From assembly GCF_033096005.1 (NCBI RefSeq), contig NZ_AP026803.1, forward strand, positions 223,501-287,500: a stretch of DNA of 64,000 bases. Reading direction: 5' to 3'. Positions 1 through 64,000 of this stretch are shown one piece after another. How positions within the stretch are numbered: the stretch's first letter is position 1; every line of letters begins with the position of its first letter. The DNA comes from Lactobacillus xylocopicola (GTDB lineage: Bacteria; Bacillota; Bacilli; Lactobacillales; Lactobacillaceae). The notes under the pieces are model-generated. The model was given only the letters and a program-made list of their open reading frames with translations, searched no databases and was not told where the DNA came from. The position numbers and the translations under genes were made by a program.

Positions 1-626
1 TGGCTAAAGAATTACTGCAGGATGTAGGCTTAAATGGAAAGGATTATTTTGACCGATACCCGCATGAGTTGTCTGGTGGAGAACAGCAAAGAATCGGTAT
101 TCTACGTGCTATTGCTTCCAAACCGCCGATTGTGTTAATGGATGAGCCTTTTAGTGCTCTTGATCCGCTGTCTCGAACAAACTTGCAGAATTTAGTCATT
201 GACCTGCATAAAGAGTTACATAATACGATTGTATTTGTCACTCATGATATGAATGAGGCTCTTAGGTTGGCGGATAGAATTGGCATTATGAAGGATGGGA
301 ACTTGTTACAGGTTGGGCGGCCGCAAGAACTTTTGCGCCACCCTGCAACCGAGTATGTACAAGAATTTTTCCGGGGATGCCTGGCCAACGATCTCTACCA
401 AACGCCTTTACGTCAAGCAATTTTATTTACTGATCCAAAAGTGTATCCGCGAACGCCAGCAGCTGGCATGCCGGTTCTTAGTGATGACAGCAACTTTGAA
501 AAATTATTGAATCTGCTGAGTCGTCGTGAAGAAGTTGGGGTTCAGGACCCAAATGGTGAATGTATGGGATATTTAGACCGAAGATGGGTGATAAAATACT
601 TGAGTGAGATTAATGACTTTAGTTAA
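1..626 (+). CDS. ABC transporter ATP-binding protein, OpuCA/GbuA type (5' truncated)
   Basis: ATPase subunit of an ABC importer, probably for glycine betaine, carnitine or choline. The window begins inside the gene; the frame is open from base 3. The signature LSGGEQQR lies just after residue 20 of what is visible, followed by a Walker B region (IVLMDEPFSALDP) and the switch histidine (FVTHDMNEA). The C-terminal 80 residues after the ATPase core (ending in GYLDRRWVIKYLSE) resemble a remnant CBS regulatory domain, which is typical of OpuCA-like osmolyte ATPases rather than sugar or amino acid ATPases. The start and the Walker A motif are outside the window, and no permease follows, so its partners must lie upstream. 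Substrate is inferred from the tail only. Confidence 0.85.
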   Translation, partial: AKELLQDVGLNGKDYFDRYPHELSGGEQQRIGILRAIASKPPIVLMDEPFSALDPLSRTNLQNLVIDLHKELHNTIVFVTHDMNEALRLADRIGIMKDGNLLQVGRPQELLRHPATEYVQEFFRGCLANDLYQTPLRQAILFTDPKVYPRTPAAGMPVLSDDSNFEKLLNLLSRREEVGVQDPNGECMGYLDRRWVIKYLSEINDFS

Positions 627-721
627 AGGATCTAAGCTGAACTGGAAGTCACTCTATTTTTTTATGAAAAGATAAAGTTATGACTGATTATTAGGTGTTT
701 AGGTTTAAATCAGCTAAAATA

Positions 722-749
722 TTAGACAAAGATTCTGCTACACTATATT
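722..749 (+). promoter_or_regulatory. Promoter for the two-component operon
   Basis: TTAGAC at 722-727 and TATATT at 744-749 with a 16-base spacer, about 50 bases upstream of the response regulator start. Seen in sequence; strength is inferred. Confidence 0.45.
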
Positions 750-797
750 AGTAGAAATTAAGTTGAAAATAAGTTTAAAAAGAAGGGAATTTGCCCT

Positions 798-1484
798 ATG
801 AAAATTTTGGTTGTTGATGATGATAAAGAAATCGTTGAATTATTAAGTATATACCTTAAAAACGAGGGTTATACGCCAGTGGTTGCCTATAGTGGTAAGG
901 AGGCTATTACTAAGCTGACGACCACGCCTGACATTTCGCTGATGATTCTGGATGTGATGATGCCAAGTATGAATGGGATTGACGTAATTAAGGAGGTCCG
1001 TAAGGATTCTGATATTCCGATTATTATTGTCTCAGCCAAAACTGGCGATATGGACAAGATTAAGGGTCTAATTACGGGCGCCGATGACTACGTCTCAAAA
1101 CCCTTTAATCCACTTGAAGTGATGGCTCGGGTACGGTCCTTGCTCAGACGCAGTCAGAAACAGGTCAAGGACGATGAACCTGATGTCTTAGAAGTGGGGC
1201 CACTGGTCGTTAACCGCGATTCACACGAGGTTAAGACGATTGCCGGTCAAGACATTCAGTTGACGGCGTTAGAGTTTGGGATACTTTACCTGCTGGCTAG
1301 TCACCCTAACCGCGTCTTCTCAGCGGATGAAATTTTTGAACGAGTTTGGCAACAAGAATCGATTGTGTCGGCTAAGACGGTCATGGTCCACGTGTCACAC
1401 TTACGAGATAAGATCCAAAAGGCGACAGATGGTGAGGATGTTATCCAGACTGTTTGGGGCGTTGGCTATAAAATTGAGGCTTAG
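798..1484 (+). CDS. OmpR/PhoB-family response regulator (VanR-like)
   Basis: DNA-binding response regulator of a two-component system. Residues 1-120 form a receiver domain with the acidic pocket VVDDDKE at 5-11, phospho-acceptor Asp52 (in MILDVMMP), Ser/Thr position IIIVSAK and Lys in VSKPFNPLE. Residues 130-228 form a winged-helix output domain ending in the usual VWGVGYKIE. The 228-residue length is normal. The start is preceded by AGAAGGGAA. The histidine kinase gene starts 4 bases after its stop, so the two are cotranscribed. Nearest relatives by motif are VanR and YycF-like regulators of cell-envelope functions, and the next genes make peptidoglycan precursors. The link to wall homeostasis is inferred from that position. 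Confidence 0.93.
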   Translation: MKILVVDDDKEIVELLSIYLKNEGYTPVVAYSGKEAITKLTTTPDISLMILDVMMPSMNGIDVIKEVRKDSDIPIIIVSAKTGDMDKIKGLITGADDYVSKPFNPLEVMARVRSLLRRSQKQVKDDEPDVLEVGPLVVNRDSHEVKTIAGQDIQLTALEFGILYLLASHPNRVFSADEIFERVWQQESIVSAKTVMVHVSHLRDKIQKATDGEDVIQTVWGVGYKIEA

Positions 1485-1488
1485 CTAA

Positions 1489-2643
1489 ATGAAAAAAGAA
1501 CGGGTCAAGTTAACCGCAGCGGAAAAAAGCGAGTTATTTGCCGAAGGGGTCATTACGGTGGTCCTCTTGTTACTACTCAATTTATCGGTTGTCATTCTGA
1601 TTAATTTGACTATTCTCCAAAACAAGAACTTGGTTAATGGCATCTATTTTTTAAAGAAGACCATTACCTTTGCCGGTGGCCGCCATTTGTGGTCCTGGCA
1701 AAACACGTTTTTGATTATTATGGGTATTGGGGATTCGATTGTACTTTGCTGGCGCCTGATTCGACGCTACCACCAGATGCAGCTGCGCCATGTTATTTCT
1801 GAACTTCACTATATCGCTCAAGGGCACTTTGACCACAAGATTTCGTTTAGAGTAAAAACCGACTTGCAAAAAGTGATTGATTCAATTAATTCACTGGTCA
1901 GCAGTACGGTCAATGCTATTGAAGAGGAACGGACAATTGAAAAGTCCAAGGACGAATTAATCAGCAATGTATCGCACGATATCAGAACACCGCTAACGTC
2001 GATTATTGGCTATTTAGGCTTGTTAAAGTCGGGTGTGGCTGATCCTGAAGATCAACAGCGTTACCTCAATATCGCCTTTACCAAAGCAGAACAGATGAAG
2101 GCACTGGCTCATGACCTACTTGAATATACGACACTTAAGTCGACTACGACTGAGTTGAACTTATCCACTTTGCATATTTTTTCCATGCTGGAACAGGTGG
2201 CTGCCGGGTTTGAAATCGAGGCTGAAGAAAAGAACATTGAGTTTAATATTGAAACCAGACCCAAGGAGTTGACAATTCAAGCTGATCCAGAAAAACTTGT
2301 TCGCATCTATAATAACCTGATTAGCAATGCCTTGAAGTATGGTACCGGTGCAAGTCAGATCAACCTAATTGCCAACTTGGTCAACAATAATGAAGTGGAA
2401 TTGCGGGTAGAAAATAACGGGGCCCAAATTCCGGCCGCATCCTTGAAAAAAATCTTTGAACGCTTTTATCGGGTGGAAACTTCGCGCAATACAGAAACAG
2501 GTGGGACTGGGTTGGGCCTATCGATTACTAAGAGTATTGTCGACTTACATCATGGCAAAATCCGTTGTGAATCAGATCCGGATTGGACCAAGTTCATTAT
2601 TAGTTTGCCGCTAGACCCAAAGAATACTAACACGGTAGCCTAG
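1489..2643 (+). CDS. Sensor histidine kinase (VanS-like)
   Basis: Membrane sensor kinase that phosphorylates the regulator encoded 4 bases upstream. Two transmembrane segments (about residues 20-43 and 72-92) flank a short extracellular loop of roughly 28 residues, too small for a folded sensor domain, so it probably senses within the membrane or through a partner. A HAMP-like linker follows, then the H-box with His163 (NVSHDIRTPLTS), the N-box (NNLISNALKYG), and G boxes ending in GGTGLGLSI. The length of 384 residues is normal for the VanS/PhoR group. It is followed after 44 bases by murE, possibly in the same transcript. Confidence 0.92.
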   Translation: MKKERVKLTAAEKSELFAEGVITVVLLLLLNLSVVILINLTILQNKNLVNGIYFLKKTITFAGGRHLWSWQNTFLIIMGIGDSIVLCWRLIRRYHQMQLRHVISELHYIAQGHFDHKISFRVKTDLQKVIDSINSLVSSTVNAIEEERTIEKSKDELISNVSHDIRTPLTSIIGYLGLLKSGVADPEDQQRYLNIAFTKAEQMKALAHDLLEYTTLKSTTTELNLSTLHIFSMLEQVAAGFEIEAEEKNIEFNIETRPKELTIQADPEKLVRIYNNLISNALKYGTGASQINLIANLVNNNEVELRVENNGAQIPAASLKKIFERFYRVETSRNTETGGTGLGLSITKSIVDLHHGKIRCESDPDWTKFIISLPLDPKNTNTVA

Positions 2644-2687
2644 CTGTGTTATAATTTTGACTGAGATAAAAAACAGAGGGGTATAGC

Positions 2688-4259
2688 ATGAGTATTTCTT
2701 TAAATACCTGTATTTTAATTTTGAAAGAACACCACTTGTTGAAATCGAGCGCGGTTCAAGACACGGTTATGACCAGGATGGAGTATGTATCATATGATTC
2801 ACGCGACATCCAAACGAATACCTTGTTCTTTTGTAAGGGAGCAGGGTTCCGACCGACTTACTTGTCGATGGCGAAAGACAACGGTGCTAATTGTTATGTG
2901 GCAGAGCAGCCTTATCCAGAGGGTAAGGGTATGCACGCCTTAATCGTGCGTGACGTGTCTAAGGCAATGGCCTTATTGTCTGCGGCGTTCTTCCGTTTTC
3001 CTCAGGATGACTTGTATGTAGTTGGGATCACGGGCACTAAGGGTAAGACAACGACTGCCTACTTTTTAAAGGGGATGCTGGACCAGATCAATGGAGGTAA
3101 GACAGCGCTTCTTTCATCGGTTAATAATGTTGTCGGACAGCAGCCTGAAGATACCTTCAAGTCTAGTTTGACCACGCCGGAGTCACTTGACTTATTCCGT
3201 GACATGCGCAATGCTGCTGATAATGGAATGACCCATTTGGTGATGGAAGTTTCAAGCCAGGCTTATAAGAAAAACCGGGTATTTGGCCTAACTTATGACC
3301 TGGGCTTTTTCCTTAATATTACGCCTGATCACATTGGTCCTAATGAACATCCTAACTTTGCTGATTATTTGCACTGCAAGCTCCAATTACTAGTTAATGC
3401 CCGCAAGTGTATCATTAATGCCCAAACTGACCGCTTTAGTGAAGTATATGCGGCAGCGACGACAACCACCGAACCAAATAGTATCTACCTATTTGCCGAT
3501 GAGCAGTTTGCCAATCCTGAATTGAAAGAAACAATTGATTTTCGATACGCAGCTCAGGAAAGTGACATGGTCCAAACCTGCTTTCAGGTCTTATGTGTAA
3601 GTGACAAGGCTAAGGCACTGGAGATTGCCGGTAACTATCGGCTGAAAATGCTGGGTGACTTTAACCAGTCAAACGGTACGGCGGCGATTATTGGAGCTGG
3701 TCTTGCTGGTATGAATCATGATGATGCGGCTCGCGGAATTGCTGCAGTGACAGTTCCAGGTAGAATGCAGACAGAGGTTACCCAAGAACATGGAGTTGTA
3801 GTTGTTGATTATGCTCACAATGAAGCTTCAATGATGGCTCTAATGGGTTTTATGCAACGTGAATTCGACAATCCCAAAATTATTGTGGTTGTAGGTGCAC
3901 CCGGCGATAAAGGTGAGTCCCGGCGCGCCGGTTTTAGTCATAGTTTAAATGTCTATGCCGACAAGGTGTTCTTGACGACTGATGATCCGGGCTTTGAGGA
4001 TCCAAAACAAATCGCTGAAGAAATTAATGCTGGGATCGACCATTCTAGAGTTGAGGTAACTTTTGAACTAGATCGGGCTAAGGCCATTCATGATGCAATT
4101 GTTCTGGCAGGCAAAAATGATGTGGTACTTATTTGTGGTAAAGGTGAGGATAACTTCCAGAAAATTCGTGGAATTGACACGCCGTATTTGTCAGACATTA
4201 CGGTTGCCCAGCAAGCAATTAACGAGTTGGAAGGTCAAGACGAGCACTTTAAGCACTAG
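2688..4259 (+). CDS. murE: UDP-N-acetylmuramoyl-tripeptide synthetase MurE (L-lysine type likely)
   Basis: Cytoplasmic ATP-dependent ligase that adds the third residue to UDP-MurNAc-L-Ala-D-Glu. The Mur-ligase P-loop GITGTKGKTTT is at 113-123, the central domain carries VMEVSSQAYKKNRV and the C-terminal domain starts near VDYAHNEASM. At the amino acid selectivity position it has DDPG instead of the DNPR associated with meso-diaminopimelate, which fits lysine addition as expected in lactobacilli. The 523-residue length is within range. RBS AGAGGGG precedes the ATG. The adjacent racemase gene would supply D-Asp for a Lys-D-Asp cross-bridge. Lysine specificity is an inference from one motif plus taxonomy. 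Confidence 0.92.
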   Translation: MSISLNTCILILKEHHLLKSSAVQDTVMTRMEYVSYDSRDIQTNTLFFCKGAGFRPTYLSMAKDNGANCYVAEQPYPEGKGMHALIVRDVSKAMALLSAAFFRFPQDDLYVVGITGTKGKTTTAYFLKGMLDQINGGKTALLSSVNNVVGQQPEDTFKSSLTTPESLDLFRDMRNAADNGMTHLVMEVSSQAYKKNRVFGLTYDLGFFLNITPDHIGPNEHPNFADYLHCKLQLLVNARKCIINAQTDRFSEVYAAATTTTEPNSIYLFADEQFANPELKETIDFRYAAQESDMVQTCFQVLCVSDKAKALEIAGNYRLKMLGDFNQSNGTAAIIGAGLAGMNHDDAARGIAAVTVPGRMQTEVTQEHGVVVVDYAHNEASMMALMGFMQREFDNPKIIVVVGAPGDKGESRRAGFSHSLNVYADKVFLTTDDPGFEDPKQIAEEINAGIDHSRVEVTFELDRAKAIHDAIVLAGKNDVVLICGKGEDNFQKIRGIDTPYLSDITVAQQAINELEGQDEHFKH

Positions 4260-4272
4260 AAAAGCGGACAAA

Positions 4273-5022
4273 ATGAAAGATTTCTTTAGTATTATTGGTG
4301 GGATGGGAACGATCGCTACGGAGAGCTATGTGCGGATGCTTAACCATCGGGTTAAGATTAGTAGGGACCAGGATTATTTAAACTATCTTTTAGTAAATGA
4401 TGCTCAAATCCCTGATCGCACAACTTATATCAAGGACCACACCAAGTCTAATTTTTTCTTTGCTTTGCGTGAAGATATTCTGCAACAGGCCCAGCTGAAG
4501 CCGGACTTTATGGTAATGCCTTGTAATACGGCACACTATTTTTATGATGATTTGGCTAAACTGACTGATATTCCCTTTTTGAACATGATGCGGATTGCTG
4601 TCCACCACTTTGTTGATGAATACCCCCAAGAACAAAGAATTGGTGTCATTGCTACAGAAGGATCAATTTATGACCACCTGTATGTGGATGAGATTGAGAA
4701 GGTAAAGCGTACTGTGGAACTGGGCGGACCAGAAATTCAACCGCTGGTTACGAGGTTAATTTACACTAATATTAAGGAAAAAGGGATTGTGGATGCAGAA
4801 TTATACCATCACATTTTGCGCACAATGCACGATCAATATGGTTGTAAGGTCATTTTATTAGGGTGTACTGAACTGTCTTTAGCTCAGGAAAAAGCACCAG
4901 ACCACCCGTATCATGTCATTGATCCACAGTCGATTCTGGCTGATGTTGCAATTGAACTTGAACAGCAAATTCGCGCGGGCCAGAACCCAAAAGAAGTAGT
5001 ACAAAAGTATTTATATCAATAA
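4273..5022 (+). CDS. Aspartate/glutamate racemase family protein
   Basis: Cofactor-independent racemase interconverting L- and D-Asp or Glu by a two-cysteine mechanism. Both catalytic cysteines are present, Cys84 in MPCNTAHYF and Cys198 in LLGCTELSL. The N-terminus IIGGMGTIATESY is the usual phosphate-loop-like start of this family. I place the start at 4273, 14 bases after the murE stop, because an open reading frame extending upstream to 4090 only overlaps murE. The 249-residue length is normal. Position directly behind murE suggests production of D-Asp for the interpeptide bridge; D-Glu for the stem peptide is the alternative, but MurI enzymes have different flanking motifs. Confidence 0.9.
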   Translation: MKDFFSIIGGMGTIATESYVRMLNHRVKISRDQDYLNYLLVNDAQIPDRTTYIKDHTKSNFFFALREDILQQAQLKPDFMVMPCNTAHYFYDDLAKLTDIPFLNMMRIAVHHFVDEYPQEQRIGVIATEGSIYDHLYVDEIEKVKRTVELGGPEIQPLVTRLIYTNIKEKGIVDAELYHHILRTMHDQYGCKVILLGCTELSLAQEKAPDHPYHVIDPQSILADVAIELEQQIRAGQNPKEVVQKYLYQ

Positions 5023-5057
5023 GATCAGCGATTTTTAAGAGTCGCTGGTCTTTTTTT
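5022..5057 (+). terminator. Rho-independent terminator after racemase
   Basis: Ten-base stem AGATCAGCGA / TCGCTGGTCT with one G-T pair, loop of ten bases, then seven T. It ends the two-component/murE/racemase unit. Confidence 0.85.
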
Positions 5058-5139
5058 GACTAAAAGTTGACAAGATGGTCAAATAGTTATACCGTATTAG
5101 ATAATTAGTACACATCAAATTATGAATGGAGGAACAACT

Positions 5140-5334
5140 ATGCTGTATCTTTTATACACACTTATCGGTCTAGTAATTATTCTGTTAACCAATCTAGTAG
5201 TAACGGTCCTTTTAACTTTGAATGACCTTCGTTCTCATCAATGGGAAGATAACGGGCATTTTATCAATGTCTTTAAGAAGTATTTTGGTAAGAATAATAA
5301 TATTCCGCTGCACTTTGCCGATTGGATGTTATAA
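5140..5334 (+). CDS. Small single-pass membrane protein, unknown function
   Basis: A 64-residue protein with one N-terminal membrane helix (about residues 3-27, very rich in Leu, Ile and Val) followed by a polar cytoplasmic or external tail ending in FADWML. I choose the ATG at 5140 because GGAGG sits 7 bases before it; an in-frame ATG at 5122 lies upstream of that site. A TTGACA box at 5067-5072 may be its promoter. It is transcribed alone between two terminators or promoters. I do not recognise the family. Confidence 0.6.
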   Translation: MLYLLYTLIGLVIILLTNLVVTVLLTLNDLRSHQWEDNGHFINVFKKYFGKNNNIPLHFADWML

Positions 5335-5453
5335 ATCTGCTAAAAAGTTTTGAAATCACTAACAATATCATTATCGCTGTTGTTTTTCTATCTTAATTAT
5401 TTCAATGTACTATAATTAGCGTGAGAGATTAATTTTATGTTCGAGGTATTATT

Positions 5454-6752
5454 ATGAAAATTAGTAAAAAACTCATCCTAGGAGCAGTTGCCGGCACCTT
5501 GGCTCTCGGTGGTGCGATTCCATTAGCAACCACTACCAGTAACACAGTCACTGCTGCCACTACCACTAATAAATTGAAGTTAGCCCACGGTGCCTATGTT
5601 TATAACAAAGCTGGCAAGCCCCTTCGTACTTATCGCGGCAGCACATGGAAGACCCACCTCAAAAAAGGCGCCACCGTTAAATTTACTGGTGCAATCGAAC
5701 CTGCCGAGCGCAACAGCAAACACTTCTTCTTACTCGACGACGACAACTACAACCAGTCTTGGCTTCCTTATAAACAAATAAAGGGGCAATATTACTATGG
5801 CATTGGTGCTGGTGGCTACATTAAAGCCAGCAACGTCAGTCAAATCGCTGGCAAGCCGCTGTATACCTCTGAAGCCACGGTGACAATCAAAGATAATTTT
5901 ACTAACAAGCCGTATGCTGTTGGCATTGGTAAAGATAAAACTACAATTAAGAATGGTAAAACCTTTAAAGTTGACCGTATTACTTCAGTGTCAAGCGATC
6001 CTGAAGATCTCATAGAATATCGGGTTAGTGGGACAACAAATGCTTTTATACTCACAGACAGTGTAAAAACTAAACCACGGCAAAATTTAAAAGTCTATAC
6101 TAAATACACTTATATTTCATTTTTACAAACAGCTGATACTTATGACAATTATGGCTCTAAAAGGGCTACCTCGCTTATTCATTCTACTTTTTTACCAGGG
6201 GATATGTATCCTGTCGAAGAATTGACTTATCTATGGATCCCTAGTGAAAATAAAGCAGAATTGTTTTATTTATTGAAATATTCTTGGGAACCATTTACAC
6301 TCTCTTCACCGGCAAACTACACTGGTAATCCAGGTTATGGCGATGGTCTTGTCTATGTTAAAGCAGACAACACTAAGTATGTATCTGGTTCATTCCTAAA
6401 GCCAGATAATACGCCCGAGCAAGCACAAATTGAAGCAAAAACCGCTACTTCAGCAGATAAGGAGGAATTACAAAAATTAATTAGTCAAGCCAAAAACATT
6501 CCTACTAAAATGCTAGAAGCAGCTACTAACCGTAATTACCATTATAAATATATTTTACAGTTTGCTAAAGATACGATTAAGTCTACTACAGCAAGCATTT
6601 CTGCAGTAAAAAAAGTTGTCTTTCTATTAGATCAGGCACAAAATGATGTCATTAACAAAACAAAAGAGCAAGATGAAATTGATAACATATTAGACGGAAC
6701 CACGCCGTACATCAATACAACCCCTGGCTTTTATACCAAAAATAGAAAATAG
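5454..6752 (+). CDS. SLAP-domain (S-layer-associated) secreted protein
   Basis: Secreted surface protein. A Sec signal peptide occupies roughly residues 1-35 (KK, then LILGAVAGTLALGGAIPLA, with likely cleavage after the TVTAA region). Residues 40-120 contain a SLAP-type module opening with HGAYVYNKAGKP, the hallmark of lactobacillar S-layer anchoring domains that bind cell-wall polymers; further SLAP-like segments follow near residues 140-200. The C-terminal 130 residues are helical and lysine/glutamate rich (EAKTATSADKEELQKLIS). Exact function is unknown. The start has a GAGG Shine-Dalgarno and a TATAAT -10 box at 5411-5416. The next gene is a helveticin J-like gene, and SLAP and helveticin genes often sit together in lactobacilli. 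Confidence 0.8.
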   Translation: MKISKKLILGAVAGTLALGGAIPLATTTSNTVTAATTTNKLKLAHGAYVYNKAGKPLRTYRGSTWKTHLKKGATVKFTGAIEPAERNSKHFFLLDDDNYNQSWLPYKQIKGQYYYGIGAGGYIKASNVSQIAGKPLYTSEATVTIKDNFTNKPYAVGIGKDKTTIKNGKTFKVDRITSVSSDPEDLIEYRVSGTTNAFILTDSVKTKPRQNLKVYTKYTYISFLQTADTYDNYGSKRATSLIHSTFLPGDMYPVEELTYLWIPSENKAELFYLLKYSWEPFTLSSPANYTGNPGYGDGLVYVKADNTKYVSGSFLKPDNTPEQAQIEAKTATSADKEELQKLISQAKNIPTKMLEAATNRNYHYKYILQFAKDTIKSTTASISAVKKVVFLLDQAQNDVINKTKEQDEIDNILDGTTPYINTTPGFYTKNRK

Positions 6753-6768
6753 ATTTATGTTAGGCAAT

Positions 6769-6800
6769 AAAACAGAAGAAAAGTCTTCTGTTTTATTTTT
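6769..6800 (+). terminator. Terminator after SLAP gene
   Basis: Perfect 11-base stem AAAACAGAAGA / TCTTCTGTTTT with a four-base loop, then a T-rich run. Confidence 0.85.
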
Positions 6801-6913
6801 ATATTTTTCCGAACATTTGTTTGACTTTATGGAACCTGTGTCATAAAATGTTTATGATCTCGAGATTAAATTAACTTGTTTTAAAAATTATTTTTATTTG
6901 AAAGGAAATCAAA

Positions 6914-7888
6914 ATGAATACAAAATCAAATGCTTCAGTTAGCTTAATGTATACACTAGATGAACATAATAACGGACTTTATCAAAGAGTTGTCCAAAAA
7001 GGTAACGTAACTAAAAGTAATTGCTATGCTTTACAGTTATATAAGGGAGGAACTTATGTATTTAAAGCCTCCTTGCAAAGCGACATGAACTTCAATAAGA
7101 ACACCGTTTTAACATTAACTGGTATTGCTGGTGGTCATACTCAAACCTTTGAATATGCTGGACAAAAAAATTCTTGGTTTGTTGGTACTAAGGGGAAAAA
7201 ATCAACTGCAGATAATGAAAAACGCTTCTGGGCTTCACAAATAGCTCGAGTACAAATTCCAGATAAAACGACACATACAACTAATATCAATCTGCCACGT
7301 CTTTCTTACTTGAATCGTGCAGGTATTGGGAAAAAGATTGATGCTTCTGGGAACTTTACGGAAGAAACTTTCACTGGTAAAGATTTATTCCGATCAGAAG
7401 CTGCTGTCTCACCTGATTACACCAAATTTTTATTAGCAACTATTGATACTACAGGGAATGGTTATTTCTTCTTGTACAATTTAGCTACTATTAATCGTGA
7501 ATTAAATCAGGCTGGAAATTCCGATGTTAATATTGGTAATATTTCTTGTTTAGGTTACTTTGCTATTCCTAATATTACAAATAGATATTCTGGTATTGGC
7601 TCAATCCAAGGGTATGACTTAGATGATCGAAACAATATCTATATTTCTAGTCAAAAATCAGGCGAATCTGAACGAAATATTTATAAGATCCCTTGGGGAA
7701 AAATTAAAAAGGAAGCTTGAGATCAGATAGCACTAAATAATGAAAACGCGTTAGATACACCAGGATATTACACTGAACTAGAAAGCGTTCAAGTAATTAG
7801 TGAAAATAATCTTTACCTAACTGTTTCTTATCATAGAAATTCAGATGATGTAACAACACGTAATCATATTTTTGAAGTTTCTTGGTGA
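6914..7888 (+). pseudogene. Helveticin J-family protein gene interrupted by one in-frame TGA
   Basis: The reading frame is continuous from ATG 6914 to TGA 7886-7888 (324 codons, against 333 residues for helveticin J) except for one TGA at 7718-7720. Recognisable helveticin J blocks on both sides of the stop are AGGHTQTFEYAG, FPRLSYLNRAG-like LPRLSYLNRAG, EAAVSPDYTKFLLATI, SIQGYDLDDRNNIYISSQK before it, and ELESVQVISENNLYLTVSYH with a C-terminal NHIFEVSW after it. So the protein would lose its last 56 residues. There is no signal peptide, as in the family. Helveticin J is a large heat-labile class III bacteriocin. No frameshift is present, so the change looks recent: TGG (Trp) or CGA to TGA are the simplest routes. 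Confidence 0.85.
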
Positions 7889-8011
7889 AACGAATAGACC
7901 AATCGAACTTAACATAATGCAGTTTAAGCGAAGTAGGTTTAATACTTAGAGCCACAAGGCTCAATTTGGCAATAAATAATTGTTTGTGAATTTTAACCCG
8001 TATAGCAAAAG

Positions 8012-8043
8012 GGAAGACTGAATTAATAGTCTTCCTTTTTTTG
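8012..8043 (+). terminator. Rho-independent terminator
   Basis: Stem GGAAGACT / AGTCTTCC with an eight-base AT loop, followed by seven T. Confidence 0.85.
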
Positions 8044-8180
8044 CTTACTAGCCAATTTCACAATTAGTACAAATTTTTCTGACATTTTAATGGTTGTAGT
8101 ATGGGATATCTTGATGAAACTTTGATAAATTGAGTTTCCTACCCATACGACTATTATTGAATAATTTCCTCCTTTAAGTA

Positions 8181-8209
8181 TTGACGATTAAGTAAATCAG
8201 GACTATTCT
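8181..8209 (+). promoter_or_regulatory. Promoter of the riboflavin operon
   Basis: TTGACG at 8181-8186, a 17-base spacer, TATTCT at 8204-8209. The predicted transcript start lies about 12 bases before the riboswitch. Confidence 0.65.
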
Positions 8210-8227
8210 TGATTTAATTGAATACGG

Positions 8228-8356
8228 TTTCTTCGGGGCAGGGTGCAATTCCCTACCGACGGTGACAACGAGTGCGTTGAAGTCCGTGACCCGCGTTAAG
8301 CGGTGGAACTAGTGCAAGTCTAGTACCGACAGTTAAAGTCTGGATGGGAGAAGAAC
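8228..8356 (+). promoter_or_regulatory. FMN riboswitch (RFN element)
   Basis: The conserved RFN blocks are all present in order: TTCGGGGCAGGGTG-like 5' block, CCCTACCGACGGTGA, AGTCCGTGACCCGC, GTGGAACTAGTGCAAGTC, TACCGACAGTTAAAGTCTGGATGGGAGAAGAA. The closing helix pairs TTCTTC with GAAGAA. It precedes a terminator at 8428-8456, so FMN binding is expected to cause early transcription termination before ribD. This is one of the best-supported RNA elements in the window. Confidence 0.97.
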
Positions 8357-8427
8357 AAATAACAACTAATATTTGACTCGCGCTAGAGCAGACTGAGCTG
8401 AAATCATATTTAGTTAATAAAAAAGCG

Positions 8428-8456
8428 CCCCGTTGATTAACTTCAACGGGGTTTTT
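8428..8456 (+). terminator. Riboswitch-controlled terminator
   Basis: Stem CCCCGTTGA / TCAACGGGG and T run directly between the FMN riboswitch and ribD. It is the expression platform and is antagonised when FMN is absent. Confidence 0.85.
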
Positions 8457-8469
8457 CTATGCTTAGGAA

Positions 8470-9525
8470 GTGAAAAAATTGCAAGATAAAGATTATATGC
8501 GGATGGCTGTCAAAGAAGCAGTGAAGGCGCAAGGCATGACCTGGACCAACCCCTTGGTGGGAGCCGTGATTGTCAAAGACGGTCAGGTGCTGGCCACCGG
8601 CTACCACCACCAGTACGGGCGTGAACACGCGGAAGTTAATGCGCTGTTGCATTTGACGAAGTTTGAAGAAGCGCGTGGCGCAACGCTCTATGTTACGTTG
8701 GAGCCGTGCAGCCACTACGGCAAGCAGCCGCCTTGCTGTAAGAAGGTGGCTGCAGCCGGCATCAAGCGGGTCATTATAGGTCAGGTTGATCCCCACGAAG
8801 TTGTAGGCGGTAAGGGAATTAAATATCTCAATGAACATAACGTGGAAACGGAAGTAATCGGTGGCACGGAGTACTTGAATGAGGCGTATAACTTCTTTTA
8901 CCGTCAGCAACGGCCACTGGTCACCATGAAATATGCAATGTCGCTTGACGGCAAGCTCAATGAGGCTGGGAACAAGCGCACAATGTTGACGGGTGAGGCG
9001 GCACAAGATGACGTGCAGCAGTTGCGCCTGCGTAATCAGGCTATCTTGGTAGGTGCAAACACGGTGCGCGTGGACGATCCGCTGCTGACGGTCAGGATTA
9101 GGCCCCTGCCGCAACTGCCAATCAGGATTGTGTTAACACGTGATGCCAACCGACTTGATTTGACTAAAAAAATATTCAAGACGCCTGGCCCTATCTGGCT
9201 ATTGAGTCAAACCGAACTAACGGAACGGCACGAAGAAAACGTGCGCTGTTTTACCGCTGAAAAATGGACGCCAGCGAAAATTGTGCAATTGTTGACCGAT
9301 CACAACCTGCAGTCGTTACTGGTAGAGGGTGGTAGCAATGTGCAGGCCCAGTTTATTGCAGCCGCCTTGGCTGATGAGGTGGTTGCTTACATTGCACCGA
9401 CACTGCTTGGTGGGTCAGCACTGCCCGTAGCAATGGGCCAGGAAGCATCACAGAAGGTGCATTACCAAGTATGTGATGTCCAAACTTTGGGTCCAGACGT
9501 GCGCCTTCGCGCAAGGAGAGAATAA
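8470..9525 (+). CDS. ribD: Bifunctional riboflavin deaminase/reductase RibD
   Basis: Catalyses the second and third steps of riboflavin synthesis: deamination of the pyrimidine intermediate and reduction of its ribose side chain. Residues 1-145 are a zinc-dependent cytidine-deaminase-like domain with HAEVNAL and EPCSHYGKQPPCC as metal ligands; residues 146-351 are a reductase domain (MKYAMSLDGKLNE, VGANTVRVDDPLLTVR, LLVEGGSNVQAQF). The GTG at 8470 overlaps the only Shine-Dalgarno (AGGAAG, 8465-8470), so translation more likely begins at TTG 8479, eight bases past it, giving 348 residues. First gene of the FMN-controlled operon; ribE begins immediately after the stop. Confidence 0.96.
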   Translation: MKKLQDKDYMRMAVKEAVKAQGMTWTNPLVGAVIVKDGQVLATGYHHQYGREHAEVNALLHLTKFEEARGATLYVTLEPCSHYGKQPPCCKKVAAAGIKRVIIGQVDPHEVVGGKGIKYLNEHNVETEVIGGTEYLNEAYNFFYRQQRPLVTMKYAMSLDGKLNEAGNKRTMLTGEAAQDDVQQLRLRNQAILVGANTVRVDDPLLTVRIRPLPQLPIRIVLTRDANRLDLTKKIFKTPGPIWLLSQTELTERHEENVRCFTAEKWTPAKIVQLLTDHNLQSLLVEGGSNVQAQFIAAALADEVVAYIAPTLLGGSALPVAMGQEASQKVHYQVCDVQTLGPDVRLRARRE

Positions 9526-10146
9526 ATGTTTACAGGAATTATTCAGACAACAGGTAGAATTACGCGTTTAGACGTTACTGACCAGCATGCGCGCTTAGGT
9601 GTTAGCGCTCCCAAGCTAGTTGAAAGTAGCTTGCCGCTTGGGGCCAGCATTGCCGTCAACGGTATTTGCTTAACGGTAACTGATTGGCGAGAAAGTGACT
9701 TCACGGTTGACGTAATGCCGGAGACAATGAGGCGAACTAACCTGGGTAGGTTGGCTCGCGGCAGCCTAGTTAATTTAGAACCGTCACTTGCATTAGACAG
9801 CAAACTGGACGGTCATATTGTTGCTGGACACGTTGATACTACAGCGGAATTAATTGACCGGGTGGAGAATGAAAATGCGGTTGAACTGGGCTTTCGGGTG
9901 CCCCATAAGTATGATCCCTATATTGTTGAAAAGGGGTCAATTGCAATCGACGGTATCAGCTTGACGGTCACAATGGCCCAGCAAGACGCATTTGGTGTCA
10001 GCCTAATTCCCTTTACAGTTGCCAACACAACGCTGGCCCATTATGGTTTAGGTGATTTAGTTAACATCGAAGTCGACATGCTTGGCCGCTATGCAGTCAA
10101 GCAGATTCAGGCGTGGAAAAAAAGAGTTTTAACGGAGAAAAGATAA
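9526..10146 (+). CDS. ribE: Riboflavin synthase alpha subunit RibE
   Basis: Dismutates two molecules of 6,7-dimethyl-8-ribityllumazine to riboflavin plus the pyrimidine donor. It shows the internal duplication of the family: each half carries a MFTGII.. or HIVAGHVD type strand and a GSIAVNGICLTV / GSIAIDGISLTV motif. MFTGIIQTTG is the canonical N-terminus. The length of 206 residues is normal. Shine-Dalgarno AGGAGAG precedes the ATG, which abuts the ribD stop. Its stop overlaps the start of ribBA by one base, so the two are translationally coupled. Confidence 0.97.
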   Translation: MFTGIIQTTGRITRLDVTDQHARLGVSAPKLVESSLPLGASIAVNGICLTVTDWRESDFTVDVMPETMRRTNLGRLARGSLVNLEPSLALDSKLDGHIVAGHVDTTAELIDRVENENAVELGFRVPHKYDPYIVEKGSIAIDGISLTVTMAQQDAFGVSLIPFTVANTTLAHYGLGDLVNIEVDMLGRYAVKQIQAWKKRVLTEKR

Positions 10147-11372
10147 TGAGCGATCAATTAAACGAAAAAATGACCAAAATTTTAGACCACATGCGGGCAG
10201 GCGGTCTGATAATCGTAGCGGATTCACCCCAACGTGAGTCTGAAGGTGACATGATTGGCCTGGCTGAAAAGGTGACGCCGGAGACAGTCAACATGATGAT
10301 TTCTAAGGCGCGCGGCCTGCTCTGCGTACCGATGAGCAAGGACTATGCCGATCGCATGCAGCTAGCGCCGATTGAAACGGGATCAAACGACACCTTTGGT
10401 ACCGCCTTTACCCTGAGTGTGGATGCGACAGAAACGACTACCGGCATTTCAGCCTTTGACCGAGCCAAGACGATTAAGAAGCTGGCCGACCCGAGTAGCA
10501 AGTGGGATGACTTTTACCATCCTGGTCACGTCTTTCCCTTGGTCGCAAAGGAGGGCGGCGTTTTGGAGCGGACCGGTCACACCGAGGCCTCACTAGATTT
10601 GGCCCGCCTGGCCGGTGTTGCACCGGTTGGCTTTATTTGCGAATGCATCAAAAAAGATGGCACGATGGCGCGGCGCAAGGACTTAAAAGCCTTGGCCGAA
10701 GGGCTAGGAATTCCCTACCTGACGATTGAGGAATTGATTGAATACCGCAAGGGTCAGGAGAACAAGGACCTGGACATCGAGGCTTTTGCCCAAGTTGATT
10801 TTCCAACCAAGTACGGACACTTCATGCTTGAGGGCTTCCGCGACAAAAAGCATCCGGATAAAGAACCAACCCTGCTTATCAGCAAGGGGAAGGTCAAGCC
10901 GGGTGAACCACTGTTGCTCCGCCTGCACAGTGAATGTCTGACGGGTGATGTTTTTAGCTCTAAACGCTGCGATTGTGGTGCCCAGCTGGCTGAAGCTTTG
11001 ACTAAGATAGAAGCTAATGGGTCGGGGGCTGTTCTGTACCTGCGCCAAGAGGGCCGCGGCATTGGCTTGGAAAACAAGTTGCGCGCCTACCAACTGCAGG
11101 ATGAAGGAATGAACACGGTCGAGGCTAACCAGCATCTAGGTCTACCGGTGGATGCGCGCCGCTATAACATTGCGGCGGAAATCTTGCGCCAAAAAGGCAT
11201 AAGCGAAATTGAACTAATGACTAACAATCCGGACAAGGTTGACCAGCTGGAAGGCTACGGCATCAAGGTCGTCAAGCGTCTGCCAGTTGAAGTGGGCCTA
11301 ACGGCAGAAAATAAACGGTACTTGACAACTAAGAAGCATGAAATGAATCATATTTTGAATGAGGTGGACTAA
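10146..11372 (+). CDS. ribBA: Bifunctional 3,4-DHBP synthase / GTP cyclohydrolase II RibBA
   Basis: Starts the pathway by two separate reactions: ribulose-5-phosphate to 3,4-dihydroxy-2-butanone 4-phosphate, and GTP to the ribosylaminopyrimidine. The N-terminal half has RESEGDMIG (metal-binding acidic loop), HPGHVFPL and RTGHTEAS. The C-terminal half has the cyclohydrolase zinc motif ECLTGDVFSSKRCDCG and the catalytic RQEGRGIGL. I use ATG 10146, with GGAGAA upstream at 10135-10140 and TAATG overlap with ribE, instead of an in-frame ATG at 10113 inside ribE. The protein is 408 residues, normal for the fusion. Confidence 0.96.
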   Translation: MSDQLNEKMTKILDHMRAGGLIIVADSPQRESEGDMIGLAEKVTPETVNMMISKARGLLCVPMSKDYADRMQLAPIETGSNDTFGTAFTLSVDATETTTGISAFDRAKTIKKLADPSSKWDDFYHPGHVFPLVAKEGGVLERTGHTEASLDLARLAGVAPVGFICECIKKDGTMARRKDLKALAEGLGIPYLTIEELIEYRKGQENKDLDIEAFAQVDFPTKYGHFMLEGFRDKKHPDKEPTLLISKGKVKPGEPLLLRLHSECLTGDVFSSKRCDCGAQLAEALTKIEANGSGAVLYLRQEGRGIGLENKLRAYQLQDEGMNTVEANQHLGLPVDARRYNIAAEILRQKGISEIELMTNNPDKVDQLEGYGIKVVKRLPVEVGLTAENKRYLTTKKHEMNHILNEVD

Positions 11373-11373
11373 A

Positions 11374-11847
11374 ATGAAGGAAATTACGGGTAATATTACT
11401 GTTGGTCAGGACAAGCGCATCGGCATCGTCTGTGCCCAGTTTAACGGTGTTGTAACCGACCGTTTACTAACTGGGGCAATCGCCCAATTGCAGAAGTCGG
11501 GTGTACAAGATGAAAACATTGTGGTCGTTCATGTACCGGGGGCCTTTGAAGTGGCTCGTGCTGCTAACTGCCTGGCCAACAGTGGTAAGGTCGACGGGGT
11601 CATCGCGCTGGGTGCGGTAATCCGCGGAGAGACCGCCCACTTTACCTATGTGTGTGAGGGGGCCACGGCACAAATCGCTGAGGCGTCTGCCAATGGTCCA
11701 GTTCCTGTGATGTTTGGGGTGCTTATGACTGACACGGTGGCCCAGGCAACGGACCGGGCCGGTGGCAAGTCAGGCAACAAGGGTGCAGAGTGCGCCACCG
11801 ATGTCTTAGAGGTTCTGAGTATCGAAGAGCAAATTGACCAACTATAA
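11374..11847 (+). CDS. ribH: 6,7-dimethyl-8-ribityllumazine synthase RibH
   Basis: Joins the butanone phosphate from RibBA to the pyrimidine from RibD; forms icosahedral capsids in many bacteria. Diagnostic motifs are ARFN-like AQFNGVVTDRLL, HVPGAFEVA, GAVIRGETAHFTYV (with the catalytic His) and PVMFGVLMTDTVAQA. The ATG at 11374 is 1 base after the ribBA stop and is preceded by GAGGTGG. The 157-residue length is typical. It is the last gene of the operon; a strong terminator follows. Confidence 0.97.
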   Translation: MKEITGNITVGQDKRIGIVCAQFNGVVTDRLLTGAIAQLQKSGVQDENIVVVHVPGAFEVARAANCLANSGKVDGVIALGAVIRGETAHFTYVCEGATAQIAEASANGPVPVMFGVLMTDTVAQATDRAGGKSGNKGAECATDVLEVLSIEEQIDQL

Positions 11848-11896
11848 GAATAAATGAGTGCATCGTGCTGGTGCTACGCCATTGGTACCGGCATAC

Positions 11897-11936
11897 AAAA
11901 CAGGACATTTCTTTAAAGAGGAATGTCCTGTTTTTG
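11897..11936 (+). terminator. Terminator of the rib operon
   Basis: Stem AACAGGACATT / AATGTCCTGTT with an AT-rich loop and T run. Confidence 0.85.
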
Positions 11937-12038
11937 GTTATTTTGTTGGGGTGAAAATGAGCTAGTAAAATGATTAGTTAACTTTTATAATTTGCTTGAT
12001 AGAGTAATTTTTTTGGTAAAGCAAATGGGAGTAAAGAA

Positions 12039-12752
12039 ATGATTGAAATTAACGGCTTGCATGGCGTTCCCCAGATTTCTGAACCAGGTTATTTACCCAA
12101 AATACTGGTAGAAACGATAAAAAAAGAGAACTTTACAATTGCAGAAGGGGATGTCCTTTGTGTTGCTTCTAAGCTATGTTCGATTGCCGAAGGCAATGTA
12201 ATTGAGCTGGGTCAGGTAAGACCGTCTGTGCTAGCACAGAAAATTCATGCTCAAATTCCGCGTAAAGATGCCCGATTAATCCAAGTGGTTATTGATCAAA
12301 CAGGTGATCCAACTGGCAACAGCCTTGAAATAGCTGATAATTATCTTGGTGCATGGCTGTCCAGTGGCCTGTTTCTAACCAGTGGCGGGGTCGACAAGGG
12401 TCAGGGTGATACCGTAATTACTTTGCCGCAGGATTGTGATCGATCGGCACGGGAAATTCGTGCTGCAATTTTTGCTGAATTGGGCATCAGGACGAGTGTC
12501 ATTATTACGGATAGTGATGGCCGTGTTGATAAAAAGGGTGCAACTCAGGTCGCAATTGGCCTTAGCGGACTTAGTGGTTTGCGGGTCAACGAGCATACAC
12601 ATACGTCTGAGACCCTGTGTGATCTGCTGGCAGCCGCTGCGGGTCTGGTAATGGGTCAGCGCGGTGTCAACATTCCATTAGTCTGCATTCATGGTTTGGA
12701 CTATGAGAAGTCACTTGAGTGCGGAATCGGGGATGTGGTGAATGGAAGGTAG
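12039..12752 (+). CDS. CofE-like (F420-0:gamma-glutamyl ligase family) protein
   Basis: Resembles coenzyme F420-0:L-glutamate ligase, a GTP-dependent amide ligase. Family motifs are GDVLCVASKLCSIAEGNVIEL near residues 39-60 (family form is VLVVASKIVSKAEG), a GVDKG.GDTVITLPQD block near 110-128, and SVIITDSDGRVDKKGATQVAIGLSGL near 150-175. The length of 237 residues matches the family. Lactobacilli are not known to make F420, so the true substrate is probably a different small carboxylate or cofactor. It stands alone behind the riboflavin operon, with its own terminator. GTP ligase chemistry is inferred from family, the substrate is unknown. Confidence 0.82.
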   Translation: MIEINGLHGVPQISEPGYLPKILVETIKKENFTIAEGDVLCVASKLCSIAEGNVIELGQVRPSVLAQKIHAQIPRKDARLIQVVIDQTGDPTGNSLEIADNYLGAWLSSGLFLTSGGVDKGQGDTVITLPQDCDRSAREIRAAIFAELGIRTSVIITDSDGRVDKKGATQVAIGLSGLSGLRVNEHTHTSETLCDLLAAAAGLVMGQRGVNIPLVCIHGLDYEKSLECGIGDVVNGR

Positions 12753-12852
12753 TTATTTTTAGAGGGAGGATAAATAAAATAATTAGCGAAAAAATAATAT
12801 ATCCTATATTCATTTCAAATTTTTTGAAAATCTCTTAATTACAACACTTGCA

Positions 12853-12896
12853 AAAAATGACACTAGACAATATATCGTCTAGTGTCATTTTTATTT
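12853..12896 (+). terminator. Strong terminator after the CofE-like gene
   Basis: About 15 base pairs: AAAATGACACTAGAC paired to GTCTAGTGTCATTTT around an eight-base AT loop. It is symmetric enough to act on both strands. Confidence 0.85.
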
Positions 12897-12950
12897 ATTA
12901 TTGATTTTTTGCTGTCAAAAGTTTTGCAAATTCATTTTGGCAGTTATGGT

Positions 12951-12990
12951 TTGCCAAAAAGGCAACTAGATTATGTTGTAAGCGCATACT
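12951..12990 (+). promoter_or_regulatory. Putative control region of the mannitol operon
   Basis: Contains an inverted repeat TTGCC-N5-GGCAA at 12951-12965 (possible regulator operator) and a cre-like box TGTAAGCGCATACT at 12977-12990, which matches TGWAANCGNTNWCA at all but two fixed positions. Both sit 50-90 bases before mtlA. CcpA and MtlR control are known for such operons; binding here is inferred. Confidence 0.4.
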
Positions 12991-13040
12991 AATACCCATA
13001 AAATAAAAATATGAACGAAGTTTGATAGGAGGAGATAGAA

Positions 13041-14843
13041 ATGACACAAGATAGTCAGGCTGTTGGGCAAACGACAGTCAAACAAAAAAGTTCAATTAAA
13101 ACTAAGATTCAACGTTTTGGTACTGCTCTCTCCGGGATGATTATGCCTAATATTGCGGCAATCATTGCCTGGGGACTGGTAACAGCACTGTTTTTGGTGC
13201 CGGGAGGTTGGTTACCTAATGCGCAAATTGCTAAATTAATTAATCCCATGCTCCATTATTTGCTACCTCTACTGATAGGTTATGTCGGTGGTCGCATGGT
13301 ATATGAGGAGCGTGGTGCCGTTGTCGGTGCTATTGCAACGACAGGTGTAATTGTCGGAGCCGATGTACCTATGTTTCTCGGTGCCATGATTATGGGACCT
13401 TTTGGGGGCTGGTGCATGAAGCAATTTGACCGGCTATTTTCAGACAAGATAAGAACTGGCTTTGAAATGATTTACCAAAATTTCTCTGCAGGGATTATCG
13501 GAATGGTCCTGGCTATTATTGGGCAGTTTATTGTTAACCCCTTGGTGGTTGGTGGTAGCAACATTGCCGCTCAAGGTGTTTCTTGGATTATCTCGGCCCA
13601 CTTACTGCCACTAGCTAATATTTTTATTGAGCCAGCCAAAGTCTTGTTCCTTAACAATGCGGTTGGTAATGGTATTTTGGTCCCATTAGGTATTCAGCAA
13701 GTAGGACAGGCGGGTAAGTCAATCCTCTTCTTGCTGGAATCCAATCCTGGTCCGGGGTTAGGAATTTTACTTGCTTTTTGTCTGTACGGCAAGGGCAGTT
13801 CTAAATCGTCGGCACCAGGTGCAGTTATTATTCAGTTCTTAGGTGGTATCCATGAAATATACTTCCCGTATATTTTAATGAAACCACTCTTGATTGTTCC
13901 TGCTATTTTGGCAGGTATATCGGGAACATTTACTTTTCAGTTACTAGGTGCTGGGTTAAAAGCAGCTGCCTCACCTGGGTCAATTATTTCAATTCTATTG
14001 ATGACTCCTAAGGGCAGTTATATTGCCAACTTGGCAGGTATTTTAGTAGCTACAATTGTTTCCTTTATTCTCTCAGCAATTATTCTCAAGCGAGACAAGT
14101 CGCTTGGCGGTGATCTTGAAACTAAACAGGCAGAAATGCAGCAAATGAAGGCTGAGTCCAAGGGCCTTACAAATAATAACAACGGGTTATCGGCTTCAAC
14201 CGATATTAAAAAGATTATCTTTGCTTGTGATGCTGGTATGGGATCATCGGCAATGGGTGCATCATTATTACGTGATAAGTTAAAGAAAGCTGGCATAACA
14301 ACTGTTCCAGTAACCAATGTTGCTGTACGCGACTTAAAACCAGAACCCAATTTATTAGTAGTTACGCAAAAGGAACTAACAGATCGGGCAACCGAAAAAA
14401 CTCCCGCTGCAATTCATGTTTCTGTTGGTAATTTCATGAACAGTTCACGCTATGATGAAATTGTACAGATGCTAAAACAGAATGTTAATAAAGCTAACTC
14501 TGATAGTGTTTCTGAAGAACCAGCTGAAAATATTTCAGGTTTATTCAGCCAGATTGATTTCGCAAGAGTTAAAAAAATCAGCTTTGTAAGTGGAGACGAA
14601 AACGTTGGCTCAACCACAATGGCAGTAAGTTCATTCAACGATGAACTTAAACTGGCGCAAAAGAACCTGACTGCTAACCAGACATCTTTAGCAAATGTTC
14701 AGGATAGTCCAGATCAGTTGCTAATCACAACAACTGCAATGGTAGAGCAACTAAAAAGGCATGTTTCACAAGCACAAATAGTTGCTGTTGATGACCTGCT
14801 AAAGGACAAAAATTTAAAAAATCTGATTTTCCATTTAGAGTAG
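13041..14843 (+). CDS. mtlA: PTS mannitol-specific EIICB component MtlA
   Basis: Membrane permease that imports and phosphorylates mannitol. Residues 20-350 form the EIIC domain with about eight membrane segments and the family motif around GGIHEIYFPY, where the conserved GIHE sits in the substrate site. A EIIB domain follows with the phospho-cysteine loop FACDAGMGSSAMGASLL, Cys near residue 396. Beyond it, residues about 510-600 look like a second EIIB-like domain (FVSGDENVGSTTMAVSSF) whose cysteine is missing. First gene of mtlA-mtlF-mtlD; Shine-Dalgarno AGGAGG. No EIIA is fused, and mtlF supplies it. Confidence 0.95.
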   Translation: MTQDSQAVGQTTVKQKSSIKTKIQRFGTALSGMIMPNIAAIIAWGLVTALFLVPGGWLPNAQIAKLINPMLHYLLPLLIGYVGGRMVYEERGAVVGAIATTGVIVGADVPMFLGAMIMGPFGGWCMKQFDRLFSDKIRTGFEMIYQNFSAGIIGMVLAIIGQFIVNPLVVGGSNIAAQGVSWIISAHLLPLANIFIEPAKVLFLNNAVGNGILVPLGIQQVGQAGKSILFLLESNPGPGLGILLAFCLYGKGSSKSSAPGAVIIQFLGGIHEIYFPYILMKPLLIVPAILAGISGTFTFQLLGAGLKAAASPGSIISILLMTPKGSYIANLAGILVATIVSFILSAIILKRDKSLGGDLETKQAEMQQMKAESKGLTNNNNGLSASTDIKKIIFACDAGMGSSAMGASLLRDKLKKAGITTVPVTNVAVRDLKPEPNLLVVTQKELTDRATEKTPAAIHVSVGNFMNSSRYDEIVQMLKQNVNKANSDSVSEEPAENISGLFSQIDFARVKKISFVSGDENVGSTTMAVSSFNDELKLAQKNLTANQTSLANVQDSPDQLLITTTAMVEQLKRHVSQAQIVAVDDLLKDKNLKNLIFHLE

Positions 14844-14857
14844 TTAGGATTTAGAAA

Positions 14858-15301
14858 ATGAAACTTGATAAAAAGATGATTAAGCTGAATCAGCACTTCG
14901 ACACAAAAGAAGACGCAATTCGAGCTGCCGGTCAATTATTGGTTGATAACGGATGTGTTGAACCTGGTTATGTTAATTCAATGCTCGAACGCAATAAGGA
15001 ACTTTCAACATATATTGGTAACTTTATTGCCATTCCACACGGTATCGATGAGGGTAAAAAGTATATTGAAAAAACCGGCATTTCCGTTATTCAAGTTCCT
15101 GAAGGAATCGAGTTTGGGGAAAACCATGATGATCATAAAGTGGTAACGGTGGTTTTCGGTATTGCTGGTGTAAATAACGAACATTTGAATGTTTTGTCAC
15201 AAATTGCACTGTTTTGTAGAAAAGTTGAAAACGTTGCCAAATTAGCAGATGCACAGTCAGAACAAGAAGTAATTGATCTTTTAAAAGAGGTAGAAGAATA
15301 G
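14858..15301 (+). CDS. mtlF: PTS mannitol-specific EIIA component MtlF
   Basis: Cytoplasmic phosphocarrier that passes phosphate from HPr to the EIIB domain of MtlA. The active-site histidine is His61 in [12 protein letters not shown]. The length of 147 residues is normal for a stand-alone EIIA of the mannitol/fructose class. It begins 14 bases after mtlA, and its TAG stop overlaps the GTG start of mtlD by one base. Confidence 0.95.
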
Positions 15302-16449
15302 TGAAAGCAGTACATTTTGGAGCAGGTAATATTGGCCGCGGTTTTATTGGTGAAACATTAGCTGATAATGACTTTGCGATTGCCTTTGTCGACGTGAACG
15401 AAACAATTATTGATGAGCTGAACAGACGTCATGAGTACACAATTGAGTTAGCGGCCGATGGACAACAGAAAATTAACGTTAAAAACGTCCGAGGAATTAA
15501 TAATAGTAAAAACCCGGACCAAGTTATCGCTGCAATTGCCGAAACAGACATAGTGACAACAGCCATTGGGCCAAAGATTTTACAGTTTATTGCGCAATTA
15601 ATTGCCCAGGGAATTAATGCCCGAAAAGATAAAGGTAATGAGCAAAAAATTGATATCATTGCTTGTGAAAATATGATTGGTGGTTCTCAGTTATTAAAGC
15701 AAGAAGTATACAAGCACTTGGAAGATAGTGATAAAACGTTTGCTGATAAATATATCGGTTTTCCCAATGCGGCCGTTGATCGAATAGTCCCCTTGCAAGA
15801 ACATGACGATCCACTAATGGTTTCGGTTGAACCCTTTAAAGAATGGATTGTTGATAAGTCGCAAATGGCAAATCCTTCTTTAAAATTGACGGGAGTTGAC
15901 TATGCCACAGACTTGGAGCCATATATTGAGCGTAAATTATTTTCTGTTAACACAGGGCATGCTACTGTTGCTTATACAGGTAAAACCCTTGGTTACAATA
16001 GTATCGGGGAGGCTATTAAAGATGATCGAGTACTGAGCCAGTTAAAGGGTGTCTTAAAAGAAACAGGTGACCTACTGATTGCAAAGTGGAATTTTGATCG
16101 GACGAAGCATAAAAAGTACCAAGAAAAAATCATTAAGCGCTTTGAAAATCCATATATTTCTGATACGATTGCCCGAGTTGGCCGCACGCCGATTCGTAAG
16201 TTGGGCTATGATGAGCGTTTCATTAGACCGATTCGTGAAGCAAAGGACAGAGGACTAGATTATAGTAATTTGCTGGCAACGGCAGCTAAAATTTACCAGT
16301 TCGATGTCTCTAACGATGATGAAAGTGTAAAATTGCAACAAATGATTCAAGACAAGTTTGCAGAAGTAGTAGTTGCAACAACTGGCTTGAAGGACCAAGA
16401 CTTGGTCAATGCACTTGCTGGTGCCATATCAGAAGAGTTTAAAAAATAA
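15301..16449 (+). CDS. mtlD: Mannitol-1-phosphate 5-dehydrogenase MtlD
   Basis: Oxidises mannitol-1-phosphate to fructose-6-phosphate with NAD. The N-terminal Rossmann motif is [13 protein letters not shown]; the polyol dehydrogenase signature is in [16 protein letters not shown]. The 382-residue length is standard. The start codon is GTG, overlapping mtlF by one base, which implies translational coupling. A hairpin terminator follows. Confidence 0.96.
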
Positions 16450-16467
16450 AATTTGTTTAACAGAAAG

Positions 16468-16509
16468 AACAGTCATTTGAGATAGTTAAGTTGAAGAATG
16501 ACTGTTTTT
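16468..16509 (+). terminator. Terminator between mtlD and mtlR
   Basis: Perfect ten-base stem AACAGTCATT / AATGACTGTT with a 19-base loop and five T. It separates the enzyme operon from the regulator gene. Confidence 0.75.
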
Positions 16510-16558
16510 GCTGATGCCAACTGATTACTTGATGATAATACCAGCAGGGGTGGTGAAA

Positions 16559-18610
16559 ATGGTTGTATTTACTGAACGACAAAGAAAAATTTTACTAAAG
16601 TTGATTGAAAATAAGAAAGGACTTTCTCTAGCTGATTTAGAACAACAGTTGGCTGTCAGTCAGCGTACTTTGTATCGTGAATTTGCTGATTTAAGGTTAT
16701 ATCTAGAGCAACAGGGCGTAATTTTAATTAATCGAAAAGGTCTTTACCAAATTGAGGGTAGTCAAGGCGCATTAACACAAGTTAAAAAAAGTTTGATTAA
16801 TCAAAAGAAAATGTATTATTTTTCTACTGCATCAAGACAAGATGCAATTGTTGCGATGCTGTTATTAAGCTGTACGGAAATGAAAATCAATGATTTGGCT
16901 TTGAATTTAGAGGTTAGCCAAGTCACAGTTCAACGAGATCTAGACGATGTTGCCGAGTCTCTAGAGGCCTATGGCTTGCATTTGCTGCGAAAAAAAGGGA
17001 TTGGGATTATTGTTAGTGGACCTGAAAATATTCGGCGGTATCTTTTCTGCCGCGTAGTGTTAAATGAAATAAATGAATATCAATTTTTATTGAGTCTACA
17101 AAATAAAAAGAAAGCCATGAGTAATTTCTTGGCCCTGCTGATTCCCACTGATTTGCTAGTCAAGAGCTACGAAGCCCTGACTGTTAATGTATTACCTGAA
17201 ATAAAAGGAATATACGACCAAAGAACCATATCACTCGTTTTAATGTTTGCTCTAACAATCTACCGGTTTTCCCAAGGCTGCAATTTGAGCAAGATAACTA
17301 ATGAAAGTGTTGATATTAAGTATTTGGGGCTGACGTACAAATACTTGGCAAATTTGAACTATCAGAATATTGGGGAAAAATTGCCCAAAGAGGAAGTGAA
17401 ATTTTTAGCGGTTCAGTTACAGAACAGCGACCATCAGGTTATCCCAAAGAACTTTGATGACATTGATCTATCAACTTCTATTCAGATAAAAGAATTTATC
17501 TCTTTAGTATCTACGGCATATGGCTGGGACTTTACCCGTAATCCGACTTTTTTTGAAAAATCAGCTTATCATATAGAGAGCTTGTTAAAAAAGAACCAAT
17601 TACTATTACCTGAAGCAAATTTAGCTTCAATCAAAATTTTAGAGCAAAAGTATCAAAAACTAGCAAATATTATTGCTGAAAAGTGGCAAGAAGTATTCAC
17701 ACAAAAATATCTTAGCGAATATGAGAAGCAGTTGTTGTTGCTGTACTTTGCCAATGAGTGCGAAAACCATAAATATTATCATGGGTTGAGTGCATTGGTG
17801 ATTTGTGAAAATGGATTTTCAACCTCGCAAATTTTAAAAAGTCGTTTGCAACAAGAAGTGCCGGAAATTAGTCAGATTGATACAACTAAAATTGCCAAAT
17901 TAAAGCAACTTGATTTGGCTAATTACGATTTAGTTTTGACAACGGTCGATTTACCGGGCTTCCCGCGTGACTATCAAGTTGTGAGTCCGCTGCTTTTAAA
18001 TAATGAAGTCAAAAAAATCAAAAAATATCTGAAGACTTACCAATTTAAATACGCTAATTTGAAAAAAAAGAAACCCAAACAACCAGCATTGCCGCGCTTG
18101 CTAGCACATAAAAAAGAAGTTGACCTATATGCTCGGATAGCTGCGCAAATAGTCGTTTTTAAATTTGAAAACACAAGTGGACAGTTACTAAAGCACATAA
18201 TTAATGGTATTGTTAAGCAACTTCCGGAAGAAGTGATTGCTGATGCTGAATCAGTTGCTCAAAAACTGCTCTATCGAATTAACTTATCACCAGTAGGTTT
18301 GCCTCATACCCATTTAGCGTTAGTGCATACTAGCAGTGCAAGTGTCCATCAAGCAGATGTTACAGTTTGTGAGTTGCAAATTCCAGTTAAAATGCTTGCA
18401 ATGGATCGTAAAGAAATAGAAGTGAAAAGATTTTTGATTATGCTCGCTCCTGAAAAAGATGCATCTAGTGAAACTCAGGCATTAGGAATGATTAGCAGTA
18501 TGCTAGTAATGAATAATGAAAGTATGGCTATGTTTGAAAATGGAACTACGAAGCAATTACAGGAGTTCTTAGCAGATAAATTCTTGGCAGTTTTGGAACA
18601 TCAGGCATAA
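16559..18610 (+). CDS. mtlR: Mannitol operon activator MtlR (PRD/PTS-type regulator)
   Basis: DNA-binding transcription activator regulated by PTS phosphorylation. Order of domains: two N-terminal winged helices (about residues 1-70 and 95-150), two PRD domains (about 180-395), an EIIB-like domain with cysteine in ALVICENGFSTSQI, and a C-terminal EIIA-like domain with histidine in GLPHTHLALV. This is the full MtlR architecture. An in-frame ATG at 16508 lies in the preceding terminator, so I take ATG 16559, about five bases after AGGGGTGG; this gives 683 residues. Mannitol PTS and HPr are expected to set its phosphorylation state. Confidence 0.93.
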   Translation: MVVFTERQRKILLKLIENKKGLSLADLEQQLAVSQRTLYREFADLRLYLEQQGVILINRKGLYQIEGSQGALTQVKKSLINQKKMYYFSTASRQDAIVAMLLLSCTEMKINDLALNLEVSQVTVQRDLDDVAESLEAYGLHLLRKKGIGIIVSGPENIRRYLFCRVVLNEINEYQFLLSLQNKKKAMSNFLALLIPTDLLVKSYEALTVNVLPEIKGIYDQRTISLVLMFALTIYRFSQGCNLSKITNESVDIKYLGLTYKYLANLNYQNIGEKLPKEEVKFLAVQLQNSDHQVIPKNFDDIDLSTSIQIKEFISLVSTAYGWDFTRNPTFFEKSAYHIESLLKKNQLLLPEANLASIKILEQKYQKLANIIAEKWQEVFTQKYLSEYEKQLLLLYFANECENHKYYHGLSALVICENGFSTSQILKSRLQQEVPEISQIDTTKIAKLKQLDLANYDLVLTTVDLPGFPRDYQVVSPLLLNNEVKKIKKYLKTYQFKYANLKKKKPKQPALPRLLAHKKEVDLYARIAAQIVVFKFENTSGQLLKHIINGIVKQLPEEVIADAESVAQKLLYRINLSPVGLPHTHLALVHTSSASVHQADVTVCELQIPVKMLAMDRKEIEVKRFLIMLAPEKDASSETQALGMISSMLVMNNESMAMFENGTTKQLQEFLADKFLAVLEHQA

Positions 18611-18646
18611 AAAATAATCTGAAGCAATCGCTTCAGATTATTTTTT
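18611..18646. terminator. Bidirectional terminator between mtlR and the ABC operon
   Basis: Thirteen-base perfect stem AATAATCTGAAGC / GCTTCAGATTATT with loop AATC, with A and T runs on either side. It serves two converging genes. Confidence 0.9.
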
Positions 18647-18657
18647 GAGCTATTGTT

Positions 18658-19461
18658 CTAGCCTAAAAGCAGGGCATCATCCTTTAGACCATTACCAACT
18701 TGCTTTTGGAAGAGTTCCATTAGTTTTGAGACGGTCAGGTTTTGTTTTTCCGCACCTGCGAGGTCGATTGCTACACGGCCTTGGTGCAACATAATCAACC
18801 GGTTGCCATAGCGAATGGCATCTTCCATGTTGTGGGTAACCATGAAGGCGGTCAATTTTTGCTCACTAATTAGCTTTTCGGTCAGCTGCATAACGGTAAT
18901 GGAAGTTTGGGGGTCAAGTGCTGCGGTATGCTCATCGAGTAAAATCAGGTCGGGCCGCTGGAGTGTGGCCATGAGTAGAGTAATGGCCTGTCGTTGCCCG
19001 CCTGAAAGCAAGCCGATTTCGGTCTCTAAGCGGTTTTCCAAATTTAGGTCGAGCTGGGCCAGCTGCTCTTTGAAGTACTTGCGGTCTTGACGTTTGACGC
19101 CGGCACGAAAGCCGCGGTGTTGCCCGCGTTTCATGGCTAGTGCCAAATTCTCTTCGACGGTTAACCTGACGGCTGTTCCCATCTTGGGATCTTGAAAGAC
19201 TCGGCTGATGTTCTTGGCCCGTTTGGTCACTGGTAGTTTGCTGATATCTTGGTCCTTCAAGATAATCTGTCCTGCTTGGATTGGCAGAGTGCCCGCAATA
19301 CTGTTTAAGAGGGTTGATTTACCAGCTCCGTTACTACCAATAATGGTAACGAAGTCACCAGCTGCGAGCTCAAGTTCAACGCCGCGTAGTACCCGATTTT
19401 CGTTAACTGTGCCACGCTCAAAGGTTTGATGCAAATTTTTAATCTTTAGTACTTGAGACAT
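18658..19461 (-). CDS. ABC transporter ATP-binding protein (TrpZ-like)
   Basis: ATPase of an importer in the TrpXYZ/COG2984-associated group. It has Walker A GSNGAGKSTL, signature LLSGGQRQAI, Walker B LILLDEHTAALDP and switch FMVTHNMEDA. The true start is ATG 19461, with a GGAGG five to ten bases before it; the frame is open upstream to 19521, but that part lies in the permease gene. The 267-residue length is normal. It overlaps the permease by 23 bases. The downstream terminator is shared with mtlR. Aromatic amino acid transport is inferred from the leader peptides upstream in the operon. Confidence 0.9.
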   Translation of the reverse strand: MSQVLKIKNLHQTFERGTVNENRVLRGVELELAAGDFVTIIGSNGAGKSTLLNSIAGTLPIQAGQIILKDQDISKLPVTKRAKNISRVFQDPKMGTAVRLTVEENLALAMKRGQHRGFRAGVKRQDRKYFKEQLAQLDLNLENRLETEIGLLSGGQRQAITLLMATLQRPDLILLDEHTAALDPQTSITVMQLTEKLISEQKLTAFMVTHNMEDAIRYGNRLIMLHQGRVAIDLAGAEKQNLTVSKLMELFQKQVGNGLKDDALLLG

Positions 19462-20356
19462 TTTTGCTTCCTCCTTTAAGGTTACGTGGTAAATGAAAAT
19501 TCGGCAATGCCAGGCAAACAACTAATACTAAAGCAGAAGCCAGTTTGGCATCTGAAGGTTCAACGTTCATTTGGAAAACTAGCGCCAGGATTAAGCGGTA
19601 GATGATAGCACCTAGTGCTAGGGAAAGCATCCGTGCTCCAATTGACAGGTTACGCAGCAGTACTTCGGCGATAATAATTGATGCCAGGCCAATAACGATC
19701 GTACCAACACCCGAATTTAAGTCGGCAAAGCCATTGTTTTGGGCCAATAATGCGCCAGACAGGGCAATACAGCCGTTAGAAATCATATAGCCGAGAATCT
19801 TCATACCTTGGGTCTTAATTCCGTTGGCGGCACTCATTTCCGGATTGTCGCCCGTTGCTCGCATGGCTAGACCAATTTCAGTCCGAAAAAAGATAACTAG
19901 TAAGCCAACTACAAGCAGGGCAATCAACGCCCCCATGACAATTACCGCATTGTTGCGCGATAAGCCCCAGTTTTGAGCAATTGTAAAAATAGTATTCTTG
20001 CCCAGCAGTGAAACGTTGGCAGCATTTTGCATTACCCGCGAGGTAATGGAGTAGAGACCAGTCATTGTGATGATTCCGGCAAGTAACGAGGGAATTTGCA
20101 GTTTGGTATTGAGCAAGCCAGTAACTAATCCAGCAACAAGTCCGCCCCCAAAAGCGGCAATGGTTGCCAAAATGGGGTTGATGCCCTTAATTAGACACAT
20201 CGTGGCTATAGCTCCGCCTAAGGGAAAACTACCTTCAGCGGTCATATCAGCTAAATCGAGGATTCGAAAAGTCAGATAAACGCCTATGGCCATCAATGAC
20301 CAGAGCAATCCTTGTGAGGATGCTGAAAGAAATAAGTCCCAAAAAGTATTTAACAT
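19439..20356 (-). CDS. ABC transporter permease (TrpY-like)
   Basis: Membrane subunit with about eight to nine hydrophobic segments over 305 residues. The stretch RATGDNPEMSAANGI is the characteristic cytoplasmic coupling region of the branched-chain/COG4120 permease class. It lies 28 bases after the lipoprotein gene and overlaps the ATPase gene. Two lipoproteins (20385-21353 and 21749-22720) probably share this single permease and ATPase. Confidence 0.9.
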   Translation of the reverse strand: MLNTFWDLFLSASSQGLLWSLMAIGVYLTFRILDLADMTAEGSFPLGGAIATMCLIKGINPILATIAAFGGGLVAGLVTGLLNTKLQIPSLLAGIITMTGLYSITSRVMQNAANVSLLGKNTIFTIAQNWGLSRNNAVIVMGALIALLVVGLLVIFFRTEIGLAMRATGDNPEMSAANGIKTQGMKILGYMISNGCIALSGALLAQNNGFADLNSGVGTIVIGLASIIIAEVLLRNLSIGARMLSLALGAIIYRLILALVFQMNVEPSDAKLASALVLVVCLALPNFHLPRNLKGGSKNVSSTKD

Positions 20357-20384
20357 AATTTTGTGTTTACGACCTTTCTAAAAG

Positions 20385-21353
20385 TTATTTAGGTGCCTTA
20401 ATTGATTTAGGATCAATCCCTAAAGCTTTAGCCATCTCTTTATTAACAACCAACTTTAAATTTTCGGCCTTTTCAACGGGCATGTCCTGTGGCTTGGCCT
20501 TACCATCTAAGATTTTGGCAGCCATCTTACCTGTTTGTTTACCGAGCAGTTCGTAATCGATTCCGATAGTGGCTAAGCCCCCGGTCTTAACCTGGTCAAC
20601 AGAGCCTGCAACAAGGGGAACTTTCTTTTCTTTAACTACTTTGCCGATGATCGCGGCGGCTGAGGCAAAAGTGTTGTCAGTTGGCACGTAAATTCCTTGC
20701 ACTTTACCAGCCAAGGCTTCGGTTACTTGCTGCACATCGTTAGTTGTGTTAGCAGTCTTAACAACTATCTTAACACCAGCCTTCTTGAGGGCAGCAATGG
20801 CCATGTCAGCCTGAATCTTTGAATTGGCCTCACCGGCATTATACATTACCCCGATGGTCTTGGCCTTAGGTACAATTGACAAGAGTAAGTTGATTTGCTT
20901 GTCAATTGACACCATGTCGGTCGTACCCGTAACATTTCTGCCTGGTTTAGCGTCCGACTTGACTAACTTAGCCGCCTTGAGATCAGTCACCGCTGTGACT
21001 ACAAGCGGAATGTCTTGGGTGGTGTTAGCCAGACTTTGGGCGGCCGGAGTGGCAATTCCCAGAATTAAATCTGACTTCTCGTTGACCAGTTTTTCACTCA
21101 TACTCTTCAGATTATCTTGGCTATTTTGCGCATTTTGGTAATCTAGCTTAAGGTTTTTGCCTTCAGTGTAGCCCCCCTCTTTCAGCCCCTCTTTAAAGCC
21201 CTTATATGCCTTGTCTAGGGATGGGTGTTGCACGACTTGTAAGATGCCGACGTGCTTAACGGCTGATTTAGAGCCGCCTTGCTTGCTGCTACAACCGCCA
21301 AGCAATAGTAATCCTGTCATTGTGATTCCAGTGACCAATTTTCTAATATGCAT
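20385..21353 (-). CDS. ABC transporter substrate-binding lipoprotein, COG2984/TrpX family (paralogue 2)
   Basis: Extracellular solute receptor anchored as a lipoprotein: signal peptide with lipobox LLLGGC, lipidated Cys at residue 21. Family blocks include HVGILQVVQHPSLDKAYKGF, VTDLKAAKLVKSD, GTTDMVSIDKQINLLLSIVP and GIDYELLGKQTGKMAAKIL. Nearly the same sequence as the upstream paralogue; differences are spread out, with no truncation. It has its own promoter (21651-21679) and a Phe/Tyr leader peptide attenuator. Aromatic amino acids are the likely ligands, from the leader codons and the TrpX homology. Confidence 0.92.
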   Translation of the reverse strand: MHIRKLVTGITMTGLLLLGGCSSKQGGSKSAVKHVGILQVVQHPSLDKAYKGFKEGLKEGGYTEGKNLKLDYQNAQNSQDNLKSMSEKLVNEKSDLILGIATPAAQSLANTTQDIPLVVTAVTDLKAAKLVKSDAKPGRNVTGTTDMVSIDKQINLLLSIVPKAKTIGVMYNAGEANSKIQADMAIAALKKAGVKIVVKTANTTNDVQQVTEALAGKVQGIYVPTDNTFASAAAIIGKVVKEKKVPLVAGSVDQVKTGGLATIGIDYELLGKQTGKMAAKILDGKAKPQDMPVEKAENLKLVVNKEMAKALGIDPKSIKAPK

Positions 21354-21383
21354 TTTTCTTCCTCCATTATCCAGAAACAGCTA

Positions 21384-21644
21384 AAAATAAAAGTACCCAC
21401 TTACTTCATAAGTGGGTACTACAGAATTATCTCGAATTAAGAAATCGTTTGCGGTTAACCACTTAGAAAGCTATGGGGCTAACCGCATTTAAAGGGCATT
21501 AGCCATCATAGATAAATTCAAACTTGCGTTTCGTTTGAATTCACCTAGATGAACCCAAACGCTATCTAAAATAGCTAAAGTAAAAACGGTTATTCAGTTG
21601 TAAGTTTTGTTTTAAATTCATCAGAATTTACCTCCAACCTCAAT
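21384..21644 (-). promoter_or_regulatory. Leader RNA 2: predicted leader-peptide attenuator (Phe/Tyr)
   Basis: Read on the minus strand. After the leader peptide come segment A (TAGATA, 21568-21563), an inner hairpin CGTTTGGGTTCA/TGAATTCAAACG, segment B (TATCTATGATGGCTAA, beginning 21514), hairpin C (21486-21451, about ten base pairs) and a 12-bp terminator (AGTACCCACTTA / TAAGTGGGTACT, 21420-21392) with TTTATTTTT. A pairs with B; B can instead pair with the 5' arm of C (CTATG and GGCTAA); TAAGTGG at the loop and 3' arm of C can pair with CCACTTA of the terminator. These exclude each other as in classical attenuation. No T-box core is present. Confidence 0.7.
21562..21621 (-). CDS. Leader peptide 2 (19 residues, Phe/Tyr-rich)
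   Basis: Short frame with GGAGG (21635-21631) nine bases before ATG. It ends NNRFYFSYFR then TAG. Five of the last eight residues are Phe or Tyr (codons TTT TAC TTT AGC TAT TTT). The stop codon lies inside segment A of the attenuator. Its product is probably not functional as a protein; translation speed is the signal. Confidence 0.65.
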   Translation of the reverse strand: MNLKQNLQLNNRFYFSYFR

Positions 21645-21650
21645 GAAAAA

Positions 21651-21679
21651 ATTATAAAATAATAAAAATTGAAAGTCAA
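21651..21679 (-). promoter_or_regulatory. Promoter of leader 2
   Basis: On the minus strand, TTGACT (21679-21674), a 17-base spacer and TATAAT (21656-21651). A near-consensus sigma-A promoter about 15 bases before the leader peptide's ribosome site. Confidence 0.8.
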
Positions 21680-21748
21680 GGAAAAATTCACTAACTTACT
21701 CAATTGGATAAAGGAGATGCAAGTAAATTTACGAGCGAGTAAATTAGC

Positions 21749-22720
21749 TTATTGGGGCGCCTTGATTGATTTGGGGTTGATACCCAGAGCTTGGGCCATC
21801 TCCTTGTTGACCACTAACTTCATGTCACGGGCCTTTTCAACGGGTAGATCTTGCGGCTTGGCTTTACCAGCTAAAATCTTGGCCGCCATTTTACCGGTTT
21901 GCTTACCGAGGAGTTCGTAATCAATCCCAATTGAAGCTAGACCACCGGTTTTAACTTGGTCAATTGAGGCGGCAACGAGCGGGACCTTCTTTTCTTTGAC
22001 TACTTTACCGACAACTGAAGCGGCGGAGTCAAAGGTGTTGTCAGTCGGAACAAAGATTCCTTGAACCTTGCTGGCTAAAGTTTCAGTCACTTGTTGTACG
22101 TCATTAGTTGTGTTGGCAGTCTTGACAACCACCTTGACGCCGGCTTTCTTTAACACGGCAATAGCCATATCTGCTTGAATTTTAGAATTGGACTCACCAG
22201 CATTGTACATGATACCAATGGTCTTGGCCTTGGGCACAATCGATAAAAGCAGGTCAATTTGCTTTTTAATTGAAACCATGTCAGTTGTGCCAGTGACATT
22301 GGTTCCAGGTTTAGTATTCGACTTAACTAACTTGGCTGCTTTAAGGTCAGTTACGGCGGTAACCACGACGGGAATGTCTTGGGTTGCGTTGGCTACGCTC
22401 TGAGCCGCCGGTGTGGCAATGCCCAAGATCAAGTCGGACTTTGCATTAACCAACTTTTCACTCATGCTCTTTAGATTGTCCTGATTATTTTGCGCATTTT
22501 GGTAGTCAATTTTAAGGTTTTTGCCTTCGGTATAGCCACCTTCTTTTAAGCCTTCCTTAAAGCCCTTGTAGGCCTTATCTAGGGACGGGTGCTGGACCAC
22601 TTGTAAAACCCCGACGTGTTTGACCACTGTCTTGTCTGAGCCAGCCTCTTTGCTGGAACAGCCGCCTAAGAGCAAGAGCCCCGCCAAGGTAATTCCGGTA
22701 ACTAATTTTTTGATCTGCAT
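21749..22720 (-). CDS. ABC transporter substrate-binding lipoprotein, COG2984/TrpX family (paralogue 1)
   Basis: Second copy of the solute receptor, encoded upstream of paralogue 2. Lipobox LLLGGC with Cys at residue 21. I start at the ATG of MQIKKLVTG (22720) because GGAGG lies seven bases before it; upstream ATGs at 22726 and beyond sit on top of the ribosome site or inside the terminator. It gives 323 residues, one more than paralogue 2, and most residues are shared. No permease or ATPase follows directly: a full promoter and leader of paralogue 2 intervene, so its level can be set independently. Its leader peptide is Tyr-rich. Confidence 0.92.
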   Translation of the reverse strand: MQIKKLVTGITLAGLLLLGGCSSKEAGSDKTVVKHVGVLQVVQHPSLDKAYKGFKEGLKEGGYTEGKNLKIDYQNAQNNQDNLKSMSEKLVNAKSDLILGIATPAAQSVANATQDIPVVVTAVTDLKAAKLVKSNTKPGTNVTGTTDMVSIKKQIDLLLSIVPKAKTIGIMYNAGESNSKIQADMAIAVLKKAGVKVVVKTANTTNDVQQVTETLASKVQGIFVPTDNTFDSAASVVGKVVKEKKVPLVAASIDQVKTGGLASIGIDYELLGKQTGKMAAKILAGKAKPQDLPVEKARDMKLVVNKEMAQALGINPKSIKAPQ

Positions 22721-22734
22721 TTTCATGCCTCCAT

Positions 22735-22994
22735 AAAAAAATACCCACTTACTCCTAAGTGGGTACAACAAGAATTATCCTGAGGTAATTAATCATGAAG
22801 CGATTAGCCACTTAGAAAGCTATGTGGCTAATCGCACTAAAAAGGGTCTAGCCATCATAGATAAATTCAAACGCGTATGGTTTGAATCCACCTAAGATGA
22901 ATCCAAACCTTATCTATAGTAGCTAAGATAATAACAATTATTAAGTTGTAGATTATGTTTCAAATTCTTCATGAGAATTACCTCCAGCCTTAAT
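22735..22994 (-). promoter_or_regulatory. Leader RNA 1: predicted leader-peptide attenuator (Tyr)
   Basis: Same layout as leader 2, with sequence changes that keep pairing. Segment A ATAGATAA (22917-22910) matches TTATCTAT of segment B (22864-22857) over eight bases; the inner hairpin is GGTTTGGATTCA/TGGATTCAAACC; B (CTATGATGGCTA) can pair with the 5' arm of hairpin C (TAGCCACATAG) over 11 pairs with one bulge; C itself is a perfect 12-bp stem (22835-22800); CTAAGTGG in C (22815-22808) matches CCACTTAG of the terminator; the terminator stem is TACCCACTTA / TAAGTGGGTA (22765-22742) followed by seven T. The ribosome site of the lipoprotein follows directly. Confidence 0.72.
22910..22972 (-). 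CDS. Leader peptide 1 (20 residues, Tyr-rich)
   Basis: ATG at 22972 follows GGAGG (22985-22981) by eight bases. The peptide ends NNCYYLSYYR then TAA; four Tyr codons fall in the last seven sense codons (TAT TAT CTT AGC TAC TAT AGA). The last two sense codons and the stop form segment A of the attenuator. The body NLK.NLQLNN is shared with leader peptide 2. Confidence 0.68.
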   Translation of the reverse strand: MKNLKHNLQLNNCYYLSYYR

Positions 22995-23000
22995 GAGGAA

Positions 23001-23029
23001 AGTATAAAAGATAAAATAGAAAACGTCAA
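23001..23029 (-). promoter_or_regulatory. Promoter of leader 1
   Basis: On the minus strand, TTGACG (23029-23024), a 17-base spacer and TATACT (23006-23001). Divergent from rpoN. Confidence 0.8.
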
Positions 23030-23210
23030 GGCTAAATTTAATTTTGTGATTAATTAGAGCGAGTGGGTCCGCGCAAAATCCGCCTGCCGGGACGCTTAAA
23101 TATACCTTGGACGTGTAGAAAAAAGTGGCAAGGGTTAGAAAGCGCTCTATTAATCGGCTATAATTAAAGAACAACATAAATTGTCTTGGGAAAAGAAAGG
23201 AGAAAAGTCG

Positions 23211-24470
23211 ATGGCACAATTGCAAAGATTGGTACTGAAACCACAAGAGCAGTTAGTGACACGGCTTTTTCTGTCGCCTAAGCTGAAGCAGAATCTAACA
23301 GTCCTGTCTTACAGTACTTATGATTTGGTCAACGCGCTGAAAGACTTGAGCGAGCGTGATCCCTTTGTTTCGCTACGTGAGCCGAGGGCAGAAATGCAAA
23401 ACTTGGAGTGGTTGCGGGCGCCAGCAGGTGAAAACTTAGTTGACCATTTGTTGGGACAAGTACGGTTAAGCGACTGGACCAGCAGGGAGCAGAGAGCAGT
23501 TAAATTGCTTATTTTCAGCTTAGACTCAGACGGCTACCTCCGCGCTGATTTAGCTAACATAGCCACTCAAACGGAATTTTCATTGGTAGACTTAAACCAT
23601 GCTCGCACGCTGCTGCAAGAACTCGATCCCTGCGGGATTGGTACTACAAATCTAAATGAGTGTCTGTTACTTCAAGCTAGGCAAAAAACGAATTTCGATC
23701 AGGTTGCCAGGCAGATTTTAGAGGCAGGCCAGTTGGAATTATTGGCTAGCCCGCAGCAGTGGCCCAAGTCAAAATTCACAGAGGCAGAATTGACCCAGGC
23801 GCTAGCTTGCATTCAGACCCTTGATCCACACCCCGCAAGTGAGTATGTTGTCGACAATAACACGCAGTATCTTTTACCAGATTTAAGCTACAAGGTTGAA
23901 GACGGGCGGCTGACGGTTGAAAGCTGCCAGTCGCAGATTCCAGAGCTGATTTTTGATGAACCAGCGTATGCAGAATTAAAGGATCAGGCACCGCAAAAGA
24001 AGTACTTTACTGAGCAGAAACAAGACTATCTGGAAATGAAGAATGCGCTTGACCAGCGTCAAAAGACGATTATGCGATTAGGTCACTTTGTTGGTGAAGT
24101 CCAACAGCCATTCTTAATGTCTCTAAAAAAGCAAGAGCTGAAGCCACTAGGCCTAAAGGAGGCGTCCCAGGCTCTGAACCTGGCACCTAGCACGATTAGT
24201 CGGGCGATTAAGGACAAGTACATCCAGTGTCAAAACAAGCTTTTTAGTCTAAAAATACTCTTTCCCCGTCAGGTGACGACGGATTTGTCCCCAGCGCGGA
24301 TTGAGTACGACCTGCAAAAAATAATTGCAGCAGAAGACCAGCCGTTAAGTGACCAGCAATTAGTCGGAATTTTTGCTGAAGCTGGGGTCAAATTGAGCAG
24401 ACGGGTAATTACCAAGTACCGGCAAAAGTTAAACATTCCCAACAGTTATGGGCGCAAGCACAAGTATTGA
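23211..24470 (+). CDS. rpoN: RNA polymerase sigma-54 factor RpoN
   Basis: Alternative sigma factor that needs an AAA+ activator. The N-terminal region I is Gln/Leu rich (QRLVLKPQEQLVTRLFLSPKLKQNLTVLS), the core-binding domain spans about 90-220, a helix-turn-helix is near APSTISRAI, and the RpoN box region reads LSRRVITKYRQKLNIP, close to the ARRTVAKYR consensus. The ATG at 23211 has GGAGAA ten bases ahead; the frame extends further up without need. It has 419 residues. In lactobacilli sigma-54 typically drives mannose-class PTS operons with LevR/ManR; no such activator or PTS lies in this window. A TATAAT box at 23159-23164 could be its promoter. Confidence 0.92.
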   Translation: MAQLQRLVLKPQEQLVTRLFLSPKLKQNLTVLSYSTYDLVNALKDLSERDPFVSLREPRAEMQNLEWLRAPAGENLVDHLLGQVRLSDWTSREQRAVKLLIFSLDSDGYLRADLANIATQTEFSLVDLNHARTLLQELDPCGIGTTNLNECLLLQARQKTNFDQVARQILEAGQLELLASPQQWPKSKFTEAELTQALACIQTLDPHPASEYVVDNNTQYLLPDLSYKVEDGRLTVESCQSQIPELIFDEPAYAELKDQAPQKKYFTEQKQDYLEMKNALDQRQKTIMRLGHFVGEVQQPFLMSLKKQELKPLGLKEASQALNLAPSTISRAIKDKYIQCQNKLFSLKILFPRQVTTDLSPARIEYDLQKIIAAEDQPLSDQQLVGIFAEAGVKLSRRVITKYRQKLNIPNSYGRKHKY

Positions 24471-24488
24471 TAATGTTAATGGTCACAC

Positions 24489-24528
24489 AAAAAGTCCTAG
24501 TGAATTTGGGTTCACCAGGACTTTTTTT
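24489..24528. terminator. Terminator between rpoN and the aldo/keto reductase
   Basis: Stem AAAAAGTCCTAGTGAA / TTCACCAGGACTTTTT with one mismatch and a six-base loop; usable in both directions by two convergent genes. Confidence 0.85.
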
Positions 24529-24539
24529 GCTTAAAAATA

Positions 24540-25481
24540 TTATGGTAAGTCATTACCAGCAGCTAGGTAGAGGTCATACCACTCCTGAGCCGTCAGGTTG
24601 ATGTCAGCGCCCCGAGCACTGTCAAAAATGTGGTCAGGGGTCATCGTGCCAATGATGACCTGGATCTTAGCTGGATGGCGCAGGATCCAGGCTGCGGCAA
24701 TTGCGTTCTTGGAGACGCCCTTAGAGTCAGCTAGCTTTTGCAGGGTGGCGTTGACTTCAGGAAATTGCGGGTTGCCAATAAAGTTGCCCTCAATCTGGCC
24801 GTACTGGAAAGGCGACCAGGCCTGTACCGTCATGTGATGGAGCTGAGAGTAGTCCAGAATGCCGCGGTCATGGTCAATACTGCGCTCATCGGTCATGTTG
24901 GTATGGATGTTGAAGTCGATTGGACCGGTGTGCATAATACTGAACTGCAACTGGTTAATTAATAGCTGCTGGCTGATGCCGCTTTGCAGCAAATCAACCT
25001 GCCTAGGGTTGAAGTTGGATACGCCGAAGTGGCGTACCTTGCCAGCTGTTTGCAATTCGTCAAAGGCGGCTCCGATCTCATCGGGATCCATCAATGCATC
25101 TGGCCGATGCAAAAGCAGGCTGTCTAGATAATCAATCTTCATCCGGGAGAGAATACCGTCAACTGCACTGAGAATATGTTTTTTAGAAAAATCATAGCGG
25201 GTAGTCTTGTAGTTGAGTGCAGGTTCTTCGAAGATACCAGTCTTGGACTGGATATAAAAGTCATCACGGTTTAAAGCAGATTTTGCGAATGCCTGACCGA
25301 AAATTTTTTCAGACTTGCCATGACCGTAGATGTCAGCTGAATCTATATAATTAATGCCCGTCTCGCGTGCGGTTTCTAGCGTCTTGACCGCCTCGTCGAC
25401 TGTTAACTGGCTCATGCGCATGATGCCTAATGCAACGGCAGAACCAGTAAAGTTTGTGTTGCCAATTTTAATTTGTCTCAT
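24540..25481 (-). CDS. Aldo/keto reductase family oxidoreductase
   Basis: NADPH-dependent reductase with a TIM-barrel. The catalytic Asp, Tyr, Lys and His are in YIDSADIYGHGKSE (Asp, Tyr), FYIQSKTGI (Lys) and DSLLLHRPDALMD (His). The C-terminal cofactor-binding stretch is QVIIGTMTPDHI. The start at 25481 is seven to ten bases after AGGAGG; an upstream frame reaches 25523 but overlaps that site. With 313 residues it resembles the YcsN/YdhF subgroup. Physiological substrate unknown; sugar or methylglyoxal-type aldehydes are possible. Confidence 0.9.
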   Translation of the reverse strand: MRQIKIGNTNFTGSAVALGIMRMSQLTVDEAVKTLETARETGINYIDSADIYGHGKSEKIFGQAFAKSALNRDDFYIQSKTGIFEEPALNYKTTRYDFSKKHILSAVDGILSRMKIDYLDSLLLHRPDALMDPDEIGAAFDELQTAGKVRHFGVSNFNPRQVDLLQSGISQQLLINQLQFSIMHTGPIDFNIHTNMTDERSIDHDRGILDYSQLHHMTVQAWSPFQYGQIEGNFIGNPQFPEVNATLQKLADSKGVSKNAIAAAWILRHPAKIQVIIGTMTPDHIFDSARGADINLTAQEWYDLYLAAGNDLP

Positions 25482-25679
25482 AGTGTAAGACCTCCTACCT
25501 GTAGTATAAGGCTTTTGAAACAAAATAAGTACATCAAAAGATTGAGTTAAAGATAAATTAAACTTAATAATTATTTGAGTAAAAATTTAAATAATTTATT
25601 ATTTTTAATGAATATTGTTAATAAATAGAGTATATTATTTAGAAAATGTTCCTTAAATTAACTACAGGAGGGAAATATT

Positions 25680-26597
25680 ATGAGTCATAAAGTCGGGATT
25701 ATTGGCGACGGACATGTTGGTAGCACGGTAGCACATCAACTAATTATTGCGGGATTAGTTGATGACTTGGTCTTAATTGATGTGAATGAGGCTAAATTAG
25801 CTTCGGATGCGCTTGATTTTGAAGATGCAATGGCTAATCTCAATCACCATACCAATATTATTAGCAATGATTACGCCGCCTTGAAAGACGCCGATGTTAT
25901 CATCTCGGCCTTTGGCAACATTGCCTTGGAAGCGGGCGGCGACCGCTTTGCCGAATTACGCTATAACAAGGAGCGGATTGGGGCAATTGCAACGGCTATC
26001 AAGCAGAGCGGGTTTAATGGCATTATCATTGCCATTACCAACCCGGTAGACGTCATTACCAGTATGTATCAAGAGCTGACGGGCTTGCCGAAAAAGCATG
26101 TTATCGGTACGGGTACCTTGCTTGATACGGCCAGAATGAAGCGAGCTGTAGGTAAGCGCATGGGTGTTGATCCACGTTCAGTTCAAGGCTTTAACTTGGG
26201 TGAGCATGGCAATTCGCAATTTACCGCCTGGTCGACTGTTAAGGTATTAGAACGGCCGATAATTGAACTGGCTCAAAATCAGCCTTGGAAGTTAGAAGAT
26301 TTGAATGAGGAAATCAAGTTCGGAGGCCAGACTGTATACAAGGGCAAGCAGTATACTAATTATGCCATTGCGGCAGCTGCAACGCGCTTGCTTGAAGTTG
26401 TTCAAAGTGATGCACGCGCTGAAATGCCAGTCTCCAACTACCGCCAAGAGTACGGCACTTACTTGTCGTATCCGGCAATTGTGGGCCGCGATGGGATTAT
26501 TCAAACTCTTGACTTGGCATTGACTGAGGAAGAAGAGCAGCAGCTACGGCATTCAGCTGAAACAATTAAGGCCAAGGCGGCTAAAGAATTTAACTAA
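25680..26597 (+). CDS. L-2-hydroxyisocaproate dehydrogenase
   Basis: NAD-dependent reduction of branched-chain and aromatic 2-keto acids to L-2-hydroxy acids. It belongs to the lactate/malate dehydrogenase fold: Rossmann motif GIIGDGHVGSTVAH, AFGNI in place of the lactate dehydrogenase loop, ITNPVDVIT, GTGTLLDTARMKRA, and the catalytic His in NLGEHGNSQFTAWSTV. These blocks match the well-known L-HicDH of Lactobacillus/Weissella confusa better than lactate dehydrogenase (AxQRPGE loop absent). The 305-residue length agrees. Shine-Dalgarno AGGAGGG. It probably disposes of keto acids from Leu, Phe and Met catabolism. Confidence 0.9.
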   Translation: MSHKVGIIGDGHVGSTVAHQLIIAGLVDDLVLIDVNEAKLASDALDFEDAMANLNHHTNIISNDYAALKDADVIISAFGNIALEAGGDRFAELRYNKERIGAIATAIKQSGFNGIIIAITNPVDVITSMYQELTGLPKKHVIGTGTLLDTARMKRAVGKRMGVDPRSVQGFNLGEHGNSQFTAWSTVKVLERPIIELAQNQPWKLEDLNEEIKFGGQTVYKGKQYTNYAIAAAATRLLEVVQSDARAEMPVSNYRQEYGTYLSYPAIVGRDGIIQTLDLALTEEEEQQLRHSAETIKAKAAKEFN

Positions 26598-26614
26598 TAA
26601 TAACGAAAAGGCTA

Positions 26615-26646
26615 ACTGGTAGCATTGTAAGTGCTACCAGTTTTTG
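26615..26646 (+). terminator. Terminator after hydroxyisocaproate dehydrogenase
   Basis: Stem ACTGGTAGCA / TGCTACCAGT with a seven-base loop and five T. Confidence 0.85.
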
Positions 26647-26690
26647 CTATTCTTAAAGAATAAAAAAGGTCATTTATTAAGGAGAAAAAT

Positions 26691-29600
26691 ATGGTAAAAG
26701 TAGCAGACGATTATATTTTAGGCCTCGATATCGGGACAAACTCATGCGGCTGGGCCGTGACTGATAAGCAGAATACTTTGTTGAAGCTGCGCGGTAAAAC
26801 TGCAATTGGCTCGCATTTGTTTGAAGAAGGACATTCAGCTGCTGACCGGCGTAGCTTTCGAACCACCCGTAGGCGGCTAAAGCGTAGGAAGTGGCGCCTG
26901 AAGCTTTTAGAAGAAATTTTTGCTGAGCCAATGGCTGAAGTAGATGAGAACTTCTTCGCGCGGTTACATCAATCCTGGATATCGCCACTGGACAACGATC
27001 GGCCCAAATACCAGGCCATTGTTTTCCCCACGCCAGAAGAAGACCGTGCTTTTTACCAAGACTATCCAACAATCTACCACTTGCGCTATGCGCTAATGAC
27101 TGAGGATAAACAGTTTGACCTGCGAGCAATCTTTATGGCAATGCACCATATCGTCAAGTATCGTGGTAATTTTCTGCAGGATACGCCTGTCAAAAACTTT
27201 GAAGCATCAAAAATTAAGGTGGCTGCAGCCCTAGAATCGATTAATTCTGCTTTGGCGGACATGGCTGGCGAGAACGCAGATCTGATCAAGCTGAAGGTTG
27301 CTAATGCTGCGGAAATTGAAAAAATCATCAAAGGTGAAGATGAGGCAAAGACGGTCGCCAAGCTTGATAAGGTTAAGAAGATTACCCAATTGCTGGTCGA
27401 TCCAACTAATAAGGAGGCTAAGAACCTAGCCAAGCAACTCGCTAATGCTTTGATGGGTTATAAGACGCGATTTGAAGTGATTTTAGGTAAAGAAATCGAA
27501 AAGGCTGATCAAAACGCCTGGAACTTCAAACTAAGCGATGAAGATGCCGATGACAAACTAGATGCACTGTTGCCTGAGCTGAGCGATAATGAGCAGACCA
27601 TTATAGCCGAGATCAAGCTGTTGTTCGGTGCCATTACCTTGAGTAATATTGTCGATGAAGGTAAGTCGCTGTCGGAATCCATGATTGGCAAGTATCAACA
27701 GCACAGTAAGGACTATCGGTTGCTTAAGTCCGTTGTGCACAGCCAACATGATCGCAAAAAGGGCCAAAGCTTGCGCCTAGCATACGACCTCTATGTCAAC
27801 AACCGCCACGGTAGCTTACTCAAAGCTAAGCAGGAATTGGGTTTCAAAAATGTTTTGAACAAGGAAGACTTCTATAAGCTGGTGCAAAAAAATGTGGATG
27901 ATTCTGAAGATGCACAAACTATTTTGCAAGAAATTGAAGAAGACAACTTCATGCCTAAACAGCGCACCTCGGCTAACGGTGTTATTCCCTTCCAGCTGCA
28001 CCAACGAGAGTTAGACCAGATTATCAAGATGCAGAGCAAGTATTACCCCTTCCTGGCAGAGGAGAATCCGGTCGTAGATCACCAAAAGCAGGCACCATAC
28101 AAGCTGGACGAGCTGATTAGATTCCGCGTGCCCTACTATGTAGGACCAATGATTACGCCTGATGACCAGGAGAAGACTTCGGGCAAAAGTTTTGCCTGGA
28201 TGGTACGCAAAGCAGATGGTGCAATCACGCCCTGGAACTTTGAAGCTAAAGTAGATCGAATTGAGTCGGCCAACCGCTTTATTAAACGGATGACGCTCAA
28301 GGATACTTACCTGCTCGGTGAAGATGTCGTGCCGGCCAATAGCCTGCTCTACCAAAAGTATGAGGTTTTAAATGAACTAAACAATATTAGAATTAATGGC
28401 AGCCGGCTTGATGTTCCTACCAAGCAGGAGATTTATGAGGGCCTGTTTAAGACCCGAAAGACAGTCACAGCCAGCAGTTTAATTACGTATCTGCAGACCA
28501 ACCATCATCTCCAATATGTTGATATTAAGGGGCTGGCTGATCCGCAGAAGTTCAATTCCAGCCTAGCCAGCTTTTATCATTTGAAAAATCTCGGTGTCTT
28601 CAGCCAGGAGCTTGATAACCCGCAGTATGAGAAGGATTTTGAGCAAATTATTGAATGGTCAACAGTCTTTGAAGATACGAGGATTTTTCAAGAAAAACTG
28701 CGTGAAATTACCTGGTTAACTCCCGAACAATTCAAGGCTATATCGACTTGGCGGCTCAAGGGTTGGGGCAGGTTATCACGTAGATTACTAGTAGAGCTGC
28801 ATGATCAGAACGGTCAGAACATCATGGAGCGGTTGTGGGACAGTCAGCAGAACTTTATGCAGATTGTTAATGAACCCGCCTTCAAAGCGGCTATCGAAAA
28901 AGAAAATCAAGCTGTCACTAAAAGAAGTGGTGTCGAAGATATTTTGGCCGACGCCTATACCTCACCAGCCAATAAGAAAGCCATCAGGCAAGTGGTTAAG
29001 GTGGTTGACGATGTGGTTAAGGCGACTGGTGGCAAGGTGCCAGCCCAATTTGCAGTTGAATTTACCCGTAACCCGGATCCCAACCCCAAACTTACGCAAA
29101 TCCGAGGCAGTAAACTTTTGAAGGTATATAGCGATACAGCCAAAGAGCTCGTTGACCAGGAGTTAACCAATAATTTAAAGCAGAAAATGGAAAGTCGCCA
29201 ATTAGCACAAGATAAATATTTTCTCTACTTCATGCAGGCCGGTCGGGATGCTTATACGGGCCAGAGAATAAATATCGATGAAATTACGACTAAGTATCAA
29301 ATCGACCATATTCTACCGCAGTCCTTTGTTAAGGATGACTCCTTAGATAACCGTGTTTTGACCGCAAGCCCGCTGAATGCACAAAAATCTGATGATGTAC
29401 CATTTAAACGTTTTGGCAATAAGACAGCGGTGGGACTTAGTATGACAATTACGCAAATGTGGAAAGTTTGGCAAAAGGTGGGTCTGATTAGCAAGACCAA
29501 ATTGACTAACTTAATGCTGGATCCGGATCATCTATACAAGTATCAAAAGTCCGGCTTTATCCACCGTCAATTAGTAGAGACGAGCCAAATTATTAAGTTA

Positions 29601-30869
29601 GTGGCGGTTATTCTTCAAGATAAGTATCCTGATTCTGAAATCATTACGGTTAAAGCCAAGGATAATTCAGCCTTGCGCAAACGGCTGTCCTTGTACAAGA
29701 GCCGGGAAGTCAATGATTACCATCACGCCATCGATGCTTATTTATCGGCAATTTGTGGCAACTTTTTGTACCAGGTCTATCCGAAACTTCGTCCCTTCTT
29801 TGTTTATGGTCAATATCAACGGTTTGGTAATGACTCCAAGCAAAAAGACGAAACAATGGAAAAAGTCAAAACGTTTAACTTCTTGTGGCCGCTGCTGCAA
29901 AAAGATAACGAAAAACACCAGGCACCAGAAGAGATAGTTGAAAACTTTACGGACCACATTGTCTTTTACAAGCACCCAGATATCTTTGATAAACTGCGTC
30001 GCGCCTATAATTTCAAGTTCATGCTGGTATCACGGGAAACAACGACGGAAGAGCGCAACCTGTTCAATATGACGGTCTATCCGCGCGCTGAACGCGACAC
30101 TGCCGCTACTAGAAGTCTTATTCCTAAGGGTAAGGGACTTAATCCAGCCATCTACGGTGGCTATAGCGGTAACGCAGATGCCTACATGGCTATTGTTAAG
30201 ATTGAAAAGGCTAAAGATGCGGTTTACAAGGTGGTTGGAGTGCCGATGCGGGCGCTAGCTGACTTAAAGCAGGCGGCTAAAGCGGGTAATTATGATGCGG
30301 TTCTAAAGCAGACCTTGACACCGCTAGTGATGTACGACAAGAAGGGTAAGCCCAAGCGAGGCTTTAAAGACTTTAGAATCCTCGGTGGACGTGTGCTTTA
30401 CAAACAAGTCGTAATTGATGGCGACCGTAAATTTATGCTGTATTCGTCAGTTTATATGGCTAATGCCAAGCAATTAACCTTGTCGCCAGAAGCGATGCGG
30501 ATAGTGACCGATAACTTTAAGCAGGGTGATAACATAGATCAGTTACTGATTGATGTTTATGACGAAATTCTAACCAAGGTTGACCGCTACCTGCCCTTAT
30601 TTGATACTAATGGCTTTAGAAGGGGGCTTCACAATGGTCGCGAAAAATTTCTGACTCTGGAGATTAGTGAAAAGAAGAATACAGTTAAGCAAATTCTCAA
30701 TGGCTTGCATGATAATTTGGTTCTGGGTAATTTGAAGAATCTAGGAATTAAGACTTTATTTGGTATGATGACAGTGACATCTGGTATTACCCTCTCACCA
30801 GATGCCAAGTTACTCTTCCAATCGCCGACCGGCTTATTTGAAAAACAAGTTCGAATTACTGATTTGTAA
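26691..30869 (+). CDS. cas9: CRISPR-associated endonuclease Cas9 (type II-A)
   Basis: RNA-guided double-strand DNA nuclease. All nuclease motifs are intact: RuvC-I Asp13 in LGLDIGTNSCGWAV, RuvC-II Glu790 in FAVEFTRN, HNH Asp872-His873 in DHILPQSF with downstream LNAQKSDDVP, and RuvC-III HHAIDAYLSAI at 1011-1021. An arginine-rich bridge helix (RRSFRTTRRRLKRRKWR) follows RuvC-I. A lysine/alanine-rich helical stretch occupies about residues 175-260 of the REC lobe, and about 330 residues after RuvC-III form the wedge/PAM-interacting region. Length 1392 is typical for type II-A in lactobacilli. Shine-Dalgarno AAGGAGA. It leads cas1, cas2, csn2; the tracrRNA lies just downstream in antisense. Confidence 0.98.
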   Translation: MVKVADDYILGLDIGTNSCGWAVTDKQNTLLKLRGKTAIGSHLFEEGHSAADRRSFRTTRRRLKRRKWRLKLLEEIFAEPMAEVDENFFARLHQSWISPLDNDRPKYQAIVFPTPEEDRAFYQDYPTIYHLRYALMTEDKQFDLRAIFMAMHHIVKYRGNFLQDTPVKNFEASKIKVAAALESINSALADMAGENADLIKLKVANAAEIEKIIKGEDEAKTVAKLDKVKKITQLLVDPTNKEAKNLAKQLANALMGYKTRFEVILGKEIEKADQNAWNFKLSDEDADDKLDALLPELSDNEQTIIAEIKLLFGAITLSNIVDEGKSLSESMIGKYQQHSKDYRLLKSVVHSQHDRKKGQSLRLAYDLYVNNRHGSLLKAKQELGFKNVLNKEDFYKLVQKNVDDSEDAQTILQEIEEDNFMPKQRTSANGVIPFQLHQRELDQIIKMQSKYYPFLAEENPVVDHQKQAPYKLDELIRFRVPYYVGPMITPDDQEKTSGKSFAWMVRKADGAITPWNFEAKVDRIESANRFIKRMTLKDTYLLGEDVVPANSLLYQKYEVLNELNNIRINGSRLDVPTKQEIYEGLFKTRKTVTASSLITYLQTNHHLQYVDIKGLADPQKFNSSLASFYHLKNLGVFSQELDNPQYEKDFEQIIEWSTVFEDTRIFQEKLREITWLTPEQFKAISTWRLKGWGRLSRRLLVELHDQNGQNIMERLWDSQQNFMQIVNEPAFKAAIEKENQAVTKRSGVEDILADAYTSPANKKAIRQVVKVVDDVVKATGGKVPAQFAVEFTRNPDPNPKLTQIRGSKLLKVYSDTAKELVDQELTNNLKQKMESRQLAQDKYFLYFMQAGRDAYTGQRINIDEITTKYQIDHILPQSFVKDDSLDNRVLTASPLNAQKSDDVPFKRFGNKTAVGLSMTITQMWKVWQKVGLISKTKLTNLMLDPDHLYKYQKSGFIHRQLVETSQIIKLVAVILQDKYPDSEIITVKAKDNSALRKRLSLYKSREVNDYHHAIDAYLSAICGNFLYQVYPKLRPFFVYGQYQRFGNDSKQKDETMEKVKTFNFLWPLLQKDNEKHQAPEEIVENFTDHIVFYKHPDIFDKLRRAYNFKFMLVSRETTTEERNLFNMTVYPRAERDTAATRSLIPKGKGLNPAIYGGYSGNADAYMAIVKIEKAKDAVYKVVGVPMRALADLKQAAKAGNYDAVLKQTLTPLVMYDKKGKPKRGFKDFRILGGRVLYKQVVIDGDRKFMLYSSVYMANAKQLTLSPEAMRIVTDNFKQGDNIDQLLIDVYDEILTKVDRYLPLFDTNGFRRGLHNGREKFLTLEISEKKNTVKQILNGLHDNLVLGNLKNLGIKTLFGMMTVTSGITLSPDAKLLFQSPTGLFEKQVRITDL

Positions 30870-30874
30870 ATGTC

Positions 30875-30908
30875 AAAAAGGGGGACCAGCCAGTTGGTCC
30901 TCCTTTTT
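30875..30908. terminator. Hairpin terminator after cas9
   Basis: Stem AAAAAGG-GGACCA / TGGTCC-CCTTTTT with six-base loop and T run. Symmetric, so it may also stop anything that reads through the tracrRNA terminator from the other side. Confidence 0.8.
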
Positions 30909-30915
30909 GGGAAAC

Positions 30916-31042
30916 AAAAAAACCTCCGCTATAGAGTTGAGGCAGGACGACACATCAGTGTCGCGTTGAAACATATCGTTTGATTTTAAATCTGGTTGTT
31001 AGATCAATGATGATTAAAATCATCGGTCGGGAGCTACCCGAC
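30916..31042 (-). ncRNA. tracrRNA of the type II-A system
   Basis: On the minus strand between cas9 and cas1. The anti-repeat core (31015-30994) is perfectly complementary to 22 bases of the CRISPR repeat, 23 with the next pair. Extended pairing with the crRNA is: six-pair lower stem (GUUUUA with UAAAAU), bulge GA opposite GAUU, then a 23-pair upper stem. Downstream come a small AAAC/GUUU nexus hairpin, a hairpin CGACAC-TGAT-GTGTCG (30963-30948) and a terminator CCTC...GGAGG with seven T (ending 30916). A 5' hairpin GTCGGG/CCCGAC precedes the anti-repeat. Start is inferred from the promoter; the 3' end from the T run. Confidence 0.9.
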
Positions 31043-31048
31043 AAGTTA

Positions 31049-31076
31049 ATTTTACCATGTTTTAAGGAATATACAA
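31049..31076 (-). promoter_or_regulatory. Promoter of tracrRNA
   Basis: Minus strand: TTGTAT (31076-31071), 16-base spacer, TAAAAT (31054-31049). Its -35 box overlaps the Shine-Dalgarno of cas1 on the other strand. Confidence 0.65.
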
Positions 31077-31085
31077 GGAGTAATT

Positions 31086-31997
31086 ATGGGATGGAGATCA
31101 GTTATTATTACCCAGCATGCGAAGCTTACCTACTCGATGAATATGATGATTGTTCAGACGCGGGATGGGATTAACCAGATTCCAATTACAGATATCAACT
31201 TATTGCTAGTGTCTACGACCCAGGCGGTAATTACCAGTGCGCTAATTAGTAAGCTGGCTCAGAATCAGACCAAGGTCATTTTTGTGGATGAAAAGAATGA
31301 ACCCGTCACGGAAACAGTGGATTACTATCCAGGGGCGCGAACTATGGCTAAATTATCCAAGCAATTTAGTTGGGATCAGGACCGCAAAGAAAAATTGTGG
31401 ACTAAAATTGTTAATCAGAAAATCACCAACCAAATTATGGTCTTGCGAAATTATCATTTGAATGGACAAGCCGTTCAGGATGAGCTGAACCAACTTGAAG
31501 TGAACGATTCCACCAACCGGGAGGCAATGGCCGCCCGCAAGTATTTCTTGACTTTATTTGCGGGAGACTTTGTGAGACGTGATGGTAGTGCAGTCAATAG
31601 CGCCTTAGATTACGGCTATGCAATCTTACTGGCGAGTTTTAATCGGAGTATTGCCGTCAGCGGCTATATTTCTTATCTGGGTATTCACCATCATTCTGAA
31701 GAAAATCAATTTAACCTGGCCTCAGACCTGATGGAACCATTTCGCCCTTTCGTGGATTATTGGGTGAAAGCCAATGACCAGATTACCGAACTGACACCAG
31801 ATATTAAGTATGGGCTAGTCGAGTTGTTGAACTTGGAGATCAAGTTTAATGGGAAAAAGACTTTACTCACCAATGCAATTAATGGCTATGTGCAATCGTG
31901 CCTGCGTTTTTTGAGTGAAGAAAGTAAGGCTTTGCCCGGAATGGAGATGAGTTTAACCAATGAGGTACCGAATGATGCGCTTAATGATAATGTTTGA
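31086..31997 (+). CDS. cas1: CRISPR-associated integrase Cas1 (type II)
   Basis: Metal-dependent integrase that inserts new spacers at the leader end with Cas2. The N-terminal beta domain (MGWRSVIITQHAKLTY) is characteristic of type II Cas1. Catalytic residues visible are Glu146 in STNREAMAARKYF, a His in the YLGIHHHSEENQFNLASDLMEPFRP block near 201-203, and acidic residues Asp214 and Glu217. The length of 303 residues is normal. AAGGAG precedes the ATG by five bases. The gene overlaps cas2 by 38 bases. Confidence 0.97.
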   Translation: MGWRSVIITQHAKLTYSMNMMIVQTRDGINQIPITDINLLLVSTTQAVITSALISKLAQNQTKVIFVDEKNEPVTETVDYYPGARTMAKLSKQFSWDQDRKEKLWTKIVNQKITNQIMVLRNYHLNGQAVQDELNQLEVNDSTNREAMAARKYFLTLFAGDFVRRDGSAVNSALDYGYAILLASFNRSIAVSGYISYLGIHHHSEENQFNLASDLMEPFRPFVDYWVKANDQITELTPDIKYGLVELLNLEIKFNGKKTLLTNAINGYVQSCLRFLSEESKALPGMEMSLTNEVPNDALNDNV

Positions 31998-32280
31998 TTT
32001 ACCAACTGAAACAGCCCAAGACAAAAAAGAGTATCGGCAATTTCGCAAGAAGCTAATTAATGAGGGTTTTTTGATGGTCCAGTATTCAATCTATGTACGA
32101 GTTTGTGTTACTAGACAAACAGCCAACTTTTTAGAAAAAAGGGTCAAAAAATTTTTGCCACAAGGTGGCGTAGTCCAGTCCTTAATGGTCACCGAAAAAC
32201 AGTATAATGATATGCATTTCCTGGTCGGCAAGCCAATCGTGGATGTACGTAACCAGTCCGATCGGACGGTGATTCTATGA
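31960..32280 (+). CDS. cas2: CRISPR-associated protein Cas2
   Basis: Small ferredoxin-fold protein forming the core of the Cas1-Cas2 integration complex. The start MRYRMMRLMIMFDLPTET is typical of type II-A Cas2, and the Asp in FDLP is the conserved position. 106 residues. It starts within the end of cas1 (38-base overlap), and its TGA overlaps csn2's ATG. Confidence 0.95.
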   Translation: MRYRMMRLMIMFDLPTETAQDKKEYRQFRKKLINEGFLMVQYSIYVRVCVTRQTANFLEKRVKKFLPQGGVVQSLMVTEKQYNDMHFLVGKPIVDVRNQSDRTVIL

Positions 32281-32945
32281 TTTTGTCATATTCAACCCAC
32301 AAAAAATGGTCCTTTTCAACCTCGGGAATTAAGATTTTGTCTACGCAGAGTACTGTTGCCTATCGCGACCTGGTACAAGGCTTTCAAGGACAGAACGACC
32401 GCTTAGTCTGTATAGATGATAAATACGAGCCGCAAGATATTTCCAAGACTTTTGACTTTGGAGGTGATCTCTTGCTTAGCGGTGATGTTACCAAAAAGTA
32501 CTTGCTTACAATTGGCAAGACCTACCTGGCCAACATTGATGAAGATAATCGTAATCAAATAATGGCTGCCTTTCAGAATTTAGAAATAACAATTGAAAAT
32601 TCACTCCTGTTGGAAGATCTGCCACTAGCAATTACTTGGGATGAGGATTTAAAAAAGTTACTCAAGATGGTAGAATTGCACCTTGATACTGACAGGTTGC
32701 AAGTACCGTATGGTATAATTGAAACAGTTCTAAAAATACATCAAACTTGTAATCTAAAGACGATTCCAGTGTTTTGTAATGTAGCTAATTACTTAGATGA
32801 CCAGGAATTGGCAGAATTATCCCAGCTTGTTCAGCAAATGGGGCTGGTTTTGTTTTTAATTGAATTCACATCTGCGGATTTATTGGTTGTACCTGAAGAT
32901 GCTGAGTTCTATTATATTGACCGTGATCTAGTCGATTGGTACTAA
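32277..32945 (+). CDS. csn2: CRISPR-associated protein Csn2
   Basis: DNA-end-binding toroid needed for spacer acquisition in type II-A systems; it defines the subtype. The protein is 222 residues, in the short-form range, with the N-terminal NYIL-like ILSYSTHKKW and a C-terminal segment LVLFLIEFTSADLLV. The start ATG overlaps the cas2 stop (ATGA). Only 32 bases separate its stop from the first repeat, so most of the array leader must lie inside the end of this gene. Confidence 0.92.
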   Translation: MILSYSTHKKWSFSTSGIKILSTQSTVAYRDLVQGFQGQNDRLVCIDDKYEPQDISKTFDFGGDLLLSGDVTKKYLLTIGKTYLANIDEDNRNQIMAAFQNLEITIENSLLLEDLPLAITWDEDLKKLLKMVELHLDTDRLQVPYGIIETVLKIHQTCNLKTIPVFCNVANYLDDQELAELSQLVQQMGLVLFLIEFTSADLLVVPEDAEFYYIDRDLVDWY

Positions 32946-32977
32946 CGCCTATCTTAAAAACTGATGATAAAATGTTG

Positions 32978-35389
32978 GTTTTAGATGGTTGTTAGATCAA
33001 TGATGATTAGAACTGTTTTCGGTTGTGAATATCCCAGAATAGTGTTTTAGATGGTTGTTAGATCAATGATGATTAGAACTCAGTTGCTTAACAATGTCCA
33101 TATTGTTCTGTTTTAGATGGTTGTTAGATCAATGATGATTAGAACTTTTTCTCCTTTAAATCTTAATTCACTTAAGTTTTAGATGGTTGTTAGATCAATG
33201 ATGATTAGAACCCCTGAGTTGAATCGTCGTCAAATGCACTCGTTTTAGATGGTTGTTAGATCAATGATGATTAGAACCAAAAGTAAGGCCAATTGATGTA
33301 CTAGAACGTTTTAGATGGTTGTTAGATCAATGATGATTAGAACATACGGATTATCTAAATTGTCTGGGTTATGGTTTTAGATGGTTGTTAGATCAATGAT
33401 GATTAGAACTTATTTGATAGTAGGAACACAATAGGAACAGTTTTAGATGGTTGTTAGATCAATGATGATTAGAACTCACAATTGGATATTATTGACGGGT
33501 ACCGTGTTTTAGATGGTTGTTAGATCAATGATGATTAGAACTTAGAACAATGTTGGGAAGTCTTTTCGAAAGTTTTAGATGGTTGTTAGATCAATGATGA
33601 TTAGAACCCATTAAAGATATTATTGTGACCTTTTTTAGTTTTAGATGGTTGTTAGATCAATGATGATTAGAACGTCTAGAACATCTGTTATTAAGCGGAC
33701 TTTGTTTTAGATGGTTGTTAGATCAATGATGATTAGAACTTAGTAATAGAGCAGGTGTAATTGGTAATTGTTTTAGATGGTTGTTAGATCAATGATGATT
33801 AGAACGATTTCTCCTTTAATATTAATTCAACTTAAGTTTTAGATGGTTGTTAGATCAATGATGATTAGAACTCCTTCTCGGCCTTTGCCTTGTACTCATT
33901 CGTTTTAGATGGTTGTTAGATCAATGATGATTAGAACACATACTTCTTCCCGGTAAAGTGTTTCTTAGTTTTAGATGGTTGTTAGATCAATGATGATTAG
34001 AACCTTCGCATCCGCGCCGCCATGCCCCGTCCGGTTTTAGATGGTTGTTAGATCAATGATGATTAGAACCTTTGACACGGTAGAAGCCGTATCCCATAGG
34101 TTTTAGATGGTTGTTAGATCAATGATGATTAGAACACGCACGAGGATTGAAACGTGCGAAAATATGTTTTAGATGGTTGTTAGATCAATGATGATTAGAA
34201 CAAATAACCATAAGGAATATCGGGGTTGTAAGTTTTAGATGGTTGTTAGATCAATGATGATTAGAACTACAGCTGATTGAAGCGAGCAATGACGTCCGTT
34301 TTAGATGGTTGTTAGATCAATGATGATTAGAACAATTCTTGGCTAGGTTTGTAGCTCCTACACGTTTTAGATGGTTGTTAGATCAATGATGATTAGAACG
34401 AGCAAGAGGAAAAATGGATAAAAAATATAGTTTTAGATGGTTGTTAGATCAATGATGATTAGAACTTTTCTCCATACTCATTTTTGTAGAAGTAAGTTTT
34501 AGATGGTTGTTAGATCAATGATGATTAGAACAAAGATTTTTTATTTCCTTAACTGAGCCTTGTTTTAGATGGTTGTTAGATCAATGATGATTAGAACTCC
34601 AATTGATCTGTTTCAAGCGTTTGCTTAGTTTTAGATGGTTGTTAGATCAATGATGATTAGAACAAAAATCGTCATTGATAAGAGTAGATACTTGTTTTAG
34701 ATGGTTGTTAGATCAATGATGATTAGAACTTCATAAACGCTCCTATCAAACGATCTTGTGTTTTAGATGGTTGTTAGATCAATGATGATTAGAACTTCTA
34801 GCACAATCTCTTGCAAAGTTTGCTCGTTTTAGATGGTTGTTAGATCAATGATGATTAGAACTTTGCTGACACGATAGAAACCTGGAAAACAGTTTTAGAT
34901 GGTTGTTAGATCAATGATGATTAGAACGGAATATACTACTGTTCCACGACGCACGGCGTTTTAGATGGTTGTTAGATCAATGATGATTAGAACCTACTAC
35001 GGCAGTAAAAATGACTGGTCAAAGTTTTAGATGGTTGTTAGATCAATGATGATTAGAACGATAAAGCCTATCGAGATAACGAAGGAAAAGTTTTAGATGG
35101 TTGTTAGATCAATGATGATTAGAACAAAATGATAGTTTTACCAAAACCAGAACAGGTTTTAGATGGTTGTTAGATCAATGATGATTAGAACCACTCTTTT
35201 GCTACTTTTTCGTCGCTTGAAGTTTTAGATGGTTGTTAGATCAATGATGATTAGAACGGCAACAAGGCATAAATAAGTACACAATCTGTTTTAGATGGTT
35301 GTTAGATCAATGATGATTAGAACTGCTCGTATTGTACTCTCATACGGTAAACTGTTTTAGATGGTTGTTAGATCAATGATGATTAGAAC
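32978..35389 (+). CRISPR. Type II-A CRISPR array, 37 repeats and 36 spacers
   Basis: A 36-base repeat starting GTTTTAGATGGTTGTTAG and ending ATGATGATTAGAAC, with every spacer exactly 30 bases. The repeat starts are exactly 66 bases apart from 32978 to 35354, which gives 37 repeats. I noticed no degenerate repeat, and even the distal one is intact. Same orientation as the cas genes; repeat 5' end pairs with the tracrRNA. An extended -10 box TGATAAAAT (32965-32973) sits right before the first repeat and may start the precursor crRNA. Spacers 3 and 13, and 17 and 29, resemble each other. Confidence 0.99.
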
Positions 35390-35640
35390 AAAGTGTATAA
35401 GGATTTGATTATGTTGATAAGCGCTGTTTGATGAACAAACTGCATATGCAGAATTTATTTACTCTTATTGGAATTCGAATTCTTCCTGGTACTGACATGG
35501 GGTGCAAATATTTATAAACAAACTAAGTCTAAAGATATTTTTCAGCCAGTTTTCACCAGCTCTAAAAAATTGAGAATATAGCGATTAAAGGAATATTCTA
35601 ATTGCTATATTGTTATAATAAAAATAAAATAGGAATGATT
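35390..35640. other. Trailer end of the CRISPR locus, no gene seen
   Basis: AT-rich stretch without a credible reading frame. A TATAAT-like box (TTATAAT around 35612) lies just upstream of the decayed gene at 35641 and could have been its promoter. No degenerate repeats are seen here. Confidence 0.5.
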
Positions 35641-36133
35641 ATGGCTAAGAAAAGAAAAAATGAATTTGAAGAATTGTCATCGTTGAATAACGAAACCTCT
35701 AACTCAGAAATAGAGAAAGCGCAGCGATTGCTTTTCAGATAATTGGCGAAGGCGATTTTAGTGAATAAATAAAAACAGCTAATCTTATCGAGCAACGGGC
35801 TATTTTAGCTGCCCTTGCACATCCTCCCATGCTAAAAAATAGTGATAAGGCGAAATTTGCACTTATTATGGCAGACGATATCATGTTCAACGTGATAAAA
35901 GTTCCTTCTCAAGAACGAAGGTCAGAAGAATTTAAAGCCTTAAAAAAGGGTTAGATTATTGTCTAAGCGTCTTTGTTAGCGCTCTTCCCGCAGAAGGTTT
36001 TATGTTTCTTGATAAATACGCCCAACTGGACGACCCAGTTGTTATTAGTATAATAAAATCGAATTTGGGCAAGGCCAGATTAAAGAATAAATACCCGTCA
36101 GAAGTTTCAGAGATTAGCAAAAATATTTCCTGA
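35641..36133 (+). pseudogene. Decayed gene for a small HEAT-repeat-like protein
   Basis: Three reading-frame pieces read as one protein. Piece 1 starts MAKKRKNEFEELSSLNNE at 35641. A frameshift near 35735 leads to AFQIIGEGDFSE, then an in-frame TAA, then NLIEQRAILAALAHPPMLKN to FKALKKG. A second shift near 35950 leads to LDYCLSVFVSALPAEGFMFL and DDPVVISIIKSNLGKARL, ending at TGA 36131-36133. The last part has the look of a terminal HEAT-like repeat as in DNA-alkylation-repair-type proteins (VIRWIIKSNLKKNRL pattern). About 160 residues originally. Function unknown; family assignment is tentative. Confidence 0.55.
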
Positions 36134-36137
36134 CCCA

Positions 36138-36171
36138 AAAAGAGGTTCTGCTAATATGCAGAACCTCTTTT
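36138..36171. terminator. Bidirectional terminator
   Basis: Perfect 14-base stem AAAAGAGGTTCTGC / GCAGAACCTCTTTT with loop TAATAT; serves the convergent MFS gene and the decayed gene. Confidence 0.9.
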
Positions 36172-36196
36172 GCGGTTTAAGGCTAAATCAAGTTAG

Positions 36197-37609
36197 TTAA
36201 TTTACCTCATTTGAAGAATGTTCGGACTTTAAGGTGAAGGCAATGATTAAACCAACCACAGCCAAGGCCAAAGTAAAGTACAGGCCATAGTGAACACCAT
36301 TGGTAAATTGGGCGGCCTTATTAAGGCCTTGGTAAGCACCCTGGCCCAGACTCAAGAAGCTGGTTGCCAAAGCTGTTGCTACAGCACCGATAATTTGTTC
36401 CATAGTGTTGAGAATGGTACTCCCATCAGCAGATTCAGGACCGCGCAGAGCATTTAGAGCGTGCGTTTGTGCAGGCGACATAGCTAGTGGGCACCCAATC
36501 ATCAGAATAATGTGAGCCGCAATTACGTATGCAATCGGTGACGTGTTGTTTGAGAATAGCAACATTACAATACCAATAATGGCAATTGTAAAGCCGGCCA
36601 CCGTGGGCCTTTTAGCACCTAAAGAATCGAATAGGCGTCCGGCAAAAGCGGAGACGGCCGCGTTAATAATGCCCCCTGGGAGCATGATAATCCCGGTTAC
36701 CGCAACTGGTAATAGCAACCCGCGTTGCAGATATTGCGGCAACAAATACATTGCTGACAAAATAATCGCAAAGTCCAGCATGACGCAGAGTGCCCCCTGG
36801 GCAAAATCTATCTTCTTAAATACGTGTAGATTGATAATCGGTTGTTGTAAATGTAGTTGCCGGTGGCCATAAAAAAGCAAAACAATAATACCAATAGCCA
36901 ACATAATTATGACAGTTGGTGAAGCCCAGCCAAAGTCAGCGGCAAAGCTAACGCCCATTACAAGACAAGAAAATCCGATAATGGATTCAAGTAACGAAAG
37001 AATATCAACTTTTGGTCGAGTAATTGTGCCGACGTTGGGTAAACCAACTAGCGCACAAATTAAAGCAATAACCAAAAATGGAATAAAGAACCAAAAGATC
37101 CAGTTCCAGGACAGCTTACCCAGAATAATACCTGTCACGGTTGGTCCAATTGCTGGTGCCAGCATAATAACTAGGGCGCAGATTCCCATCGCTGCACCCA
37201 TTTTGCGCGGGGGGAAGACTAACATTGCGACCGTAAACATCAAAGGGAGGATGATACCTGTTCCCAACCCTTGAATCATCCTTCCAATTAGTAAAAGGGT
37301 AAAGTTAGGGGCAAGAGCCGCGATCACTGCACCAATAATGAAGTCTATAAGGCCAGTGATAACCAGTTGCCTGGAGGTGAACCATTTAGTTAATAGACTT
37401 GAAAAAGGCAATATAATGCCGATAACCAGCATATAGCCAGTGACCAGCCATTGAACTGCACCTGAATTAATTTGAAATGCTTTCATCAATTGGGGCAAGG
37501 CGATGTTTAATGATGTTTCCGACAACATACCGACAAAAGCCCCAATCATCATACTCATCATTGCTAGCCAAGGGCGGTTTACTTGTACCCTCGCTTGATT
37601 ATTTTTCAT
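36197..37609 (-). CDS. MFS transporter, DHA2 (EmrB/QacA) family
   Basis: Proton-coupled drug or metabolite exporter with about 14 membrane segments in 470 residues, the size and topology of the DHA2 group. Motifs visible: ALPQLMKAF in the first helix region, GYMLVIGIILPFSSLLT, the loop 2-3 equivalent, GRMIQGLGTGIILPLMF and motif C-like LAPAIGPTVTGIIL. GGAG precedes ATG 37609. It is monocistronic. Substrate not predictable from sequence. Confidence 0.92.
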   Translation of the reverse strand: MKNNQARVQVNRPWLAMMSMMIGAFVGMLSETSLNIALPQLMKAFQINSGAVQWLVTGYMLVIGIILPFSSLLTKWFTSRQLVITGLIDFIIGAVIAALAPNFTLLLIGRMIQGLGTGIILPLMFTVAMLVFPPRKMGAAMGICALVIMLAPAIGPTVTGIILGKLSWNWIFWFFIPFLVIALICALVGLPNVGTITRPKVDILSLLESIIGFSCLVMGVSFAADFGWASPTVIIMLAIGIIVLLFYGHRQLHLQQPIINLHVFKKIDFAQGALCVMLDFAIILSAMYLLPQYLQRGLLLPVAVTGIIMLPGGIINAAVSAFAGRLFDSLGAKRPTVAGFTIAIIGIVMLLFSNNTSPIAYVIAAHIILMIGCPLAMSPAQTHALNALRGPESADGSTILNTMEQIIGAVATALATSFLSLGQGAYQGLNKAAQFTNGVHYGLYFTLALAVVGLIIAFTLKSEHSSNEVN

Positions 37610-37773
37610 AGAAAAACTCCTTTCAATTCTGTGCTCTTTACAGCAACTCGATCATGATAACAAAATAAAAAAAGCTTCGTAAGTTTTTTTTAAAAAAGGA
37701 AAACTGTGTTTAGAGTTTAAATGTCATTGTTCATTAAGAAAAATCGGGGGGTTAAGTTTTGGATTCTAAGGAA

Positions 37774-39021
37774 CTAGCTATGACTTGTTTTTTCCCATGA
37801 ATTATTACCAGTTAACATTCGAGCGATAGCCATATAAGGAACAACTGCTAAAACCCAACGATAAAGATCGATTACAAAAGCGACTTTTAATAATTTTAAA
37901 AAAGTAATTTTGGACTCTTGCTCCGTGGTTCTCCATTGTTTAACTATCATCAGAGAATTTGAAAAATATTCAATTAATACTATAACTAAAATAGCACCAA
38001 TACTAAGCCAAAAGTTAAAAGCAGCATCGTAAAACAAGGTTATGAGAGAAAAAATAGCTGCTGGAACAAGAAATACAGAAAAACAGGGAATTAATAAAAA
38101 GGCTAATACATAAAATTTGATAGCAAAAGAAATAGTACTCGATTTAATGATTTTACTGCCGTATGTAGCTAAGCACTGCAACCCACCTTGACACCATCTT
38201 ATCCGTTGCCTAATTAGTTTTTTAAGAGAAATAACGCCCTCTTGTCCGATACTATCAGTATTAAGAAATGTACCATAATATCCTTTTAGCAAACCTTTTA
38301 ATGAAAATTCACAATCTTCAAGTAGAGAAGAAGACCAGCCAACATCTTCAACCATTTTTAAGGTTACAAATTGACCATTACCGGAGGCTAGAGAGGAGCC
38401 CCAATTTGTTCTGGCCATTTGTACTAAGCCATTGTAGATAGAAAATTCAAAATTTTGCATAGTAGACAAATTATTATCTGTATTATAGATGTTTACACGG
38501 GTTTGAACCAAATCATATGATGAATTTTCAAAAGAGTGCCAAACTTTGCATAAGTAATTTTCATCGAATCGAGCATCGGCATCAACTACTCCGATTAATG
38601 TATTATCCCTTGAAAAATTCATTTGAGCAATTTGATCAGCAGCATTTTGTAGAGCCGGCCCCTTCCCTAATTGGGCGTTAGGCTTAACCCTATGAATGAC
38701 GATCACATTTTCTTCGTGAGAAAATTTATTTAATAATTCCGTTGTTCCATCATTGGAAGCATCATCGATAAAAACAAATTTAAGATCTATAAAGTGTTTG
38801 CATTGCTCATGTAAATTAAGTAGTTTAGACATATTTTTATTAAGTGACTTATATTCATTCATTGCTGGTATAAATAATAACATTGTTTCAAATGAACGTT
38901 GTTGATAGTCATAACTTTCTTGTTGAACACTTTTGCTGAAGGACAAATATAAGCACCAGAGCAAATTAAAAACGAAGGCAATTCCACCAATAATAAGTGT
39001 GATAGTAATAAAAATATACAT
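37774..39021 (-). CDS. Membrane glycosyltransferase, family 2 (processive type)
   Basis: Inverting glycosyltransferase. One N-terminal membrane segment (residues 1-26), a GT-A catalytic domain with FVFIDDASNDGT, the DxD-equivalent VVDADARFDE, the acceptor motif LLEDCEFS and QRIRWCQGGLQ (Q/RxxRW of processive synthases), then three or more C-terminal membrane helices. 415 residues. This layout is that of hyaluronan/chitin/PNAG-like synthases such as IcaA, so a secreted polysaccharide is likely; the product cannot be told. Codon use looks AT-richer than in its neighbours. No other polysaccharide gene is beside it. Weak Shine-Dalgarno. Confidence 0.85.
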   Translation of the reverse strand: MYIFITITLIIGGIAFVFNLLWCLYLSFSKSVQQESYDYQQRSFETMLLFIPAMNEYKSLNKNMSKLLNLHEQCKHFIDLKFVFIDDASNDGTTELLNKFSHEENVIVIHRVKPNAQLGKGPALQNAADQIAQMNFSRDNTLIGVVDADARFDENYLCKVWHSFENSSYDLVQTRVNIYNTDNNLSTMQNFEFSIYNGLVQMARTNWGSSLASGNGQFVTLKMVEDVGWSSSLLEDCEFSLKGLLKGYYGTFLNTDSIGQEGVISLKKLIRQRIRWCQGGLQCLATYGSKIIKSSTISFAIKFYVLAFLLIPCFSVFLVPAAIFSLITLFYDAAFNFWLSIGAILVIVLIEYFSNSLMIVKQWRTTEQESKITFLKLLKVAFVIDLYRWVLAVVPYMAIARMLTGNNSWEKTSHS

Positions 39022-39171
39022 TAAAAATTCTCTTTTCTATAAATAATTTCTTATTCTATCATCAATTAATATGAATCAAAAGAGCATATTTAATATAAAC
39101 TAAAACTAATAAACAAATAAAAAATCAAGCAGTACTTGCTTGCTCAATTTAAATTTTAAAATAACGGTAAG

Positions 39172-40086
39172 TTATTCGCCCTGAAAGCTTCCGTCTTCAA
39201 CTTGCCGAATGAAATCAGCCAAGTGCTGGTAGTAAACGTCAGGATTATCGACCATGTGATGGTGTCCGCCGTCTGGTGTAGTTACCAGACGCGAATTTGG
39301 AATCTCTTGTTGCATCGTTTTAGCGGTGGCGATGGGCATTGTTTCCTTCTCACCAAAGGTAATCAAAGTTGGTACTTTGATTTTTTTTAGCTGCTTTCTG
39401 AAGTGCCATTCCTTCAACTTTCCAGTAATAACGAATTCATTATCACCTTGAAAGGTATGGTAGACCTCGCTGCCACCGAGATCTTTCAAGTGGTATAGTT
39501 TGGATGGTTGTCTACGGTCAACGAAGTTGATATTTAAGCTGTTGACGTCGTCTTGGTAGCGCTGGTTGTTGTAATCATTGTGTTCTTCACATTCATGCAT
39601 GAAGTCGATTTCACTTTGCGGCAAAATCTCCTGGCGACGGCGGTTGACCGAATCTACATATTCATCAATTTCGTCTACCATTGATGAAATAATCGCTCCC
39701 TTTAAATGGTGGCCGTACTTAACGGCGTATTCCTGAACTAGCAGTCCGCCCCAGCTTTGGCCAATTAAGTAGAACTGATCAAGGCCAAGTTTGGCGCGAA
39801 CTTCATCGACCTCAGCTAAAAAATATTCATAGGTCAGGTATTTTTCGGCAATTTCAGGGTCAGAATAATCCGGTTGGTCAGAATAAAGCGAACCCAATTG
39901 ATCGTACATTGTGACTTGGACGTTTAGTCCTTGTTTTTTGAGCTGGTCTGCAGTATCTTCCCAGTATTCGTGGGTTCCACCAGGTCCACCATGCAGTGCT
40001 AAAAGGTGAATATTGCCGTCTCCCTGGGTGTTGGTCCACAGGTGGTAGCCGTTGTCTAAAGTGATGATTTTGGTGCCAGTTTTCAT
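39172..40086 (-). CDS. pepI: Proline iminopeptidase PepI
   Basis: Alpha/beta-hydrolase of peptidase family S33 that removes N-terminal proline from peptides, part of the lactobacillar proteolytic system. Oxyanion motif HGGPGG at 32-37, nucleophile Ser111 in GQSWGG, and the catalytic His in DGGHHHMV near the C-terminus. The 304-residue length is close to the usual 294-305. It lacks a signal peptide, so it acts in the cytoplasm. Shine-Dalgarno GGGAGAA. Confidence 0.94.
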   Translation of the reverse strand: MKTGTKIITLDNGYHLWTNTQGDGNIHLLALHGGPGGTHEYWEDTADQLKKQGLNVQVTMYDQLGSLYSDQPDYSDPEIAEKYLTYEYFLAEVDEVRAKLGLDQFYLIGQSWGGLLVQEYAVKYGHHLKGAIISSMVDEIDEYVDSVNRRRQEILPQSEIDFMHECEEHNDYNNQRYQDDVNSLNINFVDRRQPSKLYHLKDLGGSEVYHTFQGDNEFVITGKLKEWHFRKQLKKIKVPTLITFGEKETMPIATAKTMQQEIPNSRLVTTPDGGHHHMVDNPDVYYQHLADFIRQVEDGSFQGE

Positions 40087-40240
40087 AATTGTTCTCCCTT
40101 ATTTAACGTTATCCTTTATTTTAGCGCAGAACCTTTAAAAGCAAAATAGTGGGTTAAAAACTGCCTGATTTTCTCCTAAGTAACATATTACCAATGATAA
40201 GTAGTGATGGCACCGGGTTCAACTAATTTTTGTTATACTT
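40087..40240. other. Noncoding interval with promoter for the DUF3290 operon
   Basis: An extended -10 TGTTATACT (40231-40239) marks the likely promoter. Upstream of it is the 5' region of pepI. No gene seen. Confidence 0.45.
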
Positions 40241-40415
40241 GATGATGAATAGGCTTATAAACATAGCTAACCAAGATACTGAGTTTAGACAAGTTAAGGT
40301 CGCTAGCTTGAGTTCAGCATTTGTAGCTGCACGGGTCCTGCTTACCTGCCTATTTTAACATCTGGTTCCAACTGCACCGGCGATACTTCCGGTGCTAGCA
40401 GTTTTATTAGAGGTG
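40241..40415 (+). promoter_or_regulatory. Structured 5' leader of the DUF3290/DUF421 operon, possible cis-regulatory RNA
   Basis: Long leader of about 175 bases. A closing helix pairs GATGATGAATAGGC (40241-40254) with GCCTATTTTAACATC (40348-40362; AATAGGC/GCCTATT plus GATG/CATC), enclosing some 90 bases. It is followed by a terminator-like hairpin AACTGC-ACCGG / CCGGT-GCTA-GCAGTT (40370-40403) and a T run. GCTAGC inside the enclosed region (about 40302-40307) could pair with GCTAGC of the hairpin. I do not recognise this as any standard riboswitch. Confidence 0.5.
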
Positions 40416-40423
40416 ACAATACT

Positions 40424-40873
40424 ATGAAGTTTTATACACTCAAGTATATTGAGCAAAATCAGAATACTAATAAAAATATTCTCTATGCATTAATTGCCGC
40501 AACCGCGGTTGTGCTGATTGCACTCATTGCGCTTTACCTGCGGCATCGCTTTGACACACGTTACCGTGATCTGGGCATTATTGCCCTGTTGTTTTTACTC
40601 TTGTTTGTCGGTACGCAATATGAAAGATATGTGCAGACCAACTTGAATAAGTCCCAGTCTGAGCAAATTGTTCCCTTCATAAAGGCAATTGCTAGAGATC
40701 AGGGGGTCCCTGAAAAGGACGTCTTGGTTAATTCAACGACCCTGAAAGATGGTCTGATTGTGCGGTTAGAGTCCAAAAATACCGATTATCAGTTGAATTT
40801 GAATGATGATAACAACAGCTATTCTTTAGAACAAGCTCATGTCATTAACCCTGAAGTCAACGTGCAGAATTAG
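40424..40873 (+). CDS. DUF3290 family membrane protein
   Basis: A 149-residue protein with two membrane segments (about residues 20-41 and 50-66) and a C-terminal soluble part. It forms a conserved pair with the DUF421 protein encoded 12 bases downstream. Function unknown. The pair is common in lactobacilli; YetF-like partners are envelope proteins. Start at ATG 40424 with GAGGTG upstream. Confidence 0.8.
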   Translation: MKFYTLKYIEQNQNTNKNILYALIAATAVVLIALIALYLRHRFDTRYRDLGIIALLFLLLFVGTQYERYVQTNLNKSQSEQIVPFIKAIARDQGVPEKDVLVNSTTLKDGLIVRLESKNTDYQLNLNDDNNSYSLEQAHVINPEVNVQN

Positions 40874-40885
40874 GAGGAAGCAAGC

Positions 40886-41521
40886 ATGGATTATACACAA
40901 CTGTTTATTAAGTTCGGGCTAGGTGTATTGACACTAATTTTTCAAATAAATGTTTTTGGTAAAAGTAATATTGCGCCAACGACTGCCTTGGACCAGCTGC
41001 AAAACTATGTCTTAGGTGGTATCATTGGTGGCGTAATTTATAATGCCAACATCACTGTTTTGCAGTTTATGCTGGTTTTAATTGTGTGGACACTGCTAGT
41101 GTTCATTTTAAAATTTGCCCGGGAACACAGTAACTTTATCCGGGCCCTGATTGACGGCAAGCCAATGCAAATTATTAAAAACGGGCAGGTTTTGGTGAAG
41201 AACTGTTTGGCGGTTGGTTTATCTGCTAATGAGTTAATGTTCAAGTTACGTAGCCAGGGTATTTATTCGGTTGAAACGGTCAAAAACTGTATTTTTGAAA
41301 AGAATGGGCAACTAACGGTAATCAAAAAAGATGAAAAAAATGTTCGCTTTCCGTTAATTAGTGATGGCCAGGTCAACTACGATGTGCTCGAGCAACTCGA
41401 CCGGGACGAAAATTGGTTAAAGCAGGAAGTTAAAGCAGCGGGTTACCAGGATTTTAATGACGTCTTTTTGGCTGATGTTGAAGATAGCAAGATTTCCTTT
41501 ACTGGTTACGAGCGAAAATAG
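40886..41521 (+). CDS. DUF421 (YetF-like) membrane protein
   Basis: 211 residues: three N-terminal membrane segments (about 8-25, 40-58, 60-78) followed by the cytoplasmic YetF domain with GKPMQIIKNGQVLVKNCL and LRSQGIYSVETVKNCIFEKNGQLTVI, which are typical of DUF421. Role unknown; in spore-formers relatives affect spore germination and membrane stability. Shine-Dalgarno AGGAGG. The sirtuin-like gene starts 13 bases on, so it may be in the same transcript. Confidence 0.85.
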   Translation: MDYTQLFIKFGLGVLTLIFQINVFGKSNIAPTTALDQLQNYVLGGIIGGVIYNANITVLQFMLVLIVWTLLVFILKFAREHSNFIRALIDGKPMQIIKNGQVLVKNCLAVGLSANELMFKLRSQGIYSVETVKNCIFEKNGQLTVIKKDEKNVRFPLISDGQVNYDVLEQLDRDENWLKQEVKAAGYQDFNDVFLADVEDSKISFTGYERK

Positions 41522-41534
41522 AAATGAGAAGTAG

Positions 41535-42356
41535 ATGGAAAATTTAGCCCAAGCCCAGCGTTTAATTAATGAAGCAAATATTGTAATTGTGGTTGCAGGA
41601 AATGGTCTGGCTCAACTGGAAGGTTTAGATCTGCTGGGGCAAACTGCCTTTGACCAGACTTTTCCGCAGCTTGCCCAGGAATATGGCGTGCATTCAGTGG
41701 CTAGTGCTTTGGAACTCAAATTGGCTTCATGGCCTGAGCAGTGGCTCTTATGGAGTAAGTTAATCAAAGCGTATTCGCTTGACTACCAAGCAAGTCAGAC
41801 TATGGGTGAGCTGAAAGAACTATTGGCCAACAAGCAGTACTTCGTTGCCACCTCGACTTTTGGTCATTTTTTTGAACAAGCCGGCTTTAATCAGAAGCGG
41901 ATTTTTAACGCCTTTGGTGACTGGACCATGATGCAATGCTCAAGCGGAATAGGTCACGGAATAGTAAGTGACCGTGAGGCCGTACAAGCACTGCTTGCTG
42001 CTGGGTCAGCTTTAAACGCAGCGCTGGTCCCTAAGTGTGCTATTTGCGGGCAACCGATGGAAATTCACCTGCCGCGGAATGAGCACTTTTATCCGGATAC
42101 CGATGCCAATACTCGATTTCGCTGGTTTCTGACGGGAAATGAAGAGGAGCAGGTGGCCTTTCTGGAGCTGGGTGTTGATGAAACGAGCCCCCAGTTGCTA
42201 GAGCCAATTATTCACTTGGTAGAAGAGTTTCCGCAGTGGTCATACGTAGCTGCTGACTTGAACCAGGATGAGTTGCCAATGCGGATTCGCGCGCGCAGTG
42301 CAGCGGTCAATGCCAATACTGGTGACTTGCTACACGCATTAAGGATGGAGCGGTAA
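41535..42356 (+). CDS. SIR2-like protein, degenerate active site
   Basis: 273 residues with a sirtuin outline: NAD-loop-like VVAGNGLAQLEGLDLLG at the N-terminus (family GAGIS...GI), the helix FFEQAGFNQKRIFNAFGDW, MQCSS, a Zn-type CAICG pair, and GVDETSPQLLEPIIHLV near the end. The usual catalytic Asn-x-Asp and His region (TNVDGLH) reads STFGHFF here, so Asn and Asp are gone and a His remains in a different place. It may bind NAD without deacetylase activity. It overlaps no gene and precedes the exonuclease gene by six bases. Confidence 0.65.
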   Translation: MENLAQAQRLINEANIVIVVAGNGLAQLEGLDLLGQTAFDQTFPQLAQEYGVHSVASALELKLASWPEQWLLWSKLIKAYSLDYQASQTMGELKELLANKQYFVATSTFGHFFEQAGFNQKRIFNAFGDWTMMQCSSGIGHGIVSDREAVQALLAAGSALNAALVPKCAICGQPMEIHLPRNEHFYPDTDANTRFRWFLTGNEEEQVAFLELGVDETSPQLLEPIIHLVEEFPQWSYVAADLNQDELPMRIRARSAAVNANTGDLLHALRMER

Positions 42357-42361
42357 TTCAG

Positions 42362-43315
42362 ATGAGTATTTTGATTAAAAATGGTGTTTTACACGTTTCT
42401 GGCGCTCAAGCCAAAATTCGCGGCAAGGGTCAGGAGCGGCCTGGCTTTATCACTGACTATACCCTACTAGACATTGAAACAACTGGTCTCAGTCCTTACC
42501 GTGACCACGTCACTGAACTTGGCGCGATTAAGGTCCGTCAGAATGAGGTGGTAGCTGAATACAGTAAACTGGTCTTTTATCCGCGGTCTAACCGGGTGCC
42601 AGCCTTCATTACCAACTTAAATGGGATTACCGAAGAGCAACTCCTTAGCGAAGGAATTCCGGTCAAAGACGCCATAATTGAGTTTCGTCAATTTATCGCT
42701 GATGATATAATTATTGGTTATAATGTTAACTTTGACTTGAATTTTTTGTATGATTTGACCAAGAAGTTCAAGTTACCTGAGCTCAAAAATGATTACGTTG
42801 ATGTCTTACGCTTGGCCCGTGCTTATTATCCTCACCAGCACAACCGTCTGCTTGACTGTTTGCAGCGAGCGGGCATTGCTGAAGTTGAAGAACATCATGG
42901 CTTAGCTGACGCGATCGCTACCAAAAAGGTTTACGACGACTTCCGCGGACACTTTGATGAAGAACTGCTTAAGCAAGCTCGCGCCAAAGTTAAGAACTTG
43001 GACTTGCTGGATAAAGAGCTTGAGGCGTGGGAGCTTGGCTTGCACAATCCGGTCGCTAATAAGAAATTTGTTTTAGCCGCAGGGCTCGCGATGGACAAGG
43101 CCGAGGCAGCATTAATGGTTACCAATATGGGTGGTTTGGTGCAAGCTATGGTGCAGTCTGATACGGATTATCTGATTATGGCAGACCAGAAATTTTTTAG
43201 CAAAAACCACCCTGACTGGTTGCAGGCCCAGAAGTATAACCAAACTGGTAGTAAGATTAAACGACTATCTGAAAGCTATTTTTTGAACATGATTGCTGAA
43301 TGGGCAAGGAATTAA
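42362..43315 (+). CDS. DnaQ-like 3'-5' exonuclease with C-terminal BRCT domain
   Basis: DEDDh exonuclease. Exo I is LLDIETTGLSPYRDHVTELGAI (Asp, Glu), Exo II IIGYNVNFDLNFL (Asp), Exo III EEHHGLADAIATKKVY (His, Asp). Residues about 225-317 form a BRCT domain: KKFVLAAGLAMDKAEAALMVTNMGGLVQ, then TDYLIMAD and GSKIKRLSESYFLNMI, close to the BRCT of NAD-dependent ligases. So it is probably a DNA repair or polymerase-proofreading-like nuclease and not PolC. 317 residues. It lies in the same transcript as the sirtuin-like gene. Confidence 0.85.
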   Translation: MSILIKNGVLHVSGAQAKIRGKGQERPGFITDYTLLDIETTGLSPYRDHVTELGAIKVRQNEVVAEYSKLVFYPRSNRVPAFITNLNGITEEQLLSEGIPVKDAIIEFRQFIADDIIIGYNVNFDLNFLYDLTKKFKLPELKNDYVDVLRLARAYYPHQHNRLLDCLQRAGIAEVEEHHGLADAIATKKVYDDFRGHFDEELLKQARAKVKNLDLLDKELEAWELGLHNPVANKKFVLAAGLAMDKAEAALMVTNMGGLVQAMVQSDTDYLIMADQKFFSKNHPDWLQAQKYNQTGSKIKRLSESYFLNMIAEWARN

Positions 43316-43321
43316 AACTAT

Positions 43322-43353
43322 TAAGACTAAGTTGAAAGACTTGGTCTTTTTTT
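43322..43353 (+). terminator. Terminator after the exonuclease gene
   Basis: Stem AAGACTAAGT / ACTTGGTCTT with six-base loop and seven T. Confidence 0.85.
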
Positions 43354-43361
43354 GCAAAGAG

Positions 43362-43390
43362 TTGCAAACAAAAGTTCGATTAGTTATACT
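43362..43390 (+). promoter_or_regulatory. Promoter of the nuclease gene
   Basis: TTGCAA (43362-43367), 17-base spacer and TATACT (43385-43390). Near consensus. Confidence 0.7.
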
Positions 43391-43421
43391 TTAATGATGA
43401 CTGAATTAAGGAGCGATTTTA

Positions 43422-44300
43422 ATGGCACGCAGACAGCAAAGACGGCGCAGAAGAACTGACCGCAGTGACTTTTGGGCGTTGGTCATTATTATCATATTTT
43501 TGCTGTGGTTTGTTTCGACCAGAGGCGGGTCAGACCCCAGTGGTGAACAGACGATTAGCCAGTTTACGCAGAAGTCAGATACTAAGGGGACAATTGACCA
43601 AGCTAAGCCAGCGGCCAAGGTTTACGGCGGGCTTTCCCAACAAGACTACCAAAAGTTAGCCAAACAAAACTTTAAAAGCGGGCAGGCAGCCTATCTGCCA
43701 GTCAATCATAATAATTCAACGCTAATCAAAAATGCTTGGCGGGTCAACCGGGTCATCTATGCTAACCTCGATGAACTGAATCGGACTTCACATTCCAATA
43801 CGGCCTTTTTACAAAAACGTAATGTTGCTGGTGATGGCTTGCGGGTGCGGCAGGTTGTTGAACCTACGGGCTGGCATTACAACCGCCGCAATGGTACGCA
43901 AATTTATAATCGCGGGCACCTAATTGCCTACTCGGTTTCAGCTGGCATTGACTTAGATGGTAATTACAATCCGGCTAACCTGTCGGGCGACCAGAATAAT
44001 CCTAAGAACCTGTTTACCCAATCAGCTTTTTCCAATCAAAGAGTTCAAACCATTTTTGAAGCTCGGGTGCGGACGGCACTGAGGCAGAACAAGCGGATAA
44101 TTTACCAGGCAACGCCGATTTTTCGTGGTAGTGAGCTGATGGCTCGTGGAATTAACCTGCAGGCCGTGTCCACCGATGGTGTCCTCGACTTTAATGTTTA
44201 CTTATTTAACGTGCAGCCGGGTTTTTTCTTTGACTATCAAACTGGCAGGGCCCAAGTTGACCGGCAAATGCAGGTCAAGGAAGTAGATAATAGACCATGA
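43422..44300 (+). CDS. Membrane-anchored DNA/RNA non-specific endonuclease
   Basis: Extracellular nuclease of the NUC1/EndA beta-beta-alpha-metal group. A positively charged N-terminus (RRQQRRRRRTDR) is followed by a membrane segment at residues 18-36, giving a type II anchor. The catalytic motif is YNRGHLIAY (His in the NRGH form of DRGH), with an Asn in NPKNLFTQSAFSN as the metal ligand. 292 residues. Related proteins degrade incoming or environmental DNA. Its own promoter and terminator make it monocistronic. Confidence 0.9.
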   Translation: MARRQQRRRRRTDRSDFWALVIIIIFLLWFVSTRGGSDPSGEQTISQFTQKSDTKGTIDQAKPAAKVYGGLSQQDYQKLAKQNFKSGQAAYLPVNHNNSTLIKNAWRVNRVIYANLDELNRTSHSNTAFLQKRNVAGDGLRVRQVVEPTGWHYNRRNGTQIYNRGHLIAYSVSAGIDLDGNYNPANLSGDQNNPKNLFTQSAFSNQRVQTIFEARVRTALRQNKRIIYQATPIFRGSELMARGINLQAVSTDGVLDFNVYLFNVQPGFFFDYQTGRAQVDRQMQVKEVDNRP

Positions 44301-44301
44301 G

Positions 44302-44331
44302 GAGCTACGGCATTAAGTCGTAGCTCTTTTA
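44302..44331 (+). terminator. Terminator after the nuclease gene
   Basis: Stem GAGCTACG / CGTAGCTC with a nine-base loop and TTTT. Confidence 0.75.
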
Positions 44332-44457
44332 GCAAGGCGATCATTCCCCTGCTTTATTCCTGAATGGTAAGAATTAAAAAGACTGTTCTAGTACAAAAGC
44401 TCATTTCAAGTCAGGGAAACCCGCAAAAACAGAACAATATATAATTATTATTGCTAA

Positions 44458-44583
44458 ATAATTAGTGAATTTTACATAAAAGGCCAATTTAAATCTGGAA
44501 AGTATGACTGCTTCGAGCAAAGTACGAATTTTCCTGATAAAGACGGTTGTATTAAAACTGATTTTGTCATAAAATTAGAGTGA
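44458..44583 (+). pseudogene. Possible gene fragment (41 codons, no start)
   Basis: A stretch open for 41 codons in one frame, ISEFYIKGQFKSGKYDC... to KTDFVIKLE and then TGA, without a start codon or ribosome site. It has a protein-like composition (two Cys, balanced charges). It may be the tail of a lost surface or lipoprotein gene. The promoter for the ABC operon lies within it. Confidence 0.25.
44547..44575 (+). promoter_or_regulatory. Promoter of the ABC importer operon
   Basis: TTGTAT (44547-44552), 17-base spacer, TAAAAT (44570-44575), about 42 bases before the ATPase start. Confidence 0.6.
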
Positions 44584-44616
44584 TAAATTAGAGTCAGAAA
44601 AAATGGTGCGGGGTTT

Positions 44617-45702
44617 ATGGATAACAACAAATTTGTTGAAGTAAAGAAGCTCAGAAAAGTCTATGACAATGGCCACGAAGCCATTAAAAATGTTAGCTTC
44701 TCTGTCAAAAAAGGTGATCTTGTCTGTTTGCTTGGTCCCTCGGGTTGTGGAAAAACAACTATCTTGAACATGATTGCGGGACTACTTAATCCCTCGTCGG
44801 GTGAAATTCTATTTGGCGGCAAGTCTGTAGTTGAGGTTGCGCCAAAGGACCGGCAGATTGGCTATGTTTTTCAAAACTATGCCCTGTACCCGCATATGAC
44901 AGTTCTGCAGAACGTCATGTTCCCCCTAATTGTCGGTAAAAATAAAAAAGCTAAGGCTGATGCGCAGAAGATTGCCGAGAAGTACATGTCGCTGACACAA
45001 ATTACTGAACTGGCTGAGCAAAAGCCGGGCAACTTGTCAGGAGGTCAGCAGCAACGGGTGGCAATTGCCCGGGCTCTGGTTCAGGAACCACAGATTTTGC
45101 TGATGGATGAACCGCTGAGTAACCTGGATGCCCGGCTGCGTCTAAAGATTCGGGAAGAGATTCGGGCTCTGGTTAAGACAGTAGGGATTACAACGCTCTT
45201 TGTGACCCATGACCAGGAAGAGGCACTCTCAATCGGGGATAAGATTATCCTCTTTAATGACGGAGTTATCCAACAGGATGATTTAGGTGAAAACTTTTAC
45301 CTTGATCCCAATAATTACTTTGTGGCCAACTTTGTTGGTAATCCAGTAATTGACAATTTTAAAGTAAAAAAGACCGACCAGGAGTTGCAGGCGAGTCAGT
45401 TTACGATTAAGCTGGCTGATTTGGACCAAGCGCGCTTTAAGCGAGCAATTCCTAATGGCGATTACATTCTATCAGTTCGTCCGGAAAACATTGTTCCTGA
45501 TCCTGAGGGTGTTCTTCGTGCCACGATTGATGACATTGAATTAATTGGACGTGAACGGATTTTGAAGTTTACCTCCGACCAAAATCAGGCCCGTTCGCTG
45601 GTTAGCCTGGAGTCGCCGATTAAACATGGCGATGAAATTAACTTCCAAATGCGGCTTAATCGCATATTTCTCTTTACACCTGAGGGGGAGCGCGTTTACT
45701 AA
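44617..45702 (+). CDS. ABC transporter ATP-binding protein (UgpC/MsmK type)
   Basis: ATPase of a carbohydrate or glycerol-3-phosphate importer. Walker A GPSGCGKTT, signature LSGGQQQRV, Walker B LLMDEPLSNLD, switch FVTHDQEEA, then a C-terminal OB/TOBE region with SVRPENIV. 361 residues, standard for the CUT1 family. Start ATG 44617 with a weak GCGGGG upstream. Its stop overlaps the start of the first permease (TAATG). Confidence 0.93.
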   Translation: MDNNKFVEVKKLRKVYDNGHEAIKNVSFSVKKGDLVCLLGPSGCGKTTILNMIAGLLNPSSGEILFGGKSVVEVAPKDRQIGYVFQNYALYPHMTVLQNVMFPLIVGKNKKAKADAQKIAEKYMSLTQITELAEQKPGNLSGGQQQRVAIARALVQEPQILLMDEPLSNLDARLRLKIREEIRALVKTVGITTLFVTHDQEEALSIGDKIILFNDGVIQQDDLGENFYLDPNNYFVANFVGNPVIDNFKVKKTDQELQASQFTIKLADLDQARFKRAIPNGDYILSVRPENIVPDPEGVLRATIDDIELIGRERILKFTSDQNQARSLVSLESPIKHGDEINFQMRLNRIFLFTPEGERVY

Positions 45703-46568
45703 TGAAGACTAACCAGAAAAAAGCGTGGCTTTTTTTAGCGCCAACCATCATTTTCGTCACTCTATTTAGTATTTATCCGATTTTACGGGCTTTTGGAATG
45801 AGTTTTCAAGGAGGCTCACTAATTGACTTAAATTGGACCGAACTTAACAATTATAAGTATATTTTCAACGATCCAGAATTTTGGCTCGCGATTAAGAACA
45901 CCATTTTATACGCAGTGATCTCAGTTCCAGTAGGCTTGGCCATTTCGATTATGTTAGCCTGGATAATTTTTGATAAGGTCAAACACAAGAGTCTTTTTGA
46001 AACGACTTTCTTTATGCCTTACGTAACGTCGACTATCGCAATCGGAATTGTCTTTCGTTATATTTTTAATGGCGACTACGGGATGCTCAACTTTTTGCTC
46101 AGGAGTGTCCACCTGCCGGCCCCTGACTGGATTGATGATCCCGCGATGTCGCTCGCAACGATCATTATTTTTGGCATCTGGACTTCTTTAGCCTTCAATA
46201 TTGTTATTTTAATGGGTGCCTTGCGTAATATTGATCCTAACTTTTATACAATTGCAGATATGTACGGTGCTAGCGGCAAGGACAAGTTCTGGCGGATAAC
46301 GATGCCGGAGTTGGTGCCAACAATTGCCTTTTTGCTGACCATGAACATTATCGGGGCCTTCAAGATTTATACTTCAGTCTATGCCTTGTTTAATGGGCAG
46401 GCAGGGGTCGGAAATTCAGGTACGACGGCGGTCTTCTACATTTACAATAAGTTTCAAATTGTTGGTACTCCAGGTGTTGCAATGGCAGCAACAGTCATCT
46501 TGTTCCTGATTATCCTGTTTGCAACCTTTTTGCAGCGGAAGATGATGAAGAAGATAGGAGAAAATTAA
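45702..46568 (+). CDS. ABC transporter permease (UgpA-like, CUT1)
   Basis: Six predicted membrane segments in 288 residues with the cytoplasmic EAA motif YGASGKDKFWRITMPELVPT. It overlaps the ATPase stop by one base and abuts the second permease, so the two membrane subunits are made in equal amounts. Best guess for the substrate, from similarity to UgpA, is a sugar or a glycerophosphodiester/glycerol-3-phosphate. Confidence 0.92.
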   Translation: MKTNQKKAWLFLAPTIIFVTLFSIYPILRAFGMSFQGGSLIDLNWTELNNYKYIFNDPEFWLAIKNTILYAVISVPVGLAISIMLAWIIFDKVKHKSLFETTFFMPYVTSTIAIGIVFRYIFNGDYGMLNFLLRSVHLPAPDWIDDPAMSLATIIIFGIWTSLAFNIVILMGALRNIDPNFYTIADMYGASGKDKFWRITMPELVPTIAFLLTMNIIGAFKIYTSVYALFNGQAGVGNSGTTAVFYIYNKFQIVGTPGVAMAATVILFLIILFATFLQRKMMKKIGEN

Positions 46569-47393
46569 ATGAAACGAATTCGCTTGAGTGTTTTATTCAG
46601 TTATGTCATCTTGTTCATCTTCGCTGTTATTACGGTTTTTCCCTTCATTTACATGATTTTGGGGGGACTGATGAACTTTCAGGAGACGACTTCAATTCCG
46701 CCAACCCTAATTCCCCACCACTTTGAATGGTCGAATTATGCCAAAGTTTTTGCGCGGGCGCCGTTTGCACGTTACTTCTTCAATACGGTATTGACGGCTA
46801 GCGTTACCACGATTGTTAGTTTGTTTAACTCACTTCTGGGTGCTTTTGCAATGGTTAACTTGCGCTTCAAGGGCAAGGGACTGGTCCAGATGGTTTTACT
46901 GTCGCTGCTGATGGTGCCAGGAGAAGCGATTATTTTCACCAATTACAATACAATTGCGCACATGGGTTTACTCAATACTTATGTGGGTTTAGTTTTGCCG
47001 TTTTTGACGTCAATCTTCTACATGTACTACTTGCAAAGCTACTTTGGCTCAATTTCAAGTACGATTTATAAGGCTGCCATGATTGATGGTGCCAGTGATT
47101 GGGATTATATTTGGAAAATTCTGGTGCCAATGTCCAAGGGCGGTCTATTCACGGTGGGCCTGTTGAGTTTTATTTCTGGTTGGAATTCTTTTCTGTGGCC
47201 GCTTTTAGTTACTAATGAAGATACAATGCGGCTGTTAAATAATGGCCTGTCAGCCTTTGCTTCTGATGCCGGCAGTGAGACACAGTTGCAATTAGCAGCT
47301 GCAACCTTGACGGTTTTACCGATCTTAGTTCTGTACTTAATTTTCAGAAAACAGATTATCAAAGGAGTAGTGCGCAATGACCTCAAAGGATAA
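46569..47393 (+). CDS. ABC transporter permease (UgpE-like, CUT1)
   Basis: Second membrane subunit, 274 residues, six membrane segments, EAA motif AAMIDGASDWDYIWKILVPMSKGGLF. It follows the first permease without a gap. Its last 17 bases overlap the metallo-hydrolase gene. Confidence 0.92.
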   Translation: MKRIRLSVLFSYVILFIFAVITVFPFIYMILGGLMNFQETTSIPPTLIPHHFEWSNYAKVFARAPFARYFFNTVLTASVTTIVSLFNSLLGAFAMVNLRFKGKGLVQMVLLSLLMVPGEAIIFTNYNTIAHMGLLNTYVGLVLPFLTSIFYMYYLQSYFGSISSTIYKAAMIDGASDWDYIWKILVPMSKGGLFTVGLLSFISGWNSFLWPLLVTNEDTMRLLNNGLSAFASDAGSETQLQLAAATLTVLPILVLYLIFRKQIIKGVVRNDLKG

Positions 47394-48669
47394 AACTAGG
47401 CTTACTTTTTATAATGGCTTGACTACAATTGGTGGACCAATGATTGAAGTGGCCTACCGAAAGTCACATGTCCTGTTCGATCTGGGCGAAGTCTACCGTC
47501 CAGAACTCAAACTGCCAGATGAAAGTTACCAGACGCTGATCAAAAATCAGTTGATCGGAGATGTACCTAATTTTTATGATCCTAAACTTACCGGTCAACC
47601 AATTGACACAGAGCGCTGGGAACATGCGGCAGCTTATATGTCCCATCTTCACTTAGACCATAGCAAGGCGATGAATTTTTTAGCGCCTGAGATTCCACTT
47701 TATGCGGGACCAATTACTGCCCAAATGATGGCACCACTCAATGAGCAAGGGGATTTTCTGCTACCAGCTGCTGGTCATGCGGCAAGTTATGTGAGACCGA
47801 TCATCGCCGCTGAATACCGCAAGCCAATTGAGGTGGGGGATATCACACTAGAAATCTGGCCCAGTGATCATGATGCTTATGGCGCAACGGGCCTATTAAT
47901 CAAGACACCTGATAAGGTGATTGCCTATACCGGTGATGTGCGCCTACATGGCTATCATCCGGATTGGGTGCACCAGTTCTTGGCAGCAGCCAAGGGTTGC
48001 GCTGCTCTTATTGTCGAGGGTACCGGTGTTTCTTGGCCAGAAGAAAAGCACGACGAGGATAGCGAGGAGTTCACTGGCCCTAAGAATGAACAGGAACTAA
48101 CTGCTGAAATTGTACAATTGCAAAAAGATAATCCCAAACGACAGATTACCTTCAACACGTATCCGACTAACGTGGAGCGGCTCTTGCGAATCATTGCGGA
48201 TTCACCGCGACGCGTTGTGCTACACGCTGGGCGGGCTCACCTGCTCAAGGAGTTAGGGAAGGATTATCCGTATTATTACTTGCCAGGGGAGCAAAAATTT
48301 GCTGATCTAAAAACAGAGCTGGCAGTTCCTTATGAGGAATTGTTAAATGATGATCACAAGTACCTCTGGCAAGCAGTTGGTAATTATGCTGATTTGCAGG
48401 CAAATGGTCTCTATTTGCACTCTAACGCTGAGCCGCTAGGTGACTTTGATCCGGCTTACAAACCGTTTTTGCAAGATTTGGCGAATAAAAGGATCGAGTT
48501 CAAGGCGTTGCGCTGCTCTGGGCATGCTGACGAAGAAGAGCTCAGAGAGATTATTGGGGAAGTTCAGCCACAGATACTAATCCCGGTGCACACACTGCAT
48601 CCGGAGCTGGAGGAGAACCCATTTGGAGAACGGATTTTACCAAAGCGTAATGAGACAATTACGCTTTGA
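47377..48669 (+). CDS. Metallo-beta-lactamase-fold hydrolase (beta-CASP/RNase J-like)
   Basis: 430-residue MBL hydrolase with zinc ligands in SHLHLDHSKA (HxHxDH), a second His in SDHDAYGA, an Asp in YTGDVRLHG and late motifs SGHADEEEL and PVHTLHPE like those of beta-CASP enzymes. It has the beta-CASP insert (about residues 210-370). Unlike RNase J, it lies within a transport operon, overlapping the permease by 17 bases and preceding the binding-protein gene. A phosphodiesterase or nucleic-acid-active hydrolase acting on the imported compound is plausible, but the substrate is unknown. Shine-Dalgarno AAAGGAG. Confidence 0.82.
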   Translation: MTSKDKTRLTFYNGLTTIGGPMIEVAYRKSHVLFDLGEVYRPELKLPDESYQTLIKNQLIGDVPNFYDPKLTGQPIDTERWEHAAAYMSHLHLDHSKAMNFLAPEIPLYAGPITAQMMAPLNEQGDFLLPAAGHAASYVRPIIAAEYRKPIEVGDITLEIWPSDHDAYGATGLLIKTPDKVIAYTGDVRLHGYHPDWVHQFLAAAKGCAALIVEGTGVSWPEEKHDEDSEEFTGPKNEQELTAEIVQLQKDNPKRQITFNTYPTNVERLLRIIADSPRRVVLHAGRAHLLKELGKDYPYYYLPGEQKFADLKTELAVPYEELLNDDHKYLWQAVGNYADLQANGLYLHSNAEPLGDFDPAYKPFLQDLANKRIEFKALRCSGHADEEELREIIGEVQPQILIPVHTLHPELEENPFGERILPKRNETITL

Positions 48670-48720
48670 TTGAATCAAAAAATTGTTGTTTAGTTTTTAT
48701 TTTTGGGAGGTTTAACCAAA

Positions 48721-50021
48721 TGAAGTTTAGTAGAAAGCTTGCTGCAGCCTTTGCTGTCGGATTGACACTAGTCGGTACTGCTGCTTGTTCAAACGGTGGA
48801 AATTCTTCTTCAAGTTCTGATACGGAGAAGATTGCCAAGGTAACCAAGAAAACTAATATTGTTTTCTGGCATGGGATGACAGGTGTTCAACAAGATACCT
48901 TAAAGGAATTAACCAAAGAGTTTGAAAAAGAAAACCCGAAAATCAAGGTTAAGTTGGAAAACCAAGGCGCATACCAAGACCTGCAAGCCAAGATTAATTC
49001 AACTCTGCAGTCACCAAATAACTTACCGACAATCACCCAAGCTTATCCAGATTGGCTGGCAACGGCGGCTAAGAATAAGATGTTGGTTGATTTGAAGCCA
49101 TATATCAACAATAAAGAGGTTGGTTGGGGCAGTGAGCAGAGCTCCGATATTAAGCCAGCACTTCTTAATGGGGCCAAGATTGAGGGTACCCAATACGGAA
49201 TTCCATTCAACAAGTCAATTGAATCCCTAACTTACAATGCTGATTTGTTTAAGAAATATGGCATCAAAAAAGCTCCTGCAACAATGGATGAGCTAAAAAA
49301 GGATGCGGAAATCATCTATACCAAGAGTAAGCACAAAGTTGTTGGAGCTGGCTTTGATTCTCTATCCAACTACTATGTTTTGGGAATGAAGAATAATGGT
49401 GTTAACTTCTCCAGCAAAATTGACTTTGCCGGTGATACATCTAAGAAAGTTATTAACTACTACGCTGACGGTGTTAAGGCCGGCTACTTCAGAGTAGCTG
49501 GTTCAGAGCATTACCTTTCAGGTCCCTTTGCTAACCAAAAGGTTGCCATGTATATTGGTACTTCTGCCGGAGAAGGCTTCGTCAAGCAAGGTGTTGGCAA
49601 TAGATTTACTTATGATGTTGCCCCACGTCCGGGTAAGTATACTATGTCACAAGGGACTGACGTTTACATGTTTAAACATGCAACGGCTGACCAAAAGGCC
49701 GCTGCCTTTACCTACATTAAGTTCTTAGTTTCAAAGTCTAGCCAGCTTAAGTGGGCTAATGCAACTGGTTATATCCCAGTTAACCAAACCGCTGCTGATT
49801 CGGCTGAGTATAAGAATAATAAGAAGCTTAAGCTTCCGGCTAAACTCGAAAGTGCCATGGAGAACCTGTACAGTATTCCGGTAATCAAAGATTCTGGTGC
49901 TGCTTATGGTCAACTCAACCCAATTATGCAAACCATTATGTCTGCTGCACAAAAGCACCAGGATGTAAACGGCGCAATCAATACGGGTAAAAACAAGTTT
50001 GACGCTGCTTGGAAACAATAA
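48721..50021 (+). CDS. ABC transporter extracellular solute-binding lipoprotein (paralogue 1)
   Basis: Receptor of the CUT1 importer. Lipobox VGTAAC with Cys near residue 21 in MKFSRKLAAAFAVGL..., then the type 1 solute-binding core with NIVFWHGMTG, AYPDWLATAA and VVGAGFDSLSNYYVLG. The start is ATG 48721 after GGGAGG; an upstream in-frame ATG at 48666 lies in the end of the previous gene. 433 residues. Similar to UgpB-like glycerol-3-phosphate and maltose-type binding proteins. Confidence 0.92.
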
Positions 50022-50049
50022 AAACTAAATAGCAAATTTATTTGAAAAG

Positions 50050-50076
50050 GTCTGTCTTTTAAAGATGGGCTTTTTT
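50050..50076 (+). terminator. Terminator between the two binding-protein genes
   Basis: Stem GTCTGTCTTT / AAAGATGGGC with several G-T pairs, then six T. Confidence 0.6.
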
Positions 50077-50283
50077 GTTGGCTAAAAAAGATAAAATCTA
50101 GAACAAAAAAATTGGTAAAGGTTTGAAAGCTCATAAAAAGCGAACTTTAAAGCTATAAATAGCTGAAATTCACCGGTAAACCGAATTTTGTGCATAATTT
50201 TAATTGCCTTATTTTGGGGGCTGCTATACAATATAAAATGCTATTGCCAGTAATACCAATACTATTGGAGGATAAAAGAGATT

Positions 50284-51579
50284 ATGAATTTCGGTAAAAA
50301 ACTTGCCGCCGCGAGCGTTATCGGTCTTGCACTAGTGGGTGCTGTAGCCTGTTCTAGGCGGGATTCATCCATTAGGTCAAACCAAATTCCGCCGGTAAAC
50401 CAAAAAACTACGGTGGTCTTTTGGCATGGAATGCAAGGATCGCAGGAAAAGGCACTCCAAGGGCTAGTCCATGATTTTGAAACAGCAAATCCGCAGATTA
50501 AAGTTAAGCTAGAACAGCAGGGTAACTATGATGACTTGCAGGCGAAACTTAATTCAACTATGCAATCACCCAAGAATTTACCAACTCTCACTCAGGCATA
50601 TCCGGGTTGGCTGCAGAGTGCAGCTAAGAATCAGCTGTTGGTTGATTTAAAGCCCTATATGAGAAATAAGGCAGTCGGTTGGGGTAAGCATTCAGTGGGC
50701 ATTAAACAGGATATGTTGGACAGCGCCAAGATTAACGGCAAGCAGTACGGCATGCCATTTAACAAGTCAATCGAAGTTTTGATCTATAATCCAACCCTGC
50801 TTAAGCGATATGGCATACAGAAAGTGCCAGCAACGATGGCTGAATTAAAGCAGGCAGCTCAAACTATCTATAAAAAGAGTAAGCAGCAGGTTGTTGGAGC
50901 AGGCTTTGATAACTTGAACAACTACTATGTGTTGGGCATGAAGAATCAAGGCCAAAACTTTTCAAGTAAGATTGATTTTAAGGGTTCCCAGTCGCGGCAA
51001 GTCATCAATTATTTTGCTGAAGGTGAAAAAGCTGGTTACTTTAGGATGCCAGGCTCAGATAAGTATCTCTATATTCCGTTTACCAACCAAAAGCTGGCCA
51101 TGTTTCTTACCTCTTCATCAACTGAAACGTGGATTAAGCAAGCCGCTAAGCCAGGCTTTAACTATCAAGTAGCGGCACGTCCGGGTAAGTATACGATGCA
51201 GCAAGGGACGGATCTCTATCTGTTTAATAATGCTAGTGCAATGCAAAAGGCGGCTGCTTTTAAATTAATGAAATATCTTACTAGTAAAGGTAGTCAGCTT
51301 AAGTGGGCCCAAAAGACAGGCTATCTCCCGGTCAGTGAAAAAGCGGCTGCCGCTGCTGCCTACAAGGCTAACAAGCAGCTCAAACTGCCAGCTCAGCTGG
51401 AAACAGTTTTGGCTACTAATTCCTTGTACAGTGTACCGGTAACCAAAAATTCGAATGCGACCTTTAGTCAGCTAACGCCAATTATGCAATCCATCTTGGC
51501 GGCTGCCCAAAAGCAGCGCAACGTTGACCAGGCGATTTTGACCGGTCAGAGCAAGTTCGATGCTGCCTGGCAGCAGTAA
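50284..51579 (+). CDS. ABC transporter extracellular solute-binding lipoprotein (paralogue 2)
   Basis: Duplicate of the previous gene: the blocks VVFWHGMQGSQEKAL, TQAYPGWLQSAAKN, VVGAGFDNLNNYYVLG and FSSKIDFKGSQSRQV match it throughout. Lipobox VGAVAC, Cys near residue 20. It is separated by a terminator and a 260-base gap and probably has its own promoter. Lysine and glutamine have replaced many acidic residues, making it more basic than paralogue 1. It may give the importer a second ligand. Confidence 0.9.
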   Translation: MNFGKKLAAASVIGLALVGAVACSRRDSSIRSNQIPPVNQKTTVVFWHGMQGSQEKALQGLVHDFETANPQIKVKLEQQGNYDDLQAKLNSTMQSPKNLPTLTQAYPGWLQSAAKNQLLVDLKPYMRNKAVGWGKHSVGIKQDMLDSAKINGKQYGMPFNKSIEVLIYNPTLLKRYGIQKVPATMAELKQAAQTIYKKSKQQVVGAGFDNLNNYYVLGMKNQGQNFSSKIDFKGSQSRQVINYFAEGEKAGYFRMPGSDKYLYIPFTNQKLAMFLTSSSTETWIKQAAKPGFNYQVAARPGKYTMQQGTDLYLFNNASAMQKAAAFKLMKYLTSKGSQLKWAQKTGYLPVSEKAAAAAAYKANKQLKLPAQLETVLATNSLYSVPVTKNSNATFSQLTPIMQSILAAAQKQRNVDQAILTGQSKFDAAWQQ

Positions 51580-51592
51580 ACCTGGTTAGGTT

Positions 51593-51618
51593 AAAAAGTG
51601 GGCTTGAGCCTGCTTTTT
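51593..51618 (+). terminator. Terminator after paralogue 2
   Basis: Stem AAAAAGTGGGCT / AGCCTGCTTTTT with two G-T pairs and a two-base gap, T run included. Confidence 0.75.
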
Positions 51619-51709
51619 GTTTGTCGTTTTCCGCTTGCATGGTAAGATAATAGCAGTACTAAAACTGGCTCTTAAGACCAGCTAAAGTAAGTAAATAGGG
51701 GTGGACCGA

Positions 51710-52627
51710 GTGATTAAAGAACAAAAATTTTTGGTGGAAACCAATTATCGGTGGTATGACATTAGCAACTTGAGTGAGGAAGACAGTGCAAAGTTACAAG
51801 CGGAATTTAACTTTACGCCTGACATGATCTCTTATATTTCTGACCGTCATGAACGCCCGCACTACGACTACGATACGAACACCCATATCCACCTGCTGGT
51901 TTATGATGTGCCAATTTGGCCTACTACCGCAATCATGCACTTCACCGCCCAACCAGTTACCTTTTTGGTTTCGGGTGAAGATATTTTCACCTTCCATAAT
52001 GAGTCCACCAGCTATGTTTTTGACGAATTCAACGATCGTGCCATGCGGGAAAAGCTTTCCGCTTCGCAGGATGTGACTGAACTATTGATAAAGTTTTTAT
52101 TATTTTCGTCGCAGTACTTTCAGCGGGCGGTCATGCAGCTCGATGTTGAACGTAACAAGTTAGATCAAAAACTATCTGATAATATCAATAACAAGGACTT
52201 GGTCAAGCTATCTAACATTGAAAAAGGGTTGGTTTATCTAGCAAGTTCAATCCAGACCAATCTGATGATGCTGCATAGCTTGAAGATATCTGAATTAGAC
52301 TTTACCAAGCAGGCACATGAACGACTTGACGATGTCTTAATTGAGGCAAACCAGTCAGCTGAAATGGTTAAAATTTCCCAGCAAGTAACGCAGACATTAT
52401 CAGCTACGTCCAACAATATGATGAACAACAACCTGAACGATACGATGAAATTTTTGACGGTGTGGTCACTAGTTTTGACCATTCCAACTATTTTAACTGG
52501 TTTTTACGGCATGAATGTTAGCTTACCAGTTGGACATAGTTCTTCAGACTGGATTACGATCACGGTGGCGATGATTTTTTTAATGGGTTGGTTAATTATC
52601 TTGATGAAACGACACCATTTCTTTTAA
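51710..52627 (+). CDS. corA: CorA-family magnesium transporter
   Basis: Divalent cation channel. A long cytoplasmic N-terminal funnel (about residues 1-235) with a coiled-coil stretch, then two C-terminal membrane segments with the signature GFYGMNV at the first helix end. The final loop is basic. GTG 51710 fits the AGGGGTGG site better than GTG 51701, so I use the shorter form of 305 residues. Substrate Mg2+ is by family; Co2+ is possible. Confidence 0.93.
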   Translation: MIKEQKFLVETNYRWYDISNLSEEDSAKLQAEFNFTPDMISYISDRHERPHYDYDTNTHIHLLVYDVPIWPTTAIMHFTAQPVTFLVSGEDIFTFHNESTSYVFDEFNDRAMREKLSASQDVTELLIKFLLFSSQYFQRAVMQLDVERNKLDQKLSDNINNKDLVKLSNIEKGLVYLASSIQTNLMMLHSLKISELDFTKQAHERLDDVLIEANQSAEMVKISQQVTQTLSATSNNMMNNNLNDTMKFLTVWSLVLTIPTILTGFYGMNVSLPVGHSSSDWITITVAMIFLMGWLIILMKRHHFF

Positions 52628-52641
52628 GTTGAGGTTGATTT

Positions 52642-53559
52642 ATGAAAAACAAAGTGCTCATTGGTTCAATTGTGACGACCCTGCTGGCTTTTATGCTGTA
52701 CGCAGCTAATTTGCGCCGGGTTGAGCATACCAACTTAGAAATTGTTGGGCAAAATAAAAAAGAAGTTTTGCCGGATAGTAAGGCAAAGAAAAAGCACGAA
52801 CTTAAGGTTCCTGAGGTTGAATATCCCAACCAAATCAAAGTTGAGGCGGGCAGTGAGCAGGTTTGGGCCAAAAAGATTGAAAAAGTAATGGGCAAAGACC
52901 GCAGCTATCAGGTTAGTGTGCAGGACTTAAACAATGGCAAATATGCGCGCGTGGCTAATTCAGTCAAGGCTCACGGTGTTGGCGCAAGCAGTCGAATTTT
53001 TTTGCTTGCGGCTAGTTATTACCAGGAACAAGAGGGTAAGCTGGCCGGTAAGGCAGCAGTCAAAGTTAAAAAGGCGGAAGCCGTAAAAGGTGATAAAGTC
53101 TTGCAGCCGGGGATTGCTTATGCATTAACCTTTATCAGGCAGTCGATGATGCAAGGCAGTCAGACAGCCGGTAATGTGCTCTTGGACCAAGTTAAGCCAA
53201 CTAATGTTGACCAGGTTGCTAAGAAGATGGGGGCAAGTGACACCAAGTTTGCGACTAAATACACCGCTAGTCCGCTAGCTACAACGACTGCAGCAGATTT
53301 GGGCCGCGTTTTGATCAACCTGTATCAGAATAAGACCTTGAAGCGGCAGTATGCTAGTTTAGCGCTGGGTCAATTGAATCAAGCAAAAAATAGACCGAAA
53401 GTCGTTCATACTAGCGCGGGTACTATTTATGCTATTGGTGACAGTAAGGCTAATCTTGCACTGGTTGAAACTCACGGGCGGGTATATTGTGTGAGCGTGT
53501 GGAGTGAAAATGACCAAAAATTCACGAAGCTTGGTGAAACCATTAAGCAGTTTTTTTAA
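52642..53559 (+). CDS. Class A beta-lactamase-like protein lacking catalytic residues
   Basis: 305 residues: an N-terminal membrane anchor or signal (residues 5-22), a basic linker, and a fold resembling class A penicillin-recognising enzymes. Equivalents of the three motifs have decayed: S-x-x-K is ASSRIFLL (no Lys), SDN is GSQTAGN and KTG is HTSAGTIYAIGD. So it should not hydrolyse beta-lactams or acylate; a scaffold or wall-binding role is more likely. It starts 14 bases after corA and could be cotranscribed. The family call is from the overall motif order and is moderate. Confidence 0.65.
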   Translation: MKNKVLIGSIVTTLLAFMLYAANLRRVEHTNLEIVGQNKKEVLPDSKAKKKHELKVPEVEYPNQIKVEAGSEQVWAKKIEKVMGKDRSYQVSVQDLNNGKYARVANSVKAHGVGASSRIFLLAASYYQEQEGKLAGKAAVKVKKAEAVKGDKVLQPGIAYALTFIRQSMMQGSQTAGNVLLDQVKPTNVDQVAKKMGASDTKFATKYTASPLATTTAADLGRVLINLYQNKTLKRQYASLALGQLNQAKNRPKVVHTSAGTIYAIGDSKANLALVETHGRVYCVSVWSENDQKFTKLGETIKQFF

Positions 53560-53588
53560 AGTAAGTAAATATAAGCTGATTAGTCAAA

Positions 53589-53616
53589 GTCAAAGTCTTG
53601 GTAACTTTGGCTTTTT
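53589..53616 (+). terminator. Terminator after the beta-lactamase-like gene
   Basis: Stem GTCAAAGT / ACTTTGGC with five T after a seven-base loop. Confidence 0.7.
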
Positions 53617-53707
53617 AAATAAATTAAAATAATTTACATGTTGTAGATTGTATTCTTCAAAGTGTAGTGTTATATTGTACATTATGTTGTCAAAAGGAGG
53701 GGTGCAA

Positions 53708-54271
53708 TTGGTTAAAAAAAGGAGCCTCGATTTAGATAAGGTAATTGAAAAAGCAACGGAACTAATTGGACAAAAGGGTCTTTCTGCCACCACTTTGCCC
53801 ACTTTGGCAAAAGAGCTAAATGTTCGTTCCCAGTCGCTTTATCATTATGTTTCTGGTCGTAAACAGTTATTGTCGCTGGTTGGCGCAAGTAGAATTAATA
53901 TCTTAAAGCAAAAACTAGTTGATAATTTGATGGGGCTTTCGGGCAAGGAAGCAATTCTCAAGTTTGCGGATATCGTGCGAGACTTTATCTTGGACGATCC
54001 CGCCTTGATTAGCATTCTGTACCATCTTAATGAATATCAGCAAGAGGACGCGATTACACAAGAAATCCTAAACATAATTGCGTTGGCCGATAAACTAAAC
54101 CTACGCGATAACAGCACAGTTTCGCTTCATTCCCTGATTGGTGCAGTTCTAGGTTATGTTTTCTTGGATGTGTCCTCATCCTTTGCTGATGAGACCAGTG
54201 CGAAAGCTAATGAGGGTTATCATGAAATGATTTTACAATTAGTTCTACCTAAAAGTATTTTGCAAGATTAG
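53708..54271 (+). CDS. TetR/AcrR family repressor
   Basis: 187 residues. The N-terminal helix-turn-helix reads KATELIGQKGLSATTLPTLAKELNVRSQSLYHYVSGRKQLLSLV, typical of TetR proteins; the ligand domain is helical and unassigned (TetR_C_33-like ending). The start is TTG 53708, five bases after AAGGAGGGG; an upstream in-frame ATG at 53648 lies before that site. It sits 14 bases ahead of an MMPL exporter and very likely represses it. The region 53637-53697, with repeated TGTA/TACA elements (for instance ATTGTACATT), is the likely operator. Confidence 0.9.
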   Translation: MVKKRSLDLDKVIEKATELIGQKGLSATTLPTLAKELNVRSQSLYHYVSGRKQLLSLVGASRINILKQKLVDNLMGLSGKEAILKFADIVRDFILDDPALISILYHLNEYQQEDAITQEILNIIALADKLNLRDNSTVSLHSLIGAVLGYVFLDVSSSFADETSAKANEGYHEMILQLVLPKSILQD

Positions 54272-54285
54272 AGAGGAAAATCATT

Positions 54286-57144
54286 GTGCAAAAATTATTT
54301 AAAAACCATATTTTTTCATTAATTGCATGGGTTTTGATTTTAATTATTTCGGTTGTGGCTTTACCAGATGTCACGGGATTAACACGGGAGCACTCGAATG
54401 TTTCCTTGCCTGCAAACGTTCAAAGTGAAGTCGCCCAAACAATTCAAAATGACTGGGGTCCTAAGAAAAAGAACACCTATGAAATTGCAGTTGTTTTCAA
54501 TAAAAAAAGCGGTAAGTTAACGGCTGATGATAAACGTGCCATTAATCAAACTGTTGCTAAACTGAAAAATGACCGGGATGAGTACGGCATCAAAGACGTT
54601 TTAGCGCCTGATGATAATATTGCTACCCGCAAGAAGTTGCAGTCCAAAAATAATACTACCTGGGTCATGCAATTAAATGTGGCCAAAAAGCATGCGCCGA
54701 TTAATGAAGTAGAGACGCAATTGAATAAAGCGGTCAAGACTGCTGGTGTGCGTACCTATGTAACGGGTGCAGATGTCTTACAAAATGCCTTTTCAAACTC
54801 TATCCAAGAAGGAATTAAAAAGACAGAAGCAATTACTGTTGTCTTTATTTTTATTGTTTTGGTAATTGTGTTTAAGTCACCAATTGTTCCATTAATTTCT
54901 CTCTTGACGGTTGGGGTATCTTTTATTACCGCCTTTTCAATTGTGACCAACCTGGTCAAATACCAAAACTTCCCGTTTTCTAACTTTACCCAAGTCTTTA
55001 TTGTGATTGTCTTATTCGGAATAGGTACAGATTACAACATCCTGCTTTACGATAAATTTAAGGAGAATTTGGGCATTGGCATGGACCGTTATAAGGCCAT
55101 GAAAGACGCCCTGAAAGTAGCCGGGAAGACCATTCTGTATTCGGGTTCATCGATTTTAATTGGTTTTTCAGCCCTTAGTTTGGCCAATTTCTCAATCTAT
55201 CGCTCAGCGGTTGGAGTGGCCGTCGGAGTGGCAATTTTATTGGTTGTTCTGTTAACTCTCAATCCGTTTTTTATGGCTGTCTTGGGCGAAAAGATGTTTT
55301 GGCCAGTAAAGAAATTCGGTGGTGAGCATGAAGATAAGCTATGGCATGGCATTTCTAAAGGTACCATGGCTCACCCGATAATCTATTTATTGGTTTTGGC
55401 AGTTGTGGTGATTCCCTTCGGCTTGATGTATTCTGGTCATCTAAATTATGACGATACTGATGAAATCGATAATAATGTTCCAGCCAAGGCGGGGATGCTG
55501 GTTGTTGAAAAGAACTTCTCCAAGGGTATGGCGGAGCCGTCCACCCTTTACATTAAGAGTGACCACCGTCTTGATAATGAAGCTGACCTAAAATTAATCG
55601 ATCAGTTGACCAAGCAACTTCAAGGTTCAAAAGATGTTTCTTTTGTAACTTCGGTTACCCAACCATACGGTGAAAGTATCCAGCAATTGTATGTCAAGAA
55701 CCAATTGAATACGGTTAACCAAGGCGTCGATCAGGCCCGTGCCGGTCTGAATAAGTTGAGTAAGGCAAGCAAGAAATTAGCCAGTGGTGCAACTGCCCTG
55801 TCTAGTGGAAGCAGTCAGCTGCAAGGTGGTACGAGTCAACTGCAAGGTGGTGCCGGACGCCTCCAAAGTGGTACTTCGCAGTTGGCTAACGGGCTAAACC
55901 AGTTGAATTCCCAGCTAAGTGCTAGTGCGCAAGGAATGGCTGGTCAGCAGCAGAACACCAAGGCTACTTTAGAAAAGAGTTACAAAGATAATCTGTCTAA
56001 GAGCATTGGCAGTCTGCCAGGCCTAACTCCACAACAAAAGATGGCGGCAATGCAAGCTGCTGGTGCTGCTTTGGAAAAAGCATGGCAGCAGAGCTCATCG
56101 TCAATGCCTAACGCTTCTGGACAAATGGGTCAACTACAGTCAGGTGTGGGCCGGTTAGCCTCGGCTTCTGGTCAGCTAAACTCCGGTGCCAGCACCTTAA
56201 ATGGCGGTATTGGTCAGCTGAATTCTAGTGTGGGCCAACTTACCGCGGGTGCGGGCCAATTGGCCAGCAACATGCCTAAGATTACTTCCGGTGTGGATAG
56301 TATCAATAGTGGTTTGGGACAAGGTGCCGCATACTTGACGGGCTTAGCCAGTTCTACCGCTGCTAATACTTTTTATATTCCCAAAGAATTTATCAAAAAT
56401 GATACGTTCCAAAAATCAGTTGCTAATTACCTTAGTCCTGACAAGAAGTCGGCCATGTTGATCATTGTTTTTGATTCGAATCCAAGTAACACTGAAGCAA
56501 CAAAAAAGGCGCAAGCGCTTAGTTTAACGGCCAAAAAGACTTTTGAAGGTACTAGACTTGAAAAGTCAACGGTGGCCATGGGTGGTCAAAGTGCTAAGAT
56601 TGCAGACGTCAAAGACGTGGCCAATAAAGACTTTCTTAGAACTGCCGCTATTATGTTAATTGGGATTGGCATCGCGCTGATCTTCGTTACCCGGTCATTG
56701 CTGCAACCACTGTACATTTTGGGAACATTACTGATTGCTTACTTCTGCTCACTGTCAATTAGTGAATGGATAGTTAAAGCAATCATGGGTAAAGACCTGT
56801 TGACTTGGAATACGCCATTCTTCAGTTTTATCATGTTAATTGCCCTAGGAGTTGACTACAGTATCTTCTTGATGACGCGTTATCGCGATATTGATGGTGG
56901 TAAACCGAGTGAGCGGATGCTGAAAGCATGTGGTATTATCGGAACAGTGGTAGTTTCGGCGGCAGTTATCCTCGGTGGTACCTTTGCTGCCTTAATTCCA
57001 TCCGGTATTCCAACTTTGATTGAGGTTGCCTTAGCCGTGATTATCGGCCTGGTTATTCTGGTCTTCATCATGCCAATTACCCTGTCGGCAGCGGTTAAAC
57101 TGACTTACGAGGGTGTGCATTGGGGCAAGCGCAAGCGTAAATAA
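54286..57144 (+). CDS. MMPL/RND-family membrane exporter
   Basis: 952 residues with the RND fold duplicated: one helix, a large extracellular loop, five helices; then repeated. Membrane helices cluster near 8-26, 180-345, and 780-945, with IGTDYNILLYDKF and ALGVDYSIFLMTRYRD as the conserved proton-relay-type motifs in each half. The second loop (about 500-690) carries short repeats of the form SSGSSQLQGGTSQLQGGAGRLQ, as in YhgE-like proteins. Start GTG 54286 follows GAGAGGA. Export of lipids, toxins or drugs is likely; TetR upstream suggests induction by a ligand. Confidence 0.9.
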   Translation: MQKLFKNHIFSLIAWVLILIISVVALPDVTGLTREHSNVSLPANVQSEVAQTIQNDWGPKKKNTYEIAVVFNKKSGKLTADDKRAINQTVAKLKNDRDEYGIKDVLAPDDNIATRKKLQSKNNTTWVMQLNVAKKHAPINEVETQLNKAVKTAGVRTYVTGADVLQNAFSNSIQEGIKKTEAITVVFIFIVLVIVFKSPIVPLISLLTVGVSFITAFSIVTNLVKYQNFPFSNFTQVFIVIVLFGIGTDYNILLYDKFKENLGIGMDRYKAMKDALKVAGKTILYSGSSILIGFSALSLANFSIYRSAVGVAVGVAILLVVLLTLNPFFMAVLGEKMFWPVKKFGGEHEDKLWHGISKGTMAHPIIYLLVLAVVVIPFGLMYSGHLNYDDTDEIDNNVPAKAGMLVVEKNFSKGMAEPSTLYIKSDHRLDNEADLKLIDQLTKQLQGSKDVSFVTSVTQPYGESIQQLYVKNQLNTVNQGVDQARAGLNKLSKASKKLASGATALSSGSSQLQGGTSQLQGGAGRLQSGTSQLANGLNQLNSQLSASAQGMAGQQQNTKATLEKSYKDNLSKSIGSLPGLTPQQKMAAMQAAGAALEKAWQQSSSSMPNASGQMGQLQSGVGRLASASGQLNSGASTLNGGIGQLNSSVGQLTAGAGQLASNMPKITSGVDSINSGLGQGAAYLTGLASSTAANTFYIPKEFIKNDTFQKSVANYLSPDKKSAMLIIVFDSNPSNTEATKKAQALSLTAKKTFEGTRLEKSTVAMGGQSAKIADVKDVANKDFLRTAAIMLIGIGIALIFVTRSLLQPLYILGTLLIAYFCSLSISEWIVKAIMGKDLLTWNTPFFSFIMLIALGVDYSIFLMTRYRDIDGGKPSERMLKACGIIGTVVVSAAVILGGTFAALIPSGIPTLIEVALAVIIGLVILVFIMPITLSAAVKLTYEGVHWGKRKRK

Positions 57145-57156
57145 GACTAACCTACT

Positions 57157-57201
57157 AAAAAAGATTGAAAGGCGCACTTTAGCGTATTTTCAATCTTTTT
57201 T
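57157..57201 (+). terminator. Terminator after the exporter gene
   Basis: Stem AAAAAAGATTGAAA / TTTCAATCTTTTTT around a GC-rich loop. Confidence 0.85.
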
Positions 57202-57316
57202 GCTATCAATTAAAAGGTTCAGAAAGTAAAAATAATCGCAAAGAAATTGTCTTTATGCTGATTTTTGATTTATGATTAACTTACCAAGTTTTAATAGCAG
57301 CAAAGGAAGGATTATT

Positions 57317-58321
57317 ATGACTACTTGTCCAAATTGCGGCCAAGCTGTTTCAGAGACAGACAAGCTTTGTCCGAAATGCCAGTTTAATTTACAAAAATAT
57401 CGTGATGCGTTCTTTAATGACCAAGCAACAGAGGCCGGAAAAGCTGGTTCAAGGGCTACTAGCCGCCAGGCTTACCGGCAGGAATTCGTTCCCAAAAAAC
57501 AGAACTTAGTAGTACAAAGGATGCTGGAGTGGACCCGAGCCAACAGTATGATTGTACTGTTACTAGGTGTTTTTCTCTTGATCGTGATGAGCTTTTCGCG
57601 TAGCATTGGCTGGATTGGCTTCTTTGCTTTGCTGGTCTGGTTATATCTGGTCTGTGCCCGTGCTGATAAAATCGAGCGCTATACCGCGGACGAACGGTTG
57701 ACTGAAAGAGTTAATCAGCTCGGCTCGAATATGTTTAATAACGTTGAGGAATCAAGTCAAAAGGCGAAGTCAAGGGGGAAGACTGGTGGCCGGCTGCAAC
57801 AACAAGTGACGGAAACGGCAGTAACCAAAAAACACTTCGGCTATGTGCAATTGCTGGTGGTACTGCTGGCAGTGATCAATCTGATTGTGTTGTTTGCCGG
57901 CTCTGGTGCATCAGTCTCTGATGTTACTTATAGTGGTAAAATGTCGATCACGCGGGTTACCTTCAGCTTGGCGGGCCATCTTTTTTCATCAAGTACAACT
58001 CTGCTGTCCGGCATTTTACTCTGTCTCATCTGGTTATTATTGGTCTGCATTCCGATTTTGATTGTTTACCATACTTTGCGCAGTACTAGAAAGGGCCAGA
58101 TTATTGCCTTTCTGTTATCAGTAATTGAAACAGGGTTTCTGATTTACTTACTCTTAAGGCTGTCAAACAATTCGCTGTCCAATACTGGATTTTTGCACAG
58201 GATTACGAGTGAACTACTGGTATATGCAGTCTCAATTGGAGCTTCGACTTACTTTTTGATTTTGTCGAGTATCATGACGACTGCACTGTCTGGTTACAGT
58301 CTAATCAGCAAGAAGAAATAA
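57317..58321 (+). CDS. Zinc-ribbon membrane protein, unknown function
   Basis: 334 residues. An N-terminal zinc ribbon has CPNCGQAVSETDKLCPKC at residues 4-21. After a linker come two closely spaced helices (about 80-125), a basic loop, and four more membrane segments. Start ATG 57317 with GGAAGG six bases upstream; the frame extends to 57272 but without a ribosome site. Zinc-ribbon membrane proteins of this type are common in lactobacilli, with no known role. Confidence 0.75.
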   Translation: MTTCPNCGQAVSETDKLCPKCQFNLQKYRDAFFNDQATEAGKAGSRATSRQAYRQEFVPKKQNLVVQRMLEWTRANSMIVLLLGVFLLIVMSFSRSIGWIGFFALLVWLYLVCARADKIERYTADERLTERVNQLGSNMFNNVEESSQKAKSRGKTGGRLQQQVTETAVTKKHFGYVQLLVVLLAVINLIVLFAGSGASVSDVTYSGKMSITRVTFSLAGHLFSSSTTLLSGILLCLIWLLLVCIPILIVYHTLRSTRKGQIIAFLLSVIETGFLIYLLLRLSNNSLSNTGFLHRITSELLVYAVSIGASTYFLILSSIMTTALSGYSLISKKK

Positions 58322-58375
58322 AATAGGGTCTGAGCAAAAGTCCGCTTTAAGCCAAACTAAAAAATTTTACAATTT

Positions 58376-58424
58376 AAAAAGACTGACAAATCGACGTTTG
58401 TTAACGTGATTTGTCAGTCTTTTT
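58376..58424. terminator. Long bidirectional terminator
   Basis: AAAAAGACTGACAAATC paired to GATTTGTCAGTCTTTTT, with a nested ACGTT/AACGT in the loop: a near-perfect hairpin of over 20 pairs between two convergent genes. Confidence 0.9.
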
Positions 58425-58463
58425 GGTTAGATTAGATTTCTTTTCAGGCTCTTTTGGTAAGCT

Positions 58464-59840
58464 TTACTTACTTTGCATGTCAATTACCAGGTGCTCATTG
58501 ACAAAGGCCATCATGCCTAGTTCGCTTAACTCGCGACCATAACCGGATTTTTTGACGCCACCAAAAGGTAATTCGCCGGAGCTAATCCAAGTACCATTAA
58601 TTACGGTCATGCCCGTTTCTATTTGCGCAGCTACGTTGCGAGCACGTTCAATATCGGAACTTAGCACGGAGGAACCGAGGCCATAACTAGAATCATTGGC
58701 CAGGGCAATGGCTTCTTCCTCGTCCTCAACTTCATAGACAATTGCGACGGGTCCAAAGAATTCCTGGTCAAAGGCAGGATTATCGCGATCGACATTAGTC
58801 AGGATGATTGGGCGGAAAAAGGCGCCAGCTGAATCAATTTCTGGATATTCGTAAAAAACTTTTGCTCCACCAGCGATTGCGGCTTGCACTTGCTGGGTTA
58901 GCTTTTCTTTGGCACCAGCTGAGTTCATTGGGGCCAAGGTCGTCTTAGGATCGAGGGGGTCCCCCGGTTTAAGACTTGCAAAGACCGCCTTTAATTCTTT
59001 AAGAACTTCCTGGTATTTTGACTTGGCGACAATCATTCGTTTGGATGAGGTACATACCTGCCCAGCATTGTAAGTTCTTGCCGAGCTGAGCGCTTGCTTT
59101 AAAACAGCCGGATCAACATCATCCAGGATAATAAAGGCATCATTACCGCCGAGTTCCATAGTTGATTTTTTGAGGTTTTTACCAGCGTTTTCGGCAACGG
59201 AGGCACCCCCGCGTTCCGAACCAGTTAAGGCAACACCCTGAATACGGGAATCAGCAATAATGGTGTCCAATTGGTCATAAGTAGGGAAGAGGTTAATTAA
59301 ACTACCTTCTGGTGCGCCCGCCTGTTTAACAATTTTGGTAATTAATTCAGCTGAACCAGGAACGTTGTGAGCATGCTTGAGCAGAACCGGGTTGCCAACG
59401 ATAAAGTTGGGTGCAAAGACTCTAATAACTTGGTAAAGAGGGAAGTTCCACGGTTCACAGGCCATAATTACGCCAGTTGCTTGTTTCAAGTAGTATGCCT
59501 TGCCTAGTTGTGAGTCAATGGGCTGCGGCTTCAACATGTCTGGCCCCTTGTCTGCGTAATAGTCACAAATTGAAGCACACAGGTCAACTTCACCGCGTGA
59601 TTCTTCAATCACTTTGCCCATTTCACGGGTCATTATTTCTGCCATCTCCTCCTTCTGCTGACGCAGTTCGGCAGCTATTTGACGCAGGGTCTTACTGCGG
59701 CCTGAGGGACTTTCGTGACGCCATTTTTGATAGAGTGCGTGGGCAAGACTGATAGCATCTTCAATTTGGGCATTGGTTGAATTCTCATAATTGGCAAAGT
59801 TTTCGTTTGTAAATGGATTAATCGATTGATATTTAGCCAT
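58464..59840 (-). CDS. NAD(P)-dependent aldehyde dehydrogenase, succinate-semialdehyde type
   Basis: Oxidises an aldehyde to the acid. Motifs: [31 protein letters not shown] (catalytic Glu), [12 protein letters not shown] (catalytic Cys), [16 protein letters not shown] and [17 protein letters not shown]. 458 residues, length and motif set of the GabD/Sad group. The start at 59840 ([10 protein letters not shown]) has GGAGATCC upstream; an extended frame to 59867 has no such site. Succinate semialdehyde is a guess by subfamily. Monocistronic. Confidence 0.92.
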
Positions 59841-59956
59841 AATGGATCTCCTTAAAATATTTTGCAATTTGCAATTGATAAGTGGACATTACTCATTATA
59901 AAACGTTTTCACAAAAGTTGTTATGCATTAGCACAGTTTTTACTAATTATTAATAA

Positions 59957-59997
59957 GTAAAAAAGTGGTCAGCACAATCTGGCGACTAACTTCACTT
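59957..59997 (-). terminator. Terminator overlapping the stop of the alpha/beta hydrolase gene
   Basis: Minus strand: AAGTG..GTTAG pairs with CTGAC..CACTT, then a T run; the stem begins just before the TGA. Confidence 0.45.
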
Positions 59998-60771
59998 TTG
60001 GGTTAAATAAGCCACTGATTCATTGAGATACTCATCTGCATAGGCCATTGCATGACGAGTTCCTGGTAGCAGTTTGAGGTCAACTCCATGATCCTTTTGG
60101 GCAAGCATATTAATAAAATCGAGCAGGTAGTCAGTAGGAGATAATTCATTGGTGGAATTAATCATCATTAGCCGGTGTAAATTTTGATAGTTATAAGCTT
60201 TAGCATCAAGTTCTGGTAATCTTTGCTGGTTGTTTGCCCCAATATAAGTGAGGGTAAAGTACTTGTAAAAAGAATCGCTGATTGCGCGTGGATCGGTCAG
60301 ACCTAGTTCGCTTTGGGCATCAACTGCAGCCTTGACTTCTTGGTGGTCCTTGATCCAGCTAGAATAATTGACCGGTGCAGACCAGGTAACGGTTGGGAAA
60401 CCATACCGACCAGCCAGGTAGAGCGCCAATACGCCGCCGCTGCTGGCACCAATTTGTATGATGGCGGATGGGCTAGTTGAATTTTGCTTGAGGTAGTCAC
60501 TTTGAAGTAACCATTCGACAAAGTTAACACTATCTTGGTGGGCAGCCGGAAAGAGGTTTTCAGGTGCAAGCCGATAATTAGGGGCAAAAACCGTCAAGCC
60601 TTGTTCAGCGCAGCTAGTGCATAAGTCGGTTAGGTTGCTTTTATCGCCGCGAATCCAGCCACCACCATGCCAAAAAAGCAAGATCTTACCTGTTGCTTGG
60701 GCGGGTGCGTAAACGTCAACAGCTAGCTGCCGTTGTTCATCATAAATAATGGCATTACTAATTTTAATCAT
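59992..60771 (-). CDS. Alpha/beta hydrolase (esterase/lipase type)
   Basis: 259 residues. Oxyanion motif LFWHGGGW at about 32-39, nucleophile in IGASSGGVL (about residue 110), Asp and His in the C-terminal part (HGVDLKLLPGTRHAMAY). The HGGGW form is that of hormone-sensitive-lipase-like or BD-FAE type esterases. No signal peptide. Substrate unknown; feruloyl and short-chain esters are typical of this class. Confidence 0.85.
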   Translation of the reverse strand: MIKISNAIIYDEQRQLAVDVYAPAQATGKILLFWHGGGWIRGDKSNLTDLCTSCAEQGLTVFAPNYRLAPENLFPAAHQDSVNFVEWLLQSDYLKQNSTSPSAIIQIGASSGGVLALYLAGRYGFPTVTWSAPVNYSSWIKDHQEVKAAVDAQSELGLTDPRAISDSFYKYFTLTYIGANNQQRLPELDAKAYNYQNLHRLMMINSTNELSPTDYLLDFINMLAQKDHGVDLKLLPGTRHAMAYADEYLNESVAYLTQK

Positions 60772-61001
60772 CTATTTTACCTCCAATAAGTATAGCTATA
60801 GTCACATTATACGTTAAAATCAACTGGTCTTCACTTTGCTAATAAAGATAAATTTTAGCTCATTGGCTGTTTAGAGACTGGTGCGCGCTTTCAGTCGGAA
60901 GTAAGTCGTACCGGCTGAAAGATTGATTTTTAAACTGGGCTGATTATTAGCTATACTGAATTAAATGATGAAAGCGTTCTAACTAACGCGGAGGAAAACA
61001 A

Positions 61002-61664
61002 ATGAACGGAGTGACCATTAATCTAAAAGGAATAATATTTGACATGGACGGGGTTATCGTAGATACCGAATAGCATGATTTTCAAATTCAAAAAGAGTTT
61101 ATCGCTACGTTTAACCCAAATCATAATTTCTCTGAAGCAGATTTTTTACAATTAGTGGGAAAATCCTATAATGATTTATATACCCTCCTGCAAAAATTTT
61201 TAAACGATAAATTGTCTATTAGAGAAGTTGAACGTGAATTTAATTGCTTTTCTGAAAAGCAATACCAGAATATTGACTATCAAAGCCTGTTTAGAAAGGA
61301 TCTCTTACTTATTTTAGAATACGCTAAAGAGCATAACTTATCGTTAGCCGTTGCATCTTCATCAACACGAGAACATATTTTAGAAGTTTTAGAAGCTTGT
61401 CAGATATAAGCATATTTTGATGTGATTAACAGCGGGGAAGCTTTATTGCAAAGTAAACCCAACCCGGAGATTTATTTTAAAACCTTAACCGAGTTACACC
61501 TAGCTGCTGCTGAGTGCCTCGCCGTAGAAGATTCTTATTACGGCATTGCTGCTGCTAAAAATGCTGGGATAAAAACCATTGCGTATCAAGAGACCCGGAT
61601 GAAGATAGACCAATCTAATGCCGATGTGTGCAAAGAATATGTTAGAAGTGCTCAAATACGTTAA
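61002..61664 (+). pseudogene. HAD-family phosphatase (beta-phosphoglucomutase-like) with two nonsense codons
   Basis: One frame from ATG 61002 to TAA 61662-61664 (220 codons), interrupted by TAG at 61068-61070 (in DMDGVIVDTE-stop-HDF) and TAA at 61407-61409 (in EACQI-stop-AYFDV). HAD motif I DMDGVIVD, motif II ASSST, motif III-type KPNPEIYF and motif IV AVEDSYYGIAAA are otherwise perfect. GAGG precedes the ATG. No frameshift is visible, so it was probably lost recently, or the DNA differs by two point errors. CAG to TAG and AAA/AAG to TAA are the simplest origins. Confidence 0.85.
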
Positions 61665-61830
61665 GCAAGCTGCAAGTTTATAATACTGGTGAAAAGGGGA
61701 CAGGCATTAAAGCCCTCTTTTTAATGCCGATTATCACTGTGAAATTTCATTATTTAGCTGCAGAATAGTTGAAAAAGTAATCATCTAACTAATTTTTTGG
61801 TAAAATGGAGCATAACATTGGAGGTAAACT

Positions 61831-62436
61831 ATGCATCTGTCAGCTAAAGCTAGTCGAAGATTAATCAATATTTTGACCGTGGTCAGCGGAATTATCATCA
61901 TCTTATTATGCATCTATTGGTATCGCTTAGGCGTTTTTACTGATCAAGCAAAAATGAAAGCGTACTTGGCGGATAAACGAATTATTGGTCCACTGATCTT
62001 TGTCTTAATTCAAATTATTCAAGTAGTTATCCCTATCATTCCGGGAGGCGTATCACTTTTAGGCGGGGTTATTTTTTTCGGCCCAGTCGCTGGCTTTATT
62101 TATAACTACGTTGGTATTTGTATTGGCTCAATTATCAATTTTTTCCTGGCCAGATTTTATGGCCGTCCTTTTATTTTGCATATTGTTTCTGAGCGAACAT
62201 TAGACAAGTACATGAAGTGGACGGAGAATCAACGCAAGTTTAACTGGTTTTTTGCCATTTGTATCATAGCGCCAATGGCCCCTGATGATGTTCTCTGTTT
62301 ATTGGCTGGTCTGACCGACATGAAGTTTTGGACCTACTTTTGGATCATCATGTTGGGTAAGCCATGGACAATCGCAGCCTATAGTATTGCTTTGACCTTT
62401 GGGATGGACTGGTTGGTTAAGCTGGTCGGTAAGTGA
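61831..62436 (+). CDS. VTT/DedA-like membrane protein (TVP38/TMEM64 family)
   Basis: 201 residues with six hydrophobic segments. Core motif GGVSLLGGVIFFGPVAGFIYNYVGICIGSIINFFLARFYG matches the VTT domain, and APMAPDDVLCLLAGLTDM is the conserved second half. Lipid scrambling is known in this superfamily; here it is inferred. GGAGG precedes the ATG. The acetyltransferase gene overlaps its stop (TGATG). Confidence 0.88.
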   Translation: MHLSAKASRRLINILTVVSGIIIILLCIYWYRLGVFTDQAKMKAYLADKRIIGPLIFVLIQIIQVVIPIIPGGVSLLGGVIFFGPVAGFIYNYVGICIGSIINFFLARFYGRPFILHIVSERTLDKYMKWTENQRKFNWFFAICIIAPMAPDDVLCLLAGLTDMKFWTYFWIIMLGKPWTIAAYSIALTFGMDWLVKLVGK

Positions 62437-62978
62437 TGGCCGGACGCATTTATTTACGTTCATTTAAGTTGGCAGATGCCCCGACGTTGTTAAAGTGGGG
62501 ACAAGATAAGTATTATCAACATCTGGCGGGATTTAGGCAGTACCATAACTTGGCTGCTGCTGAAACGGCGGCCGGACAATATGCTGCGCGCAAGTATAGC
62601 TATGCGGTTTGTCTAACCGAAAACCAGCAGCTGATTGGTCTGGTTGAACTGTATGAGCGGGGAACGGATGAGCGTGAACTACTAAAGACCAAGGAAGTCG
62701 GCTTTTTGTTAGACAAAGAGTTTTCTGGGCAAGGTTATATGACTGAAGCGTTAAAATCCTTGTTTGAATACGCCTTTAAGCAGTTAGGACAAGAGGAGAT
62801 TTGGGCAGGTACTTTTAAGCAGAATCAGCGTTCGCAACACTTACTCCGACGCCTGGGCTTCCAATATATGTACTCAGTTGATTTGGGCATGATCAGCCGC
62901 CTGTTTGCTTATGAAGAAAAATACTATTTGCTTAAAAAAGAAGAATGGCTTAAAATAAACTTAAACACGGAATCCTAA
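62436..62978 (+). CDS. GNAT-family acetyltransferase (RimJ/RimL-like)
   Basis: 180 residues. Motif A FLLDKEFSGQGYMTEAL for acetyl-CoA binding and NQRSQHLLRRLGF in the C-terminal arm are those of GNAT enzymes acting on protein N-termini or small molecules. Start ATG 62436 overlaps the stop of the previous gene. Its stop codon lies within stem I of the serS T-box. Confidence 0.88.
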   Translation: MAGRIYLRSFKLADAPTLLKWGQDKYYQHLAGFRQYHNLAAAETAAGQYAARKYSYAVCLTENQQLIGLVELYERGTDERELLKTKEVGFLLDKEFSGQGYMTEALKSLFEYAFKQLGQEEIWAGTFKQNQRSQHLLRRLGFQYMYSVDLGMISRLFAYEEKYYLLKKEEWLKINLNTES

Positions 62979-63185
62979 GGCTGTTTTAGAGAGCTCACGT
63001 GGTGGTGCAAGTGAGTAGAAGCCGTTTCCAGGTTCCATTAAGTGGGCAATTAATAGTTGCACGGATTGCGGCTCCGTTATCGCCATAATGAGTGCAACTG
63101 TCGTAGGCAGTTGAAGCTGGGTGGTACCGCGAAGTCATGTATGAGCCAATTCGTCCCAATTTTAGGGATGAATTGGCTTTTTGAT
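62969..63185 (+). promoter_or_regulatory. T-box riboswitch upstream of serS (serine, UCC specifier likely)
   Basis: The T-box core TGGGTGGTACCGCG is at 63118-63131. Stem I is made by GGAATCCT (62969-62976) with AGGTTCC (63030-63036) and GGCT with AGCC; the 3' strand of the internal loop, GTTTCC, holds UCC (63027-63029), a serine codon. The apical hairpin is CTCAC-GTGGTGGTGCAA-GTGAG. The terminator AGCCAATTC...GAATTGGCT with T run ends at 63185. Uncharged tRNA-Ser should open the terminator. Confidence 0.93.
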
Positions 63186-63208
63186 TATTTTTAATATGGA
63201 GGAGCAAA

Positions 63209-64000
63209 ATGTTAGATATTAAAGTAATTCGCGAAAATTTGCCGTGGGCCAAGGAGAAGCTGGCTACGCGTGGGATTAAGCCAGAGGAACTAGATGAATT
63301 AATCAAGATTGACCAAGAGCGACGCGCAGGTTTGAAGCGCAGTGAAGAGCTCAAAGCTCAGCGGAATCAGGTCTCTAAGCAAATTGCAGCAGCTAAACGC
63401 AACCAAGAAGATGCTGGGCATGCCATCACAGAAATGCGTGAAGTCGGAACTCAAATTAAAGATTTGGATGATCAGGTTAATGAATTAACCAACAAGCAGA
63501 ACGATATCATCCTTAGACTGCCGAATTTTCCGGCTGATTCGGCGCCGGTTGGTCCAGATGAAAGTTATAACCAGAAAGTTCGCAGTTGGCATGAACCAGC
63601 TAAGCTCGCTTTTGAACCGAAAGCTCACTGGGACATAGGTACCGACTTAGATATTCTAGACTGGGATCGTGGTGCTAAGGCTTCCGGTGCGCGTTTTGTT
63701 TATTACAAAGGTGCGGGAGCCCTGCTTGAACGGGCGGTCTTTAACTTTTTCTTAGATGAAAATACGAAAGCTGGTTATACTGAAATAATTCCGCCATATT
63801 TAGTCAACGATGAATCGATGCAAGGAACGGGCCAATTCCCAAAATTCCGTGAGGATGTTTATACGATTGTTGACAATGATAATCCGGATCAGCCGCGAGA
63901 CCTAACCCTAATCCCAACTGCTGAGGTACCGCTGGTTAACTATTTCAGAAATGAAATTATTCACGATGGTAAACTGCCAATTAGCGTAACTGCGCTTTCA
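63209..64000 (+). CDS. serS: Seryl-tRNA synthetase SerS (3' truncated)
   Basis: Class II synthetase charging serine. Visible residues 1-264: the N-terminal antiparallel coiled-coil ([17 protein letters not shown] to [15 protein letters not shown]) that grips the tRNA variable arm, then the catalytic core with motif 2 beginnings ([52 protein letters not shown]). The gene continues past the window. AGGAG precedes ATG 63209. Controlled by the T-box upstream. Confidence 0.95.

Follow-up and report, generated by a model that had tools for sequence, protein, structure and literature searches.

The his, trp and phe attenuators of enteric bacteria combine a leader peptide carrying regulatory codons with alternate RNA segments and a terminator. 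For aromatic amino acid regulation in low-GC Gram-positive bacteria, Panina (2003) reportedly proposes signals for the aro genes of streptococci and lactococci. In Firmicutes, leader-peptide attenuation with other amino acids and other genes has been described for the leucine-rich attenuator peptide of Staphylococcus aureus ilv (PMC5794164) and, in bacilli, for His leader peptides located before hisS paralogues (PMC2965389). By its description, the element analyzed here is also comparable to uORFC-13-1 of Acholeplasma, a uORF with Phe codon(s) that precedes aroF together with a terminator, and of which 24 sequences are given, from Acholeplasma and environmental sources only (PMC8632094).

Two Rfam families also bear on this locus. 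RF02863 corresponds to sRNA_2410, a 195-nt putative sRNA of Enterococcus faecium that was detected by RNA-seq and Northern blot, gives two transcripts and is up 2.3/4.1-fold with daptomycin (PMC5593968). RF04312, the trpB motif, is presented by its authors as a strong riboswitch candidate, in a description that does not rule out an attenuator (PMC11109978). Here we analyze a 64,000-nucleotide stretch of Lactobacillus xylocopicola DNA, hereafter the window, to which all coordinates refer. We conclude, with a probability of roughly 0.88, that it carries two serial ribosome-mediated transcription attenuators, with charged tRNA-Tyr/Phe as the signal, which govern an ABC importer for aromatic amino acids.

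Results

Two candidate attenuators within one importer operon

The first element lies on the minus strand and comprises a leader ORF with its Shine-Dalgarno sequence, a hairpin P1, an arm B, a hairpin C and a terminator that extends to 22741; a lipoprotein gene follows. As an earlier, sequence-only reading of this locus had described, a GGAGG (22985-22981) precedes a 20-codon frame ending CYYLSYYR, namely MKNLKHNLQLNNCYYLSYYR, which spans 22910-22972 with its ATG at 22972 and its stop codon at 22912-22910. The near-consensus promoter that it noted is present as TTGACG-17-TATACT (23001-23029, minus strand, 10/12 matches), although such matches are as a class no commoner than in shuffles (6 found, against a shuffle mean of 7.8). 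The start of a divergent sigma-54 (RpoN) gene (23181-24470, plus strand) lies close upstream of this site.

The codons for SYYR and stop, with the base that precedes them, form arm A (22910-22925), whose partner is arm B (22849-22864), as supported by the sequence, by shuffles and by helix 1 of the alignment described below. This pairing had been put at eight bases and is in fact longer, with sense codons engaged in base pairs over 15/16 positions (22925-22910 with 22864-22849). The Tyr codons, which were said to end at A, lie inside the arm and themselves pair with B. Hairpin P1 (22879-22909; alignment helix 2) is located directly 3' of the stop codon, and its 3' arm has an alternative partner in a repeat, R (22871-22858), which the 5' part of B overlaps. 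The remaining pairings are as first claimed: hairpin C (22800-22835) has 12 bp between C5' (22835-22824) and C3' (22811-22800); C5', extended to 22820, pairs with B over 11 bp with one bulge; and the terminator arm has its complement in the segment CTAAGTGG of hairpin C, with 22815-22808 as the pairing positions. The terminator itself (22741-22766) is followed by a T-run. Taken as a whole, the fold of the 260-nt leader is far stronger than those of shuffled sequences (z -8.5; 0/200).

A second complete copy of the element (21679-21392, minus strand), which the sequence-only reading had not noted, is found between the tandem lipoprotein genes, before the second one. It has a promoter-like site TTGACT-17-TATAAT (21651-21679; 11/12 matches, as a class not above chance), a leader ORF encoding MNLKQNLQLNNRFYFSYFR and ending RFYFSYFR before the stop codon (21562-21621), and an attenuator region (21392-21561) with its terminator at 21420-21392. 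The codons point to Tyr as the probable regulatory amino acid for the first copy, and to Phe plus Tyr for the second.

Both lipoproteins (21749-22720 and 20385-21353, minus strand) are substrate-binding proteins of family PF04392 with a pocket of the Phe/Tyr type, and the genes for a permease (PF02653, 19439-20356) and an ABC ATPase (PF00005, 18658-19521) come after the second of them on the same strand. A PTS-type (Mga/EIIA) regulator is found at 16508-18610, and the window also contains an FMN riboswitch (8225-8359, plus strand, 106.1 bits).

A T-box riboswitch has a precedent in S. suis, where trpX is under T-box control (PMC9382623). Yet the T-box model (RF00230) gave no hit in the window at the gathering threshold, nor in 21350-23050 at E values up to 10, and we give this explanation practically no weight. 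Apart from RF02863, no other Rfam family was convincingly matched in the window leaders.

The leader is conserved and resembles an RNA filed in Rfam as a small RNA

RF02863 matches the first copy at 22760-22926 (60.8 bits, E 5.5e-9) and the second at 21578-21372 (51.8 bits), both on the minus strand and just below or below the cut-off of 61, and relatives exceed it (206.4 bits in E. lactis, L047; 70.4 bits in L011). By these scores, the window element would belong to RF02863 or sit at its edge. It appears to be the same RNA, which Rfam files as an sRNA gene with a model that covers neither the terminator nor the greater part of the leader ORF.

That family type raises the alternative of a trans-acting small RNA, for which the leader ORF would be incidental, and the RNA-seq and Northern detection of sRNA_2410 and its daptomycin induction are in its favor (PMC5593968). 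Against it, the model in E. lactis L047 begins within the leader ORF and stops before the terminator, and the terminated transcript of an attenuator would itself resemble sRNA_2410, which makes a trans-acting role very unlikely.

We then considered 62 named loci (L001-L062) picked by protein alone, with the leader disregarded. The leader precedes 74/76 homologous genes, the two misses being the most distant, L060 and L061, and its carriers are Lactobacillus, Enterococcus, Tetragenococcus and Vagococcus. The sequence-only reading had staked its interpretation on conservation, and across genera the small frame is indeed kept, as are the pairings among A, B, C and the terminator; TATCTATGATGGC occurs with at most two changes in 79/81 distinct leaders. 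A covariance model search, as it had proposed, was made as well: by genome-wide model counts, RF02863 matches 215/395 Lactobacillales genomes at E ≤ 0.001 and 98/395 above its cut-off, and 0/14 control genomes. Matches were obtained in 35/398 genomes of a class sample, five of them outside the window's order, in 36/80 genomes of the order of one genome (G610), and in 3/299 genomes of a phylum sample, all within the window's own order. Within the genus, the leader DNA is matched in 26/75 genomes, or 24 once two weak matches without a leader (L087 in G044 and L088 in G040) are set aside as chance, so that about 50/75 genomes have no leader DNA match.

Two irregular copies were observed. Upstream of the second binding-protein gene in L. 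kimbladii (L006b), P1 is lost and A, B, C and the terminator are kept; in L. apis (L017/L074), a duplicated stretch containing N lies between the leader and the second gene and is probably an assembly join.

The alternative pairings are maintained by compensatory changes

Pairing strength was compared with 100 shuffles for each of 129 distinct elements, including the window's two, with T5' and T3' denoting the 5' and 3' arms of the terminator. The pairing energy of arm A with downstream RNA is -16.2 kcal/mol (shuffles, -8.1), and that of T5' with the C region is -13.1 kcal/mol (shuffles, -6.6); at most 5/100 shuffles equalled the real pairing in 129/129 and 114/129 elements, respectively.

The OFF structure, composed of A:B, P1 and C, was examined in an alignment of 59 diverse sequences. 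It has 92.4% of its cells paired and 19/38 pairs changed on both sides, compared with 34.8-43.8% and 4-10 such pairs when the structure is slid as a control. Helix 1 (A:B) accounts for 91.3% of cells paired with 7/18 pairs doubly changed, and helix 2 (P1) for 95.0% with 9/12. The competing B:C5' helix is 94.1% paired with 4/11 double changes, against 1-2 when slid, a value of 4 being reached by 16/500 shuffles. C3' and T5' also covary, as in CTAAGTGG/CCACTTAG, CTGAGTGG/CCACTCAG and CTATAGTGG/CCACTGTAG. For the helix between the 3' arm of P1 and R, the Phe/Tyr alignment gives weak support, with 86.2% of cells paired and 4/11 double changes, against 5 after a slide by -3. Arm B follows differences in the codons, as seen in L163 (TTTGATAC/GTATCAA) and in L218 and L219, where WQNWRR codons pair with B.

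A T-run follows hairpin C in 14/16 leaders of aro operons and in 0/109 importer leaders, so that C may itself be a terminator in the former; most aro leaders may thus have two terminators wired in series.

Masking arm A shifts calculated folding toward antitermination across the family

L006b, in which C5' was not located, was left out of the B:C5' and ON-fold calculations, the latter of which cover 128/129 elements. In these calculations, masking A, as a stalled ribosome would do in the sequence-only reading, shifts the family as a whole toward the ON (antitermination) fold, and does so in the window's two elements only with P1 imposed. Before C3' is made, masking A raised B:C5' pairing from 0.10 to 0.59 in importer leaders, with an increase in 93/109 and a decrease in one; in aro leaders the value rose from 0.36 to 0.83, with an increase in 13/16. 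Before T3' is made, pairing of T5' with upstream RNA reached 0.56 instead of 0.30 in 110 importer leaders (increase in 67, decrease in 6) and 0.75 instead of 0.52 in 16 aro leaders (increase in 10, decrease in none). The ON fold is at most 2 kcal/mol above the optimum in 87/128 elements with A masked against 16/128 with A free, and in 115/128 against 16/128 when P1 is imposed; with P1 imposed, the early gain in B:C5' is seen in 37/38 Lactobacillus elements and 82/90 others.

Imposing P1 was a choice made after equilibrium folding had failed for the window's own elements: without it, neither of the two switches at equilibrium and the helix between the P1 3' arm and R dominates, early B:C5' going from 0.03 to 0.03 in leader 1 and from 0.00 to 0.21 in leader 2 upon masking. 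With P1 imposed, masking A brings the ON fold of leader 1 from 11.6 to 1.6 kcal/mol above the optimum (from 13.6 to 10.1 without P1), and that of leader 2 from 10.4 to 2.7 (from 9.9 to 8.7 without P1). In this calculation the window's elements would therefore switch only if P1 forms first, an order that transcription would favor. Even with P1 imposed, early B:C5' in leader 1 is already 0.62 with A free, against 0.71 masked, and hairpin C wins in the late ensemble of both window leaders.

Leader codons match the pocket and the pathway of the downstream genes

In three solved binding proteins, the choice among Tyr, Phe and Trp is explained by two residues (PMC6816091). CD0873, which binds tyrosine (PMC6816091), is by sequence the nearest solved homologue of the window lipoproteins, which agrees with the aromatic importer first proposed. 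The first gene had been called TrpX-like. The window proteins score 331.8 and 330 against the TrpX (NF041285) cut-off of 390 and carry Tyr rather than Gln at the selectivity site.

From 110 importer elements, 93 proteins were recovered by our filter, and all 93 have Tyr at this site after Phe/Tyr leaders, where the Trp binder has Gln; after Trp leaders, the site is Gln in 27/27 proteins found. Leader codons thus appear to track the importer pocket type, with the limit that these proteins are related to each other and the counts are not independent events. Pocket site 263 is Ser in 87/93 and Ala in 6/93 proteins after Phe/Tyr leaders. It was discarded as a clean marker of Tyr binding because it is ambiguous in both window proteins, which have Ser, neither the Glu of the Tyr type nor the Ala of the Phe/Trp type; it is Asp in L213 (leader NNYYYSYY-stop) and Glu in L166 (QYYFSYFR-stop). 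At the adjacent site 262, Ser is found in 10/12 proteins with Tyr-only leaders, which are close relatives, against 0/81 others, and the protein of the window's first copy has Ala.

In two overlapping sets of 19 and 67 loci, the leaders precede ABC importers and aro operons (aroE, DAHP synthase, aroB, aroC), and they are also present before aroC-tyrA (L146) and pheA (L149, L153). Outside the order, the element precedes DAHP synthase, pheA, an NSS-type transporter, transketolase with DAHP synthase, an aminotransferase and an importer. These gene names were assigned by eye, except for ten representatives with a confirmed family: aroE, DAHP synthase and aroB (L127), aroC and tyrA (L146), pheA (L149), sodium:neurotransmitter symporter (L168), transketolase (L167), aminotransferase (L214) and trpB (L220). 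One genome (G451) has five copies, with the codons RYYFSYFR, RFFFSFFR, NYYFSYFR, LYFSYFR and QYYYSYFR.

Mixed codon sets were also observed. Leaders ending NIWYSYRR-stop or NIWYSYRM-stop, with Trp and Tyr codons, precede a sodium:neurotransmitter-type symporter (L168, L216, L217), which suggests that this may be a Trp/Tyr carrier. RYYYFGWFS-stop, with Tyr, Phe and Trp codons, precedes transketolase and DAHP synthase (L167), and FYYYFGFFR-stop, with Tyr and Phe codons, precedes the aminotransferase (L214).

A probable Trp branch and the trpB motif

Two loci found by the covariance model of the Phe/Tyr leaders (L218, E 5.8e-5; L219, E 8.1e-5) encode peptides ending WQNWRR-stop before TrpX. The corresponding Trp codon pattern, with at most two mismatches, occurs in 87/345 Lactobacillales genomes, against 12 for a control read backwards. 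We read 32 loci of this search (L218-L249), in 27 of which BLAST found a binding protein; L220 and L221 precede trpB, and L226, L232 and L236, which have no plausible leader or gene, were taken as chance. Some genomes (e.g., G076 and G230) carry the Trp element and an aro element on one strand, with the Trp element some 3 kb upstream.

Among 10 Trp-codon loci, the RF04312 trpB motif scored above its cut-off in 6, below it in 2 and gave no hit in 2; the window leaders reached 20.4 and 21.3 bits against a cut-off of 59. In the two loci shown, this model starts after the Trp ORF. We read P1 of the motif (SRC-39-1) as the alternative helix, formed by B with the arm after the stop codon, and its second hairpin as the terminator. 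Direct pairing of B with T5' was tried as a general Trp scheme and dropped, being clear in only 12/29.

An alternative put forward for this related motif is a riboswitch that senses the amino acid itself. It would also be a structured RNA with a terminator, and the published candidacy of the trpB motif is a point in its favor (PMC11109978). However, an in-frame aromatic ORF lies ahead of 74/76 genes chosen regardless of leader, and codon identity tracks the regulated gene; we rate direct sensing a little below even the trans-acting RNA. It is likely that RF02863 and RF04312 together make up a single superfamily of codon-programmable leader-peptide attenuators of Bacilli for aromatic import and synthesis, the former as its Phe/Tyr branch and the latter as its Trp branch, in which retargeting would proceed by codon swaps in arm A, with B re-pairing.

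Discussion

The sequence, its conservation, the compensatory pairings, the family-wide folding shift upon masking of A and the match between codons and pocket are what we observe here, and the conserved frame, the exclusive pairings and the Phe/Tyr pocket support the ribosome-mediated attenuation that was first proposed. The window has the components of an attenuator, that is, a conserved short ORF, predicted to be translated and rich in codons for the regulated amino acid, and alternative pairings that exclude one another and lead to an intrinsic terminator; in the window, the energy balance of these pairings depends on P1 forming first.

From this we infer that the leader is translated, that ribosomes stall on it, that charged tRNA is the signal, and in which direction the operon responds. 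When charged tRNA-Tyr (and, for the second copy, also tRNA-Phe) is plentiful, the ribosome would complete the leader peptide and depart. P1 would then form, arm A with its codons would pair with B, C would fold back on itself, and transcription would end at the terminator. With uncharged tRNA, the ribosome would stall on the aromatic codons and cover A; B would then take C5', and the freed C3' would hold the 5' arm of the terminator, allowing the operon to be transcribed. A shortage of Tyr would open both attenuators, and a shortage of Phe the second one alone, which would yield binding protein 2, the permease and the ATPase.

TnaC exemplifies a different principle, nascent-peptide arrest in response to a free amino acid. 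A QLNN...YFSYFR peptide could act in this manner here: the QLN(N) preceding the aromatic run (near 22948-22937, minus strand) is conserved in most Phe/Tyr leaders beyond what RNA pairing explains, it is kept in several Trp leaders (KQLNNSW in L219, NQLNSW in L239, QQLNSW in L240), and we know of no RNA partner for these codons. QLN is nevertheless absent from other leaders (QQNN in L017-L019, MNQN in L136-L138, L218, L238, L248), and arrest at a high amino acid level would turn the importer on at the wrong time. Such arrest is thus improbable as the basis of the regulation, and we favor stalling for lack of charged tRNA.

The proposed attenuators share the leader peptide, alternate segments and terminator with the his, trp and phe systems of enteric bacteria, and with his also the relay through an extra hairpin. 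The likeness drawn here is one of scheme. Unlike in those systems, the codons here lie within the first pairing arm, P1 follows the stop codon, and a single RNA backbone recurs with codons for Phe, Tyr or Trp. In the open-access literature searched, we found no description of the element as a Phe/Tyr attenuator.

The same switch, with Phe, Tyr or Trp codons suiting the gene behind it, is probably shared by many lactic acid bacteria and also by some of their relatives. If our reading is correct, it would give a function to an orphan Rfam "sRNA" of E. faecium and a testable answer for the trpB motif, a published riboswitch candidate with over 900 copies. The specificity of an importer would be predictable from its leader codons, and a few codons upstream of the gene could thus serve to annotate importers that are uncharacterized. 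Since a codon swap has to be matched by a change in the paired RNA arm, the family would constitute a natural record of regulator reprogramming. Ribosome-mediated attenuation would then be a common alternative to T-boxes for the aromatic amino acids in Lactobacillales.
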